From assembly GCF_013371465.1 (NCBI RefSeq), contig NZ_JABWDU010000006.1:186001-250000 (forward strand): 64,000 nt of DNA, written 5' to 3'. Source of the stretch: Ensifer oleiphilus. Its GTDB lineage: Bacteria; Pseudomonadota; Alphaproteobacteria; Rhizobiales; Rhizobiaceae. Of this stretch, positions 1 through 64,000 are shown piece by piece; the first letter of the stretch is position 1; each line of letters begins with the position of its first letter. The notes under the pieces were generated by a model that saw only the letters and a program-made list of their open reading frames with translations, did no database searches and was not told where the DNA came from. The translations under genes were made by a program, and so were the position numbers.

Positions 1-109
1 CCAGTCCCTTGCGGTCGGAAACAACCCACCATCCGTGACTGTCGCGCCCGACGACGAACCGTGCCCGCGCCCGAAAGCCGCGCCGTACCTGCTGCTGCAT
101 ACTGCCCAT
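1..109 (-). CDS. Partial hypothetical protein, N-terminal 36 codons, runs off the left edge
   Basis: Reading leftward from an ATG at 109 the frame stays open to the window edge and encodes 36 residues beginning MGSMQQQVRRGF and containing SHGWWVVSDRKG. The WWVVSDR-type stretch looks like real coding sequence rather than a shadow. A GAGGT Shine-Dalgarno-like element lies about 11 bases upstream; an in-frame ATG at 100 is an alternative start. No function is recognised, and the C-terminal part lies outside the window. Confidence 0.5.
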   Translation of the reverse strand, partial: MGSMQQQVRRGFRARARFVVGRDSHGWWVVSDRKGL

Positions 110-145
110 GATCGAATTTACCTCATTGATGAAGAGCGCGGCCGC

Positions 146-328
146 TCAGCCGGCAAGCCAGGGGATCACGGTCTGGATGCCGTATGCGAGCCCAAGCACG
201 ATGCCGAGGCGGATTCCGATCCCGAGGAAGGCATCGCGAACGACACTGTTGTCGGCTGGATAGGGCTCGATCTCCTGCGAACGGCGCCTTTGTTCCGCCT
301 GCGCGGCAAGGTGGGGAAAGCGTGACAT
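146..328 (-). CDS. Small single-pass membrane protein, hypothetical
   Basis: This 60-residue protein begins MSRFPHLAAQAEQRRRSQEIE. A longer in-frame extension to 415 exists, but the ATG at 328 has a strong AAAGGAGA ribosome site just upstream, so that start was chosen. Residues 1-25 are polar and charged; residues about 36-58 (AFLGIGIRLGIVLGLAYGIQTVI) form one probable transmembrane helix, so the protein is probably inserted in the inner membrane. It lies 119 bases downstream of the dapA-like gene on the same strand and may be expressed alone. Function is unknown. Confidence 0.6.
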   Translation of the reverse strand: MSRFPHLAAQAEQRRRSQEIEPYPADNSVVRDAFLGIGIRLGIVLGLAYGIQTVIPWLAG

Positions 329-447
329 GGTCTGTCTCCTTTGAGGGGTTTGATGCGAGGCACGGGCAGAGCCGATCGTGCGCAACGGCAAGAGCCGTCC
401 AATCTGCGATGACATGGAACCGACTGATCGATCGCCGCGACGTAAGT

Positions 448-1386
448 TCAGCTCACGAGCGCCAGAGGCAAGCGGGAACGGAGGTGCTGGGCGCCCCGCG
501 TCTCGATCAGCGGTTCGAGCGCCGAGCGAATTTCCGCCGCCGTTTCAGGCGACACCGTTGTCAGCGGCAGCCGCACTTCGGGACTGAAGTCCCGCGCCAG
601 ATGCAGCGCATATTTGATCGGGCCCGGGTTGGTTTCGCGTTCGAGCGCCGTGAACAGGGGTTGGAGCCGTTGATGGATGGCGACGGCCGCCTGGGCGTTG
701 CCGGTTGCGATCGCATGGTGCAAAGAAACCATCAGCCGCGGCACGACATTTGCCGCCACCGAGATCGTCCCATGCCCGCCGCAGAGGTTGAAAGGCAGCG
801 CCGTCTGGTCGTTGCCGGAGAATTGGCTTAGCCGCGCCTTGACCGCCGGCGATGACGCAAGGAAGCGGCCGATGTCCCCCGTCGCGTCCTTGATGCCGAC
901 GATACCGGGCAGTTGCGCCAATCGCTCCAGCGTGCGCGGCGCCACGTCGACGCCGGTGCGCGAGGGCACATTGTAGACGATGACGGGCAGATCGACAGCC
1001 CGGACCACCGCCTCATAGTGGCGATAAATCCCCTCCTGCGAGGGCTTGCTGTAATAGGGCGCAACGATGAGCGCGGCATCGGCACCGAGCGCCTTTGCCT
1101 CTGCCGTCAGTTCGATCGTCGTTTGCGTGCAGTTCGTGCCGGTGCCGGCGACAACCGGGATTTTTCTTTCGGCCACCTCGACGCACCGTTCGATGACCAT
1201 CGAACGCTCGGCGCGCGAGAGCGTCGCCGCTTCGCCCGTCGTTCCGCAGGCGACGACACCGGAAATGCCGTGACGTATCTGCCATTCGACGAGCGACATC
1301 AGGCCGATGCCATCGACCTTGCCGTCCTTGAATGGCGTGACCAGCGCCGTGATCGCCCCTTCGAGGCGAAGCGAATGATCGCTCAT
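448..1386 (-). CDS. dapA: DapA-family aldolase (4-hydroxy-tetrahydrodipicolinate synthase-like)
   Basis: This 312-residue TIM-barrel lyase of the DHDPS/N-acetylneuraminate lyase family would condense pyruvate with aspartate semialdehyde in lysine synthesis. Key residues are present: CGTTGEA with Thr49/Thr50, Tyr138 and Arg143 in VYNVPSRTG, and the Schiff-base lysine Lys166 in GIKDATGD. They sit at a constant offset of five from the E. coli enzyme. The start at 1386 follows a GAAGGAT site; the longer open frame to 1464 overlaps the neighbour. The length is some 20 residues above the usual 290-295, mainly a basic C-terminal tail. Rhizobia often carry several dapA paralogues, so the physiological substrate may differ from lysine precursors. 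It follows the 1398-1901 gene by 11 bases, probably in one operon. Confidence 0.85.
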   Translation of the reverse strand: MSDHSLRLEGAITALVTPFKDGKVDGIGLMSLVEWQIRHGISGVVACGTTGEAATLSRAERSMVIERCVEVAERKIPVVAGTGTNCTQTTIELTAEAKALGADAALIVAPYYSKPSQEGIYRHYEAVVRAVDLPVIVYNVPSRTGVDVAPRTLERLAQLPGIVGIKDATGDIGRFLASSPAVKARLSQFSGNDQTALPFNLCGGHGTISVAANVVPRLMVSLHHAIATGNAQAAVAIHQRLQPLFTALERETNPGPIKYALHLARDFSPEVRLPLTTVSPETAAEIRSALEPLIETRGAQHLRSRLPLALVS

Positions 1387-1397
1387 GGAAATATCCT

Positions 1398-1901
1398 TCA
1401 GGTTGGGAGATGACTGCTGCGGGCGCCCTGGCTTTCGATGACAAGCCGATAGGCGCGGCAGCATTGCAGGAAGGCCGATAGGATCGCCGCTGCCAGATCG
1501 GCGTGGCGCGCCTTGAATGTGACGCGGCCGGGTCCTTCAGGTGCATAGCGTAGCGTGCAGGTCCAAACCCCACACTCATGGCTGAGCGTACGCAGGCAGA
1601 GCTTGGCTTTGGTGGCCGTCGTCAGGTGGATCACGGCATCGACCAGCGCGTCGGCGGCCATCAGATCGCGAAAGCGGCGCGCGGGCCAGTCGTCCGGTAC
1701 CAGGTCGGGCCTGTCTTGGAGCAACCGCACGGCCTCCCAGACGTGATGTTCGCGCAGCCGACGAACCGTGGCGATGCGCACGAGCAGATGCCTCAGGGCA
1801 CCCGGTCCGCCTTCGGCATGGCCCCCCTGAAAGGCGCCGATGCAGCTGTGGGTATCCGGCGCGTCGGAGCGATGGCGAAAGCTGAAATCGTGAAGGGTCA
1901 T
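1398..1901 (-). CDS. Hypothetical protein upstream of the dapA-like gene
   Basis: This 167-residue protein begins MTLHDFSFRHRSDAPDTHSC. The start at 1901 has a GGGTGAG site; an in-frame start at 2018 is possible but has no clear ribosome site. It is rich in Leu, Arg, His and Cys, with no signal peptide or membrane helix. Its C-terminal half (CTLRYAPEGPGRVTFKARHADLAAAILSAFLQCCRAY) looks like a small alpha/beta fold. No family is recognised. Only 11 bases separate its stop from the dapA-like start, so the two are probably cotranscribed. Confidence 0.55.
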   Translation of the reverse strand: MTLHDFSFRHRSDAPDTHSCIGAFQGGHAEGGPGALRHLLVRIATVRRLREHHVWEAVRLLQDRPDLVPDDWPARRFRDLMAADALVDAVIHLTTATKAKLCLRTLSHECGVWTCTLRYAPEGPGRVTFKARHADLAAAILSAFLQCCRAYRLVIESQGARSSHLPT

Positions 1902-2203
1902 GGTGCTCACCCGTTGTCGATGAGCAAACGCTACCCCCGCCGCGCGTCCGGTTTCGATTGCGACTTGCAGCGACCGGCATAAGATTTTCATAAGGGGGAG
2001 CGCGTGCCGGGTGTGCAAGGCAATGGCACGGCGCTAGAGTGCCGCAAGGCGGCGATAGCCGGCGGAAATGCGGCCCGTATCGCGTCGAAATATTCTGACG
2101 CAAAAGATGACGCGCACGCAATTTTGCGCTAGGTAGCCCCTGCACTGGCGGTCGGTGATCGCCATATCAGCCAATGACATTTGGTCCTTGAAGGAAAACG
2201 TCC
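1902..2203. other. Divergent intergenic region between the hypothetical gene and ilvD
   Basis: These 302 bases must hold the promoters of both the leftward 1398-1901 gene and ilvD. No ORF with coding character, clear terminator or recognised operator was seen. The ilvD ribosome site (TGAAGGAAAA) lies at its right end. No obvious branched-chain leader peptide was identified. Confidence 0.4.
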
Positions 2204-4042
2204 ATGCCTGCCTATCGCTCCCGCACCACCACCCACGGCCGCAACATGGCCGGCGCCCGCGGCCTTTGGCGCGCGACGGGCATGAAGGATGGCGACTTCG
2301 GCAAGCCGATTATTGCGGTGGTCAACTCGTTCACGCAGTTCGTGCCGGGCCACGTGCACCTGAAGGACCTCGGCCAGCTCGTCGCCCGCGAGATCGAGGC
2401 GGCCGGCGGCGTCGCCAAGGAATTCAACACGATCGCCGTCGATGACGGCATCGCCATGGGCCATGACGGCATGCTTTATTCGCTGCCCTCGCGCGAGATC
2501 ATCGCCGATAGTGTCGAATACATGGTCAATGCGCACTGCGCCGACGCCATGGTCTGCATCTCCAACTGCGACAAGATCACCCCCGGCATGCTGATGGCCG
2601 CACTGCGCCTCAACATCCCCGCCGTGTTCGTGTCCGGCGGCCCGATGGAAGCCGGCAAGGTCGTCCTGCACGGCAAGACCCATGCGCTCGATCTGGTCGA
2701 TGCCATGGTTGCCGCCGCCGACGACAACATTTCCGACGAGGACGTCAAGGTCATCGAGCGCTCCGCCTGCCCGACCTGCGGTTCCTGTTCCGGCATGTTC
2801 ACCGCCAACTCGATGAACTGTCTGACCGAAGCCCTCGGCCTGTCGCTGCCGGGCAACGGCTCGACGCTGGCAACGCATGCCGACCGCAAGCGCCTGTTCG
2901 TCGAAGCCGGCCACCTGATCGTCGACATCACCCGCCGCCACTACGAACAGGACGACAACAGCGTTCTGCCGCGCAATGTCGCCTCCAAGCAGGCATTTGA
3001 AAACGCCATGGCGCTCGACATCGCCATGGGTGGCTCGACCAACACGGTTCTGCACATTCTCGCCGCCGCCCATGAGGGCGAGGTCGATTTCACCATGGCC
3101 GACATCGACCGGCTGTCGCGCAAGGTTCCCTGCCTGTCGAAGGTGGCGCCGGCCAAGAGCGACGTGCACATGGAAGACGTGCACCGCGCCGGCGGCATCA
3201 TGTCGATCCTCGGCGAACTCGAAAAGGGTGGCTTGATCAACCGCGATTGCCCGACGGTACACAGCGAAACCCTCGGCCACGCCATCGACCGTTGGGACAT
3301 CACCCGCACCACCAGCGAAACCGTGCGCAACTTCTTCCGCGCCGCTCCCGGCGGCGTTCCGACACAGGTCGCCTTCAGCCAGGCAGCCCGCTGGGACGAA
3401 CTCGACACCGACCGTGAAAAGGGCGTCATCCGCTCGGTCGAGCATCCCTTCTCCAAGGACGGTGGTCTTGCCGTTCTCAAGGGCAACATCGCGCTTGACG
3501 GCTGCATCGTGAAGACCGCCGGCGTCGACGAGAGCATCCTGAAATTCTCCGGTCCGGCCCGCGTGTTCGAAAGCCAGGATTCGTCGGTCAAGGCGATCCT
3601 TGCCAATGAGATCAAGGCCGGCGACGTCGTCGTCATCCGCTATGAAGGCCCCAAGGGCGGCCCAGGCATGCAGGAAATGCTCTATCCGACGAGCTATCTG
3701 AAGTCGAAGGGCCTCGGCAAGGCCTGCGCGCTGATCACCGACGGCCGTTTCTCCGGCGGCACCTCGGGCCTTTCGATCGGCCACGTCTCGCCGGAAGCGG
3801 CAAACGGCGGTATGATCGGCCTCGTACGCGAAGGCGACATGATCGACATCGACATCCCCAACCGCACGATCAGCCTGCGTGTCGACGAGGCGGAACTCGG
3901 CCGCCGCCGCACAGAGCAGGACGCTAACGGCTGGAAGCCGACCGAGATCCGCAAGCGCAAGGTGACGACAGCCCTCAAGGCCTATGCAGCCTTTGCGACG
4001 TCGGCAGACCGTGGAGCAGTGCGCGACCTCGGCGATCTCTGA
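2204..4042 (+). CDS. ilvD: Dihydroxy-acid dehydratase
   Basis: IlvD dehydrates 2,3-dihydroxy-isovalerate and 2,3-dihydroxy-3-methylvalerate to the 2-oxo acids in valine and isoleucine synthesis, in the cytoplasm. The 612-residue length is normal for the long form. It has the family landmarks: [22 protein letters not shown] at the N-terminus, [12 protein letters not shown] and [18 protein letters not shown] carrying Fe-S cluster cysteines, and [28 protein letters not shown] near the C-terminus. The ATG has a TGAAGGAAAA ribosome site. It is monocistronic, with a strong intrinsic terminator 23 bases after the stop. The 717-residue open frame on the opposite strand is a composition shadow. Confidence 0.97.
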
Positions 4043-4064
4043 CCGCGCAACGGTTGATGAGACG

Positions 4065-4094
4065 AAGGCTCCCGCACGCGGGGGCCTTTTTTTT
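4065..4094 (+). terminator. Rho-independent terminator of ilvD
   Basis: A nine-pair stem, AAGGCTCCC pairing with GGGGGCCTT (one G-T wobble) around the loop GCACGC, is followed by an unbroken run of T residues. It begins 23 bases after the ilvD stop. Confidence 0.9.
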
Positions 4095-4202
4095 GTGCGG
4101 GTGGCACCGCTCACAGCCACACGCCGATACCAAGGTCGGCCGGCCTGTTCCGCGCTCGATTCACCTGCTATTTTAGATTTCTCTAATTTTTTGAGGTGAA
4201 CG

Positions 4203-4631
4203 ATGACAAGCGCAGCGGACCTGCTCGGCACCTGGAAAATGCTGTCCTGGACTCGCAGGGCTGTTGCATCCGGTGAGATCACCGATGCGATGGGCCCGGA
4301 CCCGATCGGCTACCTCTCCTACCAGCCCGATGGCCGCATGACTGCGGTCGTGGTCGAGCGTCACCGGCCCGTACCGAACGGCACGACACCGACCGATGAG
4401 GAGAAGGTGGCGCTATTCGATTCGATGCTCGCCTATGCCGGCTCCTACACGCTTGAGGACGGCAAGGTCATCCATCATGTCGATGCGAGCTGGAACCCCA
4501 TCTGGGGCACCTCCGACCTGGTTCGACCCTATATCCTGGACGGCGAGCGGCTGGTCATCCACAGCGCGCCGGGCGTCGATCCGACAACGGGCGAAGAGGT
4601 GACCTACTACCTCGAGTTCCGGAAGGTGTGA
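4203..4631 (+). CDS. Lipocalin-like domain protein
   Basis: This 142-residue protein begins MTSAADLLGTWKMLSWTRR. The opening L-x-G-T-W-x-L/M followed by the GYLSYQPDGRMTAVVVERHR strand pattern is typical of the lipocalin-like family Pfam PF13924, small beta-barrel proteins often linked to secondary metabolism or stress but mostly unassigned. No signal peptide is seen, so it is probably cytoplasmic. The ATG follows a TTTGAGGTGAACG ribosome site. It stands alone between the ilvD terminator and the convergent GFA genes. The ligand is unknown. Confidence 0.75.
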   Translation: MTSAADLLGTWKMLSWTRRAVASGEITDAMGPDPIGYLSYQPDGRMTAVVVERHRPVPNGTTPTDEEKVALFDSMLAYAGSYTLEDGKVIHHVDASWNPIWGTSDLVRPYILDGERLVIHSAPGVDPTTGEEVTYYLEFRKV

Positions 4632-4665
4632 AACGCGCCCTGCGCCGTGATCAAGCCAGACGGCC

Positions 4666-5070
4666 CTAAAGATGGCGCGTTTCGGCCGGCGGATGAAACC
4701 AGTTGTTGTTGCGGCCATCCATATACTGCACCGGCACTTCGGCCAGCACGGCGGGGTCGACGTCATCGAGCGTCGCGACGTTGACGGAATAATACGCGCC
4801 GCCAATTTCCTCGATATAGCCATGCCCGAAGGCGGCGATGCCGCAGGTCTTGCAGAAGCGGTGATGTACGCTGTTGCTGCCGAACTGGTAGTCGGCGATA
4901 TCGACTTCCTCGGCCTGCAGCCGGAACGCATCCGGTTTGACGATCGCGCCCCAATAGCGCCTCTTCCAGCAGATCGAGCAATTGCACTTGCCGGTACCGG
5001 CGTCGAGATCGATATCGGCCTCGTAGCGGATCTTTCCGCAATGGCAGCTTCCCCGGTAGGTCATTTTCAT
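4666..5070 (-). CDS. GFA-family zinc protein (glutathione-dependent formaldehyde-activating enzyme/CENP-V fold), copy 1
   Basis: This 134-residue protein has the full cysteine set of the GFA domain: Cys9 and Cys11 in GSCHCGK, Cys29, Cys31 and Cys34 in KCNCSIC, and Cys73 and Cys76 in FCKTCG. GFA proteins bind zinc; the founding member Gfa was proposed to speed S-hydroxymethylglutathione formation, but most members have unproven activity. The start at 5070 (MKMTYRGS) follows an AGGAG site; the upstream extension to 5133 would run through an operator palindrome and is rejected. A clear paralogue lies next to it at 5227-5634, in the same orientation. Both genes have TGACA/TGTCA palindromes upstream, so both are probably repressed by the adjacent MarR protein. 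Confidence 0.85.
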   Translation of the reverse strand: MKMTYRGSCHCGKIRYEADIDLDAGTGKCNCSICWKRRYWGAIVKPDAFRLQAEEVDIADYQFGSNSVHHRFCKTCGIAAFGHGYIEEIGGAYYSVNVATLDDVDPAVLAEVPVQYMDGRNNNWFHPPAETRHL

Positions 5071-5115
5071 CGCCTTCACTCCTGGATCAGAACGGCATCG
5101 TCTCAAAACATTCTC

Positions 5116-5164
5116 ATGACAACTTATTGTCATTTATTTCGCACATTGACAATAAGTTGTCAAT
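5116..5164. promoter_or_regulatory. Paired palindromic operators upstream of GFA copy 1
   Basis: Two perfect inverted repeats sit 46 bases upstream of the GFA copy 1 start: ATGACAA-N4-TTGTCAT at 5116-5133 and ATTGACAA-N4-TTGTCAAT at 5145-5164. Their spacers are CTTA and TAAG, so the 16-base cores (5117-5132 and 5147-5162) are exact reverse complements of each other. Their centres are 30 bases apart, about three helical turns. This fits binding by dimers of a MarR-type repressor; the likely protein is encoded at 5719-6198. Confidence 0.75.
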
Positions 5165-5226
5165 TTCAAGGGCGCGCGTTTTTTAAAGAAATCGCAGGAG
5201 GCGAGGTCGCCCCAGGGCGACCTGAT

Positions 5227-5634
5227 CTAGAGGTGGCGAACCTCCAAAGGCGCATTCGCCCAGTCGTCGTTGCGCCCGTCCATGTAATAGACGGAGGCCG
5301 CGGCAAGCGCCGACGGATCGAGATCGTCGAGGCTGGCAAGATTGACGGAGTAGTATGCGCCGCCCAACTCCTCGACATAGCCGTGGCTGAACGGGACGAT
5401 GCCGCAGGCACGGCAGAAGCGGTGATGCCCGACCTTGGCGCCGAACTGGTAGTCGCCGACATCGGCATCCTCCGACAGCAGGCGAAAATCACCCGGCCGG
5501 ACCTGCGCACCCCAATAGCGCACCTTGGCGCAGAGCGAGCAATTGCACTTGGTCGTGCCGGCATCGAGATCGAAATCGGCTTCGTAACGCACCTTGCCGC
5601 AGTGGCAACTGCCTTTGTATGTCCGCTTGGCCAT
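5227..5634 (-). CDS. GFA-family zinc protein, copy 2
   Basis: This 135-residue protein is a close paralogue of the 4666-5070 gene, with the same cysteine spacing: Cys10, Cys12, Cys30, Cys32, Cys35, Cys74 and Cys77. It shares long matching stretches such as ADxDLDAGT-KCNCS, GAYYSVN and YMDGRN. Two ATGs, at 5640 and 5634, follow a GAGGAGGAA ribosome site. The first is only two bases from it, so 5634 (MAKRTYKG), at about eight bases, is preferred. The 156-base gap to copy 1 holds that gene's own operators, so the copies are probably separately promoted but co-regulated. The substrate is unknown; formaldehyde, another aldehyde or a thiol adduct are candidates by family. Confidence 0.85.
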   Translation of the reverse strand: MAKRTYKGSCHCGKVRYEADFDLDAGTTKCNCSLCAKVRYWGAQVRPGDFRLLSEDADVGDYQFGAKVGHHRFCRACGIVPFSHGYVEELGGAYYSVNLASLDDLDPSALAAASVYYMDGRNDDWANAPLEVRHL

Positions 5635-5684
5635 TTCCATTTCCTCCTCGTTCGGTCAAAAACGCTTGCGACAAACACGCCAGC

Positions 5685-5702
5685 ATGACAACATGCTGTC
5701 AT
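5685..5702. promoter_or_regulatory. Palindromic operator between GFA copy 2 and its MarR regulator
   Basis: ATGACA-N6-TGTCAT forms an inverted repeat, overlapped by a second one (AGCATG-N4-CATGCT, 5682-5697). It shares the TGACA/TGTCA half sites of the pair at 5116-5164. A weaker ACAAT-G-ATTGT palindrome lies at 5716-5726, overlapping the possible MarR start. The site lies between divergent genes and could control both. Confidence 0.65.
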
Positions 5703-5718
5703 TATTCACCATCGCACA

Positions 5719-6198
5719 ATGATTGTCGCTGTCAACATGAACGATCCCCTTCGCACGCCTGCCGGCGACGCTTTCGCTGAGTTCGCCATCTCGGTGCTGC
5801 GGCTCGCCGGCCCCCTGACGGCGGCCGGCGACGTGCTCGCCAGACCCTCGGGCCAGACCAGCGCGCGCTGGCAGGTGCTGGCGGCAGCAAACCATGCGCC
5901 GATGTCGGTCGCCGATGCCGCACGCGCGCTTGGCCTTGCCCGCCAAGGCGTGCAGCGCATCGCCGATCTGCTCGAAGAGGAAGGGTTGATCGCCTATGTC
6001 GACAACCCGGCGCATCAGCGCGCCAAGCTGATGGTACCGACGCCGCGCGGCGAGGAGGTGCTGGATGAAATCAAGGCCAGGCAGGCCGTATGGGCGGATG
6101 CGTTCGGCGCGGAACTCGGCGAGGAGCGGCTGCAACAGGCAACCACATTGATCGGGCAAGCGATCGCCCTCTTGCGGGATCGCCCGACGACCGCTTAG
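5719..6198 (+). CDS. MarR-family transcriptional regulator (probable GFA-gene repressor)
   Basis: This protein of up to 159 residues has a MarR-type winged helix: the region QTSARWQVLAAANHAPMSVADAARALGLARQGVQRIADLLEEEGLI contains the helix-turn-helix and recognition helix, followed by the wing (NPAHQRAKLMVPTPRGEEVL) and C-terminal dimerisation helices. Two starts are possible, 5719 (MIVAVNMND) and 5737 (MNDPLRTP); neither has a good ribosome site, so the mRNA may be leaderless. It is divergent from the tandem GFA genes, and matching palindromes lie upstream of all three. Repression released by a reactive electrophile would fit the family but is inferred. Confidence 0.85.
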   Translation: MIVAVNMNDPLRTPAGDAFAEFAISVLRLAGPLTAAGDVLARPSGQTSARWQVLAAANHAPMSVADAARALGLARQGVQRIADLLEEEGLIAYVDNPAHQRAKLMVPTPRGEEVLDEIKARQAVWADAFGAELGEERLQQATTLIGQAIALLRDRPTTA

Positions 6199-6300
6199 AG
6201 CATTTCCAGGAAAAGCGCGAAGCAGTTTTCCGATAATAAATGTGTAGAAACAAAGAGATAATTTGCTTTTACGATTCCGTCTAAATCGGAACACTCCAGA
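6199..6300. repeat. Rhizobial-type intergenic palindromic repeat
   Basis: Immediately after the MarR stop comes a GAGCATTTCCAGGAAAAG-type segment in which GGAAAA pairs with TTTTCC around about ten bases. It continues through AACAAAGAGATA to CGATT-N7-AATCG. This GAGCATTTCC...GTTTTCCG pattern is familiar from dispersed intergenic repeats of Rhizobiaceae. It lies between convergent genes and may help terminate both. Confidence 0.55.
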
Positions 6301-6314
6301 GCGCTGGCTCGGCT

Positions 6315-6761
6315 TTAGACGAACTGCAGAAGATCGGCGCGCAACCGCGCCGGCCCGCCCTCTCCCAGCTTCTCGTCGACGACGGAGTGGGTGGCCTTCC
6401 AGATCGGAACGGCCCGTGCCAGAAGCTGCTCGCCCTCAGGCGTCAGCCGCAGCCTGCGCGATCGTCGATCGTCTTCGTCGGCGAAAATCTCGACCAACCC
6501 GCGCCGCTCCAGCGGCTTCAGCGCCGCCGTCAGCGTCGTACGGTCCATGGCAAGCAACGAAGCCACGGCACGCATGTTTGGCGGGACAGGGCGATTGAGC
6601 GACATCAGCAGGGAAAATTGGCCGTTGGTGATGTCGAGCGGGCGCAAGGCCTCGTCGAACTGGCGGGCGAGCGCGCGGGCTGCACGCTGGACATGCAGGC
6701 ACAGGCATGTGTCCTTCACGAACCCCGTGGTCTCGAACGGTATGACGGGTGATTTTGACAT
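6315..6761 (-). CDS. MarR-family transcriptional regulator
   Basis: This 148-residue protein begins MSKSPVIPFETTGFVKDTCLCLHVQR. It has helix-turn-helix residues about 60-90 (PPNMRAVASLLAMDRTTLTAALKPLERRGLVE), a wing carrying the family signature DEDDRRSRRLRLTPEG, and C-terminal helices. Cys19 and Cys21 near the N-terminus could sense oxidants, as in some MarR/OhrR proteins. It is divergent from DUF899-DUF1579-VOC, with a palindrome in the shared promoter, so it probably represses itself and that set. Inducer unknown. Confidence 0.88.
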   Translation of the reverse strand: MSKSPVIPFETTGFVKDTCLCLHVQRAARALARQFDEALRPLDITNGQFSLLMSLNRPVPPNMRAVASLLAMDRTTLTAALKPLERRGLVEIFADEDDRRSRRLRLTPEGEQLLARAVPIWKATHSVVDEKLGEGGPARLRADLLQFV

Positions 6762-6772
6762 GATCGATTAAT

Positions 6773-6784
6773 GTTGATATCAAC
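6773..6784. promoter_or_regulatory. Palindrome between MarR and DUF899 genes
   Basis: GTTGATATCAAC is a perfect 12-base palindrome 12 bases upstream of the MarR start and 39 bases upstream of the DUF899 start. Position and symmetry suit a MarR operator for both divergent genes. Confidence 0.6.
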
Positions 6785-6822
6785 GTAATTAGTCAAGTGC
6801 AACGTTGGAAGGAGGAACGGGC

Positions 6823-7551
6823 ATGAGACAGGAGCATGCAGTCGTATCGCCACGCGAATGGCTGGAAGCGCGTAAAGCCCTTCTGGAGCTCGAAAAAGAA
6901 CACACCCACCTGAGGGACAAGGTCAACAAGTCGCGCCTCGCTTTGCCCTGGGTGAGGATGGAAAAATCCTACATCTTCGACACGCCGAACGGTCAAAAGT
7001 CACTGGCCGAACTGTTCGACGGGCGCAGCCAACTGGTCGTCTATCACTTCATGTTCGGTCCGACCTGGGAAGCCGGGTGCCCCGGCTGCTCGTTCCTCGT
7101 CGATCATTTCGACGGCATGCTGCCGCACCTCAATCACCACGACGTCACCTTGATCGCCGCCTCCAATGCGCCGCTTTCCAAGCTCGAGGCCTACAGGAAA
7201 CGCATGAACTGGCATTTCCCCTGGGTTTCGGCCGAGGGCAACGGCTTCAACAGCGACTTTCACGTCGCGTTCACGCAGGCCGAACTCGCTGACGGCAAGG
7301 TCGTCTACAACTTCACCGAGACCGAAAGTGGCAATGCGCACGAAGAACTGCCTGGCCTCAGCGCTTTCCAGAAGGCTGACGACGGCACTGTCTACCACAC
7401 CTATTCCACTTATGCCCGAGGGCTCGAGGAAATGGTCGGCACGCTGATGCTTCTCGACCGCGCGCCAAAGGGACGAAACGAGGATGGAACGCAAGGTTTC
7501 GTGCGTCGCCACGACGAATACGAAGACGCCCCTCGACGCAAGGCCGGTTAA
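6823..7551 (+). CDS. DUF899 family thioredoxin-like protein
   Basis: This 242-residue protein begins MRQEHAVVSPREWLEARKALLELEKEHTHLRD. The family (DUF899, thioredoxin superfamily) is recognised from ALPWVRMEKSYIFDTPNG, VVYHFMFGPTWEAGCPGCSF (CPGC in the position of a thioredoxin CXXC) and the closing DLLDRAPKGR-like segment. It has no signal peptide and is probably cytoplasmic. Activity is not established for the family; a redox or thiol role is inferred from the fold. The TTG-started longer frame at 6805 was rejected because GGAGG sits correctly for the ATG at 6823. It is the first gene of a rightward set facing the MarR regulator. Confidence 0.85.
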   Translation: MRQEHAVVSPREWLEARKALLELEKEHTHLRDKVNKSRLALPWVRMEKSYIFDTPNGQKSLAELFDGRSQLVVYHFMFGPTWEAGCPGCSFLVDHFDGMLPHLNHHDVTLIAASNAPLSKLEAYRKRMNWHFPWVSAEGNGFNSDFHVAFTQAELADGKVVYNFTETESGNAHEELPGLSAFQKADDGTVYHTYSTYARGLEEMVGTLMLLDRAPKGRNEDGTQGFVRRHDEYEDAPRRKAG

Positions 7552-7565
7552 GCCTTCCAAAGCAG

Positions 7566-7606
7566 CACACCCGACGATGGAACCTTTCGTCTTCGGGTGC
7601 GTTTCT
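7566..7606 (+). terminator. Possible weak terminator after DUF899 gene
   Basis: CACCCGA at 7568-7574 pairs with TCGGGTG at 7593-7599, with further ACG/CGT pairing inside, followed by CGTTTCT. It may only attenuate transcription into the next gene. Confidence 0.35.
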
Positions 7607-7671
7607 AACCGCCTGTACCCTTGACGTGCATCTCGTATCGAATGGCAAGCGCCCTCGGAAGGGAAACATCG

Positions 7672-8136
7672 ATGAATGCGGAGCCGCAGGAGGCCCATCG
7701 CTGGCTTGAGCAATTGCTCGGCGATTGGCAGGTCCACACGCCGGATGCGCCGGCGAAAGGCATCCCCTGGACAGAACAGGTTCGAAGCCTTGAAGGTCTC
7801 TGGACGATCTGCGAAGGGCGCGGCACCATGCCGGACGGCAATTTCGGCCAGAGCTTGATGACCCTCGGTTACAACCCCCAAACCGAACGCTTCGTCGGGA
7901 CCTGGGTCGGTTCCATGATGACCCACATGTGGATCTATGACGGCGAGCTTGAACCAGACGGACGGACACTCTCCCTTTACTGCGATGGTCCTGATTTCGA
8001 TGTTCCGGGAAAGCAGTCCAGATATCGTGACGCAATAACCCTTGTCGACCAATCCCGGCGGCTGCTGACAGCCCATGTCAAGAGCAACGACGGGACCTGG
8101 AAGGAACTGATGACGGCGCAATACACCCGCATCTGA
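7672..8136 (+). CDS. DUF1579 family protein
   Basis: This 154-residue protein begins MNAEPQEAHRWLEQLLGDWQVH. The pattern W-x-L-x-G-x-W near the N-terminus, then MTLGYNPQTERFVGTWVGSMMTHMWIYDGEL and LYCDGPDF, fits the DUF1579 family of small beta-barrel proteins of unknown function. The ATG at 7672 follows GGAAGGGAAACATCG; the longer frame from 7621 starts with TTG and lacks a site. It lies between DUF899 and VOC genes on the same strand, a combination common in rhizobial stress or detoxification loci. No signal peptide. Confidence 0.8.
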   Translation: MNAEPQEAHRWLEQLLGDWQVHTPDAPAKGIPWTEQVRSLEGLWTICEGRGTMPDGNFGQSLMTLGYNPQTERFVGTWVGSMMTHMWIYDGELEPDGRTLSLYCDGPDFDVPGKQSRYRDAITLVDQSRRLLTAHVKSNDGTWKELMTAQYTRI

Positions 8137-8216
8137 CGACGAATTTCAAACACATAGCTCGGGGAGCGCTGGCCTCGGTCGGCGCGGTTTCCAAATTTGC
8201 AACCGGAGGACAGAAG

Positions 8217-8987
8217 ATGGCAGGCCATCACGGCAAATTCGTCTGGTACGAACTGATGACGACCGACACCCAGGCGGCAGAAACCTTCTACAAGGATGTC
8301 GTCGGATGGGACGCCCGCGACGCCGGCATGCCGGGCGTGAGCTATACCCTGTTTACCAAAGGCGAGCAGCAGGTCGCAGGCCTGATGACCATGCCCCAGG
8401 GCGCACTCGAGATGAACGTGCCGCCCGCCTGGCTCGGCTACATCGGCGTCGATGATGTCGATGCCGCGGCGGAGGATGTTGCTGCCAAGGGCGGCAAGAT
8501 CCACCGCGCGCCCGACGACATCCCCGGCATCGGCCGCTTCGCTATCGCCACCGACCCGCATGGCGCGGTCTTCGCACTGTTCACCGGGATCGGCGCCCCT
8601 CCACCCGCTGTCGACCCGATGGCGCCCGGCCAGATCGGCTGGCACGAACTGATGTCCGGCGACCTCGACACGGCCTTCCCCTTCTATGCCGGGGCCTTCG
8701 GCTGGACCAAGGACCAGGGCATGGATATGGGCGAGATGGGCACCTATCAGATCTTTGCCATCGATGGCGCCCAGGCCGGTGGCATGATGACCAAGCCGAA
8801 GGACATTCCGTCACCCTATTGGCTCTATTACTTCAGTGTCCCAGCGCTCGACACGGCCATCGAGCGCATCAAGTCCGGCGGTGGCAAGATCGTGCTTGAG
8901 CCCATGGAAGTGCCGGGCGGGGCCTGGATCGTCCAGGCGCTCGACCCTCAAGGCGCCCTCTTCGCCCTGGTCGGCCAGCGCGGCTGA
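8217..8987 (+). CDS. VOC family protein with two glyoxalase-like domains
   Basis: This 256-residue protein has two vicinal-oxygen-chelate domains: residues about 7-122 (GKFVWYELMTTDTQAAETFYKDVVGW to DPHGAVFALF) and about 135-254 (GQIGWHELMSGDLDTAFPFYAGAFGW to DPQGALFALV). Each begins with the W-x-E-L-M motif and ends with the DPxGAxFAL motif seen in 27-kDa antigen Cfp30B-like proteins. VOC enzymes use a metal to act on or bind electrophiles, glutathione adducts or antibiotics; the substrate here is unknown. The ribosome site is GGAGGACAGAAG. It is the last gene of the MarR-associated set. Confidence 0.85.
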   Translation: MAGHHGKFVWYELMTTDTQAAETFYKDVVGWDARDAGMPGVSYTLFTKGEQQVAGLMTMPQGALEMNVPPAWLGYIGVDDVDAAAEDVAAKGGKIHRAPDDIPGIGRFAIATDPHGAVFALFTGIGAPPPAVDPMAPGQIGWHELMSGDLDTAFPFYAGAFGWTKDQGMDMGEMGTYQIFAIDGAQAGGMMTKPKDIPSPYWLYYFSVPALDTAIERIKSGGGKIVLEPMEVPGGAWIVQALDPQGALFALVGQRG

Positions 8988-9004
8988 ACGCCATTGAAAC
9001 GGAT

Positions 9005-9035
9005 CTGCCTGGCACCGCCGATGCGGGCCAGGCAG
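9005..9035 (+). terminator. Hairpin after the VOC gene
   Basis: CTGCCTGGC at 9005-9013 pairs perfectly with GCCAGGCAG at 9027-9035, starting 17 bases after the VOC stop. There is no T run, so factor-dependent termination or mRNA stabilisation is as likely as intrinsic termination. Confidence 0.4.
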
Positions 9036-9126
9036 GTAGAACCGCTCTGGCACCGGGCGTCGGCACAATTCCATCAACGGCGCATGCCCTGCGCCGCGCG
9101 CATCCCTCAGTTGCGGTTTTACCCAT

Positions 9127-9156
9127 GGTATTTTAGGGTATTTCAAGGATATTTAA
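9127..9156. repeat. Three tandem 10-base AT-rich units upstream of the diguanylate cyclase
   Basis: GGTATTTTAG, GGTATTTCAA and GGATATTTAA follow each other without gaps, in phase with the DNA helix, about 125 bases upstream of the proposed start at 9280. They may be a regulator-binding array or part of an AT-rich promoter. Confidence 0.4.
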
Positions 9157-9279
9157 CACCTTATGCGATACTACTGCGGCACGTATCACTGATCGCGGAA
9201 AGCATTCGTTCTCCGCGGCAAGGAATTGTCGCGACCTCCGGTACGATGGCCGGTGCATTGGTGGACCAACTTCGCGCAA

Positions 9280-11037
<1,758 letters not shown>

Positions 11038-11058
11038 CCCTGGGCTCCCGTCGCGTCA

Positions 11059-11967
11059 TCAGCCGGAAAGCCGTGCCCGCCCTGCCAGAAAGTCGAGCAT
11101 CACCCGGACGCGGGACGGTAGCGCGCCGCCCTGCCCTTGAAACACCGCATGGAAGGTTTCTCGATCCCCCGGATTGAGATGTTCGACAAGCGGCACCAGC
11201 CGGCCGGCAGCGATGTCGTCGCGAACGGTGAAGGTCGCCATCCTCGCCAGTCCGACGCCGGTAAGCGCCAGACGACGCAATCCTTCCCCGTCGCTGACGC
11301 GCACCTTTTCACTCGGCGGCACCAATATTGCTTGGCCATAGGATAACAGCGGCCAACCGTCGACTGCCCGCGCATAGCTCAGGCTCAGGCGATTGTGCGC
11401 CCTTAAATCGTCAAGGGTCTCGGGCCGGCCGCAACGTTCGAGGTAGGACGGCGCGCCGACGATGGTCATCGACGTGCTGCCGAGCTTGCGCGCAATCAGC
11501 CTGGAAGCCTTAAGCGGCCCTGCACGGATCGCGATGTCGACGCGCTCCGCCATCAGGTCGACGACGGCATCGTTCTGGATGATATCGACCGAAAGATCCG
11601 GATATGCGCTCAGCAATTCCGGCAGCAGCGGCATCAGCACATGGGCGGCGAAAGATGCGCTGGCATTGATGCGGACACGCCCGGCAGGCACATCGCCGAC
11701 AGCCGCCTGTCTCTCCGCGTCGTCGATATCGGCGAGAATGCGGGCCGCCCGCTCATGAAAGGCACAGCCCTCCGGCGTCAGCTGCAATTGCCGCGTCGAG
11801 CGGTTGATCAGCCGAACGCCGAGCCTCTCTTCCAGCCGCTGCACCAGCTTGCTCACCGCCGACGGCGTCATGCAGCATTCGCGCGCCGCCGCCGAGAAAC
11901 CGCCGAGTTCGACAGCCCTGACGAAGACGGCCATTTCGCCGGAGCGGTTGATCGCGTTTCGAGACAT
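11059..11967 (-). CDS. LysR-family transcriptional regulator
   Basis: This 302-residue LysR-type regulator begins MSRNAINRSGEMAVFVRAVELGGFSAAARE. The N-terminal winged helix covers about residues 10-68 (SAAARECCMTPSAVSKLVQRLEERLGVRLINRSTRQLQLTPEG), followed by a periplasmic-binding-protein-like effector domain. It is divergent from the aldo/keto reductase at 12076, and a TGTGA-N7-TCACA element overlaps its own start, so it probably controls itself and the reductase. Its 3' end lies 21 bases from the convergent diguanylate cyclase. The inducer is unknown. Confidence 0.92.
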   Translation of the reverse strand: MSRNAINRSGEMAVFVRAVELGGFSAAARECCMTPSAVSKLVQRLEERLGVRLINRSTRQLQLTPEGCAFHERAARILADIDDAERQAAVGDVPAGRVRINASASFAAHVLMPLLPELLSAYPDLSVDIIQNDAVVDLMAERVDIAIRAGPLKASRLIARKLGSTSMTIVGAPSYLERCGRPETLDDLRAHNRLSLSYARAVDGWPLLSYGQAILVPPSEKVRVSDGEGLRRLALTGVGLARMATFTVRDDIAAGRLVPLVEHLNPGDRETFHAVFQGQGGALPSRVRVMLDFLAGRARLSG

Positions 11968-11983
11968 GTGACTTCAACTCACA
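11967..11983. promoter_or_regulatory. Candidate LysR operator overlapping the lysR start
   Basis: TGTGA-N7-TCACA is an interrupted palindrome with the T-N11-A core typical of LysR sites. It overlaps the first base of the regulator's start codon and lies about 95 bases upstream of the divergent reductase. Confidence 0.45.
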
Positions 11984-12075
11984 AATGATGTTCCTGCAGA
12001 TGGTCTACCTCTCAAATGGCGGAGACACCATCTTCCCTTTGCCAAGACAGGCATGGACAGCAACGAGGAGTTCGA

Positions 12076-13113
12076 ATGATGGAATACAGACGGCTTGGCT
12101 CATCAGGATTGAAGGTTCCGGCGCTGAGCTTCGGCGCCGGTACGTTCGGCGGCAAGGGCCCGCTTTTCAGCGCCTGGGGCAATAGCGACAATGCCGAGGC
12201 GCGCCGTCTCGTCGACATCTGCATCGAGGCCGGCGTCAATCTGTTCGATACGGCCGATGTCTATTCCGATGGCGCCTCCGAACAGGTGCTCGGCGCGGCC
12301 ATCAAGGGACGGCGCAACGACGTGCTGATCTCGACCAAGATGTCGCTGCCGGTGGGTGATGGCCCGAACGACGCCGGCTCCTCCCGCTCCCGGTTGATCA
12401 AGGGTGTCGACGATGCCCTGCGCCGCCTCGGCACCGATTATATCGACCTCATGCAACTGCACGCCTTCGATGCCGGCACGCCGGTCGAAGAGGTGCTTTC
12501 GACCCTCGATACCTTGGTACGCGCCGGCAAGCTGCGCTACGTCGGCGTCTCCAATTTCGCCGGCTGGCAGCTGATGAAGTCGCTCGCAGCAGCAGAGAAG
12601 CATGGCTATCCGCGCTATGTCGCCCACCAGGTCTACTATTCGCTGGTCGGGCGCGACTATGAATGGGAGCTGATGCCGCTTGGGCGCGATCAGGGTGTCG
12701 GCGCACTCGTCTGGAGCCCGCTCGGCTGGGGCCGGCTGACCGGCAAGATCCGGCGCGGCCAGCCCTGGCCGGAAGGAAGCCGCCTGCACGATACGGCCTC
12801 GTTTGGTCCGCCAGTTGAGGACGACACGCTCTACGATATCGTCGACATGCTCGACGAACTGGCCGGCGAGACCGGCAGGACCATTCCGCAGATCGCCATC
12901 AACTGGCTGCTGCAGCGCCCGACTGTGTCGAGCGTCATCATCGGGGCGCGCAACGAAGAGCAGTTGCGCCAGAATCTCGGCGCTGTCGGCTGGTCGCTGA
13001 CCGCAGAGCAGATCGGCCGGCTGGACAAGGCCAGCGGCAAGACACCCGCCTATCCGCACTTCCCCTATCACCTGCAGGAAGGCTTTGCCCGACTGAACCC
13101 GCCGGCCGTGTGA
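12076..13113 (+). CDS. Aldo/keto reductase
   Basis: This 345-residue NADPH-dependent oxidoreductase begins MMEYRRLGSSGLKVPALSFGAGTFGG. It has the AKR barrel signatures: GVNLFDTADVYSDGASEQVLG with the catalytic Asp and Tyr, LISTKMSLPVGDGPNDAG with the catalytic Lys, the LMQLHAFD segment with the His, and SSVIIGARNEEQLRQNL for cofactor binding. It resembles the YajO/Gcy-type group acting on aldehydes or sugars, but the substrate cannot be read from sequence. The ATG at 12076 follows GAGGAG; a second ATG at 12079 is equally spaced. It faces a LysR regulator and ends at a hairpin terminator. Confidence 0.9.
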   Translation: MMEYRRLGSSGLKVPALSFGAGTFGGKGPLFSAWGNSDNAEARRLVDICIEAGVNLFDTADVYSDGASEQVLGAAIKGRRNDVLISTKMSLPVGDGPNDAGSSRSRLIKGVDDALRRLGTDYIDLMQLHAFDAGTPVEEVLSTLDTLVRAGKLRYVGVSNFAGWQLMKSLAAAEKHGYPRYVAHQVYYSLVGRDYEWELMPLGRDQGVGALVWSPLGWGRLTGKIRRGQPWPEGSRLHDTASFGPPVEDDTLYDIVDMLDELAGETGRTIPQIAINWLLQRPTVSSVIIGARNEEQLRQNLGAVGWSLTAEQIGRLDKASGKTPAYPHFPYHLQEGFARLNPPAV

Positions 13114-13131
13114 TCGCCGGTCCCGACGGCA

Positions 13132-13162
13132 GACGCGCCGGAGAAATCCGGCGCCGTCTTTC
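13132..13162 (+). terminator. Terminator of the aldo/keto reductase
   Basis: GCGCCGGA (13135-13142) and TCCGGCGC (13147-13154) pair around a GAAA tetraloop, with partial extension of the stem by GAC/GTC, followed by a short T-rich stretch. Confidence 0.6.
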
Positions 13163-13514
13163 GCGCTTGCTTTCTCTCTTCGCATTGCACAAACTTCCCG
13201 GGAATGGCGCGCAATACCAACCTGCGCCGATATTGACCTCTTGCGCCGGAGCGATTTTGGTTTTCGGCAAGGAGAGAACCGGAAGCGGACCCAAGCGGTC
13301 CGGTGAGGATCATCGACGCTGTCCGGGGGCCAAAAGCGCCCTGCCCTTCGAGTGGGCCGTCTGTCGGCGAACGGCAGCGTCGCAATCCTCGACCGATGCC
13401 AAGGCATCGCTCTGCGGTATGCTCCTTGCCGGCTGACCGCAGACGGTCCCACGCAAGAGGCCAATATTGGCGAAGGTTGGTATCAAACCTGCCATCAAGG
13501 GGACAAAATCCGGT
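13163..13514. repeat. Gene-less region with a long inverted repeat
   Basis: No coding sequence is supported in these roughly 350 bases. The segment 13214-13245 recurs inverted at 13452-13483: 32 bases with three mismatches (core GCAAGAGG, CAATAT, GGCG, AGGTTGGTAT). Some 206 bases of unrelated sequence separate the arms. The right arm ends 31 bases before the transglutaminase start and could be a regulator site or the end of a small mobile-repeat remnant. A GGACC/GGTCC hairpin lies inside. Confidence 0.55.
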
Positions 13515-16500
13515 ATGTCGATCAAGGCCAGTATCTACCACCTGACCCACTATACCTATGACCGGCCGATCCGGCTTTCACCGCAGATCATCCGATTGAA
13601 ACCGGCGGCGCACTCCAAGACCAAGGTCATCAGCCACTCGCTGAAGGTTTCGCCGGCCAACCACTTCGTCAACCTGCAGCAGGATCCTTACGGCAACTAC
13701 CTCGCCCGCTACGTCTTCCCCGACCCGGTCACCGAGTTGAAGATCGAAGTCGATCTCGTTGCCGACATGACGGTCTACAATCCCTTCGACTTCTTCATCG
13801 AGGAAGAATCCGAGCACTGGCCCTTCGCCTACCCGGAGGACCTGATCGACGACCTGAAGATCTACATGACGCCGGAACCGATGGGGCCGGCGCTGTCCTC
13901 GTTCATGGCAACCGTCGACCGCTCCCGCCAGCGGACCATCGACATGGTCGTCGGCCTCAATGCCCGGCTGCAGCAGGAGGTCGGCTATGTCATCCGCATG
14001 GAGCCCGGCGTCCAGCTGCCCGAGGAAACGCTGACGTCGGCCAGAGGGTCGTGCCGCGATTCGAGCTGGCTGTTCGTCCAGATCCTGCGCAATCTCGGCT
14101 TTGCCGCCCGCTTTGTCTCAGGCTATCTCATCCAGCTGGCGCCCGATCTGAAGGCGCTCGACGGTCCCTCCGGCACCGAGCACGATTTTACCGATCTGCA
14201 CGCCTGGGCCGAAGTCTACCTGCCGGGCGCCGGCTGGGTCGGCCTCGACCCGACCTCCGGGCTCCTGACCGGCGAGAGCCACATTCCGCTGGCCGCCACG
14301 CCGCATTATCGCAACGCCGCTCCAATCTCAGGCGGCTTCTTCGGCGATCCCGAGACCCGCACCGACTTTGCCTTCGACATGAAGGTCTCGCGCGTCGCCG
14401 AGCATCCGCGCATCACCAAGCCGTTCTCCGACGAAAGCTGGGAAGCGCTGAACGCGCTTGGCAATCACGTCGATCGGGTACTGTCCGAAAACGACGTGCG
14501 CCTGACCATGGGCGGCGAGCCGACCTTCGTGTCGATCGACGACTTCGAGGCCGAGGAGTGGAACACCGAGGCCGTCGGGCCGACGAAACGCGAGAAGGCG
14601 GATATCCTCATCCGCCGGCTGCGCGAGCGCTTCGCCCCCGGCGGTTTCCTGCATTACGGCCAGGGCAAGTGGTATCCGGGCGAAAGCCTGCCGCGATGGA
14701 CCTTCTCGCTCTACTGGCGCAAGGACGGCGTGCCGATCTGGCGGCAGCCCGATCTCATTGCCGAGGAGAACGGGCGTCACGACGTGACGGCAGAGGACGC
14801 CGAGCGCCTGCTGCATGTGGTGGCGGCGGAATTGAACGTGCCGACGGAGATGGTGGTGCCGGCCTTCGAAGATCCGGCCGACTGGCTGCTCAAGGAGGCG
14901 AACCTTCCCGACAATGTCGATCCGGCCAACTCCAAGCTGAAGGACCCGGAAGAGCGCAGCCGCATGGCCCGCGTGTTCGAGCGCGGCCTGACGGCACCCA
15001 CCGGCTATGTGCTGCCGGTGCAGGCCTGGAATGCGCGCGCGACCGGCGTGAGGTGGATGAGCGAGAAGTGGCAGACGCGCCGCGGCCGCATCTTCCTTGT
15101 CCCCGGAGACAGCCCCGTCGGCTACCGCCTGCCGCTCGGCGCCCTGCCCCATGTCCCGCCGTCGGCCTATCCCTACATCCATCCTGTTGACCCGACCGTT
15201 CCGCGCGACGATCTGCCGGATTTCACTGAGACCAGCGTGCGCCCGCAGCATTCACGCTTTCAGGCGACGGAAGGACCGGAAACACCGCAGGCGCAACCGC
15301 GCGACGAGATCGCCGGATTGGTGCGCACAGCCATCAGCGTCGAGCCGCGCGACGGCAGGCTCTGCGTCTTCATGCCGCCGACGACAAGCATCGAGGAATA
15401 TCTCGACCTGATCGCGTCGACCGAGCGGGCGGCTGCCGCCCTCGGCCTGCCGCTTCACATCGAAGGCTACGCGCCGCCGCACGACGAGCGCATCAACGTC
15501 ATCCGCGTCGCGCCCGACCCCGGCGTCATCGAGGTCAACATCCATCCGGCCGCCAGCTGGCAGGAGTGCGTCGATATCACCACGGCCGTTTATGAAGAGG
15601 CGCGCCAAAGCCGGCTCGGCGCCGACAAGTTCATGATCGACGGTCGCCACACCGGCACCGGCGGCGGCAATCACGTGGTCGTCGGCGGCGCCAACCCCAA
15701 TGACAGCCCGTTTCTGCGCCGGCCCGACCTGTTGAAGAGCATCGTGCTGCACTGGCAGCGCCATCCGTCGCTCTCCTACCTGTTTTCCGGCATGTTCATC
15801 GGCCCGACGAGCCAGGCGCCGCGCATCGACGAGGCCCGCCACGATCAGCTCTACGAGCTGGAGATCGCGCTCTCACAGGTGCCGCTGCCCGGCTCCGCAA
15901 CGCCGCCGCCCCTGCCCTGGCTGGTAGACCGGCTGTTCCGCAATCTGCTCGTTGACGTTACCGGCAACACCCATCGCGCCGAAATCTGCATCGACAAGCT
16001 GTTTTCGCCGGATGGACCGACCGGCCGTCTTGGCCTCGTCGAATTCCGCGGTTTCGAAATGCCGCCCAATGCCCGCATGTCGCTTGCCCAGCAGTTGCTG
16101 GTGCGCGCGCTCATCGCCCGCTTCTGGAAGCATCCGCTCGACGGCCGGTTCGTGCGCTGGGGCACCGCGCTTCATGACCGCTTCATGCTGCCTCATCACG
16201 TCTGGCAGGATTTTCTCGAAGTCCTTGCCGACCTGCGCGCCCACGGCTTCGACCTTCGGCCGGAATGGTTCGAAGCCCAGCTCGAGTTTCGCTTCCCCTT
16301 CTGCGGCGAAGTCGAATACGAGGGCGGCAAGCTGGAAATCCGCCAGGCGCTGGAACCCTGGCATGTCATGGGCGAACAGGGGGCGATCGGCGGTACGGTG
16401 CGCTATGTCGACAGCTCCGTCGAGCGGCTGCAGGTCAAGCTCGATACGCCCAATCCCGAGCGCTACACCGTCACCTGCAACGGCCGTCCCGTGCCTCTGG

Positions 16501-16841
16501 CCAAGGCCGGCACCAACGGCAGCGCCGTTGCCGGCGTCCGCTACAAGGCCTGGCAGCCGGCAGCCGGTCTTCACCCGGTTTTGCCCGTCAACACTCCCCT
16601 TACATTCGATATCTATGATACATGGTCGAATCGGGCGATTGGCGGATGCGTCTACCACGTCGCCCATCCGGGCGGGCGCAGTTACGAAACATTTCCGGTC
16701 AACGGCAACGAGGCAGAAGCGCGGCGATTGGCGCGGTTCGAGCCATGGGGCCACACCCCGGGAGGCTATCTGCTTCATCCGGAAAGCCCGTCGATGGAAT
16801 TTCCGATGACGCTTGATCTCAGGCGTCCGCCAGGAGCGTAA
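13515..16841 (+). CDS. Transglutaminase-like/DUF2126 fusion protein
   Basis: This very large cytoplasmic-looking protein has 1108 residues. Residues about 1-290 are a bacterial transglutaminase-like domain (begins [19 protein letters not shown]) with the catalytic Cys in [12 protein letters not shown], His in [12 protein letters not shown] and Asp in GLDPTSG. The remaining some 800 residues match the DUF2126 family ([68 protein letters not shown]), which has a glutamine-synthetase-like amidoligase flavour. The ATG at 13515 follows GGGGACAAAATCCGGT; the upstream TTG frame is rejected. Its stop (TAA) abuts the ATG of the next gene. Comparative genomics by others (Iyer and colleagues) links such genes to peptide tagging or peptide-synthesis systems; the product is unknown. 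Confidence 0.9.
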
Positions 16842-19250
16842 ATGGCGAAGAAGCAGACAGCAGCGGCAGACCGGCTGGGTATCGATGACGATCCGGTCTT
16901 CGGCTACCGTGCCCTTCCGGGCATTGCCGACGAGATGCTCGACGCGCAAGGCAATGTGCGGCCCGTCTGGCAACGGCTGCTTTCGACGCTTGGCCGCCTC
17001 GACGAAACCGAGCTTGCCAACCGCTTCGCGCGCGCCGATAGATACCTGCGCGACGCCGGCGTCTTCTACCGGGTCTATGGCGGCAAGGACAGCTCGGAGA
17101 GAAGCTGGCCGCTGTCGCATATCCCGGTCCTGATCGATGAGAATGAATGGGCGACGGTCTCGCAAGGGCTCATCCAGCGGGCCGAACTTCTGGAAAAGGT
17201 GGTCGCCGACATCTATGGCGAAAATCGCCTGGTGCGAGAGGGTCTGCTGCCTCCGGCCCTGGTCGCCTCCAACCCTGAATTTCTCCGCCCGCTTGTCGGC
17301 GTCAAGCCGGCCGATGGCCATTTCCTGCAGTTCATCTCCTTCGAGATCGGCCGCGGGCCCGATGGCAACTGGTGGGTGCTTTCGGACCGCACGGAGGCGC
17401 CGTCGGGCGCCGGCTTCGCGCTGGAAAACCGGGTTGCCACCACCCGGGCCTTCTCCAATCTCTACGCCGAAACCCATGTGCATCGCCTTGCCGGCTTCTT
17501 CGGCGCCTTCCGCGACACGCTGCAGGCGCGCAAGCTGCATCCGGACGACCGCATCGCCGTGCTTTCTCCCGGCATCGCCAACGAGACCTATTTCGAACAC
17601 GCCTACATTGCCCGCTACCTCGGCTTCATGCTGCTCGAAGGCGAAGACCTGACGGTTGTCGGCGGCCGGGTGATGGTGCGCACGGTCGCGGGCCTAAAAC
17701 CGGTCGGCGTGCTCTGGCGCCGCCTCGACGCGGCCTTTGCCGACCCGCTCGAACTGAATCAGTCTTCGCATATCGGCACGCCGGGGATCGTCGAGGCTCT
17801 GCGCGCCGGGTCCGTCGCCATCGTCAACGCGCTCGGCTCCGGCATCGTCGAGACGCGCGCCTTTCTCGCCTTCATGCCGGCGATCTGCCGGCATCTGCTC
17901 GGCGAAGACCAGAAGCTGCCGTCGATCGCCACCTGGTGGTGCGGCCAGACGTCCGAGCGGGCTCAGGTTGCCGCCAACATCGATCGCATGGTCATCGGTC
18001 CGGCCTATGCGACCCGCCCCCTGTTCGACGACAACGGCCAGTCGGTGCTCGGCGCGTCTCTGGCGGAAAAGGACGCGGCATCGATCGCCCACTGGCTCGA
18101 TGCAGAGGGAGGCAAGCTCGTTGGCCAGGAGGCGGTGACGCTGTCGACGACACCGGCCTGGGTGCGCGGCCGACTGACACCGCGCCCGATGAGCCTGCGC
18201 GTCTTTGCCGCCCGCACCCGCGACGGCTGGCAGATCATGCCCGGTGGTTTCGCCCGCATCGGCTCCGGCGATGACGTTGCCGCCATCGCAATGCAGGCAG
18301 GCGGTACCGCCGCCGACGTCTGGATCGTCAGCGACCGGCCGGTCGAACGTACGACGCTTTTGCCGGCGGAAGAAAGCTTCACCCGCAACATGCCGGGAAG
18401 CCTGCCGAGCCGGGCTGCCGACAACCTGTTCTGGCTCGGACGCTACATCGAGCGGGCCGAAGGGGCGTTGCGCATCCTCAGGGCCTGGCACGGCCGGTTT
18501 GCCGAGACCGCCGACCCGAGCCTGCCGCTGCTGCAGGATGTCACCGACTACCTGGCGGCGTTGGATATCGATACCCGCCAGGCTGTGCCCGACAGCCTGC
18601 TCGCCAACATTTCAAGCGCGCTCTTCAGCGCCGGCAATATCCGCGACCGCTTTTCGCCGGACGGCTGGCTGGCGCTCAACGACCTGTCGCAGACGGCGCG
18701 CAAATTCCATGCAACGGTGCAATCAGGCGACGACGCGACCCGCGCCATGACCGTGCTGTTGCGCAAGCTTGCGGGCTTTGCCGGGCTCGTGCACGAAAAC
18801 ATGTACCGCTTCACCGGCTGGCGCTTCCTGTCGATCGGCCGCTATATCGAGCGCGGCCTGCACATGACGCGGTTGCTCGGCCATATGTCCGGCCCGAACG
18901 CGCCCGATGGCGCCTATGACATGCTGCTTGAAATCGGCGACAGCGTCATGACCCATCGACGGCGCTACAACGTCAACACCGCAGCACTCACCGTGACCGA
19001 CCTTCTGGCGCTCGACCCGCTCAACCCGCGCTCGGTGCTCTACCAGCTGAACGAGATCAAGACCGAGGTCGAGCTTCTGCCGAACGCCTGTGTCAACGGC
19101 CAGATGTCGCCCTTCTATCGCGAGGCGATGCGCCTGCATTCCGGTCTCGCTGTCATGACGCCGGAGGCCATGAACCTCGGCGTCTACAACAGGCTGGAAC
19201 GGGATCTGGAAGAACTCTCCAACATTCTCGCCAACACCTATCTCGGCTGA
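16842..19250 (+). CDS. Circularly permuted ATP-grasp type 2 and alpha-E domain fusion
   Basis: In this 802-residue protein, residues about 20-500 form a circularly permuted ATP-grasp domain (COG2308 type), seen in YRVYGGKDSSERSWPLSHIPVLID, GRGPDGNWWVLSDRTEAPSGAGFALENR and ATWWCGQTSERAQV. Residues about 515-802 form an alpha-E domain (DUF403, COG2307), starting SLPSRAADNLFWLGRYIERAEGALR and ending in a helical ELSNILANTYLG. In many bacteria these are two genes; here they are fused. The ATP-grasp half is predicted to form an amide bond at the cost of ATP. Translation starts at the base after the previous stop, which implies coupling. The reaction and substrate are unproven. Confidence 0.88.
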   Translation: MAKKQTAAADRLGIDDDPVFGYRALPGIADEMLDAQGNVRPVWQRLLSTLGRLDETELANRFARADRYLRDAGVFYRVYGGKDSSERSWPLSHIPVLIDENEWATVSQGLIQRAELLEKVVADIYGENRLVREGLLPPALVASNPEFLRPLVGVKPADGHFLQFISFEIGRGPDGNWWVLSDRTEAPSGAGFALENRVATTRAFSNLYAETHVHRLAGFFGAFRDTLQARKLHPDDRIAVLSPGIANETYFEHAYIARYLGFMLLEGEDLTVVGGRVMVRTVAGLKPVGVLWRRLDAAFADPLELNQSSHIGTPGIVEALRAGSVAIVNALGSGIVETRAFLAFMPAICRHLLGEDQKLPSIATWWCGQTSERAQVAANIDRMVIGPAYATRPLFDDNGQSVLGASLAEKDAASIAHWLDAEGGKLVGQEAVTLSTTPAWVRGRLTPRPMSLRVFAARTRDGWQIMPGGFARIGSGDDVAAIAMQAGGTAADVWIVSDRPVERTTLLPAEESFTRNMPGSLPSRAADNLFWLGRYIERAEGALRILRAWHGRFAETADPSLPLLQDVTDYLAALDIDTRQAVPDSLLANISSALFSAGNIRDRFSPDGWLALNDLSQTARKFHATVQSGDDATRAMTVLLRKLAGFAGLVHENMYRFTGWRFLSIGRYIERGLHMTRLLGHMSGPNAPDGAYDMLLEIGDSVMTHRRRYNVNTAALTVTDLLALDPLNPRSVLYQLNEIKTEVELLPNACVNGQMSPFYREAMRLHSGLAVMTPEAMNLGVYNRLERDLEELSNILANTYLG

Positions 19251-19266
19251 CCGGCAGGACGCGCCC

Positions 19267-20145
19267 ATGCTCTACGACATCAGCCTGAAGATCACCTACG
19301 GCTACGAAGTGCCCGTGTCCGGCGGGCGCCATCTGGTGCGCGTGCTGCCCGCGACGCTGCCCGGCCGGCAGAGGCTCGTCGTCGGCTCGCTGAGCTGCCA
19401 TCCGGTGCCGGCGGAACGCTCCGAAAGCGTCGACTTCTTCGCCAATCCCTTCACCGCCATCCTGTTTCGCTCCGCCCATGACGACCTCGTGATCCGCATG
19501 CAGGCGCGCGTACATGTGGAGCCGCTGCCGCTGACGGCCGACTTTTCAGCAGATCTTTCCCGCCTGCCGATGGAGCTGGCCGCCTGCTGGTCGGTCGACC
19601 CGGAAGCGCCGCATCATTTCGTCGGCCCGAGCCCGCTGCTGGCAGACGTGCCGGAAATCGAGGCCTATGCCCGGGCTGTCGTTACCCCCGGCATGACCAT
19701 CCGCCAGATTGCAACGGCGATCTGCGCCCGCATCCACCGGGACTTCGTCTACGATGCCGAGGCGACGACGGTGAACACCACGGCGGCCGAAGCCTTCGAG
19801 CTGAAGCGCGGAGTGTGCCAGGATTTCACCCATGTGATGATCGTGGCGCTGAGAAGCCTCGGCATTCCCGCCGGGTATGTTAGTGGATTCTTAAGGACGA
19901 TCCCGCCTGAAGGCAAGGAGCGCCTGGAAGGGGCCGACGCCATGCACGCCTGGGTTCGTATCTGGTGCGGCACCACCGCGGGCTGGCTCGAACTCGATCC
20001 AACCAACAATATTCCCGCTGGAACCGATCATATCGTCGTCGGCCATGGCCGGGACTACGGCGACGTCGCGCCCGTCATCGGCGTCTTGAAGAGCTATGGC
20101 GGACAGAAGACCGAACAGGCCGTTGACGTCATTCCGGTCAACTGA
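19267..20145 (+). CDS. Transglutaminase-like cysteine protease/transferase
   Basis: This 292-residue protein has an N-terminal beta region (MLYDISLKITYGYEVPVSGGRHLVRVLP; bacterial transglutaminase-like N-terminal domain) and a transglutaminase core with Cys in LKRGVCQDFTHVMIVALRSLG, His in DAMHAWVRIWCG and Asp in LELDPTNNI. No signal peptide is visible, so it probably works in the cytoplasm with the two proteins encoded upstream, 16 bases away. In related operons such proteins are predicted to cleave or transfer amide bonds of the peptide made by the ATP-grasp partner. Anbu, the proteasome-like peptidase often found with this set, is not in the window. Confidence 0.88.
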   Translation: MLYDISLKITYGYEVPVSGGRHLVRVLPATLPGRQRLVVGSLSCHPVPAERSESVDFFANPFTAILFRSAHDDLVIRMQARVHVEPLPLTADFSADLSRLPMELAACWSVDPEAPHHFVGPSPLLADVPEIEAYARAVVTPGMTIRQIATAICARIHRDFVYDAEATTVNTTAAEAFELKRGVCQDFTHVMIVALRSLGIPAGYVSGFLRTIPPEGKERLEGADAMHAWVRIWCGTTAGWLELDPTNNIPAGTDHIVVGHGRDYGDVAPVIGVLKSYGGQKTEQAVDVIPVN

Positions 20146-20320
20146 CCCGTTTCGAGACATCGTATTCCCGTTTTCAAACACCGCGGCATCGCCGGAACCT
20201 GCTGTAAGCACTGGATTTCCGGCATTCCGCTAAAATTGAATCTTTCACCTGAACGATATCGTAAGCCATCGCGGCTAATGTCGCCTCAAGCTTGCAACGT
20301 GTTCCTTGGGGTGTGCAGAG

Positions 20321-21571
20321 ATGGGAAAACGATCCACGATCAACCGGTCCTTCATGGCTATGCTGAAGGACCGTGGCGGCAATTTCGGCATAATGGCAGC
20401 CTTGGTAATGCCATTGATCCTTGCCGCCGGTGGCGTCGCCATCGACATGGCCAAGATGGTAACCACCAAAAACCAGATGCAGGATGCGGCCGACGCGGCG
20501 GCACTCGCGGCAGCCTCCGCTCTGGTATCGAAGGAAAAGCCCGATATCGCGAAGGCCAAGGAAATTGCGACAAACTTCCTGAAGGCTCAAACCGCCGGCA
20601 ATGTCGTCGACGTTCCGGGCAGCGACGATGGCGCGTCCGGCAGCAGCTCTCTCGCAGCGGCCAAATCGGCAGCGCCTGAAGAGTTGGAGGTCAACTCCTC
20701 GACGGTCGACATTCTCGAGACCGCCAACGGCGCGACCGGCAAGGCCTTCAAGGTGACGGTCGCCAACAAGAAGACCATTCAGTTCAACGCGATGACACGC
20801 CTCCTTGGGCAGGATTCGATACTGCTCGAGACGCGGGCTACGGCGGAAAGCGCCACCGAAACCAAGAACGCGCTGTCGATGTATCTCGTGCTCGACCGTT
20901 CCGGATCCATGGCCTGGAAGACCAACACCAAGGATACGACGAAGACGTCGTGCCCGAACTACACCGAGGCGAACTGGAGCAAATACCCGAACCTCAAGGC
21001 AAGCAGCCCGTGCTATGTCACCAAGGTCGATGCCTTGAAGACGGCCGTCAAGGATCTGCTCGCACAGCTCAAGACGGCCGATCCGAAGGATCTCTATGTC
21101 CGCACGGCAGCCGTTTCCTACAATTCGGCGCAGGATACGGCCGGTAGTCTCGATTGGGGCACGACGGGAACCGCAACCTACGTCAACGCCCTCGTTGCAA
21201 CCGGCGGCACCGCATCCGGCAATGCCTTCAAGACGGCTTACGGCAAGGTCATCGCGACCACCGAGGACACGGCGCACAAGACCAAGAACGGTCAGGTCGC
21301 CACGAAGTACATCGTCTTCATGACCGATGGCGACAACAACAACACCAGCGACGATACCGTGACGCTGCAATGGTGCGACACGGCACGCAAGAACAACGTT
21401 CAGGTCTACACGGTCGCCTTCATGGCACCCGACCGCGGCCAGAAACTGCTCAAGGCCTGCGCCACGACTGCCGCCAACTACTTCGAGGCAGACGAAGCTG
21501 CCGATCTGATCGCAGCCTTCAAGGCGATCGGCGAGAAGGCCTCGGCCATGGCGACCCGCCTGACCAAGTAA
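20321..21571 (+). CDS. TadE/TadG-like protein with von Willebrand factor A domain
   Basis: This 416-residue protein has residues about 15-50 forming a Tad-type N-terminal membrane anchor (DRGGNFGIMAALVMPLILAAGGVAIDMAKM) followed by the KNQMQDAADAAALAAA helix typical of putative Flp pilus assembly TadE/G proteins. A von Willebrand A domain starts near residue 185 with the MIDAS sequence LVLDRSGSM and continues to FMTDGDNNN. It would be anchored in the inner membrane with the VWA domain outside. The ATG at 20321 is preferred over TTG 20306, though the GGGGTG site is modest. No other tad genes are nearby, and an intrinsic terminator follows, so it is monocistronic. Confidence 0.85.
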   Translation: MGKRSTINRSFMAMLKDRGGNFGIMAALVMPLILAAGGVAIDMAKMVTTKNQMQDAADAAALAAASALVSKEKPDIAKAKEIATNFLKAQTAGNVVDVPGSDDGASGSSSLAAAKSAAPEELEVNSSTVDILETANGATGKAFKVTVANKKTIQFNAMTRLLGQDSILLETRATAESATETKNALSMYLVLDRSGSMAWKTNTKDTTKTSCPNYTEANWSKYPNLKASSPCYVTKVDALKTAVKDLLAQLKTADPKDLYVRTAAVSYNSAQDTAGSLDWGTTGTATYVNALVATGGTASGNAFKTAYGKVIATTEDTAHKTKNGQVATKYIVFMTDGDNNNTSDDTVTLQWCDTARKNNVQVYTVAFMAPDRGQKLLKACATTAANYFEADEAADLIAAFKAIGEKASAMATRLTK

Positions 21572-21593
21572 ACAAACAAAAGCGCGCAACACT

Positions 21594-21625
21594 ATGCCGT
21601 CCGGTCCAGCCGGGCGGCATTTTTC
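21594..21625 (+). terminator. Rho-independent terminator of the TadG-like gene
   Basis: ATGCCGTCCGG pairs with CCGGGCGGCAT (11 pairs, one wobble) around TCCAG, followed by TTTTC, starting 22 bases after the stop. Confidence 0.85.
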
Positions 21626-21706
21626 GTTGGCGGGACCGCCAAAGCTTCAGTGCACCAACCCACATCCCTTCTATTCAGGCAATTCTAATCCTTTTAAAAA
21701 CAGCTG

Positions 21707-21736
21707 TTGCAAGCGCTTCGGATCGATGCATAAATT
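21707..21736 (+). promoter_or_regulatory. Possible sigma-70 promoter of the glycogen operon
   Basis: TTGCAA at 21707-21712 and TAAATT at 21731-21736 are 18 bases apart, about 60 bases before the glgP start. The match is approximate and made by eye. Confidence 0.3.
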
Positions 21737-21796
21737 GCCCATCCCCGGTCGGTTCCGGCCTGCGACCTCCCAACGCAAAAGGGTAAGACAGTTCTG

Positions 21797-24262
21797 ATGA
21801 TGAACAAGATTTCCGCCAACGAACTGCCGCAGCCCGCACTTCGTTCCTCCGAACCCGATCAGCTTGCAGTCGAAATTCTCGAACGCTTGAAGTACCGCAT
21901 CGGCAAGGATCCGAAGGTCGCGAAGCCGCATGACTGGCTGACGGCGGCTATCCTCGTGGTGCGCGACCGCATCACCGACAAGTGGATGGACTCGACCCGC
22001 CAGACCTACGCGACCGGCGCCAAGCGCGTCTATTATCTCTCGCTCGAGTTCCTCATCGGCCGGCTGATGCGCGATGCCATGACCAATATCGGACTGATGG
22101 AGGAGATGCGCGATGCGCTCGCTTCGCTCGGGGTCGATATCGACGTCATCGCCTTGCTGGAACCCGACGCGGCGCTCGGCAACGGCGGCCTCGGCCGTCT
22201 CGCAGCCTGCTTCATGGAATCCATGGCGACCGTCGACGTTCCGGCCTACGGCTACGGCATCCGCTACATGCACGGCCTGTTCCGCCAGCAGATGGCCGAT
22301 GGCTGGCAGGTCGAACTGCCCGAAACCTGGCTTGCCCACGGCAACCCCTGGGAGTTCGAGCGGCGCGAAAGCTCCTATGAGATCGGCTTCGGCGGCATCG
22401 TCGAAACCGCCAATGTCGACGAGGAAATCCAGCGCTTCGTCTGGAAGCCGGCGGAACGCGTGATCGCCACCGCCTTCGACACCCCGGCCGTCGGCTGGCG
22501 CGCCAAGCGCGTCAACACTTTACGGCTCTGGACGGCCCAGCCAATCGACCCGATCCTGCTCGATGCCTTCAACGCCGGCGACCACATCGGCGCGCTGCGC
22601 GAAAGCAACAAGGCCGAAAGCCTGACCCGCGTGCTCTATCCCGCCGACGCGACACCGGCTGGCCAGGAGCTTCGGCTGCGTCAGGAATATTTCTTCTCGT
22701 CGGCCTCGCTGCAGGACATCCTGCGCCGCCACCTGCAGCAGTATCCCGATTTCACGTCCCTGCCCGATGCGGTCGCGATCCAGCTCAACGATACACACCC
22801 GGCGGTCTCGATCGCCGAACTGATCCGGCTCTTGACCGACATCCACGGCCTCGATTTCGAACAGGCCTGGGACATCACCCGCCGCACCATTTCCTACACC
22901 AACCATACGCTGCTGCCGGAGGCGCTCGAGAGCTGGCCCGTGCCGCTGTTCGAACGGCTGCTGCCGCGCCACATGCAGATCGTCTATGCGATCAACGCCA
23001 AGATCCTGATCGAGGCGCGCAAGCAGAAGGGCGCCACCGACCAGGAGATCCGCAACATCTCGCTGATCGACGAAAGCGGCGAGCGCCGTGTGCGCATGGG
23101 CAACCTTGCCTTCGTCGGCTCGCATTCGATCAACGGCGTCTCGGCGCTGCACACGGAACTGATGAAGGAAACGGTGTTTGCCGACCTGCATCGGCTCTAC
23201 CCCGATCGTATCAACAACAAGACCAACGGCATCACCCCACGCCGCTGGCTGATGCAGTGCAATCCGGGCCTGTTCAGCCTGATCCGAGAGGCGATCGGCG
23301 ACGAGTTCATGGACAATACTGAGGCGCTTCAGGCCCTCGATGCCTTCGCCGACAAGCCGGATTTCCAGGAGCAGTTCGCCGCCGTCAAGCGCGCCAACAA
23401 GGTCAAGCTCGCACAGCTCGTGCAAAGCCGCCTCGGCATCAGGCTCGATCCCTCGGCGATGTTCGACATCCAGATCAAGCGCATCCACGAATACAAGCGC
23501 CAGCTTCTCAACATCATCGAGGCGGTCGCGCTCTACGACCAGATCCGCTCGCATCCCGAGCTTGACTGGGTGCCGCGCGTCAAGCTGTTTGCCGGCAAGG
23601 CGGCGCCGAGCTACCACAACGCCAAGCTGATCATCAAACTGGCCAACGACGTCGCGCGTGTCGTCAACAACGACCCGGCCGTCCGCGGTCTCCTGAAGAT
23701 CGTCTTCGTGCCCAACTACAACGTCTCGCTGGCCGAGATCATGGTTCCCGCCGCCGACCTGTCCGAGCAGATCTCGACTGCCGGCATGGAGGCGTCTGGC
23801 ACCGGCAACATGAAGTTCGCGCTGAACGGCGCACTGACGATCGGCACGCTCGACGGCGCCAATGTCGAGATGCGCGACTGGGTCGGCGAGGAGAACATCA
23901 AGATCTTCGGTCTGACGGCCGAGGAAGTCACCAATGCCCGTGCCGAGGGGCACAATCCGCGCGCCATCATCGAGGGCTCGCGCGAACTGTCGCAGGCGTT
24001 GCAGGCGATCGCTTCGGGTGTGTTTTCGCCCGACGACCGCAACCGTTTCACCAGCCTCGTCGACGGCCTCTACAATCACGACTGGTTTATGGTGGCGGCC
24101 GATTTCGAAGCCTATGCCAAGGCGCAGCGTGAAATCGACCAGCTGTGGACGACGCCGTCGGCGTGGTATTCGCAGGCCGTGCGCAACACCGCGCGCATGG
24201 GCTGGTTCTCGTCCGATCGTACCATCCGGCAATATGCCGGGGAAATTTGGAGAGCCGGATGA
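21797..24262 (+). CDS. glgP: Glycogen phosphorylase
   Basis: This 821-residue GT35 enzyme releases glucose 1-phosphate from glycogen ends. It has the full-length family layout: GAKRVYYLSLEFLIGRLM near residue 75, GNGGLGRLAACFMES, VAIQLNDTHPAVSIAEL and, near residue 665, EASGTGNMKFALNGALTIGTLDGANVEM with the pyridoxal-phosphate lysine in GTGNMKF. The ATG pair at 21797/21800 leaves the first residue uncertain. It opens the glg cluster and its stop overlaps the glgB start (ATGA), so the two are translationally coupled. Putting the degrading enzyme first in a synthetic operon is usual in Agrobacterium and relatives. Confidence 0.97.
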   Translation: MMNKISANELPQPALRSSEPDQLAVEILERLKYRIGKDPKVAKPHDWLTAAILVVRDRITDKWMDSTRQTYATGAKRVYYLSLEFLIGRLMRDAMTNIGLMEEMRDALASLGVDIDVIALLEPDAALGNGGLGRLAACFMESMATVDVPAYGYGIRYMHGLFRQQMADGWQVELPETWLAHGNPWEFERRESSYEIGFGGIVETANVDEEIQRFVWKPAERVIATAFDTPAVGWRAKRVNTLRLWTAQPIDPILLDAFNAGDHIGALRESNKAESLTRVLYPADATPAGQELRLRQEYFFSSASLQDILRRHLQQYPDFTSLPDAVAIQLNDTHPAVSIAELIRLLTDIHGLDFEQAWDITRRTISYTNHTLLPEALESWPVPLFERLLPRHMQIVYAINAKILIEARKQKGATDQEIRNISLIDESGERRVRMGNLAFVGSHSINGVSALHTELMKETVFADLHRLYPDRINNKTNGITPRRWLMQCNPGLFSLIREAIGDEFMDNTEALQALDAFADKPDFQEQFAAVKRANKVKLAQLVQSRLGIRLDPSAMFDIQIKRIHEYKRQLLNIIEAVALYDQIRSHPELDWVPRVKLFAGKAAPSYHNAKLIIKLANDVARVVNNDPAVRGLLKIVFVPNYNVSLAEIMVPAADLSEQISTAGMEASGTGNMKFALNGALTIGTLDGANVEMRDWVGEENIKIFGLTAEEVTNARAEGHNPRAIIEGSRELSQALQAIASGVFSPDDRNRFTSLVDGLYNHDWFMVAADFEAYAKAQREIDQLWTTPSAWYSQAVRNTARMGWFSSDRTIRQYAGEIWRAG

Positions 24263-26469
24263 CCCCTTCGGCCGGCAAGGACCCGGAACCTGCAGCCTCA
24301 GCCCTGCTGTCAATGCCGGCCATTGCGGCCATTCTCACGGGCACGCATGACGATCCCTTTGCCGTTCTGGGCGTGCATCCGGCGGGGAAAAACTACGTCG
24401 CCCGCTGCTTCATCCCGGACGCCGTCAACGTCGTCGCGGAAACGCTGGCGGGCAAGGAACTCGGAACCCTCGAGCGGCGCGACGACGCCGGCTTCTTCGA
24501 GGGACCGGTCGCTCTGCGCAAGATCCAGCCGGTGCGTTACCGCGCGCGCAACGATGGCGGCGAGTGGATCGTCGTCGATCCCTACAGTTTCGGCCCCGTG
24601 CTCGGTCCGATGGACGACTACTACATTCGCGAAGGCTCGCACCTGCGCCTGTTCGACAAGATGGGCGCGCATCCGATCGACCATGAAGGCGCTCAAGGCT
24701 ACCATTTCGCCGTCTGGGCCCCGAATGCCAAGCGTGTCTCGGTGGTCGGCCAGTTCAACGACTGGGACGGGCGGCGCCATGTCATGCGGCTTCGCACCGA
24801 CACCGGCATCTGGGAGATCTTTATCCCCGGCGTCGAGGCGGGTCTTGCCTACAAGTATGAGATCCTTGACCGCCAGGGCACGCTGCTGCCGCTGAAGGCG
24901 GACCCCTTCGCGCGCCGCTCGGAGCTTCGGCCCAACACCGCTTCGGTGACGACGCCCGAAATCGCGCAGGTTTGGGAAGATGAGGCGCACCGTGCGCACT
25001 GGGCATCGACTGATGCCCGCCGCCAGCCGATCTCGATCTACGAGGTGCATGCCGGCTCTTGGCAGCGCCGCGACAACGGCGACATGCTCTCCTGGGACGA
25101 GCTTGCCGACCGGCTGATCCCCTACTGCGTCGACATGGGCTTTACCCACATCGAGTTCCTGCCGATCTCCGAGTTTCCCTACGACCCGTCCTGGGGGTAC
25201 CAGACGACCGGCCTCTATGCGCCGACGGCACGCTTCGGCGAACCGGAAGGCTTCGCGCGGTTCGTCAATGGCTGCCACAAGGTCGGCCTGGGCGTGCTCC
25301 TCGATTGGGTCCCGGCGCATTTCCCGACCGATGAGCATGGCTTGCGCTGGTTCGACGGCACCGCACTCTACGAGCACGAGGATCCGCGCCAGGGGTTTCA
25401 TCCTGACTGGAACACGGCGATCTACAATTTCGGCCGCCAGGAAGTGCTGTCGTTCCTCGTCAACAACGCGCTCTATTGGGCGGAGAAATTCCACGTGGAC
25501 GGTCTGCGCGTCGATGCCGTGGCCTCAATGCTCTATCTCGACTACTCGCGCAAACACGGCGAATGGGTGCCGAACGAGTATGGCGGCAACGAGAACCTGG
25601 AGGCAGTCCGCTTCGTTCAGACGATGAACACCGAGATTTACGCCTCCCACAAGGGCATCCTGACGATTGCCGAGGAATCGACCTCCTGGCCAAAAGTGTC
25701 TCATCCGGTCCATGCCGGGGGCTTGGGTTTCGGCTTCAAGTGGAACATGGGCTTCATGCACGACACGCTGCAATATATGTCGCGCGAGCCGATCCACCGC
25801 CGTCACCACCACAACGACCTGACCTTTGGTCTGCTTTACGCCTTCAGCGAAAACTTCGTTCTGCCGCTGTCCCATGACGAAGTCGTGCACGGCAAGGGTT
25901 CGCTCATCGCCAAGATGACCGGCGACGACTGGCAGAAGTTCGCCAACCTGCGCGCCTATTATGCCTTCATGTGGGGCTACCCCGGCAAGAAACTCCTGTT
26001 CATGGGACAGGAATTTGCGCAGTGGCGCGAATGGTCGGAGGAGCGGGCGCTAGACTGGAACCTGCTCGAATATCACCTGCACGAAGGCATGCGGCGGCTG
26101 GTGCGCGACCTCAACGGCACCTATCGCTCAAAGCCGGCACTGCATGCCCGTGACTGCGAGCAGGACGGCTTCGAATGGCTGATCGCCGACGACCGCGACA
26201 ATTCGGTCTTTGCCTGGCTGCGTAAGGCGCCCGGCGAGAAGCTCGTCGCCGTCATCACCAATTTCACGCCCGTCTACCGGGAAAACTACACGATCCCGCT
26301 TCCGGTCGCGGGTCGATGGAAGGAAATCTTGAACACCGACGCGGAAATCTATGGGGGGAGTGGCAAGGGCAACGGCGGCGCCGTTCAGGCACAAAAGGAC
26401 AAGACAGGAGCACTGACAGCCACCATCACATTGCCGCCCTTGGCAACGCTGATGCTGGAACAGGATTAG
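24259..26469 (+). CDS. glgB: 1,4-alpha-glucan branching enzyme
   Basis: This 736-residue GH13 enzyme forms alpha-1,6 branches in glycogen. It has an N-terminal CBM48-type segment ([24 protein letters not shown], about residues 145-230), then the catalytic barrel with the Asp nucleophile in [19 protein letters not shown], the Glu acid/base in [12 protein letters not shown] and [12 protein letters not shown]. The start at 24259 overlaps the glgP stop by four bases; longer frames run inside glgP. The C-terminal beta domain ends in [14 protein letters not shown] 124-base gap with a hairpin separates it from glgC, so glgC may have its own promoter. Confidence 0.97.
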
Positions 26470-26515
26470 TGCCTTTCCGGCAAGCCGTCCCAAGCGGTTT
26501 TCGTGGAAAAGGCGT
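26470..26515. repeat. Hairpin-forming repeat between glgB and glgC
   Basis: GCCTTTCC near 26471 pairs imperfectly with GGAAAAGGC near 26505-26513, enclosing GCAAGCCG and GCGGTTTTCG, which pair in part. It resembles rhizobial GCGGTTTTC-type intergenic repeats and could alter mRNA levels between the two genes. Confidence 0.4.
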
Positions 26516-26593
26516 CAAGAAATTTCGAGGGCCGCAAGGCGTCGCAAAGGTCGCCGTGACGATCCCGAGGAACAATCAATTTGGGGAGGACAA

Positions 26594-27856
26594 ATGGTGG
26601 AAAAGCGTACGCAACCCTTGGCCCGTGATGCCATGGCCTATGTTCTCGCTGGCGGCCGCGGCAGCCGTCTGAAGGAGCTGACCGACCGGCGGGCGAAACC
26701 AGCCGTCTATTTCGGCGGCAAGGCCCGCATCATCGACTTCGCCCTTTCGAACGCGCTAAACTCCGGCATCCGCCGCATCGGCGTCGCCACGCAGTACAAG
26801 GCACACTCGCTGATCCGCCACCTGCAGCGGGGCTGGAACTTCTTCCGCCCCGAGCGAAACGAAAGCTTCGATATCCTGCCGGCAAGCCAGCGCGTTTCAG
26901 AAACGCAATGGTACGAAGGCACCGCCGACGCGGTCTACCAGAACATCGACATCATCGAGGATCACGGCGTCGAATACATGGTGATCCTGGCGGGCGACCA
27001 TATCTACAAGATGGACTACGAATTGATGTTGCAGCAGCACGTCGATTCCGGCGCCGACGTCACCATCGGCTGCCTCGAAGTGCCGCGCATGGAAGCGACC
27101 GGCTTCGGCGTCATGCATGTCGACGACAAGGATCGCATCATCGCCTTCGTCGAGAAACCGGCCGATCCGCCGGGCATTCCCGGCAATCCCGGCATGGCGC
27201 TCGCCTCGATGGGCATCTACGTCTTCCACACCAAGTTCCTGATGGATGTGTTGCGGCGCGACGCCGCCGATCCGAAATCGAGCCGCGACTTCGGCAAGGA
27301 TATCATTCCCTATATCGTCGAAAACGGTAAGGCCGTCGCCCACCGCTTCAACCAATCCTGCGTGCGCTCGGATTTCGAACGCGAAGCCTATTGGCGCGAC
27401 GTCGGCACGATCGATGCCTACTGGCAGGCCAATATCGACCTGACCCACGTGACGCCGGAACTCGACATCTACGACAGCACCTGGCCGATCTGGACCTTTG
27501 CCGAGATCAAGCCGCCGGCAAAGTTCGTGCATGACGACGAAAACCGCCGCGGCTCGGCGACCTCATCGCTGGTGTCGGGCGACTGCATCATCTCCGGTGC
27601 TGCCCTCAATCGCAGCCTGCTCTTCACGGGCGTCCGCGTAAATTCATATTCGCGACTGGAAAATGCCGTCATCCTGCCCGATGTGAAGATCGGTCGCCGC
27701 ACGTTGCTGAGCAACGTGGTGATCGACAGCCGGGTGGTCATTCCGGAGGGCCTCGTCGTCGGTGAAGATCCGGAGCTGGATGCCAAACGCTTCCGCCGTT
27801 CGGAAAACGGCGTTTGCCTGATTACCCAAACGATGATCGACAAGCTGGGAATGTAG
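26594..27856 (+). CDS. glgC: Glucose-1-phosphate adenylyltransferase (ADP-glucose pyrophosphorylase)
   Basis: This 420-residue enzyme makes ADP-glucose from ATP and glucose 1-phosphate, the regulated step of glycogen synthesis. It contains the nucleotide-binding [33 protein letters not shown], the [12 protein letters not shown] catalytic region, the sugar-phosphate segment FVEKP, and a C-terminal left-handed beta-helix ([35 protein letters not shown]). Rhizobiaceae enzymes are typically activated by fructose 6-phosphate and pyruvate. A strong GGGGAGG ribosome site precedes the ATG. It lies 11 bases before glgA. Confidence 0.97.
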
Positions 27857-27867
27857 GTCCGCCGCTG

Positions 27868-29310
27868 ATGAACATTCTTTCCGTCGCGTCCGAAGTGTAT
27901 CCGCTGGTCAAGACCGGGGGGCTTGCCGACGTCGTCGGCGCCCTGCCGGCCGCACTGTCGCCGCACGGTATCCGCACCCGCACCCTGGTGCCCGGTTATC
28001 CCGCGGTGCTGCAGAAGCTGAAGAAGAAAAAGAAGGTCGGCAGTTTTGCCAACCTGTTCGGCATCCCGGCCTCGGTTCTGGCGGCCGATCTCGACGGTCT
28101 GGACCTCCTGGTGCTTGATCTGCCCGCGCTCTACGACCGCGACGGCGGCCCCTATGTCGATGCCACCGGGCGCGACTATGTCGACAACTTCCGCCGCTTC
28201 GCCGCCTTGTCGCTGGCTGCGGCCGAAATCGCGGCCGGCGACGTCGTGGCCGGCTGGAAGCCCGACATCGTCCACGTGCACGACTGGCAGACGGCGCTGA
28301 CGCCGGTCTACATGCGCTTCGGCCGCGCGGCCTCGACGCCGACGGTCATGACCATCCACAACATCGCCTTCCAGGGACAGTTCGGGCCGGCGGTCTTTGC
28401 CGAGCTGGCGCTTCCGCCCGAAGCCTTCTCTATGCAGTTCGTCGAGTACTACGGCGACGTCTGCTTCCTCAAGGGCGGCCTACAGACGGCAAACGCGATC
28501 ACCACCGTCAGCCCCTCCTATGCGCAGGAGATCTTGACACCGGAATTCGGCATGGGCCTCGAGGGCCTGCTGAAGAGCAGGCTTTCCGACCTCGTGGGCA
28601 TCGTCAACGGCATCGACGCCGATGTCTGGAACCCGGCAAGCGATCCGCTGATCGCCCAGCATTTCAGCCCGACGACCTTGAAGCAACGTGGCCCCAACCG
28701 GCGGGCGCTCGAAGAACGCTTCGGGCTGGAACAGGGCAATGGCCCGATCTTCTGCGTCATCAGCCGGCTCACCTGGCAGAAGGGCATGGATCTGCTTGCC
28801 GAAGTTACCGACGAGATCGTGGCGATGGGCGGCAAGCTCATCGTTCTCGGCTCCGGCGACACCGCGCTCGAAGGCGCACTTCTTGCTGCCGCCTCGCGCC
28901 ACCGCGGCCATGTCGGCATGGTCACCGGCTATAACGAACCGCTCTCGCACCTGATGCAGGCAGGATCGGACGCAATCCTCATCCCGTCGCGCTTCGAGCC
29001 CTGCGGGCTGACGCAGCTCTACGGCCTGCGCTACGGCTGCGTGCCGGTCGTCGCCCGCACCGGCGGTCTTGCCGACACCATCATCGACGCGAACGAAGCC
29101 GGACTATCGGCAAAGGTGGCGACCGGTTTCCAGTTCACGCCTGTTACCGCCGACGGGTTGCGTCTTGCGATCCGGCGCGTCTTCCGTGCATACAACGAAC
29201 CGAAAGTCTGGGCGCGTCTGCAGACCCAGGGCATGAAATCGGACGTTTCCTGGGCCAGAAGCGCCGAGCGTTACGTCTCTCTATATTCCGGTCTTCTCGG
29301 GAAAGGCTAA
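27868..29310 (+). CDS. glgA: Glycogen synthase (ADP-glucose)
   Basis: This 480-residue GT5 enzyme extends alpha-1,4-glucan from ADP-glucose. It starts [30 protein letters not shown] with the KTGGL ADP-glucose motif. The C-terminal Rossmann domain contains [12 protein letters not shown] and the retaining-GT signature [17 protein letters not shown]. The start at 27868 is 11 bases from the glgC stop with only a weak AGG site, consistent with translational coupling; upstream in-frame starts lie inside glgC. pgm follows after six bases. Confidence 0.96.
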
Positions 29311-30945
<1,635 letters not shown>

Positions 30946-30947
30946 GT

Positions 30948-30967
30948 GAGCGCCCCTCGGGGCGCTC
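30948..30967 (+). terminator. Hairpin after pgm
   Basis: GAGCGCCCC and GGGGCGCTC form a perfect nine-pair inverted repeat separated by TC, starting two bases after the pgm stop. With no T run it may be a partial terminator or a 3' stabiliser that separates glgPBCA-pgm from glgX. Confidence 0.5.
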
Positions 30968-31047
30968 GAAGACCTGATATCGCTGCTGCACAGTTCCTGA
31001 AATCGGAAGCGATTTAAGACGGGAAATATGCGGCAGACTTCAAGTGT

Positions 31048-31089
31048 TGCAGCGTCCTTTGCGCGTCAGGTTTGACGCGCGGCGCTGCG
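31048..31089 (+). repeat. Palindromic (REP-like) intergenic repeat, copy A
   Basis: A nested palindrome: outer GCAGCG/CGCTGC and inner GCGCGTCA-GGTT-TGACGCGC (31061-31080). A diverged copy in the other orientation lies at 43239-43281. The layout matches a dispersed palindromic family of Rhizobiaceae chromosomes (AGCGTCCTTTGCGCGTC core). Confidence 0.65.
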
Positions 31090-31113
31090 AGAAAACCGAG
31101 GGGTGCCTGATTG

Positions 31114-33078
31114 ATGCCGACCGCTGCACTGCCACCCCTCGGCGCCACCATAACCCCTGATGGCACGCGCTTTGCCGTCTGGTCGCGTTATGCCGCGCGC
31201 ATCGACCTCTGCCTGTTCGACAAGACGGGCGAAAAGGCCTTGCGCCAGTTGCCGATGACGCGTGACGGCGACATCCACAGCCTTGTTGTTGCCGACGCGC
31301 CGAAGGGAACCCGCTACGGCTTCCGTGCCGATGGCGTCTATTCTCCCGATCATGGCCTCTGGTTCGATCCGTCGAAGCTGCTCGTCGACCCCTATGCCGT
31401 CGAACTCGACCGGCCGTTCCGGCACGATCCGAGGCTGACCATTTTCGGCGAAGACACAGCCGATTTGGTGCCCAAGGCGATCGTGACAGAGGTCAAGACC
31501 GCCAAACCGAAGCCGCCGATTTTCAAGGCGGGCGGGCTCATCTACGAAATCGCCGTCAAACCTTTCACCGCGCTGCATCAAGGCATTCCCGCAGAAAAAC
31601 GCGGCACGGTCGCAGCGCTTGCCGAGCCCATCATCATTGAGCATCTGAAGCGGCTGGGCGTTTCCGCCGTCGAACTGATGCCGATCGTCGCCTGGATCGA
31701 CGAGCGCCATTTGCCGCCGCTCGGGCTCAGCAATGGCTGGGGCTACAATCCCATCGCGCCGATGGCGCTCGACCCGCGACTGGTGCCGGGCGGCGTGAAG
31801 GAACTGCGCCAGACCGTCGAGGCGCTGCGCAAGGCCGGGATCGGCGTGATCCTCGATCTGGTCTTCAACCATTCCGGCGAAAGCGATCGGCTCGGCACGA
31901 CGCTGTCGATGCGCGGGCTCGACAACCTCGCCTACTATCGCCACGTCACCGACAGGCCCGGAGACCTGATCAACGATACCGGCTGCGGCAACACGATCGC
32001 CTGCGACCACCCGGTCGTCCAGACGCTGATCCTCGACAGCCTGCGCCACTTCGTGCTCGCCGCCGGCGTCGACGGCTTCCGCTTCGATCTCGCCTCGATC
32101 CTCGGCCGCGACATGGCGGGATTCCACCGCGACGCGCCGCTGTTCGAAGCCATCCACGCCGATCCGGTGCTTGCCGATCGCGTGCTGATCGCCGAGCCCT
32201 GGGATGTCGGCCCCGGCGGCTACCAGCTCGGCAATTTCCCCGCTCCGTTCCTCGAATGGAACGACCGGGCGCGCGACGATATCAGGCTCTACTGGCGCGG
32301 CGACCGGCATGTGATCGGCGCGCTTGCGACAGCACTTGCGGGCTCGTCCGACATGTTCTCCCGCTGGGGCAACGCCGGCACGCGCACCGTCAACTTCATC
32401 GCCGCCCATGACGGCTTTACTCTTGCCGACATCGTTACCTTCGCCGGCAAGCACAATGAAGCCAACGGCGAAGAGAACCGCGACGGCCACAACGAGAACC
32501 ATTCCTGGAATAATGGGGCCGAGGGCGCGACCGCCGACCCCGAAATCCGGGCAGCGCGTCGGCATGATGTCATGGCGCTCCTGGGCACGCTGTTTGCTTC
32601 CCGCGGCACGATCATGCTGACAGCCGGTGACGAAGGCGGGCGCACGCAACGCGGCAACAACAATGCCTATTGCCAGGACAACGCCATCACCTGGATCGAT
32701 TGGAGCGCTATGGACACGACGCTGGTCGCCCATACGGCAGCGCTTTCGGCACTCAGGAGACGCTTCAGTGTCTTCAGCGAGACAGCGTTCTTCACCGGCA
32801 ACGGCGATGTCGAATGGCTGCGCCTCGACGGCCACCCAATGGCGGTGACGGACTGGGAGCACCCGGCAACGGACAACCTGATGATGGTGCTGGCCACCCG
32901 AGACGGCAGGAAGAAGCGGTCGACGCGGCTTGCCGTCGTCGTCAACCGCAGCCACGCGCCGCACCCGATCCATTTGCCCGAAAGCCTCGACGGGCAGTGG
33001 CAGGATGCGCTTTCCCGCGAGCCCCCGCCCACTTTCGTGCCCCCTCGCTCCGTTTCCTTCTTCGTCGAAAATTTCTGA
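31114..33078 (+). CDS. glgX: Glycogen debranching enzyme
   Basis: This 654-residue GH13 isoamylase-type enzyme removes short alpha-1,6 branches from phosphorylase-limited glycogen. It has an N-terminal CBM48 domain (LGATITPDGTRFAVWSRYAARIDLCLFD), the catalytic Asp in GVDGFRFDLASILGRD, Glu in LIAEPWDVGPGGYQLG and Asp in NFIAAHDGFTLADI. ATG 31114 is preferred to the overlapping TTG at 31111; GAGGGG lies upstream. A hairpin and a repeat separate it from pgm, so it may have its own promoter while remaining part of the cluster. Slightly short against the usual 660-700 residues but complete. Confidence 0.95.
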   Translation: MPTAALPPLGATITPDGTRFAVWSRYAARIDLCLFDKTGEKALRQLPMTRDGDIHSLVVADAPKGTRYGFRADGVYSPDHGLWFDPSKLLVDPYAVELDRPFRHDPRLTIFGEDTADLVPKAIVTEVKTAKPKPPIFKAGGLIYEIAVKPFTALHQGIPAEKRGTVAALAEPIIIEHLKRLGVSAVELMPIVAWIDERHLPPLGLSNGWGYNPIAPMALDPRLVPGGVKELRQTVEALRKAGIGVILDLVFNHSGESDRLGTTLSMRGLDNLAYYRHVTDRPGDLINDTGCGNTIACDHPVVQTLILDSLRHFVLAAGVDGFRFDLASILGRDMAGFHRDAPLFEAIHADPVLADRVLIAEPWDVGPGGYQLGNFPAPFLEWNDRARDDIRLYWRGDRHVIGALATALAGSSDMFSRWGNAGTRTVNFIAAHDGFTLADIVTFAGKHNEANGEENRDGHNENHSWNNGAEGATADPEIRAARRHDVMALLGTLFASRGTIMLTAGDEGGRTQRGNNNAYCQDNAITWIDWSAMDTTLVAHTAALSALRRRFSVFSETAFFTGNGDVEWLRLDGHPMAVTDWEHPATDNLMMVLATRDGRKKRSTRLAVVVNRSHAPHPIHLPESLDGQWQDALSREPPPTFVPPRSVSFFVENF

Positions 33079-33154
33079 ACTATTCCGACCACTTGCTAGA
33101 ACTTGCCCGGCCGTCCTATAGATTCGTCCGGGGGGCCACTTTCAGGACAGACAC

Positions 33155-33643
33155 ATGCTGAAGGATATTTCACTTGCCGAAATCAGACCGCTGGTCGGCA
33201 CCGAGGTCGGTGTCTCCGACTGGATCACGGTCACGCAGGAAACGATCGACAAGTTCGCCGAGGCAACCGGTGACTATCAGTACATCCATGTCGATCCGGT
33301 ACGCGCGGCTGCCGAAACACCGTTCGGCGGCACGATCGCGCATGGCTTCCTTTCACTCTCGCTGCTGTCGGCGATGAACTACAGCTGCCTGCCCAAGATC
33401 CGCGAACAGACGATGGGCATCAACTACGGCTTCGAGAAGGTGCGCTTCATCGCTCCGGTCAAAAGCGGCGCCCGCGTGCGCGGACATTTCACCATGGCCG
33501 ACGCCCGCTTCCGTGGCGGCAGCATGCTGATGATCACCTATGATGTCAGCGTCGAGGTCGAGGGCGAGCGCAAGCCGGCATTGACCGCCACCTGGCAAAC
33601 GATCATCCAGTTCGACCCCAAGGACCGACCCGCCGATGCCTGA
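33155..33643 (+). CDS. MaoC-family hot-dog dehydratase
   Basis: This 162-residue protein begins MLKDISLAEIRPLVGTEVGVSDWITVTQETI. It has the hydratase-2 motif with catalytic Asp and His in GDYQYIHVDPVRAAAETPFGGTIAHGFLSLSLLS. Such proteins hydrate trans-2-enoyl-CoA to (R)-3-hydroxyacyl-CoA, linking fatty-acid oxidation to other pathways such as polyhydroxyalkanoate synthesis; the acyl chain length here cannot be told. AGGACAG serves as ribosome site. It overlaps the next gene by eight bases. Confidence 0.9.
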   Translation: MLKDISLAEIRPLVGTEVGVSDWITVTQETIDKFAEATGDYQYIHVDPVRAAAETPFGGTIAHGFLSLSLLSAMNYSCLPKIREQTMGINYGFEKVRFIAPVKSGARVRGHFTMADARFRGGSMLMITYDVSVEVEGERKPALTATWQTIIQFDPKDRPADA

Positions 33644-34706
33644 GACGAAGGCAACCGAGCAGGCCGTGCGCGATGCGTTTCGCGACCAGGCGAAGTCCTG
33701 CGACGGGCTCGGCTCCCCGTTCACGGCGCGGCTCTGCCGCCTGATCGCCGATCGGCTCAAATCTGACACTCCGGTCGGTGCCCGTGTGCTCGGCTGGCAG
33801 GGCGACCCGACATCCGCGGGCGATTCCGTGGCGTTGCGGCTCTGCGGCGCCCTGCACGCAGTCGTGCGCGCCGGAAGGGACGATCGGTTGCAGGCGAGTT
33901 ATCCGCCGATCCAGGCGGACGACGAGACACTGTGGTCGGCGGTGGACAATGCCATTCGGCGTGAAGCGGCCTTCATTCTCGATCGGCTGCAATCGGCGCC
34001 GCAGACCAACGAAGTTCGCCGCTCGGGCGCGCTGCTTGCCGGCTTCCTGACGCTTGTCGATCTGTTCGGCAAGCCGCTGGTGCTGTCGGAACTCGGCGCC
34101 AGCGCCGGCCTCAATCTGCACTGGGACCGCTATCGCTATCGGCTGGGCGATACCGCCTGGGGCGATCCGGCGTCGCGCGTCATCATCGAACCGCAATGGA
34201 CCGGCCCAAATCCACCCACAGCTAAGATCGCTGTGACAGATCGCGCCGGCTGCGATCTCAATCCGCTCGACCCCGCATCGGAACAGGATCGCCTGCGCCT
34301 GCTCTCCTTCATCTGGGCAGACCAGCAGGATCGCCTCGACCGCACCAGCTTTGCCTTCGAGACGGCGGCAGCCCGCCCTGAACGCGTCGTGCGCGCCGAT
34401 GCGATCGACTGGCTGAGACAGCGGCTCGCACGGAGTTTTCCCGGCGCCGTTCATGTCGTCTATCACACGATTGCCTGGCAGTATTTTCCAAAGGCGTCGC
34501 AGGACGAAGGCGAAGCTCTGATTGCCGAAGCCGGCAGGAACGCAACAATGGACGCGCCGCTTGCACGGCTGCAGATGGAAGCCGACGGACAGACGCCCGG
34601 CGCGGCCCTCACTCTGGAGGTCTGGCCGAGCGGCGAAAAGCATCTCATCGGCCGCGCGGACTTCCACGGGCGCTGGGTCGAGTGGACAGGATGGCCGCAC
34701 GCATGA
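33636..34706 (+). CDS. DUF2332 family protein
   Basis: This 356-residue protein begins MPETKATEQAVRDAFRDQAKSCDGLGSPFTARLCRLIADRL. The DUF2332 pattern is clear: opening FRDQA, YPPIQADDETLWSAVDNAIRREAAFI, LSELGASAGLNLHWDRYRY with a glycine-rich LGASAG resembling a methyltransferase SAM loop, and VVYHTIAWQYFP. The function of the family is not established; a methyltransferase-like fold is inferred only from that loop. The ATG overlaps the maoC stop by eight bases, and its own stop overlaps the next ATG (ATGA), giving a tightly coupled three-gene operon. Confidence 0.85.
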   Translation: MPETKATEQAVRDAFRDQAKSCDGLGSPFTARLCRLIADRLKSDTPVGARVLGWQGDPTSAGDSVALRLCGALHAVVRAGRDDRLQASYPPIQADDETLWSAVDNAIRREAAFILDRLQSAPQTNEVRRSGALLAGFLTLVDLFGKPLVLSELGASAGLNLHWDRYRYRLGDTAWGDPASRVIIEPQWTGPNPPTAKIAVTDRAGCDLNPLDPASEQDRLRLLSFIWADQQDRLDRTSFAFETAAARPERVVRADAIDWLRQRLARSFPGAVHVVYHTIAWQYFPKASQDEGEALIAEAGRNATMDAPLARLQMEADGQTPGAALTLEVWPSGEKHLIGRADFHGRWVEWTGWPHA

Positions 34707-35236
34707 TCATCGAACCAGCCGACGGGCGCTTTGTCTCCGACTTTGAAGCGTGCGACTTCTCCTTCGAGGTGACAGCGGAAGCCGTCCCGCCCTTCGATGG
34801 ACCGGGTCTCAGCGGCACGATGCCGGTGGACGCCTATCGCAAGACCTATGATGCCGACCCGGTCGAGCTGCTGGAGGCGGCGGCAGAAAGTGATGCCGCA
34901 CTCTTCGTCGCTCGCGCCGAAGGCCGAATGCTCGGCTACATCGCATTGTCCATAGGCTGGAACGGCTACGCCGAGATCGACGATATCGCGGTCGATGCCT
35001 CAGCGCGCCGTTCGGGCGTCGCCGTGGCGATGATGGATAAGGCCGTCAATTGGGCAAGAGAACACAGCCTGGCGGGACTTCGCCTCGAAACGCAGTCCAA
35101 CAATGTTGCCGCCTGCCGTTTCTACGCGCGATACGGTTTCGAATTGGCCGGCTACGATCGTCATCTCTATACGGCCCTCAACCCCGGCACGCGCGAGGTT
35201 GCGCTCTACTGGTATCTTCGGTTCGACGCCGATTAG
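34703..35236 (+). CDS. GNAT-family N-acetyltransferase, streptothricin-acetyltransferase-like
   Basis: This 177-residue protein begins MIIEPADGRFVSDFEACDFSFEV. GNAT motifs are AEIDDIAVDASARRSGVAVAMMDKAVNWA (acetyl-CoA loop in the R-x-x-G-x-A form) and LETQSNNVAACRFYARYGFELAGYD. The closing ALYWYLRF matches the end of streptothricin acetyltransferase (Sat) type enzymes, which acetylate the beta-lysine of streptothricins; resistance is possible but unproven. The start at 34703 overlaps the DUF2332 stop (ATGA). Upstream in-frame GTG 34682 and ATG 34691 are alternatives. Confidence 0.82.
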   Translation: MIIEPADGRFVSDFEACDFSFEVTAEAVPPFDGPGLSGTMPVDAYRKTYDADPVELLEAAAESDAALFVARAEGRMLGYIALSIGWNGYAEIDDIAVDASARRSGVAVAMMDKAVNWAREHSLAGLRLETQSNNVAACRFYARYGFELAGYDRHLYTALNPGTREVALYWYLRFDAD

Positions 35237-35296
35237 AAGGCAGCGCGGCTCTGGCAGCCTTGATCCGATCGAAGGTACGGAGTCGCAAGAGCCCGG

Positions 35297-35591
35297 TCAG
35301 AACGTGATCACGTGACGGATGACCGTGCCTTGATCCAGCAGGTCGAAGGCTTCGTTGATTTCATCGAACTGTGCCTGCCGCCTCATGGCCGAGCGCCACG
35401 GGCACGGGCCGTGGCCTGTCGCCGTTGATGACGGAAAGATCGGAATGGCAGAGACCGGCAGTGCCGATGCGCACCAACAGTTCATCCGGGCCCGGCGGAT
35501 CAAGATCGAGGGTCTCGACGGATAGCGGCAGCGTCGTGGCATAGGGCCGTCTGATCGGCGCGTGTCGGAGCACCGCTGCACGTGTTTTCAA
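35297..35591 (-). pseudogene. Zinc-dependent alcohol dehydrogenase with large internal deletion
   Basis: Reading leftward from a TTG at 35591 (after GGGAGG), the frame gives KTRAAVLRHAPIRRP, then VRIGTAGLCHSDLSVINGD with the catalytic zinc Cys-His pair, and GHEAAGTV, i.e. the N-terminal 75 residues of a medium-chain zinc alcohol dehydrogenase. It then hits a stop at 35361-35363. In another frame the next codons read FDEINEAFDLLDQG and RHVITF, the usual C-terminus of the same family. About 270 residues including the NAD-binding domain are missing, and the halves are out of frame, so the gene is dead. It lies behind soxG on the same strand. Confidence 0.85.
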
Positions 35592-35710
35592 ACCATCCTC
35601 CCGTTTGCAAACGGGGGCAGCTTGCCGCTGGAAGTTTCTGGCGGCAAGCTCACATTGCAGGCCTGTCGATCACCGTTGCGGATCGACAGGCGGGCAGGAA
35701 GTCGTCGAAG

Positions 35711-36262
35711 CTAGTGGCCGGCGTCCGCGGCCCCTTCGGACAGCATGCCGAAGACGTAAGGCGAGAAAGACCGCCAGCATTCGACGCGGAAGGTGTCCTC
35801 GGCGAGGCGCAGGAGCACGATTTCGACCTTGCCGAAAATGGTGCGCGAGCAGGCGCCGACCGGGAAGATCGCCAGCGACAGGTCCTGCGGGCAGCCGCTA
35901 TTGATGGCCACCTCCGCACCCGGACCGCTGACGACGACGGCGACGTTGCGATGCGAGACGTCGACAGCCGAATGCAGCGTGCCGCTGGTCGTAGCCGCGG
36001 CCATCAGGTCGGCTTCGCTCTCGTCGATGACAAGCCACTCGTCCGGCCCGAGCCAGAGCGCATGGCGCTTGCCGTTCGAAGCCGAGGTCTTCGGCCGCGT
36101 CGGCAGGGTAACGCCGAGAGAGGCCGAAAGACCGGGCAGCGCATCGGCTCCAGCCCTTAGCGACAGGCGCGAAGCAGCGGGTGCAGGCGTCAGGACCACC
36201 TCGGAAAAACCGCCACGGGCAGTAAGAGCGCTCTTGCGGGTTGCAGTTGCCAGATCAGCCAT
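35711..36262 (-). CDS. soxG: Sarcosine oxidase gamma subunit
   Basis: This 183-residue protein begins MADLATATRKSALTARGGFSEVVLTP. SoxG is a small structural subunit of heterotetrameric sarcosine oxidase related to part of the aminomethyltransferase fold; the segments LGPDEWLVIDE, HSAVDVSHRNVAVVVSGPGA and FRVECWRSFSPYVFGML are typical. The start at 36262 overlaps the soxA stop by eight bases; the extension to 36286 has no advantage. It is the last gene of soxBDAG. Beyond it lies only the alcohol dehydrogenase pseudogene. Confidence 0.92.
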   Translation of the reverse strand: MADLATATRKSALTARGGFSEVVLTPAPAASRLSLRAGADALPGLSASLGVTLPTRPKTSASNGKRHALWLGPDEWLVIDESEADLMAAATTSGTLHSAVDVSHRNVAVVVSGPGAEVAINSGCPQDLSLAIFPVGACSRTIFGKVEIVLLRLAEDTFRVECWRSFSPYVFGMLSEGAADAGH

Positions 36263-39248
36263 GGAGGCGACCCCCTTCCTTGTCAAAGAACACCATGTCG
36301 CTTACCTCGACGGCGATCGTCCTGTCGGCCATCGGCACGTAGAGCGTCTGGCCGAGGCGCGCGCGGCCACCGGCAACGACGGCAAGAGCAATCGAGCGGC
36401 CGCAATTTTCCGACCAGTAGGACGAGGTCACGTGGCCGAGCATGGTCATCGGTTTCGGCTGGTTCGGATCGGCGACGATCTGTGCGCCTTCCTCCAGCAC
36501 CACGTTCGGATCCTTCGTCAGGAGACCAACGAGTTGCTTGCGACCCTCCTTGACCAGATCAGGACGCTTGAGACCGCGAATGCCGACGAAATCGGCCTTC
36601 TTCTTCGAGACGGCCCAGGAGAGGGCCGCGTCGTCAGGCGTCAGCGTGCCGTCGGTGTCCTGACCGACAATGATGTAGCCCTTCTCGGCGCGCAGCACGT
36701 GCATGGTCTCGGTACCGTAGGCGCAGGCGCCCATCGGCTCGGCCCGCTCCCAGATCGCTTCCCAGGCCGCCTGGCCATAGTCGGCCGGCACGTTGACTTC
36801 GAAACCGAGCTCGCCGGTGAACGACATGCGGAACAGCCGGGTCGGTACGCCGCAGATCTTGCCTTCGGCCACGCTCATATGCGGGAAGGCCTCGTTGGAA
36901 AGATCGATGCCCTCGACGAGCGGTGCGATGATCTCGCGTGCCTTCGGTCCCTGCACGGCGATGACGGCCCATTGTTCGGTCGTCGAGGTCAGCCAGACCT
37001 TCAGGTGCGGGAATTCCGTCTGCAGGTAGTCTTCCATGTGGTTCATGACCCGCGGCGCGCCGCCGGTGGTCGTCGTCACGTGGAAGCGGTCTTCTGCCAG
37101 CCTGCCGACCACGCCGTCGTCATAGACGAAGCCGTCGTCGCGCAGCATGATGCCGTAGCGGCAGCGGCCGGGCTTCAGCGTGTCCCAGGCGTTGGTGTAC
37201 ATCAGGTTGAGGAACTGAGCCGCATCCGGCCCGACCACTTCGATCTTGCCGAGCGTCGAGGCGTCGAACAGGCCGGCGACCTCGCGCACGGTCTTGCATT
37301 CGCGCGCGACCGCCTCATGCATGCCCTCGCCCGCCTTCGGGTAGAACCAGGCGCGTTTCCAGTTGCCGACATCCTCGAACGCAGCGCCATGCGCCTCTTC
37401 CCAGGCATGAACAGGGGTCTTGCGGGCGGGATCGAACAGGCTGCCGCGCGAATGGTTGACGATCGCGCCGAAGGTGACCGGCGTGTAGGGCTGGCGGAAG
37501 GTCGTCAGGCCCACCTGCGGGATATCCTTGCCGAGCGCTTCGGCGGCAATCGCAAGGCCATGCATGTTTGACAGCTTGCCCTGGTCCGACGCCATGCCGT
37601 TTGTGGTGAAGCGCTTGATGTGCTCGATCGAATGCATGCCTTCGCGCACCGCAAGCCGGATGTCCTTGGCGCAGACGTCATGCTGGAAGTCGATGAAGGC
37701 CTTGACGCTTGTGTCCGGTCCCGCGCCTTCGGCAGCGCCGATCATGCCGCCGGTCCAGCTGAAGGCATTGTCGCCGTGCAGCGTTACCTGCGCACCGCCT
37801 TCGGCGCCGGCCGCACGCGCGGTCAGTTCGCCGGCAGCCAGCGCCTCGTCGATCGTTGCCTGCAGATCATCGGTGCCGTTGCAGGCGCCGATCGACAGGC
37901 AATCCTGCAGATACGTGCCCGGCAGGAAGCGCTGCGTGGCCGCATCGAATTTCACCTTGCCGCGCGATTGCGAGAACAGATGCACTGACGGTGTCCAGCC
38001 GGACGAGACGAGCAGCGCATCGACGGCAATCTTGCGCGCCGATCCGCCGCCGTTGCGGGCAACGCTGATCGAGGATACCCGCAGCTTGCCGCCGGAATTG
38101 ACGACGGAGTGTCCAGTCAGCACCTCGATCCCGAGGCGGCGGGCTTCCGCCAGCACCGCTTCGCCGGGATTGTCACGGCAATCGACGATGGCGGGAACAG
38201 CGACGCCGGCCCGCTTGAGGTCGAACGCCGCCTCATAGGCGGAATCATGGGCCGTGTAGACGCCGACCTTGGAGCCGACGGCAACGCCGTAGTGGTTGAG
38301 ATAGGTGCGCCCGGCTGACGCGAGCATGATGCCCGGACGGTCGTTGTTGGCAAACACCATGTGCCGCTCGATCGAGCCGTTGGCGAGGATGACCTTCTTG
38401 GCGCGCACCTGCCACAGCCGCTCGCGCGGCAAAGCCTTGTCGAGCGCCGGCAGATGGTCCGTCACCCTTTCGACGAGGCCGACGAAGTTGTGGTTGTAGT
38501 AGCCGAAGCCGGTGGTGCGGGTGAGAACCGTGACGTTGTCCATCGCGGCAAGCGTCTTGGCCGTCGTCTGCGCCCAGTCCCAGCCGTCCTTGCCGTCGAT
38601 CGTCGTGCCGCTTTCATACCGCAGCGCGCCGCCGACTTCCGGCTGTTCGTCGCAGATGATCACTTTTGCGCCCGCCTTGGCGGCGGCCAGCGCTGCCGAG
38701 AGGCCGGCAACGCCGGCACCGATCACCAGCACGTCGCAATGGGCATAGCGGCTGGCATAATGATCGGGATCCGCTTCCGTCGGTGCAACGCCGAGACCGG
38801 CGGCACGGCGGATGAAGGGTTCGTAGATCGCGTGCCACGCGGCCTTCGGCCACATGAAGGTCTTGTAGTAGAAACCGGCGGCAAAGAACGGCGACAGGAG
38901 GTCGTTGAAGCCGCCGACGTCGAAGGCGAGCGAGGGCCAGCGGTTCTGCGACTGCACCTTCATGCCGTCGAACACTTCCTGCACCGTGGCGCGCACGTTC
39001 GGCTGGCGGCGGGCCGCATCGCGCGAGACGTCGAGCAACGCATTCGGCTCTTCGGCGCCGGCCGAAAGAATGCCGCGCGGACGATGATACTTGAACGAAC
39101 GGCCGACGAGATGAATGCCGTTGGCAAGCAATGCGGAGGCAACGGTGTCGCCTTCAAGGGCGGTCAACGTGCGCCCGTCGAAGGTGAAGCGGGCGGTGCG
39201 CGCCGGCGTCAGACGGCCCGAACCTGCAATACGATTGGCGCCGCTCAT
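36255..39248 (-). CDS. soxA: Sarcosine oxidase alpha subunit
   Basis: This 997-residue protein is the large subunit of the complex that turns sarcosine, oxygen and tetrahydrofolate into glycine, hydrogen peroxide and 5,10-methylene-tetrahydrofolate. An N-terminal 2Fe-2S-like fold (FTFDGRTLTALEGDTVASALLANG) precedes an NAD-binding Rossmann segment near residue 170 (VLVIGAGVAGLSAALAAAKAG). The C-terminal 400 residues are a GcvT-like folate-binding domain (EVAGLFDASTLGKIEVVGPDAAQFLN, GELGFEVNVPADYGQAAWEAI). The ATG at 39248 overlaps the soxD end by four bases. Full length and intact. Confidence 0.97.
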   Translation of the reverse strand: MSGANRIAGSGRLTPARTARFTFDGRTLTALEGDTVASALLANGIHLVGRSFKYHRPRGILSAGAEEPNALLDVSRDAARRQPNVRATVQEVFDGMKVQSQNRWPSLAFDVGGFNDLLSPFFAAGFYYKTFMWPKAAWHAIYEPFIRRAAGLGVAPTEADPDHYASRYAHCDVLVIGAGVAGLSAALAAAKAGAKVIICDEQPEVGGALRYESGTTIDGKDGWDWAQTTAKTLAAMDNVTVLTRTTGFGYYNHNFVGLVERVTDHLPALDKALPRERLWQVRAKKVILANGSIERHMVFANNDRPGIMLASAGRTYLNHYGVAVGSKVGVYTAHDSAYEAAFDLKRAGVAVPAIVDCRDNPGEAVLAEARRLGIEVLTGHSVVNSGGKLRVSSISVARNGGGSARKIAVDALLVSSGWTPSVHLFSQSRGKVKFDAATQRFLPGTYLQDCLSIGACNGTDDLQATIDEALAAGELTARAAGAEGGAQVTLHGDNAFSWTGGMIGAAEGAGPDTSVKAFIDFQHDVCAKDIRLAVREGMHSIEHIKRFTTNGMASDQGKLSNMHGLAIAAEALGKDIPQVGLTTFRQPYTPVTFGAIVNHSRGSLFDPARKTPVHAWEEAHGAAFEDVGNWKRAWFYPKAGEGMHEAVARECKTVREVAGLFDASTLGKIEVVGPDAAQFLNLMYTNAWDTLKPGRCRYGIMLRDDGFVYDDGVVGRLAEDRFHVTTTTGGAPRVMNHMEDYLQTEFPHLKVWLTSTTEQWAVIAVQGPKAREIIAPLVEGIDLSNEAFPHMSVAEGKICGVPTRLFRMSFTGELGFEVNVPADYGQAAWEAIWERAEPMGACAYGTETMHVLRAEKGYIIVGQDTDGTLTPDDAALSWAVSKKKADFVGIRGLKRPDLVKEGRKQLVGLLTKDPNVVLEEGAQIVADPNQPKPMTMLGHVTSSYWSENCGRSIALAVVAGGRARLGQTLYVPMADRTIAVEVSDMVFFDKEGGRLHG

Positions 39249-39565
39249 CGTGCCGCTCCCTTGTCCTGCTCGCCCTTTAGAATGGCGGCCACATCGGGCT
39301 TGGGTTCGCCCGCCTTGTAGGTGGTGTAAAACCGGTCGCTCACCGTGTCGCGCGCGGCATTGAAGAACCGGCCGCAGCCATGGATATGGCGCCAGCGTTC
39401 GAAGATCAGGCCCTTGGGGTTCTGACGGAGGAAGAAGAACTCTTCGAACTCCTCGTCGCTGATCTCGGCAATGTTGGTCGGACGGACGATATGGGCGTCA
39501 CCGGCATTGCGGAATTCGAGCTCGGAACGCTCTTCCTCGCAATAGGGGCAATAGATCAAAAGCAT
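39245..39565 (-). CDS. soxD: Sarcosine oxidase delta subunit
   Basis: This 106-residue protein begins MLLIYCPYCEEERSELEF. SoxD binds zinc; the ligands fit Cys6 and Cys9 (CPYC) and the His/Cys of WRHIHGCGRFFNAARDT near residues 59-64. The start at 39565 follows AAGGATTTCGAG; the longer frame to 40018 is a shadow running through soxB. It lies between soxB (17-base gap) and soxA (four-base overlap). Confidence 0.95.
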   Translation of the reverse strand: MLLIYCPYCEEERSELEFRNAGDAHIVRPTNIAEISDEEFEEFFFLRQNPKGLIFERWRHIHGCGRFFNAARDTVSDRFYTTYKAGEPKPDVAAILKGEQDKGAAR

Positions 39566-39582
39566 CTCGAAATCCTTGGCAA

Positions 39583-40836
39583 TCAGTGCGCAACGGCGGC
39601 AGCGGCCGCCTCGTCGATCAGTCGGCCGGTGCGGAAGCGGTCGAGCGTCAGCCCAGCGGCCAGCCGATGCGGCTCGCCCCTGGCAATGAGGTGCGCAAAC
39701 AGGTTGGCTGACCCCGGCGTCGCCTTGAAGCCGCCCGTACCCCAACCGGCATTGAGGAACAGCCCTGGAACCGGCGTCACACCCTGGATCGGCGAGCGGT
39801 CCTGCGTCACGTCGACGATACCGCCCCACTGCCGCATCATCTTGACGCGCCGGAACATCGGGAAGAGCTCGCAGATCGCATCCAGCGTATGGGTGATGAT
39901 CTGCAGGCCGCCGGTCTGGGAGTAGGAATTGTACTGGTCGGTACCGGCGCCGATGACGAGCTCGCCCTTGTCGGACTGCGAGATGTAGGCATGCACCGAG
40001 TTCGACATGACCACGCAAGGGAACATCGGCTTCAGCGGCTCGGAGACCAGCGCCTGCAGCGGCTGGCTCTGTAGCGGCACGCGCACGCCGGCCATTTCCA
40101 TCAGCACCGACGAGTGACCGGCGGCGGAAACGCCGATCTTCCTGGCGCCGATGAAACCGCGATTGGTGTCGACGCCGGTCACATTGCCGTTCTCGTCACG
40201 GCGGATGCCGGTGACTTCGCAGTTCTGGATGATGTGCACGCCGCGGTCGGACGCGCCGCGGGCATAGCCCCAGGCAACCGCATCGTGTCGCGCCGTGCCG
40301 CCGCGCCGCTGGAGTGCTGCACCATTGATCGGATAGCGGGCGTTCTTGGCGATATCGAGCGGCGGGCAGTAGGCCTTGGCCTGTTCCGGCGTCAGCCACT
40401 CGTTGTCGATGCCGTAGAGACGGTTGGCATTGATATGGCGCTTGAACGACTGCTGGTCGTGGATGTTGTGCGACAGCATCATAACGCCGCGCGGCGAATA
40501 CATGACGTTGTAATTGAGGTCCTGCGACAGGTTTTCCCAGAGCTTCAGCGAATGCTCGTAGATATCCATGCTCTCTTCATAGAGATAGTTGGACCGGATG
40601 ATCGTGGTGTTGCGGCCGGTGTTACCGCCACCGATCCAACCCTTTTCGAGCACCGCGACATTGGTGATGCCGTGTTCCTTGGCAAGATAGTAGGCAGCGC
40701 CCAGCCCATGGCCGCCGCCACCAATGATGATCACATCATAGTCCTTGCGGGGCTCGGGCGAGGCCCATTGCGGACCCCATCCCTTGTGGCCGCGCAAAGC
40801 CTCGCGCGCCACGGCAAAAACAGAATATTTGCGCAT
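39583..40836 (-). CDS. soxB: Sarcosine oxidase beta subunit
   Basis: This 417-residue flavoprotein is the catalytic subunit that oxidises sarcosine. It starts MRKYSVFAVAREALRGHKGWGPQWASPEPRKDYD and has a FAD-binding VIIIGGGGHGLGAAYYLAKEHG near residue 34. The TARHDAVAWGYARGA segment carries a histidine at the place where FMN is covalently attached in characterised homologues. It ends with the GTGGFKATPGSANLFAHLIA region. The start at 40836 follows GGAGTAACAGGCGG; the frame upstream to 41007 is non-coding. It is the first gene of soxBDAG. Methylamine, glycine betaine or creatine breakdown could supply sarcosine. Confidence 0.96.
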   Translation of the reverse strand: MRKYSVFAVAREALRGHKGWGPQWASPEPRKDYDVIIIGGGGHGLGAAYYLAKEHGITNVAVLEKGWIGGGNTGRNTTIIRSNYLYEESMDIYEHSLKLWENLSQDLNYNVMYSPRGVMMLSHNIHDQQSFKRHINANRLYGIDNEWLTPEQAKAYCPPLDIAKNARYPINGAALQRRGGTARHDAVAWGYARGASDRGVHIIQNCEVTGIRRDENGNVTGVDTNRGFIGARKIGVSAAGHSSVLMEMAGVRVPLQSQPLQALVSEPLKPMFPCVVMSNSVHAYISQSDKGELVIGAGTDQYNSYSQTGGLQIITHTLDAICELFPMFRRVKMMRQWGGIVDVTQDRSPIQGVTPVPGLFLNAGWGTGGFKATPGSANLFAHLIARGEPHRLAAGLTLDRFRTGRLIDEAAAAAVAH

Positions 40837-41173
40837 CCGCCTGTTACTCCATGAACCCCGGTGATCATTCTCGTTGGCGTTAGAAATCGCAAATCCGACG
40901 CCCGCGCAACGTTTCTTTTGCGACGCAAACGGGCGGACTTGCGCGGAGTTGCGACATCGCCGCAATCCGCCGATTGCCGCTCGATGATACACATAGCGGT
41001 CTAGCATTGCGGTTTTTTCAGCACGGGCTCATGTCCTCGCTGGACTTTCTACTGATGATCTGGTATCCGCACCTTCAATCGTCGAGCTTTCGGCTCAGCG
41101 AACGTAGCTTTTTTTGCCTCCGACACCTGACGTGAGGCAACAACTCGAAACAACCAAAGGAACGGGATTTCAC
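40837..41173. promoter_or_regulatory. Divergent soxB / rpsU intergenic region with a perfect palindrome
   Basis: These 337 bases carry the promoters of soxB (leftward) and rpsU (rightward). TTTGCG-A-CGCAAA at 40917-40929 is a perfect 13-base palindrome 81 bases upstream of soxB and could be the site of a sarcosine or glycine-betaine-responsive regulator. No coding sequence was found. Confidence 0.45.
41114..41140 (+). promoter_or_regulatory. Hairpin in the rpsU leader
   Basis: TTGCCTC pairs perfectly with GAGGCAA around 13 bases, ending 33 bases before the rpsU GTG. It follows a run of eight or more T residues and may modulate S21 expression, though this is only positional inference. Confidence 0.35.
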
Positions 41174-41386
41174 GTGCAGGTACTTGTCCGCGATAACAAT
41201 GTTGACCAGGCGCTCCGCGCTCTCAAGAAGAAGATGCAGCGCGAAGGCATTTTCCGCGAAATGAAGATGCGTGATTTCTACGAAAAGCCGTCCCAGAAGC
41301 GCGCCCGCGAAAAGGCTGAAGCCGTTCGCCGCGTTCGCAAGCTGGCGCGCAAGCGTGCACAGCGCGAAGGCGTCGTGGCCCGTTAA
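41174..41386 (+). CDS. rpsU: 30S ribosomal protein S21
   Basis: This 70-residue protein reads from a GTG start as [50 protein letters not shown] and ends in a basic arginine-rich tail. S21 sits on the platform of the small subunit near the anti-Shine-Dalgarno and helps initiation. The longer TTG frame at 41114 contains the leader hairpin and is rejected; the GTG follows AAAGGAACGGGATTTCAC and matches the usual S21 N-terminus. A good intrinsic terminator follows. Confidence 0.96.
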
Positions 41387-41421
41387 TTTGTCGATTTTTC
41401 GACACTTTTCGATCTAAGTCG

Positions 41422-41455
41422 TGGCGGGGGCGAAATATCGCCGCCGCCTTTCTTT
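41422..41455 (+). terminator. Rho-independent terminator of rpsU
   Basis: GGCGGGGGCGA and TCGCCGCCGCC pair (11 positions, one mismatch) around AATA, followed by TTTCTTTT. A smaller TGTCGA-TTTT-TCGACA hairpin lies just before it, at 41388-41403. Confidence 0.8.
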
Positions 41456-41665
41456 TGGTATGGACATCTTTTCCGTCGTCGGGCTAGCGTGACAGTCGCA
41501 ACCGGCAACGGTGGCCGGTCGCGGTGTTTAGCGCCGGACGGTTTGCCGCAGGCCCTCGTAGCCTCGGCTGTGGGGCCCCGCGAAATTCGCCGGCCTCCTC
41601 GAACGGGAAGCCGATGGCTTTCGGACCTAGTCGCATTGAGGGATCGACCTTTGACACTTGCTGCC

Positions 41666-42535
41666 ATGACTGCGGACGTCGCCGGTTTTACCACCCAAGA
41701 GGCGCGCCGCCGCCACAAGCGCAAGCCGAAGCTTGCCGCCATGTTCCTGCTCGGATCGGCTCTGCTTCTTTCGGGATGCACGACCGACGGCCCTGAATCG
41801 ATGGCCAAGGTCGAGCGTGAACAGGGCTCGCAGGGAAACATCGCATCGCTGTCGAGCGTGATCGCCTCCAACCCGAGCGACCCCGAGGGTTATAATGTCC
41901 GTGGCTCCGCCTACGGCCGCGCCGGCGAATACCGCCGCGCCCTTGCCGACTTCGACCAGGCGATCCAGCTCAACCCGCGCTTCTACCAGGCCTATGCCAA
42001 CCGTGCGCTCGTTCACCGCAACATGGGCAACACCCAGGCAGCCCTTGCCGACTACAACATGGCGCTGCAGCTGAACGCCAACTACGACGTCGCCTATATC
42101 GGCCGCGGCAATCTCTACCGCCAGGCAGGCCAGCTCGATTCCGCCTTCAACGATTTCAACAAGGCGATCCAGCTCGACACCACCGACCCGCGCGCCTACC
42201 ACAACCGCGGCCTGATCTATCAGGCGCGCAACCAGCACGGCCAGGCGATCGAAGACTTCTCGACGGCGATCTCGCTGTCGCCGAGTTCGCCGGAGCCCTA
42301 TAACGGCCGCGGCATCTCCTACGTCGCCCAGGGCGATGACGACAACGCGTTCTCCGACTTCAACACCGCCATCACGCTCGACGGCAAGGTTGCCGAATCC
42401 TGGGCGAACCAGGCGCTGGTCTACGAGCGCAAGGGCGACAAGACCAAGGCTGCAAAGTCCTACTCGCATGCCCTGCAGCTCGATCCGAAATACGAGCCGG
42501 CACGTGCAGGCCTTGCCCGCGTGAAAGCCACCTAA
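41666..42535 (+). CDS. TPR-repeat lipoprotein
   Basis: This 289-residue protein has a basic N-terminus, a hydrophobic segment (KLAAMFLLGSALLLSGC) and a lipobox LLSGC, with Cys38 as the probable lipid-bearing residue. Some six to seven tetratricopeptide repeats follow (for example NPSDPEGYNVRGSAYGRAGEYRRALADFDQAIQLNP). It is probably an outer-membrane or periplasm-facing scaffold, comparable to NlpI. A TTG at 41651 with a GAGGGATCGACC site is a serious alternative start; the listed ATG at 41666 lacks a clear site. It is monocistronic with a strong terminator. Confidence 0.85.
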   Translation: MTADVAGFTTQEARRRHKRKPKLAAMFLLGSALLLSGCTTDGPESMAKVEREQGSQGNIASLSSVIASNPSDPEGYNVRGSAYGRAGEYRRALADFDQAIQLNPRFYQAYANRALVHRNMGNTQAALADYNMALQLNANYDVAYIGRGNLYRQAGQLDSAFNDFNKAIQLDTTDPRAYHNRGLIYQARNQHGQAIEDFSTAISLSPSSPEPYNGRGISYVAQGDDDNAFSDFNTAITLDGKVAESWANQALVYERKGDKTKAAKSYSHALQLDPKYEPARAGLARVKAT

Positions 42536-42562
42536 GACGCAAGCACGCCTCTCCCGTTTCAG

Positions 42563-42593
42563 CGCCCGCGACCCGTTCGCGGGCGTTTTCGTT
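42563..42593 (+). terminator. Rho-independent terminator of the TPR lipoprotein gene
   Basis: CGCCCGCGA pairs perfectly with TCGCGGGCG around CCCGT, followed by TTTTCGTTT, 27 bases after the stop. Confidence 0.85.
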
Positions 42594-42685
42594 TGTCCGC
42601 AGCGACAATCGACGCTTGCGATGACGAGCGGAACCTTCCCGGCCACCATCCGTTTGCTCAAGGAATGAAAAACGGAGACTGAGCC

Positions 42686-43162
42686 ATGATCAAAAAGACC
42701 TTCATCGCGACACTGGCCCTGGCAGCCCTTTGCGCCGGGCCGTCCGCAGCCCAGAACTATGTCGCGCTCGGCCGCCTCGTCTGCGGTTCGGACGGTGGCA
42801 CCGGCATGATCGTTACCTCGACGAAGAACCTGCTTTGCACCTTCAAGCCCGCCAACGGCGCGCCGGCCGCAAGCTATGCCGGCACCATTCGCAAGATCGG
42901 CATCGACATTGGCAAGACGGGCAAGAGCACCATGGTCTGGGATGTGCTCGCCAAGACCGGCACGCCGGTGACCGCACATGCGCTGGCCGGTGAGTATTAC
43001 GGCATCGGCGCCGATGCGAGCGTTGCCGTTGGCGGCGGCGCCAAGGTGATCGGCGGCGGCACCAACAAGGCCTTCATGCTGCAGCCGGTCAACGTTCAGG
43101 TCCAGGAAGGACTGAACATCGCGATCGGCGTGGATGAACTGACGCTCGCCCCGGCGGGCTGA
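42686..43162 (+). CDS. DUF992 family exported protein
   Basis: This 158-residue protein has a clear signal peptide (MIKKTFIATLALAALCAGPSAA, cleavage likely before QNY). The mature part matches the DUF992 family of alphaproteobacteria: LGRLVCGSDGGTGMIVTSTKNLLCTF with two conserved cysteines, GTIRKIGIDIGKT, LAGEYYGIGADASVAVGGGAKVIGGG. It is probably periplasmic. Function is unknown for the family. The ribosome site ACGGAGACTGAGCC precedes the ATG. Confidence 0.88.
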   Translation: MIKKTFIATLALAALCAGPSAAQNYVALGRLVCGSDGGTGMIVTSTKNLLCTFKPANGAPAASYAGTIRKIGIDIGKTGKSTMVWDVLAKTGTPVTAHALAGEYYGIGADASVAVGGGAKVIGGGTNKAFMLQPVNVQVQEGLNIAIGVDELTLAPAG

Positions 43163-43238
43163 CACGGCGCATAGGCAAATGTCGGCGAGATGATCCTCGC
43201 CGGCAGGCGTCGAGCCGTCGGCGGGACCGCCCTTCCAG

Positions 43239-43281
43239 AGCAGCGCTACACGTCAGATATGACGCGCGAAAGACGCTGTGG
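43239..43281 (-). repeat. Palindromic (REP-like) intergenic repeat, copy B
   Basis: Read on the minus strand this is a diverged copy of the element at 31048-31089: AGCGTC, then GCGCGTCA, a four-base loop, TGACG and GCGCTG in the same order. Several changes weaken the right arm. Confidence 0.55.
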
Positions 43282-43294
43282 AACGTGGGTTTGC

Positions 43295-43325
43295 ATCATG
43301 ATTTTGGCCAAGCCGAAATCATGAT
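43295..43325. repeat. Long perfect hairpin of unknown role
   Basis: ATCATGATTT (43295-43304) pairs with AAATCATGAT (43316-43325). The stem is extended inside by a wobble and GGC/GCC, leaving only CAA as loop, some 14 pairs in all. It lies between copy B and the pntB terminator. Confidence 0.65.
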
Positions 43326-43365
43326 ATGGGCATGCCTTCTTCGCCGGCGGCTCGACGCAACAGAC

Positions 43366-43397
43366 GAAAACGCCCGCCATATGTGGCGGGCGTTTTC
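43366..43397 (-). terminator. Bidirectional terminator downstream of pntB
   Basis: GAAAACGCCCGCCA and TGGCGGGCGTTTTC form a perfect 14-pair stem around TATG, with A and T tracts on either side so it can work on both strands. It lies 25 bases past the pntB stop. Confidence 0.9.
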
Positions 43398-43421
43398 AAT
43401 TCCAACTTGGGTTACGGCCGA

Positions 43422-44822
43422 TCAGGCGTGCAGCGCCTTGACGATATCTTCCGTCACCTTCTTGGCATCACCGAGCAGCATCATCGTGCCGTCCTTGTAG
43501 AACAGCGTGTTGTCGATGCCGGCATAACCGGAGCCGAGCGAGCGCTTGACGAAGAGGCAGGTCTTGGCCTTGTCGACGTCGAGGATCGGCATGCCGTAGA
43601 TCGGCGACGATGGGTCGTCGCGCGCCGCCGGGTTGGTGACGTCGTTGGCGCCGATGACATAGGCGACGTCCGCCTGGGCGAATTCCGAGTTGATGTCTTC
43701 AAGCTCGAACACTTCGTCGTAAGGCACGTTCGCTTCGGCGAGCAGCACGTTCATGTGACCAGGCATGCGGCCCGCAACCGGGTGGATCGCGTATTTCACA
43801 TCGACGCCGGCGGCCTTCAACTGGTCGCCGAGTTCGCGCAGCGCATGCTGTGCCTGGGCGACGGCCATGCCGTAGCCCGGGACGATGATCACCTTGGAGG
43901 CGTTGGCCATCAGGAACGCCGCATCGTCGGCCGCGCCCTGCTTGACGGTACGCTGGACGCCGTCGTCGACGGCGGCTGCAGCCGCCTCGCCACCGAAGCC
44001 GCCAAGAATGACCGAGATGAACGACCGGTTCATGCCCTTGCACATGATGTAGGACAGGATCGCACCGGACGAGCCGACCAGCGCGCCGGTGATGATCAGC
44101 GCCAGGTTGCCGAGCGTGAAGCCGATGCCGGCCGCAGCCCAACCCGAATAGGAATTGAGCATCGAGACGACCACCGGCATGTCGGCGCCGCCGATCGGCA
44201 CGATGATCAGTACCCCGAGCGCCAGCGACAGGAGAACGATCAGCCAGAACACCGTCGTGCTCTGGGTGAAGACCAGCATGATCACCAGCACGACGAGCGC
44301 GATCGCCAGGCCGGCGTTGACGAAGTGACGGCCGGTGAGCAGGATCGGCTTGCCGGACATGCGCCCGTCGAGCTTGAGGAAGGCGATGATCGACCCGGTA
44401 AAGGTGATCGCGCCGATGGCAACGCCGAGCGACATTTCGACCAGCGCCTGGGCGTGGATGTCGCCGACGGTGCCGATGCCGAAGCTTTCGGGTGCGTACA
44501 TCGCCGCGGCCGCGACCATGACTGCCGCGAGACCGACGAGCGAGTGGAAGGCGGCGACCAGCTGCGGCATCGACGTCATGGCGATGCGCCGCGCGATCAC
44601 CGCGCCGGCACCGCCACCGATGGCAAGACCGAGCACGATCAGCAGGAAACCGCCGAAGGTGGGCTTTGCCAGAAGCAGCGTGGTGACGATGGCGATGCCC
44701 ATGCCGACCATGCCGTAGGTGTTGCCCTTGCGGCTGGTGGCCGGGTGCGACAGGCCGCGCAGTGCCATGATGAAGAGCACGCCGGAAACGAGATAGAGGA
44801 AGGCTGCGAAGTTAGCGTTCAT
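43422..44822 (-). CDS. pntB: NAD(P) transhydrogenase, beta subunit
   Basis: This 466-residue subunit of the proton-translocating transhydrogenase, in the inner membrane, moves hydride from NADH to NADP using the proton gradient. Residues 1-260 contain some eight or nine membrane helices; the C-terminal 180 residues are the NADP-binding domain III (IIVPGYGMAVAQAQHALRELGDQL, HPVAGRMPGHMNVLLAEANVPYD, VIGANDVTNPAARDDPSSPIYGMP). Full length. It is last in the pntAA-pntAB-pntB operon and is followed by a strong terminator. Confidence 0.97.
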   Translation of the reverse strand: MNANFAAFLYLVSGVLFIMALRGLSHPATSRKGNTYGMVGMGIAIVTTLLLAKPTFGGFLLIVLGLAIGGGAGAVIARRIAMTSMPQLVAAFHSLVGLAAVMVAAAAMYAPESFGIGTVGDIHAQALVEMSLGVAIGAITFTGSIIAFLKLDGRMSGKPILLTGRHFVNAGLAIALVVLVIMLVFTQSTTVFWLIVLLSLALGVLIIVPIGGADMPVVVSMLNSYSGWAAAGIGFTLGNLALIITGALVGSSGAILSYIMCKGMNRSFISVILGGFGGEAAAAAVDDGVQRTVKQGAADDAAFLMANASKVIIVPGYGMAVAQAQHALRELGDQLKAAGVDVKYAIHPVAGRMPGHMNVLLAEANVPYDEVFELEDINSEFAQADVAYVIGANDVTNPAARDDPSSPIYGMPILDVDKAKTCLFVKRSLGSGYAGIDNTLFYKDGTMMLLGDAKKVTEDIVKALHA

Positions 44823-44831
44823 CGGCCGGCC

Positions 44832-45251
44832 TCACTTGTCTTTTTTCTTGTACATGGCGAGCATGCGCTGGGTAACCAGGAAGCCGCCAAAGATGTTGAC
44901 TGAGGCGAGCACGAGCGCGATGAAGCCGAAGCCGGTCGCAAGCCCGGAGGCCGAGATGCCGACGGCGAGCAGTGCACCGACAACGATGACCGAGGAGATC
45001 GCGTTGGTGACCGCCATCAACGGCGTGTGCAGGGCCGGCGTCACCGACCAGACGACGTAGTAGCCGACGAAGATCGACAGGACGAAGATCGCCAGACGAA
45101 AGACGAACGGGTCGATCGCGCCGCCGGTGGCGCCATGTGCCAAGGCACCGGCCGCTTCCGCGGTATCAGGAAGGTTCAGCGCTGCCTGCTGGACGGCGGC
45201 CACCGCCTTGTCGAGCGCATCGAGCGCTTTTTCCAATGCTTCGTTCGCCAT
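44832..45251 (-). CDS. pntAB: NAD(P) transhydrogenase, alpha subunit part 2 (membrane)
   Basis: This 139-residue protein has a polar N-terminus of some 45 residues and then three to four membrane helices ([64 protein letters not shown]) ending in KKKDK. It corresponds to the membrane part of E. coli PntA, encoded separately as in Rhodospirillum and other alphaproteobacteria. ATG 45251 follows GGGGATCTTTG and overlaps the pntAA stop by one base. It lies nine bases before pntB. Confidence 0.95.
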
Positions 45252-46399
45252 CAAAGATCCCCCTTCTTCTTCGGCTCGAAATTCGGGTTGACGATGGCGC
45301 CGCCATGGGTAAGCGCCGTCGCCTTGACGAGCTCGTCTTCCATGTTGAGTGCCAGCGCCTTGGTTTCCTTGGAGACCATGGTCTCGAGGAAGGTCACGAG
45401 GTTCTTGGCGTAGAGACCGGACGCCGATGCGGCAATCCGGCCGGGCACGTTGAGATGGCCGATGACCTTGACGCCTTCGACATCGGCAACCTTGCCGGCT
45501 TCGGCGCCCTCGACGTTGCCGCCGCGCTCGACCGCAAGGTCGACCGCGACCGAACCGGGCTTCATGGCCTTCAGCATCTCGCGGGTGACGAGGCGTGGTG
45601 CCGGCCGGCCCGGGATCAACGCCGTGGTGATGACGATGTCCTGCTTGGCGATGTGCTCGGCAACGAGGGCTGCCTGTTTCGCCTGATACTCTTTCGACAT
45701 TTCCTTGGCGTAGCCGCCGGCGGTTTCGGCCGCCTTGAATTCTTCGTCCTCTACGGCGATGAACTTGGCGCCGAGCGAAGCCACCTGCTCCTTGGCGGCG
45801 GGACGCACGTCGGTCGCAGAAACCACGGCGCCGAGACGGCGGGCGGTTGCGATCGCCTGCAGGCCGGCAACGCCTGCGCCCATGACGAAGACCTTTGCCG
45901 CAGGAACCGTGCCGGCCGCCGTCATCATCATCGGCAGTGCCCGGTCATATTCGTAGGCCGCGTCGATCACCGCCTGGTAGCCGGCAAGGTTTGCCTGGCT
46001 CGACAGCACGTCCATCGACTGTGCGCGGGTGATGCGCGGCATCAGTTCCATGGCAAAGGCGCTGAGGCCGGCTGCAGCCATTTCGGCCACCGCATCCTCG
46101 TTACCGTAGGGATCCATGATGGCAATGACGATGGCACCGGATTTGTAGCCCGCGATTTCGGCACTGTTCGGCCTGCGAACCCTGAGGACGACATCGGCCG
46201 TCTTCGCATCGGCGACAGCACCGATCCGGGCACCCACCTTCTCGTATTCCGTATCCGGAACACGCGACAGAAACCCGGCGCCAGCCTCGACAACCACGTC
46301 GAAGCCGAGCCCCTTCAGTTTCTTCACGCTATCCGGCGATGCCGCGACGCGACCCTCGTTCGGATCCGTTTCCTTGGCGATAAAGACAATTTCGCTCAC
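45251..46399 (-). CDS. pntAA: NAD(P) transhydrogenase, alpha subunit part 1 (NAD-binding)
   Basis: This 382-residue cytosolic domain I binds NADH. It resembles alanine dehydrogenase: [27 protein letters not shown] at the start, [25 protein letters not shown] in the middle, and [31 protein letters not shown] as the NAD-binding fold. The GTG at 46399 follows GAGGGGGACTT and gives the family's usual N-terminus; the longer frame to 46462 is rejected. It is the first gene of the operon. Confidence 0.96.
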
Positions 46400-46739
46400 A
46401 AGTCCCCCTCCCTGACCGCAATCGAGCCAAGGCTGGAATGCGGGCATCCTGTCCGACTGCAAAGCGGCCGCTCAAACGAGCAGGCGCCCTCCCATGTGCA
46501 AAGCACACATTCCCCTGGAGACAGGCCGAGCCCGTCCTCCACTCCCCCTCACGCGGTGAGGATAAAGCGCCGCGCGTTCATCTATAAACGCTTCGAGGCG
46601 CTACGAACTTTCATGAGCCTTAAGCAAAACCATCGACGCTCCCCGTCGATGCCATGCGGCTTCAGTCCGGACATCCGGTCCGGCAGCCACGGGCAGGCCT
46701 CCCCGGCCTGTCCATGGCAAATCGTGGCAGTAATACCGA

Positions 46740-46964
46740 TTAACGAAGGAAGAAGAAACCGGCGACGTTGAGAAGGATGAACAGCACCAGCGCGCTGAAG
46801 AAGCCCATGGTGGTGAAGAAAGCTGCCGCCATGGCGATCAGCAGAACCACGCAGAACATCGTGCCGTATTTCGTTGCACTGAGGAAGAAATTGTACGTCT
46901 TCTCATGTTCCGCATAATCCATCGGAGCGCCCATTTCGACCGGTCCAGAATGATGCTCAGCCAT
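46740..46964 (-). CDS. aa3-type cytochrome c oxidase subunit IV
   Basis: This 74-residue protein begins MAEHHSGPVEMGAPMDYAEHEKTYNFFLSATKYGT and has two closely spaced hydrophobic stretches (MFCVVLLIAMAAAFFTTMGFF, ALVLFILLNVAGFFFL). The MDYAEHEKTYNFF segment is the signature of the bacterial aa3 oxidase subunit IV family (Pfam PF07835), a small membrane subunit of the terminal oxidase. GGGAGAATTGGACG is the ribosome site. The other oxidase genes are not here. It lies 340 bases upstream of pntAA on the same strand, perhaps sharing expression. Confidence 0.9.
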   Translation of the reverse strand: MAEHHSGPVEMGAPMDYAEHEKTYNFFLSATKYGTMFCVVLLIAMAAAFFTTMGFFSALVLFILLNVAGFFFLR

Positions 46965-47251
46965 CGTCCAATTCTCCCAGAATGCTGCGGCGCGACCCTT
47001 GGCCCTCGCCGCCCTTCAACCTTGATCCACGAACGACTTCTGCGGAAAACCGCGCAGAAGTCCATTAGCTGCCCATACACAATGCCGGGGCCGCACGCAA
47101 CGAAAACCCGTCGCTGCGCCCGGCCTCCTGGGGCGATATGCCGCGCGCATCTCCATTGCGCATCGCGATAACCGCGGATCGCTGTCTGCGCTTCTGCTTC
47201 TCCTTCGCAAATCGCTGCAGCAAGATCGCCGCAGGCCCTGCGTGACGGGCG

Positions 47252-48025
47252 CTAGCGGAAAACGGATGTACGATAGGAACGCCCGGAACCGTTCTGCGCG
47301 ATGCGCGCCGTCGGCAGGATCGTCAGAGGCGCGAACGGCACTTCGTGGCGGTCCGCGAACATCAGGCGACGCTCGAACGGCTCGGAATCGAAGATCGGGT
47401 AGCGGTCGAGGATCGAGGGCCGCTGCCCCCTCACCTGCGCGACAAGCAGCGCACCGTCGGCATTGTAGACCCCGAGGTTCTCCCGCTTGGCGACAACGGT
47501 CTCGGACGCAAAGATGCGCTTGTAGAATGCCGCGTGCCGAGGCCGGCAAGCGGTCAGGCAACGATCGGCGGTGAAGTATTCGCACGCCATCGCCACTGGC
47601 CTGAGCGTCAGGTAGGGGAGCGCCCGCATCTCGTCGCCGGTGACGTCAGGATCGACCGCCAACCGGCCGGGATCGACCAGCACCATGCCGGCATCGAGAA
47701 ACACATCGATTTCAGGCGCGAAGATCAGCCCCGAGGTGCTGGCCCTGTGCTCGGGCGTGACGTGATGCACACGCACCGTGCTGACAAGGTTCTCGTCGAG
47801 ATAGATGCCGAAGACATAGGCATGGCTGTCGAAATCGAGATCGTCGATGAGGGTCGAGCCGGTCAACTCCATCAGGTTGACGGCTTTGTAGGCCTTGTAG
47901 CGAAGCCTGGCGATATCCTCCATGTCCTCGCCTGTCTCGACCCGCCGATATTCGACGCGATCGAGAAGAAGCATCAGCTTCTCAGAAAAACTCCCAGGCT
48001 CCGCCCGGTGAAGACCTTCACCCAT
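47252..48025 (-). CDS. FeeM-like N-acyl amino acid synthase (GNAT-fold acyltransferase)
   Basis: This 257-residue cytoplasmic protein begins MGEGLHRAEPGSFSEKLMLLLDRVEYRRVETGEDMEDIARLRYKAYKAVNLM. The order R-x-x-AY near residue 45, DLDFDSHAYVFGIYLDENLVSTVRVHHVTPEHR, and LVDPGRLAVDPDV...LPYLTLRPVAMACEYF matches the FeeM family, which joins acyl chains from acyl carrier protein to amino acids, and is distantly related to autoinducer synthases. The acyl chain and amino acid cannot be read from sequence. The start follows AGGGGCAGGAA. The upstream region has three CtrA-type boxes. Alternative: a related acyltransferase of other specificity. Confidence 0.7.
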   Translation of the reverse strand: MGEGLHRAEPGSFSEKLMLLLDRVEYRRVETGEDMEDIARLRYKAYKAVNLMELTGSTLIDDLDFDSHAYVFGIYLDENLVSTVRVHHVTPEHRASTSGLIFAPEIDVFLDAGMVLVDPGRLAVDPDVTGDEMRALPYLTLRPVAMACEYFTADRCLTACRPRHAAFYKRIFASETVVAKRENLGVYNADGALLVAQVRGQRPSILDRYPIFDSEPFERRLMFADRHEVPFAPLTILPTARIAQNGSGRSYRTSVFR

Positions 48026-48041
48026 TTCCTGCCCCTCATAG

Positions 48042-48056
48042 TTAACAAATCGTTAA
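48042..48056. promoter_or_regulatory. CtrA-type box 1 (TTAA-N7-TTAA)
   Basis: TTAA at 48042-48045 and TTAAC at 48053-48057 are separated by exactly seven bases, the spacing of the alphaproteobacterial cell-cycle regulator CtrA. It starts 16 bases upstream of the FeeM-like ATG, a position suited to repression. Confidence 0.6.
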
Positions 48057-48105
48057 CCTATTGACGGGCGGCCGAGCGGCAACAACAAAATGGCACAACT
48101 TGCCT

Positions 48106-48120
48106 TTAACTTATTGTTAA
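48106..48120. promoter_or_regulatory. CtrA-type box 2 (TTAA-N7-TTAA)
   Basis: TTAAC at 48106-48110 and TTAAC at 48117-48121, again seven bases between TTAA units, about 80 bases upstream of the FeeM-like start. Confidence 0.6.
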
Positions 48121-48122
48121 CC

Positions 48123-48137
48123 TTAATATTTCGTTAA
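48123..48137. promoter_or_regulatory. CtrA-type box 3 (TTAA-N7-TTAA)
   Basis: TTAA at 48123-48126 and 48134-48137, separated by seven bases and only two bases beyond box 2, so boxes 2 and 3 could bind adjacent CtrA dimers. A further half site TTAACC lies at 48147-48152. Confidence 0.6.
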
Positions 48138-48253
48138 TTTCTTTGGTTAACCGAACGTTGCATTGAGGGCTGCGCTGGGCTCTGCAGGCGGCAACTCAAG
48201 GCTTGCACCGAGAATGGGGGAAAAGGACCGAACGAAGGCGCTCTGCGCGCGTG

Positions 48254-50563
48254 TCAGGCGATGCGCTTGCTCGTCGGCGTGGCGACCGGTTTCTGGACAC
48301 CATTGGTGCAGAATGCCTCGATGGCGGAGGCGGGCATGGGCGCTGCGAACAGAAAACCCTGTATCAGATCGGCACATTGGTAGTCATTGATCAGCTGCAG
48401 CTGATCCGCCGTCTCGACACCTTCGACGACGATCTTCAGGCCCAGAGCACGACCGAGGTTGGCCGTGCCGCGCAGCAGCTTGAAGCGGCGCGAATCCTCG
48501 CGAATGTTGCGCACGAACGAACGATCGATCTTGATGATGTTGACCGGCAGCACGTCGAGGTAGCTGAGGCTGGAATAGCCGGTGCCGAAATCGTCGATGG
48601 CGATGGTTATGCCGCTGTCGCGCAGCTCGCCAAGAATGGCCTGCACTTTCGCCGGTTCATCCATCAGGCAGCTTTCGGTGACCTCAAGATGCAGACGCGA
48701 GGCATCGAGACCGGTCGCCTGAAGCGTGTCTGCCACCACGGTGACGATGTCATTGCTGCGCAGATCGAGCACGGAAAGGTTGACGGAAACGGAAACGTGG
48801 CTCGGCCAGCTCATGCAGTCTCGGCAAGCCTGCTCCAGCGCGAAGCGCGTGATCTCCGTGACGAGGCCCAGCTCCTCGGCAAGCTGGATGAAGACGTTCG
48901 GCGGCACTGGCCCGCGCTCGGGATGTGTCCAGCGCGCCAGAGCCTCGCAGCATTCGAGGCGCGCGCCGTTCGGCGTGAACATCGGCTGGTAGGAAAGCGT
49001 CAACGCACCGGCATTGATCGCGTCGCGCAGGTCACTCTTCAGCTTCTGCCGGTCGAGATAGCGCGCATCCATCTCGTCTTCGAATACGGTGCAACCACCC
49101 TTGTTGCGCGCCTTGGTTTCCGACAGGGCCAGATCAGCCTTGATCTGCAGCTCTTCCAGCCGGAAGGCGCTGCTCGGCACCAGAACGACGCCGGCGCTCA
49201 TCGTCATGTTGAAGGTGAAGCCACCAGCCAGATAGGCGCCACGCATTCCCGCATGGACCGCGCGCATCTCGTCTTCGAGATCAGGCGAATGCATCCGGTT
49301 CGGGAAGAAGACAACGAACTCGTCGCCCATCAGCCGGGCGGCGATCGCCGTATTGCCAACCAATGTCTTCAACCGCCCGGCTATCGCCTGCAGCAACCGG
49401 TCGCCGACGATGTGGCCGCGCATATCGTTGACATGCTTGAACTCGGCGACGTCAAGCACCATCAGGCCGACTTCGACGTCGCCCTTTCCTTCGAGCGCCA
49501 CGGCGTTATGCGCAAGTTCGGCGAAGTAGTCGCGGCTCGGCAGACCGGTCAGCGTGTCGAAGCGAACCATCTGCAGGATCTGCCTGTCGGCCTGCACGCG
49601 CGCGGTCACGTCCTCGAAAATCAGCACGACCTCACCGTTTTCGTGCCGACCGGCGGAAAACTCGAGAAAGAGGTCATTGGTAACCGGCACCAGAACCTGG
49701 GTCTTCTTGCCCTTGATCAACAGGTCGAGCTGCCGCGATATCGCGCGCGTCTCTTCGACGCTCAGCGACATGCGGCGCACACCGCGACGCACGACGTCGT
49801 CCAGCAACCGATCCCTGAGATCAGCCTTGTCGCCGAGCATCAGCAACGCGCAGGCGCGCTCATTGGCAACCACGATCCGGTTGTCGCGGTCGAGCATAAG
49901 CAGCCCGTGCGTCATGTTGTTGAGCGCGGCATCGAACTGGCCGGCAATCGTGGCGATCTCGCGGGCGGCCAGCACGTTTTCATAGAGAAACGCGCGCACA
50001 TTGTTGGCCATCATCCAGGTCGAGAAGATGAAGGGCAGGATCAGAACCGCGAGGATCAGCATGAAGGGATCCTGCAGCGTGATCAGCCCGATCACGATCG
50101 GCAGGCAGGCGGACGAGGACAGAAGCAGCACCGCGCGTTCGGAGCCGTAGTTTCGCCCGACCAGCGAGATCATCGAGGCGAGCGTCACGGAGATGCAGGC
50201 AAGCTCCGAGAAAGAATCCTGACTGACGGCAATCGCATAGCCGCAGGCAATCCCGCAGGTGAGTGTCACGCTGACACCGCCGAGAATGTAGCGGTTCTCC
50301 CATTTCCTAACCGTCGCCCGGTCGGCGTTGGAGAAATCCTGGCGATCGAAGCGCGCCATGTCGAGGTTGCGCAAGACCCAGAGCACGACGATGGCTGCAG
50401 TGCAGATGAGATAGAGCGGATCGGAAGTCTTGAGATAGACGAGCGCGAAAGTCACGACATGCGACAGCATGCCGATCAGCAGAGTCCTGCGATGTTCGTA
50501 GAGCGAGCTCACAGACGACAGATAGACATCCGTCGGTAGAGCGCCCCGTTCATTGCGCGTCAT
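48254..50563 (-). CDS. Membrane GGDEF-EAL protein, probable c-di-GMP phosphodiesterase
   Basis: This 769-residue protein has an N-terminal membrane region (residues 1-190, some six helices, e.g. LIGMLSHVVTFALVYL and LACISVTLASMISLVG), a PAS-like segment near 200-310, a GGDEF domain (FDTLTGLPSRDYFAELAHN) whose signature is degenerate (RLMGDEF), then an EAL domain with ECCEALARW, LEVTES, IAIDDFGTGYSSLSYL, IKIDRSFV and VVEGVET. The catalytic EAL residues are present, while the GGDEF loop lacks its first glycine and an RxxD site, so degradation of c-di-GMP is the more likely activity. It lies upstream of the FeeM-like gene on the same strand, 228 bases apart. Confidence 0.9.
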   Translation of the reverse strand: MTRNERGALPTDVYLSSVSSLYEHRRTLLIGMLSHVVTFALVYLKTSDPLYLICTAAIVVLWVLRNLDMARFDRQDFSNADRATVRKWENRYILGGVSVTLTCGIACGYAIAVSQDSFSELACISVTLASMISLVGRNYGSERAVLLLSSSACLPIVIGLITLQDPFMLILAVLILPFIFSTWMMANNVRAFLYENVLAAREIATIAGQFDAALNNMTHGLLMLDRDNRIVVANERACALLMLGDKADLRDRLLDDVVRRGVRRMSLSVEETRAISRQLDLLIKGKKTQVLVPVTNDLFLEFSAGRHENGEVVLIFEDVTARVQADRQILQMVRFDTLTGLPSRDYFAELAHNAVALEGKGDVEVGLMVLDVAEFKHVNDMRGHIVGDRLLQAIAGRLKTLVGNTAIAARLMGDEFVVFFPNRMHSPDLEDEMRAVHAGMRGAYLAGGFTFNMTMSAGVVLVPSSAFRLEELQIKADLALSETKARNKGGCTVFEDEMDARYLDRQKLKSDLRDAINAGALTLSYQPMFTPNGARLECCEALARWTHPERGPVPPNVFIQLAEELGLVTEITRFALEQACRDCMSWPSHVSVSVNLSVLDLRSNDIVTVVADTLQATGLDASRLHLEVTESCLMDEPAKVQAILGELRDSGITIAIDDFGTGYSSLSYLDVLPVNIIKIDRSFVRNIREDSRRFKLLRGTANLGRALGLKIVVEGVETADQLQLINDYQCADLIQGFLFAAPMPASAIEAFCTNGVQKPVATPTSKRIA

Positions 50564-50982
50564 GAACCCATAGCTCCGGTTTTCCGGATTTTTAGAGACG
50601 ATGGTTTAACGAAAGATTTCGTGAAATCACCGGCTCTACGCCTTGTATTGCAACATTTTAACAGCGCCCAGCGGGAGTTTTTCCGGAACTCAACCTAGTA
50701 TTGCGAAAACCAACGAATGATAGATGCGCCTACAACCATGCATAGACAAAACCGCATTATACCTTCTGACATTGTATTTAAGGCAATTCTGCTTGGCAAA
50801 CATCATATCCACCGATTCACTCAGGATGTGGTTACCCAAAGCTGAAGAAAAGACATCGATTCCTGCCGGCTGACCGCGGGCCTGGCACCGGCCCACGTCA
50901 CCACCGGATCATGCACCTTCCCAGTTGACTTTCGGCCGTATCTGGCGGCAAGGCTTTGCTAAGCGAGATACGGAGCCTGATG
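50564..50982. other. Gene-less, relatively AT-rich intergenic region
   Basis: These roughly 420 bases between the divergent GGDEF-EAL gene and the amidotransferase gene contain no convincing ORF; the 68-codon frame at 50690-50896 lacks a ribosome site and coding character. GATTTC-GT-GAAATC near 50614 is a short palindrome. The lower GC than the surroundings could mark promoters or an sRNA; nothing specific was recognised. Confidence 0.4.
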
Positions 50983-51741
50983 ATGTCGAAACCTGTCGTT
51001 GCCATCCCCTGCGATTTCCGCGAATTCGACGGCAATGTCTGGCATGTCGTTGCCAATCAATATGTCCGCGCCGCGGTTGAAGGCGCCGGCGTCATGCCCT
51101 TCCTCATTCCAGCGCTCGAGACGGGCAACGATATCGACGAGATCCTCGATCGTGTTGACGGCGTGCTGGCAAGCGGCGCCCGCTCCAACGTTCATCCCTC
51201 GCTCTATGGCCGCGAGGCAAAAGACACCGACGGCCCCTTCGATCCCGGCCGCGATGCTACCAGCCTGCCCTTGATCCGGCGCGCGCTCGAGCGCGGCGTG
51301 CCGCTCTTTGCCATCTGCCGCGGTATCCAGGAGCTCAACGTCGCGCTTGGCGGTACGCTTGCAACGGAAATCCAGGAGCAGCCCGGTGTCTGGGACCACC
51401 GCAAGCCCGACGTCTCCGAGCTGGATGTCGCCTACGGCATCCGCCAGGACGTCGTGGTCAAGGAGGGCAGCTGTCTCGCGCCGGTGCTGGGTGTCGGCCG
51501 CGTGCGCGTCAACTCCCTGCATCGCCAGGCCATCGGCGCCGCCGCCCCGCGTCTCGCCGTCGAAGCGGTTGCCGACGACGGCACGATCGAAGCGGTCTCG
51601 GTGATCGGCGCCAAGGCTTTCGCGGTCGGCGTTCAATGGCATCCGGAATACTGGGTGCGCACGGACGCTCCGTCGGCGAGCCTGTTCAGGGCTTTCGGCG
51701 ATGCCGTCCGCGCCTATGCCGCGCGCCGCATGGCGGCCTAA
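50983..51741 (+). CDS. Class I glutamine amidotransferase-like hydrolase (peptidase C26, PuuD family)
   Basis: This 252-residue protein begins MSKPVVAIPCDFREFDGNVWHVVANQY. The nucleophile Cys is in LFAICRGIQELNVALGG and the His-Glu of the triad in VGVQWHPEYWVRTDAP. It resembles gamma-glutamyl-GABA hydrolase PuuD of the putrescine pathway, but no other puu genes are adjacent, so the gamma-glutamyl substrate is open. Starts 50980 and 50983 are adjacent ATGs after a GGAG site; the second has better spacing. Its end overlaps the convergent dehydrogenase gene by four bases. Confidence 0.85.
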   Translation: MSKPVVAIPCDFREFDGNVWHVVANQYVRAAVEGAGVMPFLIPALETGNDIDEILDRVDGVLASGARSNVHPSLYGREAKDTDGPFDPGRDATSLPLIRRALERGVPLFAICRGIQELNVALGGTLATEIQEQPGVWDHRKPDVSELDVAYGIRQDVVVKEGSCLAPVLGVGRVRVNSLHRQAIGAAAPRLAVEAVADDGTIEAVSVIGAKAFAVGVQWHPEYWVRTDAPSASLFRAFGDAVRAYAARRMAA

Positions 51742-52706
51742 CGCTTACGTCGCTCGAAAGGCGTTTCCGGCACCGGCGTCAGCGCCTTGCCGGTCGAAAA
51801 CCAGGCCTTGAGGTTGTCGACCACCAGATCCGCCATGGCGTTGCGGGTGACGACCGAAGCCGAGGCCACATGCGGCAACAGTGAAACGTTCGGCAGCGCC
51901 AGAAGTGCGTCGGGCACATGCGGTTCGTCGTCGAAAACGTCGAGCCCCGCCCCGGCAATGACGCCGTTCTGAAGCGCCGAGACCAGCGCTTCCTCGTCCA
52001 CGGTCGAGCCGCGGCCGACATTGATGAGAACGCCATTCTTCCCCAGCGCCGAAAGCACCCCGGCATTCACCGTCTTTCGCGTCGCCTCGGTGCCGGGAAC
52101 GATAATGACAAGCGTATCGACGGCCTCGGCAAGCCCTTCGAGCGTCGGGTGATAGGCGTAGCCAAGGCCCTCGCGCTGCGTGCGCGTATGGTAGGCGACC
52201 GACACACCGAAGGCTTCGAGCCGCTTGGCAATGGCAAGCCCGATGCGGCCGAGGCCGTAGAGCCCGACAGTGCGGCCCCGAAGCGACAAGGGCGACAGCG
52301 GGAATGCCCCCTCGCGCACCCAGCGCCCCTGACGCAACCATTCCTCCGCCTGCGGCAGAAGGCGCAGCGTATTGATCAGCAGGCCGACAGCGGTGTCGGC
52401 GACCTCTTCGCTGAGCACGTCTGGCGTGTTGGTAACGGCGATGCCCTTGGCGGCAGCGTGTTTTACGTCGACCCCGTCATAGCCGACGCCGAAATTGGCG
52501 ACGATTTCGAGGCCGGGCAGTGCGTCCATCAGGCCGGCAGGAATGCGCCCGGAAACGGCGATACCCTTGATATCGGCCATATCGGCCGTGACGAGACCGG
52601 CGTCCGGGCGCTCCAGTCGCACGATTTCAAACATCTCGGGCAGCCGCTGAAGCACCCGCTCGTTGATTTTTCCGGGCACGAGGATGCGGGGAAGGTTCGC
52701 GGACAT
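51738..52706 (-). CDS. D-isomer-specific 2-hydroxyacid dehydrogenase
   Basis: This 322-residue NAD(P)-dependent enzyme begins MSANLPRILVPGKINERVLQRLPEMFEI. It has the Rossmann loop LRGRTVGLYGLGRIGLAIAKRLEAFG near residue 143, the catalytic Arg in LINVGRGSTVDEEAL, Glu in FDDEPHVPDALL and His in LLPHVASAS. It resembles the glyoxylate/hydroxypyruvate reductase group. The ATG at 52706 follows AGGAGTGCCC; a GTG two codons upstream is rejected. It follows the LacI-type gene by 26 bases and is probably cotranscribed. Confidence 0.9.
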   Translation of the reverse strand: MSANLPRILVPGKINERVLQRLPEMFEIVRLERPDAGLVTADMADIKGIAVSGRIPAGLMDALPGLEIVANFGVGYDGVDVKHAAAKGIAVTNTPDVLSEEVADTAVGLLINTLRLLPQAEEWLRQGRWVREGAFPLSPLSLRGRTVGLYGLGRIGLAIAKRLEAFGVSVAYHTRTQREGLGYAYHPTLEGLAEAVDTLVIIVPGTEATRKTVNAGVLSALGKNGVLINVGRGSTVDEEALVSALQNGVIAGAGLDVFDDEPHVPDALLALPNVSLLPHVASASVVTRNAMADLVVDNLKAWFSTGKALTPVPETPFERRKR

Positions 52707-52732
52707 GGGCACTCCTGGTCTTTGGGATTTCG

Positions 52733-53755
52733 TCAGGCGGGGACGCGCAACGGTCCGGTGGACTGGCGGATGCGCATTTCCGGCTTGATCAGGTGGATGC
52801 CATCAGGCTCGTGGCTGCCGGACAACTTGTCGAGAAGCGCGCGGGCAGCACTCCGGCCGACATCGGCCTGGCCGTTCCAGACGGTGGTCAAAGCCGGCGT
52901 CGCGATCGACGCCTCCTCAAGATCGTCATAGCCGGTGACGGAGATATCGACGCCGGGGACAAGCCCCGCACGCGCGATGCCGTTCATCATGCCGATCGCC
53001 ACCAGATCGTTCCAGCAGACGACCGCGGTCGGCTTCTGCGGCAGCGACAAGAGATGCACCGCCGCCTCGAAGCCACCCTGCTTGGAGCGCGGGCCGGGAA
53101 TTCGCAGCTCCGGATCCACCTCGATATTGGCCTTGCGCAGCGCGTTGACGTAGCCTTGATAGCGGTCACGACCGGTCGACGTCTGGTCGGTGCCGCCGAC
53201 CATGGCGATACAGCGGTGCCCAAGGCCGATCAGATGGTTGGTCGCCAGCGAGATGCCATAGGCATCGTCGCCGCGGAAGATCGGCACGTCGAGCCCCTCG
53301 ATCGAGCGGGCGATCAGGATCGCCGGCATGCCATTGTCCTCGGCAAGCTGGATATCCTCCGGCGGGGTGCCGATGGCCGGCGACATGATGACGCCGTCGC
53401 CGCCGAGCTGCAGCAGCGTCTCGATGAAATCGCGCTGCTTGTCGACCGAGTCGTAATGGTTGGAAAGAATGAAGGTCTGCTTGTCGCGGTCGAGTTCCGC
53501 TTCGATCGCCTTCAGGATTTCCCCGTAGAACGGGTTCATGATGTCGTGCACGACGACACCGATAATGCCGGAGCGCGAGGTCCTGAGGCTGGCGGCGCGG
53601 CGGTTGTAGATGTAGCCGAGCGCGCGGGCCTGCTCCTTGATCTTGTCGCGGGTGAGGGTCGCCACCAGGGGACTGTCACGCAATGCCAGAGATACCGTCG
53701 CCGTCGAAAGACCGAGTGTTTCCGCGATCGTCGAAAGCTTGACCTTTTGCGCCAC
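52733..53755 (-). CDS. LacI-family transcriptional regulator
   Basis: This 340-residue repressor begins MAQKVKLSTIAETLGLSTATVSLALRDSPLV, with a typical LacI helix-turn-helix and hinge (RDKIKEQARALGYIYNRRAASLRTSRSGIIGVVV). The rest is a periplasmic-binding-protein-like effector domain (NPFYGEILKAIEAEL, SVTGYDDLEEASIATPALTTV). It lies just upstream of the 2-hydroxyacid dehydrogenase and has a perfect AT-rich palindrome 48 bases upstream. It probably represses itself and the dehydrogenase in response to a sugar or sugar acid not identifiable here. Confidence 0.93.
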   Translation of the reverse strand: MAQKVKLSTIAETLGLSTATVSLALRDSPLVATLTRDKIKEQARALGYIYNRRAASLRTSRSGIIGVVVHDIMNPFYGEILKAIEAELDRDKQTFILSNHYDSVDKQRDFIETLLQLGGDGVIMSPAIGTPPEDIQLAEDNGMPAILIARSIEGLDVPIFRGDDAYGISLATNHLIGLGHRCIAMVGGTDQTSTGRDRYQGYVNALRKANIEVDPELRIPGPRSKQGGFEAAVHLLSLPQKPTAVVCWNDLVAIGMMNGIARAGLVPGVDISVTGYDDLEEASIATPALTTVWNGQADVGRSAARALLDKLSGSHEPDGIHLIKPEMRIRQSTGPLRVPA

Positions 53756-53802
53756 GATGCCCCCTGCTTAAGCCTAGTTGCCTACCCTCAAATTTAAATC
53801 CT

Positions 53803-53819
53803 ATTTAAACTGTTTAAAT
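53803..53819. promoter_or_regulatory. Candidate LacI-type operator
   Basis: ATTTAAAC-T-GTTTAAAT is a perfect 17-base palindrome, with a related AATTTAAAT segment at 53791-53799. It lacks the central CG of classic LacI-family operators, but its position upstream of the regulator suits autoregulation. Confidence 0.55.
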
Positions 53820-53848
53820 CGCCGCCGCAATACGCCGTGAAACGAGGC

Positions 53849-54346
53849 TCAGTCTGCGGCCCGCGCCGCCTGCAGGTTGCTGTCGACGGCCCGCAAAAGC
53901 TTCATAAGCGTGCGCACCTGCTTGTCGGTCAAACCGCGCGTGGCAAGGTTTTCCGAATGTTGCCCGGCTTCGGCAATCGTCTGCAGCCGGTTACGCCCAG
54001 GCTCGGTGAGGAAGACCTTGGTCAGCCGCGCATCGTCGTCATCAGGGCGGCGCTCGAGGAAGCCCTGCGCTTCCATGCGGCCGATGGTGCGTGTCATCGT
54101 CGGCGCCTTGACCCCGAGCTTGGCCGCAAGCCCGCCCGCCGTCAGCCCGTCGGTTTCGGCAAGCGCCAGCATCACGCCGTCCTGGCCGGCATAGAGGCCA
54201 CTTTCGAGCAGGTTGCGCGACAGAACGGTACGCATGGAACGCGCCGCCTGGACAAGGATCGAGGCGAGATCGTGCGGTTCGGCGAGAAGCTCGTCCTTCT
54301 TCTTGCCGTTCTTGCTCTTCTTTTCGGCCTTGTTCTTCTTGCCCAT
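53849..54346 (-). CDS. MarR-family transcriptional regulator with lysine-rich N-terminus
   Basis: This 165-residue protein begins MGKKNKAEKKSKNGKKKDELLAEPHDLASIL. The first 20 residues are almost all Lys, Asn, Gly and Ser, an unusual tail that might aid DNA binding. The MarR core follows: YAGQDGVMLALAETDGLTAGGLAAKLGVKAPTMTRTIGRMEAQGFLERRPDDDDARLTKVFLTEPG. The start at 54346 follows GGAGGTCCA; the frame to 54418 is rejected. It is divergent from the creatininase-family gene, with an ATACAG-N14-CTGTAT inverted repeat (54386-54411) between them as a possible operator. Confidence 0.9.
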   Translation of the reverse strand: MGKKNKAEKKSKNGKKKDELLAEPHDLASILVQAARSMRTVLSRNLLESGLYAGQDGVMLALAETDGLTAGGLAAKLGVKAPTMTRTIGRMEAQGFLERRPDDDDARLTKVFLTEPGRNRLQTIAEAGQHSENLATRGLTDKQVRTLMKLLRAVDSNLQAARAAD

Positions 54347-54459
54347 TGGACCTCCTGCCGAATCCCGTCTCAGACATTTATAGCAATACAGCTTGCGATT
54401 ACGAACTGTATGACTCAAATAACATTTCTACGACAATTGACGTGAAGGATCGAAGAGAA

Positions 54460-55251
54460 ATGTCGATGCCCAAGGCCCGATGGCAGGACAATTCGACCGC
54501 TCTTCCGCAACGGGCTCGCCGCGACTGGATCGCCGTGCTGCCCCTCGGCGCCCATGAGCAGCATGGCCCGCACCTGCCCTTCGACACGGACACGCTGATT
54601 GCCGACGGGATCGTCGAACGCTCGATCGCCGCCCTGCCCGAGACCCTGCCCGCGACCTTCCTGCCGACAGAACCGGTCGGCTATTCGATCGAGCATATGG
54701 ATGTCGCCGGCACGCGCTCGCTCGGTTATGACGACGCCGTGCGCCGCTGGCTCGGCATTGCCGAAAACCTGCACGCGCTCGGCATCCGCAAGTTCGTGAT
54801 GCTGAACGCCCATGGCGGAAATTCGCCCCTGATGACCATCGTTGCGACCGAGGCACGGGTGCGTTTCGGCATGCTGGCGGTCGCGACCAGCTGGACCCGC
54901 TTCGGCCAGCCCGACGGCTGGATCGCACCGGACGACAAGGCGATCGACATTCACGGCGGCGATATCGAGACCTCGGTGATGCTGGCGCTCCATCCGGAGA
55001 AGGTGGCGATGGAAAAGGCCCGCGCCTTCCCCTCGCGCCAGAGCGACTATGCCGAACGCTTCAGACATCTGCGCGCCTATGGCCCGCATGCCTTCGGCTG
55101 GAAGATGTCCGACCTCAATCGCGAAGGCGTGGCCGGCAACGCATCCGCCGCCACCGCCGCGCGCGGCGAGCAATTGTTGGCCCACGCGGTCAACGGCGTG
55201 ATCGAACTTTTGACCGATGTCGCCGATTTCGACATGGCCGAATTCACCTGA
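54460..55251 (+). CDS. Creatininase-family amidohydrolase
   Basis: This 263-residue protein has metal ligands in VLPLGAHEQHGPHLPFDTD (Glu33, His35, Asp44 region) and the second metal site around NAHGGNSPL near residue 116 and DIHGGDIETSVMLAL. The family includes creatininase and MftE-like peptidases as well as FAPy and arylformamide hydrolases, so the substrate cannot be assigned. Sarcosine oxidase in this window makes creatine breakdown an appealing but unproven link. The start at 54460 follows AAGGATCGAAGAG; ATG 54466 is possible. Confidence 0.85.
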   Translation: MSMPKARWQDNSTALPQRARRDWIAVLPLGAHEQHGPHLPFDTDTLIADGIVERSIAALPETLPATFLPTEPVGYSIEHMDVAGTRSLGYDDAVRRWLGIAENLHALGIRKFVMLNAHGGNSPLMTIVATEARVRFGMLAVATSWTRFGQPDGWIAPDDKAIDIHGGDIETSVMLALHPEKVAMEKARAFPSRQSDYAERFRHLRAYGPHAFGWKMSDLNREGVAGNASAATAARGEQLLAHAVNGVIELLTDVADFDMAEFT

Positions 55252-55351
55252 ACAACCGGGCCGCCCGCGACGGCAAACACTTTGTTTGTGCTTTTGCGCT
55301 ATCAGCATCAACAGCAGCAAACGACGACAGGCGGCACTGAGCCGAAACACT

Positions 55352-56749
55352 ATGGCGAAGATCATCGCGCTCGGCGCCTATTTTTATCAGGCCCTAATCG
55401 CCTTCGGCCTTCTGATCATCGTCGCCCATTGGCTGGCCCCGGTCGATTACGCCGCCTATTCCCTCTTCATCTCGCTCAGCCAGTTCGGTGCGATCGCCGC
55501 CTTCGAATGGGTGCGTTACTCCTGCATGCGTTTCTACCCCGGCCAGACGGCGGAAAGCGAAGCGGCGGAGCGGCGGACGATCGTGGCCGAGGCGGCAGCC
55601 TGCGCGCTTTTCTGCCTTGTCGCCGCCGCCGTGTCGCTCGCCTTCGGCGTGACGCCGCTTGTGGCGCTGGTCGGTGGCCTCGTTGCCGTTGCTCAAGGGG
55701 GCAGCGACCTGCACCTGACCATGCTGCGCTTCCGCCAGGATTTTCGCGCCTTCTCGGTGCTGCAGGGGTCTCGCGCCACAATCCTGGCCGCAGGAACGTT
55801 GCTCGGCACGCTGGTATCGCCAACCTTCCTGTCGACGGTTATTGGCCTGCTCGCCGGCTACGCGCTCTACGCGCTGCTCGCCGCGTTACTGTCGCGCAGA
55901 TCCGCCCCCCAGCCTTCCGCCCATCTCGACATGGAGCGCGTAAAAAAACACCTCGTCTATGGCAGCGTTTCGGCAGGTGCGGCCACCGCCTCGATGTTTG
56001 CGCCGCTTGCGCTGAAGGCGATCTTCACCTCGGCCCTCGGGCCGGCCGGTGCGGCCGGTGCGCTGCTCGCACTCGACCTGCTGCAACGCCCCTTCGTGCT
56101 GATCGTCTCCGCCCTGCAGGCGATCCAGTATCCCGAAATCGTCGCCGCGCACGACAAGGCCGGGGAAACCTCGGCGCTTCGCCACCAGCTCGGGCAATAC
56201 TATGCGCTTTTGACGAGTTTCGCGCTGATGATGGCGGCCGGCATCTTTGCCGTGCTCACGCCGGCGACGTGGTTGGTGATCACCCCCGATCTGCAAGCCG
56301 GCTTCCTCGCGACGGCCCCGTTCGTCATTCTGCTTTCGCTCGTCCGTGTCCTGACCCAGATCATGCTGCCGACGCCGCTGCACCTGAAGCAGCGCCTGGC
56401 CGCGATCTTCGCGCTTGCCGCCATCGACTGTGCGCTCCTCAATCTGGGCGCCCTTGCCAGCGGCTTTCTGCTGGCGCCGACCGACGCCACTATGATGGCC
56501 GGCAGCGCACTCGGCGCCCTTATGGCAGCGTTGATCGGCCTGCGGCTGATGGCGATATTGCCCTTCGACTTCACCTGGCCGCCGGTCCTGCTCGGTGCCG
56601 CGGGCCTCGTCGTGACCATTGTCGCCTTCGTCCTGTCGTACCGGTCTGCTTACCTCGCCACCGCAGCCGGGATCATCGTTGGCGGAGCCTGCTGCCTGCT
56701 GGCGCTCGATCGGCTACGGATTGGCATGCGCGCTGCAAACGCAGCTTGA
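55352..56749 (+). CDS. Polysaccharide flippase-like membrane protein (Wzx/MATE-like)
   Basis: This 465-residue integral membrane protein has some 12-14 hydrophobic helices, beginning MAKIIALGAYFYQALIAFGLLIIVAHWLAPVDYAAYSLFISLSQFG. The pattern APVDYAAYSL near residue 30 and the conserved LLALDLLQRPFVLIVSALQAIQYPEI resemble oligosaccharide flippases that move undecaprenyl-linked repeat units across the inner membrane. The start at 55352 has only a weak site. It is followed by GT2 and, on the other strand, GT4 genes, which suggests a small exopolysaccharide or lipopolysaccharide locus. Confidence 0.75.
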   Translation: MAKIIALGAYFYQALIAFGLLIIVAHWLAPVDYAAYSLFISLSQFGAIAAFEWVRYSCMRFYPGQTAESEAAERRTIVAEAAACALFCLVAAAVSLAFGVTPLVALVGGLVAVAQGGSDLHLTMLRFRQDFRAFSVLQGSRATILAAGTLLGTLVSPTFLSTVIGLLAGYALYALLAALLSRRSAPQPSAHLDMERVKKHLVYGSVSAGAATASMFAPLALKAIFTSALGPAGAAGALLALDLLQRPFVLIVSALQAIQYPEIVAAHDKAGETSALRHQLGQYYALLTSFALMMAAGIFAVLTPATWLVITPDLQAGFLATAPFVILLSLVRVLTQIMLPTPLHLKQRLAAIFALAAIDCALLNLGALASGFLLAPTDATMMAGSALGALMAALIGLRLMAILPFDFTWPPVLLGAAGLVVTIVAFVLSYRSAYLATAAGIIVGGACCLLALDRLRIGMRAANAA

Positions 56750-56840
56750 ACTCGGGCGTGAAAAACGCCACCCGGGCGCGATAAGGAAAATTGAACCTCT
56801 TTCGGATTAGATCAGAGCAAAGCAAGAGGCGACGAACACC

Positions 56841-57719
56841 ATGAAGATCATTGTCGGAATAGCCACGGCGGGTCGCCGCGAGGTGCTATCCGAAACGCTT
56901 CTGCACCTGACCCGGCAGGATCGCAAACCGGATGCGATCCTCGTCTGCCCTGCTTCGCCTGATGATGTCGATCTCGACCTTGTCCGCACACTCGCTCCCG
57001 ACGTTACCGTGGTCAGCGGCAGAAAAGGTTCCTGCGCGCAGCGTAACGCCATTCTCGACCGGACAGGAACCGCCGATGTTGTCGCGTTTTTTGATGACGA
57101 CTTCCTGCCCCGGCATGATTTTCTGGCTAAAGTCGAGGACCTTTTCAAAAGACAGCCCGACATCGCCGTGGCGACAGGCCTGGTCTTGGCCGATGGCATT
57201 CATGGCCCAGGCATCTCGGTCAAGGCAGGGTTGGACATCCTCGAACAAGATCAGGCGGCAACGCCCCCGACGACACTCGAACCTGTCTACAACGCCTATG
57301 GCTGCAACATGGTGTTCCGTGTGTCGGCTATAGAAGCCGACGCAACCCGCTTCGACGAAAGGCTGCCGCTTTACGGCTGGCAGGAAGATGTCGATTTCTG
57401 CCGCCGTCTCGCGCGCCACGGCCGCATCGTTCGAAGTGGCCAATTGCGTGGGGTGCACCTCGGCAACAAGCGCGGCCGCACCTCGGGCCTGCGCTTCGGC
57501 TACTCTCAGGTCGCTAACCCGCTCTACCTCTTGCGCAAGGGCAGTGTCGGCCTGAGGTGGACCCTCCACCTCATGGGGAGCAACGTCGCAGCGAACACGA
57601 TCGGCAGCCTGAAGCCACAATCCCTTGTCGACCGGCGGGGTCGGCTCAAGGGAAACCTCATTGCCTTCGCCGATCTCCTGCGCGGCAGACTAGACCCCTC
57701 GCGCGTGCTCGAACTGTGA
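56841..57719 (+). CDS. Family 2 glycosyltransferase
   Basis: This 292-residue protein begins MKIIVGIATAGRREVLSETLLHLTRQDRKPD. The GT-A fold has the metal-binding acidic motif in VVAFFDDDFLP near residue 83 and the acceptor region LYGWQEDVDFCRRLARHG (ED motif). No membrane helix is evident, so it is a cytoplasmic or peripheral enzyme adding a sugar from a nucleotide donor, probably during surface-glycan assembly with the flippase encoded 91 bases upstream. AGAGGCGACG is the ribosome site. Sugar specificity is unknown. Confidence 0.88.
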   Translation: MKIIVGIATAGRREVLSETLLHLTRQDRKPDAILVCPASPDDVDLDLVRTLAPDVTVVSGRKGSCAQRNAILDRTGTADVVAFFDDDFLPRHDFLAKVEDLFKRQPDIAVATGLVLADGIHGPGISVKAGLDILEQDQAATPPTTLEPVYNAYGCNMVFRVSAIEADATRFDERLPLYGWQEDVDFCRRLARHGRIVRSGQLRGVHLGNKRGRTSGLRFGYSQVANPLYLLRKGSVGLRWTLHLMGSNVAANTIGSLKPQSLVDRRGRLKGNLIAFADLLRGRLDPSRVLEL

Positions 57720-57750
57720 TTGCGTGTTTATCTCCGACCTGACAAGTTGA

Positions 57751-58842
57751 TCAGCCGCGCCCTGCCGCCAAGAGGTTGAGCAGAACCACGGCGCTTGCAT
57801 CCCATGAAAACCGCTCGGCATTGTCGTGCCCGGCGCGCGCAAGCTGCCGCCGGAGCGCGCCATCGGCGGATATCGTCCGCATCGCGTTGACCAGTGATTC
57901 CGGCTTTGTCGGATCGAAGTAGAGCGCCGCCTCGCCGCAGGCTTCCCGGACTGGCGGGATATCGGCGGCAAGCACGGGGCACCCTTGCGTCATCGCCTCA
58001 AGCGGCGGAATGCCGAAGCCTTCATAGAGGCTTGGAAACAGGAAGGCGGTGGCGTGGCGCTGCAGCCCGGCGATCTCCGCGTCCGACAGTCGCCCCGAAA
58101 AGATCAGGTTGCCGCGCGACGTCGGAGCGATATCGCGAAAGACGCTCGGATCCGTGCCGCCGACGACCACGAGCTTGCCGCCCGCATCCCCCAGGTCCTC
58201 GAAGGCACGCACCGCGAACTCGACATTCTTGTTGGGCTTCAAAGTGCCGACGAGAAGGAAGAACGGGCGATCGGCAAGGCCCAGCTTCGCAACGATATCC
58301 CGATCCGGCTGAAGGTCGGAAAAGTGGTCGGTGGCGTTGTAGATCACGTCGATGCCATCAGCGGGAACGCGAAAGACATCCGCCAGTTCGCGGCGCGAAA
58401 AACAGGAAACCGTACCGATCTTCGCGCGACGCGTCAGGATGTAGCCAAGCGCTCCGTGAAAGAGCCGATAGCCGCGACCGAAGGAGGCCGGATGGCGAAA
58501 GAGCGTGACGTCGTGGATCACCACCACCTGGTCGGAATGCAGCACCGGTCCGCTGCCGCCAAGGCCAATCAGCGTGTCGCGCCGTGCCCGCCAATAGAGC
58601 GGCCCCTGTTCCCAGAGATGACCAGGGCCCGAGCCGAAGCGTTCGATCGAGATCGCCGACAACGGCAGGTCATCCGGTGCTGACGCCGGCGCCAGCAGCC
58701 GCCAGCGCACGTCCTTCAGCGCCGCCGGCACGTCGCCGGCCGCAATGCGGGCATCGAGCGCGCGGGTGATCTCACGGGCAAAGCGCTGTACGCCGGTGAG
58801 CGGCTGGGTCAGGAACCGGCCGTTGATGGAAATCGTCTTCAC
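57751..58842 (-). CDS. Family 4 glycosyltransferase
   Basis: This 363-residue protein reads from GTG as [32 protein letters not shown] signatures are [76 protein letters not shown] with the conserved E-x7-E element, all typical of GT4 mannosyl- or galactosyl-type enzymes. The GTG follows AAAGGGTGCGTGC. It converges with the GT2 gene (31-base gap) and is divergent from the CobW-type gene. Confidence 0.9.
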
Positions 58843-59040
58843 GCACGCACCCTTTCGACAGGATGCGGACTCTCCCCGATTTTGATGAAAGGAGCGTTAT
58901 CGCAGCCGGGTTCCGCCGTTTCGACAGTGGCAAAGGCGTGGCCAAAATGGGCTTGGCCATTTGCGCATCGCCGCTGCATCTCCTATATGAAACGCGACAT
59001 GGATGCCCGCTCCCCGCATCCCGAGATCCCAGAGGTTCCC

Positions 59041-60144
59041 ATGACCGAAACATCCCCGCAGAAGCCGATTCCCGTCACCGTGCTCACCGGATATCTCGGC
59101 GCCGGCAAGACGACGCTGTTGAACCGCATCCTCACCGAGAACCACGGGCGCAAATACGCCGTCATCGTCAACGAATTCGGCGAGATCGGCATCGACAACG
59201 ACCTGATCGTGGAATCCGACGAGGAAATCTACGAGATGAACAATGGCTGCGTCTGCTGCACCGTGCGCGGCGACCTGATCCGCGTGGTGGAAGGCCTGAT
59301 GCGCCGGCCCGGCCGCTTCGATGCCATCATCGTCGAGACCACCGGCCTTGCCGACCCGGTTCCGGTCGCCCAGACCTTCTTCATGGACGACGACGTGCGC
59401 GCCAAAACCGAGCTTGATGCCGTCGTCGCGCTGGTCGACGCCAAGCACCTGCCGCTCCGGCTGAAGGACAGCCGTGAGGCCGAAGACCAGATCGCCTTTG
59501 CCGATGTGGTGCTCCTCAACAAGACCGATCTCGTCAGCCCGGAAGAGCTGGAGCGGATCGAGGCGACGGTTCGCGTCATCAACCCGTCGGCCCGCATCTA
59601 CAGGACGCAACGCTCCGAAATCGACCTGACCAAGGTTCTCGACCAGGGCGCGTTCAACCTCGAGCGGGCGCTGGAAAACGACCCGCACTTCCTCGACCAG
59701 GACGATCACGAACACGATCACACCTGCGGTCCCGATTGCGGCCACGATCACCATCATCACCACGATCATGACCACCATCATCACGACCACGATCACGATC
59801 ATGGCCATCACCACCATGATCACGCTCCGTCGCCGATCCATGACGTGACGGTGCAGTCGATCTCGCTGCGCGGCGGCGAGATGAACCCCGACCGCTTCTT
59901 CCCCTGGATCCAGAAGATCACCCAGACGGACGGCCCGAACATCCTGCGCCTCAAAGGCATCATCGCCTTTGCCGGGGACGCCGAGCGCTATGTCGTGCAG
60001 GGCGTGCACATGATCATCGAGGGCGACCATCAGCGCGCCTGGAAGGAAGGCGAAAAGCGCGAAAGCCGCCTGGTCTTCATCGGCCGCGACCTCGACCGCG
60101 AAAAGCTGGAGCGCACGTTCAAGGCCTGCGAAGCTTCAGCCTGA
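59041..60144 (+). CDS. CobW/ZNG1-type GTP-binding metallochaperone with His-rich insertion
   Basis: This 367-residue P-loop GTPase begins [31 protein letters not shown] (Walker A 17-25). It has the metal-binding CxCC motif at 70-73 ([11 protein letters not shown]), NKTD guanine recognition near 158, and a C-terminal CobW domain ([21 protein letters not shown]). Residues about 221-264 form an extraordinary low-complexity run containing 22 histidines with interspersed Asp and two Cys, a probable zinc or nickel store. The start at 59041 follows AGAGGTTCCC. Such G3E proteins deliver metal, often zinc, to target enzymes under shortage. A WD40 gene follows 120 bases away. Confidence 0.92.
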
Positions 60145-60180
60145 TTTCGGAAGCCGCGCGGCGGCCATGATCAAATAAGG

Positions 60181-60229
60181 AGAGCATGATGCCGGCGGAA
60201 AACCGCTTGCACTTTCGGCATCACGCTCT
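60181..60229. repeat. Palindromic rhizobial-type intergenic repeat
   Basis: AGAGCATGATGCCG (60181-60194) pairs with CGGCATCACGCTCT (60216-60229), 14 positions with one mismatch, enclosing GGAAAACCGCTTGCACTTT. The layout matches a dispersed rhizobial repeat family (AGCATGATG...GCGGTTTTC). It separates the CobW and WD40 genes and may act as a weak terminator. Confidence 0.65.
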
Positions 60230-60264
60230 AACCGCATGCCCAACCAGGGGACCAGAACAATCTG

Positions 60265-61254
60265 ATGCCGACAGTCGCTCCGCTCGATCTCGAAGGCCAC
60301 GTCGTTGGCGTGACCTTTCTCAAGGGTATACCTTTCTTTGCCGAAGCCACCGGCGCCATCCACCGTCTCGACCTCGGCCACAAGACAACGGAAGTCCATG
60401 AGGGTCTGCTGTCGCTGGTTGTCGACGAGGCGAACGAGACGCTTCTCACCGGCGGCGAGGACGGCAAGGTGATGCGCACGGCCGCCGACGGCACGACGAC
60501 GCTGGTCGCCGAGGCGCCGCGCAAGTGGATCGCCCAGGTCGCCGCCGGACCTCAAGGCTCGGTCGGTTACGCCTATGGCAAGACCACGCACGTGCGTCTC
60601 GCCGACGGCAAGACCAAGGAATTTGCCGAGGAGCGCACGGTCGAGGGCATCGCCTTCGCACCAAAGGGCCTGCGCGTCGCCGCTGCCCGCTACAATGGCG
60701 TGTCGATGCACTGGGTCGGCACCTCCGGCCAGCCGATCGATCTCGACTGGAAGGGCGCCCATACCGGCGTCACCTTCTCGCCCGACGGCCGCTTCCTCGT
60801 CACCACCATGCAGGAAAACGCCCTGCATGGCTGGAAGCTCGACGCCAAGCCCGGCGCCGAAGCACGCCACATGCGCATGACCGGATACCCCGCCAAGGTG
60901 AAGTCGCTCTCCTGGTCGGCCAAGGGCAAGTGGCTCGCCTCCTCCGGCGCGCCAGCCGCCATCGTCTGGCCCTTCCAGGGCAAGGACGGTCCTATGGGCA
61001 AGGCACCGCTGGAACTCGGCACCCGTGCCGACATAATGGTGACGTCCGTTGCCTGTCATCCGGCCGAGGACATCGTCGCGATCGGCTACCAGGACGGCAT
61101 GATTCTCGCCGCCCGCTTCGCTGACAGCAAGGAAGTGCTGCTGCGCCGCCCCGGAAAGGGTGCCGTTACCGCCATGGCCTGGAGCAAGGACGGGCGCCAG
61201 CTCGTTTTCGGTTCGGCCGAGGGCGATTGCGGCGTCGTCGATATCGCCGGATAA
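60265..61254 (+). CDS. WD40-repeat beta-propeller protein
   Basis: This 329-residue protein begins MPTVAPLDLEGHVVGVTFLKGIPFFAEATGAIHRLDL. About seven degenerate WD-type units are seen (for example GHVVGVTFLKG, LSLVVDEANETLLTGGEDGKVM, GVTFSPDGRFLVTTMQENALHGWKL, KSLSWSAKGKWLASSGAPAAIVWPF, TAMAWSKDGRQLVFGSAEGDCGVVDI), so it should fold as a propeller scaffold in the cytoplasm. The partner is unknown; the adjacent CobW-type GTPase is a candidate by position. The ribosome site AGGGGACC is about 12 bases before the ATG. Confidence 0.85.
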   Translation: MPTVAPLDLEGHVVGVTFLKGIPFFAEATGAIHRLDLGHKTTEVHEGLLSLVVDEANETLLTGGEDGKVMRTAADGTTTLVAEAPRKWIAQVAAGPQGSVGYAYGKTTHVRLADGKTKEFAEERTVEGIAFAPKGLRVAAARYNGVSMHWVGTSGQPIDLDWKGAHTGVTFSPDGRFLVTTMQENALHGWKLDAKPGAEARHMRMTGYPAKVKSLSWSAKGKWLASSGAPAAIVWPFQGKDGPMGKAPLELGTRADIMVTSVACHPAEDIVAIGYQDGMILAARFADSKEVLLRRPGKGAVTAMAWSKDGRQLVFGSAEGDCGVVDIAG

Positions 61255-61292
61255 CATTCGCTCGACGCTCTTCGGAAACGTCAGCGCCATTG

Positions 61293-61441
61293 CCCCTCAC
61301 CCTAATCCTCTCCCCGCAAGCGGGGCGAGGGGACGTGGCAGACGCTCCGTCAAAGAGTGGCGGAAAATGACCGGACGAAACCGCGCCACAAGTCCCTTCG
61401 CCCCGCAGACGGGGAGAAGGTGGCGGCAGCCGGATGAGGGG
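61293..61441. repeat. 149-base composite intergenic repeat element
   Basis: The element is bounded by perfect 7-base inverted ends, CCCCTCA (61293-61299) and TGAGGGG (61435-61441). It contains two GC-rich hairpins, CCCC-GCAAGC-GGGG near 61312 and CCCCG-CAGA-CGGGG at 61401-61414. The CCCTCACCCTAATCCTCTCC pattern is a familiar dispersed repeat of alphaproteobacterial genomes. It lies between convergent genes. Confidence 0.7.
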
Positions 61442-61494
61442 CAGATGCAGCCACGACCTGCAACGCCCAGCCACACGGCAGCGATCTCCAAAAA

Positions 61495-62682
61495 TCAAAT
61501 CTTCACCACCGCCGCGGTCACGTACATGAAGGCAACACCGGCCGCGAGTCCGCCCATCACAGGCGGCGTCAGAAAGACCTCTGTGCGCTTGCCGCTCTGG
61601 CGCATCAGATAGGCGCCGACCTCGACGATCACCTGCAGGATCGCCCCCGCCCCGACAGCCAGCGCCAGCGCCGACCATTGCGCCGACGTTGCCAGGCTGC
61701 CGAGCCATATGCCCAGCACCGCCGGACCGCCGGCGAGGAATGTCAGGCCGGCAAAGGCCCACAGTGACGGCCGCTGCTTCAGGATCGGCGCAGCAATACC
61801 GATGCCCTCGGTCACGTTGTGCAGGGCGAAGCCGGCCACCAGGAAGGTGCCGAGCCCGGCCGATCCGGCGGCAAAGGCCGCCCCGATCGCAAGCCCTTCG
61901 CCAAGATTGTGCAGGCCGATGCCGAGCGCAATATAGGTGGAGAGCGCCAGTCCTGTCGGCACGCCGCCGCGTCGGCCGATCGCCATCAACACGAGAAAGC
62001 TGCCCAGGCCCGCCAGCACCACCATGACCGGCCCCTGGAAAATGGCTGCCGCCTGCGACGCCAGTTCCAACGCTTCAGCGCTTGCATCGACCAGCAGAAA
62101 GGCGAGAAGCCCAATCGTCAGCGATAACAGAAACGCCATTCCCGATGCACCGACGCCGCGCAGCACCGGATAGAACATCAGGCCGACGGCGACCGGCACG
62201 ATGCCGACGAGGATGCCGACCAGCGCCTGCAATCGCAATTGACCCGGCGTCGCCTGCGGCGTCGGCACGGCGACGGCGATGTCGTGCGCGAAGGTCGCGC
62301 CGGTATTGCTCACCACTTTCAGCGCATGCGCCTCGCCGAGCATCCAGGGGAACGGCAGGCTCAGCCAGGCCGTTTGGCCACGGGCGATCGGACCCGGCGG
62401 ATCCTGGGTGAATTGCCAGTAGGCGTCATCCACCTGGACTTGCGCCACCGTCATCGGTTCCGAGCCACCGGCGCGAACCAGCAGGCGCACACCGCTGTCA
62501 TCGAGCACTGTTCGCTCGAAGGTCAGGTTTTCGACCGGCGGCGCCCCGTTGCGAAAGCTCGACAGCGGATCGGTCGACAGGATCCAGGCAACGGCGATGC
62601 CAAAGGCGATGAGCGGCAGCGCCAGCCATACGAGATTGGTTTTTGCCGCGCGGATGGCGGCTCTCGGCAAGGTCTCGTTCAT
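61495..62682 (-). CDS. ZIP-family metal permease with N-terminal extracytoplasmic domain
   Basis: This 395-residue protein has one N-terminal membrane helix (residues about 17-36), then some 110 residues without helices that probably lie outside and read like a small beta-sandwich (RTVLDDSGVRLLVRAGGSEPMTVAQVQVDDAYWQF). The ZIP core of about eight helices starts near 150. Metal-site motifs are HNLGEGLAIG (258) and HNVTEGIGIA (288), the paired H-N-x-x-E-G pattern of ZIP transporters. Most ZIP proteins lack such an N-terminal domain. The ATG overlaps the multicopper oxidase stop (ATGA) and has a GGAGGCGCTGGT site, so the two are coupled. Metal (Fe, Zn or Mn) is not determinable. Confidence 0.85.
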   Translation of the reverse strand: MNETLPRAAIRAAKTNLVWLALPLIAFGIAVAWILSTDPLSSFRNGAPPVENLTFERTVLDDSGVRLLVRAGGSEPMTVAQVQVDDAYWQFTQDPPGPIARGQTAWLSLPFPWMLGEAHALKVVSNTGATFAHDIAVAVPTPQATPGQLRLQALVGILVGIVPVAVGLMFYPVLRGVGASGMAFLLSLTIGLLAFLLVDASAEALELASQAAAIFQGPVMVVLAGLGSFLVLMAIGRRGGVPTGLALSTYIALGIGLHNLGEGLAIGAAFAAGSAGLGTFLVAGFALHNVTEGIGIAAPILKQRPSLWAFAGLTFLAGGPAVLGIWLGSLATSAQWSALALAVGAGAILQVIVEVGAYLMRQSGKRTEVFLTPPVMGGLAAGVAFMYVTAAVVKI

Positions 62683-63812
62683 ACCAGCGCCTCCACCACG
62701 TCGAACATGCCGACCCACCCCAACTCGGTAAACTCGGTCTGGTGCGGATGAAACATGTAGAGGCCGGGTTCGTGCTCGGCGAAGGTGAACTCCAGAATGC
62801 CGCGCTGCGCCTGGCACTGGGTGATGAGATCGACGGTTTTCAGCGTCGGTGTCAGCGTCGTTCCCTGATCGTAGTAATCGAAGAAATTGGCGTGCAGGTG
62901 GAACGAGTTGATCGGATCGAACTCGATGACATTGACGAGATAGATGCGCACCGGCTTGCCCTTCACGATCCGGATCGGCCGCTTCATGAAGGCGTGGGCG
63001 ACGGTGTTGACCGCATAAAATTCGTTCTCGGCATCGAAATTGGTATCGAAGGCGTTCATCACCATCACCAGTTCCTGCCAGCCGGCATTCTCCGGCGTGC
63101 CGAGGAGCCGCGAACGGGCGACGTCCACGTTTTCAGGGTGACGCTCGGGGTCCGGGTCGATGACGAAGGCGCCGTACATGCCCTTGTGGATATGCCGGCG
63201 CAGCGGCATCGCATGGCAATGGTAGAGATGGCAGCCGAAGGGCTTGGCATCGAATTCGTAGACAAACTCGTCACCGGGATCGACCATGCCCGCGCCCGGC
63301 ACACCGTCCATCCGCGCCGCGTGAATGCCGTGAAAATGGATCGAATGCGGATGCGAAGCGTAGTTGCGAAAAACAATGCGCAGGCGTTCGCCCTCCTTGG
63401 CCCGAAGCGCCGGCCCAGGCACGCGGCCGTTATAGGTCCAGGCCGGAAAAGTGATGCCGGGCGCGATCTCGATGTCACGATCCTGCGCCGTCATCTCGAA
63501 GGTCCGGAGCGTGCGCCCGTCCGGCAACACCGAGACGGTGCCGGTGTCCCAGTCGGTCAGCATGTCTGTCGGATCGAAACCATTGACGCTGCTATCGACG
63601 TCGCCGACCGTCATCATGGCGCCATGCCCCATTGCCGGCATGGGCGCAGCCATATCCCCCGAAGTCTGCGCCGCCATCTGGTGACCGCCGCCATGGGTCG
63701 CCTGTTGCGCCAAGGCAGCCCCGGCGCAGATCGCGGTGCCACCGGCCGCCGCCAGCCCGCCCATCAGAAGACTGCGTCGTTTCAGCAGGTCTGGTTTCAC
63801 CGGATTGTCCAT
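62679..63812 (-). CDS. Tat-exported multicopper oxidase
   Basis: This 376-residue protein has a twin-arginine signal peptide (KRRSLLMGGLAAAGG, residues 11-25, cleavage near ALAQQA) and a Met/His-rich stretch (HGGGHQMAAQTSGDMAAPMPAMGHGAMM) after it, common in copper-handling oxidases. Two cupredoxin domains follow with copper ligands in HSIHFHGIHAARMDG, HLYHCHAMPLRRHIHKGM, FHLHANFF and MFHPHQTEFTELGWVGMFD. It is therefore a periplasmic copper oxidase, perhaps a ferroxidase, cuprous oxidase or nitrite-reductase relative. The start at 63812 follows GAGGGGCGACATCC; the frame to 63968 runs through the operator. It is coupled to a ZIP permease gene. Confidence 0.88.
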   Translation of the reverse strand: MDNPVKPDLLKRRSLLMGGLAAAGGTAICAGAALAQQATHGGGHQMAAQTSGDMAAPMPAMGHGAMMTVGDVDSSVNGFDPTDMLTDWDTGTVSVLPDGRTLRTFEMTAQDRDIEIAPGITFPAWTYNGRVPGPALRAKEGERLRIVFRNYASHPHSIHFHGIHAARMDGVPGAGMVDPGDEFVYEFDAKPFGCHLYHCHAMPLRRHIHKGMYGAFVIDPDPERHPENVDVARSRLLGTPENAGWQELVMVMNAFDTNFDAENEFYAVNTVAHAFMKRPIRIVKGKPVRIYLVNVIEFDPINSFHLHANFFDYYDQGTTLTPTLKTVDLITQCQAQRGILEFTFAEHEPGLYMFHPHQTEFTELGWVGMFDVVEALV

Positions 63813-63902
63813 GGATGTCGCCCCTCGCCCGATACGGCGCCACGTGTCCGCTCCGATTTGCAGAGGCGATGCCACAAAGCCCGAATTGACCGGCGCGCCT
63901 AA

Positions 63903-63919
63903 TTGCGAACCGTTCGCAA
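63903..63919. promoter_or_regulatory. Perfect palindrome upstream of the multicopper oxidase operon
   Basis: TTGCGAAC-C-GTTCGCAA is a perfect 17-base palindrome 90 bases upstream of the ATG. A further related element, TGCAAAT-N7-ATTCGCA, lies at 63933-63953. Position and symmetry suggest control by a metal-responsive regulator such as a Fur/Mur/Irr or MerR-type protein, but none of the standard boxes is matched exactly. Confidence 0.55.
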
Positions 63920-64000
63920 CTACATTGATAATGCAAATGCAACTCATTCGCAATTGATGAAGGCGCAAGCGGAGACGATTAACGGATTGACCCCGGCGGT

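Follow-up and report, generated by a model that had tools for sequence, protein, structure and literature searches.

The feeM locus

The window, i.e., the whole stretch of 64,000 nucleotides that was analyzed, carried on its reverse strand a feeM-like gene (47252..48025) coding for a protein of 257 amino acids with a GNAT/LuxI-like fold, as identified from the open reading frame list, the Pfam family PF21926 and an AlphaFold model. The preliminary description had given this gene the span 47252-48152; the coding sequence was confirmed for 47252-48025 on the reverse strand, while the rest (48026-48152, same strand) is the stretch 5' of the coding sequence and corresponds to the feeM promoter region. 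The feeM start codon was separated by 228 bases from the stop codon of a gene of the same strand (48254..50563) encoding a GGDEF-EAL protein of 769 amino acids (Pfam and motif search), the usual upstream partner of feeM. This gap was AT-rich for this genome (GC of 0.48 in 48000-48199) and displayed, within 96 bases, three exact TTAA-N7-TTAA matches on the reverse strand: a proximal CtrA-type box TTAACGATTTGTTAA at 48042..48056 (-31 from the ATG) and two distal ones, TTAACAATAAGTTAA at 48106..48120 (-95) and TTAACGAAATATTAA at 48123..48137 (-112). A half site, GTTAACC, was located at 48146..48152 (reverse strand), where four other loci (L002, L003, L005 and L016) had a full box at -136. The three boxes (at 48042, 48106 and 48123) and the extra half site were all found as previously described.

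Between the boxes, an alignment of 26 close loci displayed a conserved segment (TTTTGNNGTTGC ... TCAATAGG; 48057..48090, reverse strand), which on sequence grounds may be considered a candidate promoter core. Scanning the feeM region for E. coli-type sigma-70 promoters, with an E. coli model, returned none. Two terminator-like sites were seen (0.6 expected), one of them between the EAL and feeM genes.

Genes coding for an oxidase subunit and for pyridine nucleotide transhydrogenase were found downstream of feeM (Pfam), the former being the aa3-type cytochrome oxidase subunit IV gene (cox4; 46740..46964, reverse strand). The upstream side encompassed the GGDEF-EAL gene, a C26 peptidase and a 2-hydroxyacid dehydrogenase (Pfam). 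Some known FeeM members are linked to carrier-protein or exosortase neighbours; no carrier protein, acyltransferase or exosortase was encoded among the nine neighbour genes scanned here. The named loci at 98-99% protein identity belonged to Ensifer adhaerens (two loci), Ensifer sp. LC163, Sinorhizobium sp. A49 and one Rhizobiales isolate.

Family and fold of the FeeM-like protein

The feeM-like protein matched the Pfam FeeM profile (PF21926) with 137.2 bits for a cut-off of 27, over positions 1-156 of the 158 of the profile, and was the only match of its genome over this cut-off, which FeeM matches passed in 19 of 200 genomes of the phylum. Membership in the OlsB-type family (PF13444) was rejected, as the score of 14.7 bits fell below the cut-off of 22.4, and membership in the AHL synthases (LuxI) was rejected as well, since searches of Pfam and NCBIfam with E values up to 1 gave no LuxI-type family. 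OlsB, the ornithine-lipid N-acyltransferase, joins acyl-ACP to an amino acid (PMC11631085); it shares its superfamily with the feeM-like protein, which the score below the OlsB cut-off sets apart.

The AlphaFold model, built from 54 sequences (53 of the 80 named relatives, plus the window protein minus its first Met), reached a mean pLDDT of 85.6. Its best PDB match was FeeM (2g0b), with a Foldseek E of 9.4e-12 and, for this predicted model, a Z of 19.0 over 179 residues at 2.7 A and 17-18% identity; the next fold match was the AHL synthase RpaI (Z of 14.5), with GNATs at 14.5 and below. An alignment of 12 orthologue sequences contained 27 invariant columns, and the profile of these 12 orthologues retrieved by sequence no PDB chain at E up to 1; the characterised FeeM is thus distant and its substrate not transferable. 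Profile and predicted fold together placed the protein in the FeeM family, as the preliminary description had proposed, although the common fold does not reveal the substrate. FeeM and the window protein have in common the Pfam family and the fold, but they differ by their low identity and by the conserved pairing, here, with a c-di-GMP enzyme behind CtrA-type boxes. FeeM-type synthases have been described mainly from environmental DNA, and the roles of their products in producer cells are poorly known.

CtrA-type boxes in the window and in the genome

TTAA-N7-TTAA is the CtrA consensus, and the genome encoded a CtrA (426 bits for a cut-off of 350, model NF045991 RespRegCtrARhodob). Exact matches amounted to 4 in the window, where 0.03 were expected from shuffles, and to 43 in the whole genome (6,760,225 bases) against 30 for the reversed control pattern, so that a lone match means little. 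The feeM promoter was the sole place of the genome with at least two exact boxes inside 100 bp, the next closest pair lying 174 bp apart. The stricter form TTAAC-N5-GTTAA fitted 12 of the 43 genome matches, including two before feeM, and two of the three feeM boxes shared their C and G flanks with the genome's minC and flagellin sites.

The boxes had been described as lying upstream of this gene only, which did not hold for the window, as a fourth exact match (TTAAATCCTATTTAA) was found at 53794-53808. This match had neither C nor G beside its half-sites. The sequence around it was palindromic and AT-rich, with TTTAAA repeated, and bordered a gene for a LacI-family regulator (52733-53755). The match was set aside as a CtrA box on account of this setting, and is probably an operator. 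No box was detected upstream of the GGDEF-EAL gene within the window, even with one mismatch allowed.

Conservation of the boxes among feeM orthologues

The orthologues were drawn from three sets (30 loci, 80 named loci and 80 fetched regions). L031-L035 were dropped, as were loci identical to another over the 200 bp upstream, which left 169. The fetched regions represented part of the 138 matched family genomes, mostly one per genus; one came from another family, and two genomes had a second match. Nine further loci brought the set to 178, L222 being left uncounted (no tblastn match).

Two or more exact boxes were present in all of the 26 distinct loci sharing at least 85% protein identity. 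Between 55 and 70% identity, 45 of 58 loci had one or more exact boxes, and an exact box occurred in 8 of 22 loci at 45-55% and in 24 of 63 below 45%. Conservation at orthologues, which the preliminary description had named as a check, held in close relatives and was partial in distant clades, weakening with distance. The gene and downstream sequences of the 169 loci, used as a control (371,597 bp), contained no exact box, and single-base shuffles of the 26 close upstream regions left a mean of 0.1 loci with a box, compared with all 26 in the real sequences. A survey of 20 Sinorhizobium upstream regions, partly from the same organisms, returned a box in every region and two or more in 19; L246 had one box only, the -95 box being missing, and the -31 box was not exact in two to three of the 20 (L241 and L244 by name). 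Four of the nine added loci had an exact box and five had none. One exact box stood before feeM in each of three genomes of another family (L218-L220), and also in L221.

The spacing of seven bases stood out after dereplication. At 80% protein identity (90 loci), the exact N7 form occurred in 44 loci and each of nine other spacings between 3 and 12 in 1-5; at 70% (68 loci), N7 occurred in 34 and the other spacings in 1-6. The contrast was weaker when one mismatch was allowed over the 178 loci (N7 in 162, N6 in 110, other spacings in 54-96), and 16 of the 178 had no box even so. Once aligned, the 26 close loci agreed at each of the sixteen half-site bases of the -95 and -31 boxes, while the box spacers were conserved at 84-85% and the bases outside the boxes at 68%; random draws of 16 columns never reached this invariance in 100,000 trials. 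The -112 box was full in 14 of these 26 loci. Number and position of the boxes drifted between clades, while the spacing stayed.

The tandem double box

The -112 and -95 boxes were two bases apart, which brought four TTAA into a 17-bp phase (tandem double box). In the genome of the window, the exact double box was found only at the feeM promoter. It was present in 6 of 199 family genomes and in 18 of 33 Sinorhizobium genomes, once in each, and all 23 distinct double boxes (one genome belonging to both sets) were by their coordinates directly upstream of the feeM match. The 13 Sinorhizobium genomes in which feeM had no match contained none, and the reversed control pattern occurred in one of the 199 family genomes and in none of the 33 Sinorhizobium genomes. 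Of the 138 family genomes that had feeM, the remaining 132 contained no exact double box.

TTAA pairs at spacing 2 were distributed over all identity groups (17/26 loci at 85% and above, 50/58 at 55-70%, 12/22 at 45-55% and 41/63 below 45%). Such a pair is the centre of the tandem double box (TTAANNTTAA). As spacing 2 was found in more loci than spacing 7 in the three distant groups, the best-kept distant element was this centre and not the whole CtrA box. Around kept centres, outer half-sites were scanned as TTAA-like stretches (three of four bases or better) at gaps 3 to 12. Outer half-sites on both sides peaked at gap 7 (17/17, 13/50, 2/12 and 18/46 loci, in the order of falling identity), with at most 6 loci at any other gap. 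On at least one side, gap 7 was found in 17, 34, 7 and 43 loci; its rivals were gaps 10 and 11 at 55-70% identity (23 and 30 of 50) and gap 6 below 45% (34 of 46). These patterns suggest that what distant relatives keep is a degenerate form of the double box.

The GGDEF-EAL partner and the genomes without feeM

The GGDEF-EAL protein encompassed PAS, GGDEF and EAL domains (Pfam). Its EAL motif was intact in the window, and its GGDEF motif read MGDEF, as in 54 of the 80 named loci; the same position read VGDEF or IGDEF in 2 loci, nothing in 23, and one locus had no frame. A GGDEF-EAL match was present on the same strand at most 600 bp upstream of feeM in 160 of the 169 loci. Over 199 family genomes, with counts that take no account of relatedness, feeM occurred together with the N-terminal part of the partner in 126 and alone in 12, the partner occurred alone in 5, and 56 had neither. 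The pair was also kept in the three genomes of another family (L218-L220), in whose stretches no match to cox4 or pntA was obtained. The c-di-GMP hint that the preliminary description had drawn from the GGDEF-EAL protein next door was strengthened by this conserved pairing and co-occurrence.

Among 33 Sinorhizobium genomes, 20 harbored feeM (one of them in two pieces) and 25 harbored the N-terminal part of the GGDEF-EAL protein, all 20 being within the 25. Five Sinorhizobium genomes kept EAL, cox4 and pntA, with feeM and the boxes gone. The gap from the last aligned EAL residue to cox4 measured 206-261 bases in these loci against 1289 in the window, and no full box was found in the 4.6-4.7 kb of each; a half site GTTAAC remained in the gap of two of them (L250 and L251). 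As cox4 was present where feeM was missing, it is not part of the module.

The feeM gene appeared in two pieces in a genome of the genus of the window (G015:C1:3155381-3156150) and in a Sinorhizobium genome (G437:C1:2954244-2954977), and the feeM search returned no match in 13 of the 33 Sinorhizobium genomes; feeM is on these grounds dispensable. S. meliloti did not appear among the 80 of 408 named feeM loci used here. Given this and the 13 unmatched genomes of the genus, the S. meliloti model strain may be without feeM. The EAL match was likewise split in two cases, between two frames near the C-terminus in a feeM-less locus (L253 of G441, 187-2498) and in the N-terminal part of the protein in a genome with feeM (G446:C1:638554-639181), which reflects either decay or assembly error.

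Likeness to known CtrA-controlled systems

The boxes before feeM had the same form, in an intergenic promoter, as those of the CtrA regulon of S. meliloti and Caulobacter, and differed from it by the tandem 17-bp double box, the only one in the Ensifer genome. In S. meliloti, CtrA ChIP-seq gave 198 peaks; together with depletion, it identified the fla genes and minCD as directly controlled by CtrA, and the regulon includes envelope, motility and signalling genes, with flaA-C and minCD among them (PMC4433202). The main text of the same paper did not contain the word 'acyl'. CtrA sites have been reported in Dinoroseobacter shibae for luxI2/R2, a locus that encodes an autoinducer synthase (PMC6473078). 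This locus provides a precedent for CtrA and a LuxI-fold synthase together: a CtrA-type site precedes a LuxI-fold acyl-amide synthase and c-di-GMP enzymes belong to the circuit. It differs in that it belongs to another order, encodes an AHL synthase with a LuxR partner for quorum sensing and relies on predicted sites, whereas the window harbored a FeeM family protein with a GGDEF-EAL partner. Further background was provided by PMC2877005, PMC11631085 and PMC11580390.

Both the enzyme family and the regulator are already known. The literature searched contained nothing linking CtrA with FeeM or with 'N-acyl amino acid', in line with the preliminary description, to which no such link was known. 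Within that literature, three features appear to be new: the link between CtrA and feeM, the promoter with its tandem boxes, and the conserved association of feeM with the gene of a c-di-GMP enzyme.

Proposed regulation of feeM and alternative explanations

The results supported the earlier interpretation of the locus, and it is fairly probable that a FeeM-type N-acyl amino acid synthase is under CtrA control here and works with a c-di-GMP phosphodiesterase. CtrA as the binder, the sign of the control, the substrate and product, the cell-cycle timing and the link to c-di-GMP are what we infer here from the features of the locus. The most likely reaction of the FeeM-type enzyme would be the N-acylation of an amino acid, with acyl-carrier protein as the donor of a long acyl chain. 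CtrA would act on feeM transcription through the 228-bp region between feeM and the phosphodiesterase gene and, in Ensifer and Sinorhizobium, would bind the distal double box (about -112 and -95) and the proximal box (-31). As a guess, the distal pair would activate and could recruit polymerase, and the -31 box, which adjoins the conserved TCAATAGG segment and the expected transcription start, would repress or tune. Activation and repression combined might then give a cell-cycle pulse of feeM. This promoter mechanism is a guess, since the scan returned no E. coli-type promoter.

Lower c-di-GMP favours CtrA phosphorylation in Caulobacter. A decrease in c-di-GMP is the probable effect of the partner GGDEF-EAL protein, which could either feed the same CckA-CtrA circuit or act on the same surface or motility output. 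In the former case, lowered c-di-GMP would promote CtrA phosphorylation and form a loop. A broader scheme, put forward with more doubt than trust, would be a module common to the Hyphomicrobiales in which CtrA switches on an N-acyl amino acid once per cell cycle, as a signal or as a membrane lipid of one daughter cell type, and the phosphodiesterase closes a c-di-GMP loop to CckA-CtrA. It would amount to a cell-cycle-timed message, analogous to AHL quorum sensing and separate from it. That such a module is widespread and unstudied in the Hyphomicrobiales is an equally tentative suggestion. A conserved CtrA promoter would tell when the enzyme is made and in which cell type to look for it, and would place its product alongside functions in motility, the envelope and cell division. 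A clean test set is provided by Sinorhizobium, in which some species have the module at this locus and others lack it.

The regulator and the product could each be other than proposed. It is quite unlikely that the boxes are read by a different TTAA half-site binder, perhaps specific to feeM, with CtrA uninvolved. In the genomes searched, every exact double box stood before feeM, as might be expected of a dedicated regulator; distant loci kept the TTAANNTTAA centre more often than the full N7 box, and other AT-rich binders occur in rhizobia. Against such a binder, the feeM boxes matched the consensus and spacing of CtrA, two of the three with the C/G flanks of the minC and flagellin sites; outer half-sites around the kept centre peaked at gap 7, and the spacing was constant while box number and position drifted between clades. 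The only regulator gene among the scanned neighbours was the one of the LacI family, 5 kb off and not adjacent. That the feeM-like protein makes something other than N-acyl amino acids is possible, if doubtful, given that the FeeM profile was matched over its full length and well above the cut-off, and that among the fold matches FeeM came first, clearly ahead of the AHL synthases. An identity of only 17-18% to the solved FeeM, the profile search that returned no PDB match at the sequence level, and the nine scanned neighbour genes, which included neither a carrier protein nor an acyltransferase, leave room for such a product.

Control of feeM through boxes of its own was also weighed against two readings of the boxes themselves. 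EAL and feeM lie on the same strand 228 bp apart, and two of the five feeM-less loci (L250 and L251) kept the half site in the gap, as would fit boxes serving the GGDEF-EAL gene or another transcript of the gap, with feeM transcribed by read-through from EAL. This is very improbable, as the boxes are downstream of the EAL stop codon, and the window had none upstream of EAL even at one mismatch; no full box was left in the 4.6-4.7 kb of the five EAL-only genomes, and the assignment of the boxes to the EAL gene was rejected on that account. Chance or general promoter AT-richness, suggested by the low GC of the gap for this genome, has a negligible probability: spacings outside those of the tandem array (2, 7 and 13) were uncommon in the same upstream regions, shuffles gave a box in 0.1 loci on average against 26 of the 26 close loci, and half-sites were conserved while spacer bases varied. 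A chance origin was rejected by the spacing, shuffle and downstream controls.

Other CtrA-type boxes of the genome

Among the other TTAA-N7-TTAA matches of the genome, 20 of 40 were inspected with their surrounding stretch. Flagellin genes lay near one of them (L201), one starting 155 bp after the box, and another (L205) was inside an overlong frame, 5' of a MinC domain. Two more were near a porin (L216) and near a protein that matched the kinase PdhS only in part and with a score under the cut-off (L211), and the remaining inspected boxes were next to genes without known link or without any family match. The strict form TTAAC-N5-GTTAA was displayed at L207 (G000:C29:1738-3752), L208 (G000:C29:64098-66112) and L199 (G000:C11:187669-189683), near genes coding for a LuxR-type response regulator, an outer-membrane beta-barrel protein and a transglutaminase-like cysteine proteinase, which may be considered, from their boxes, as candidate CtrA targets.
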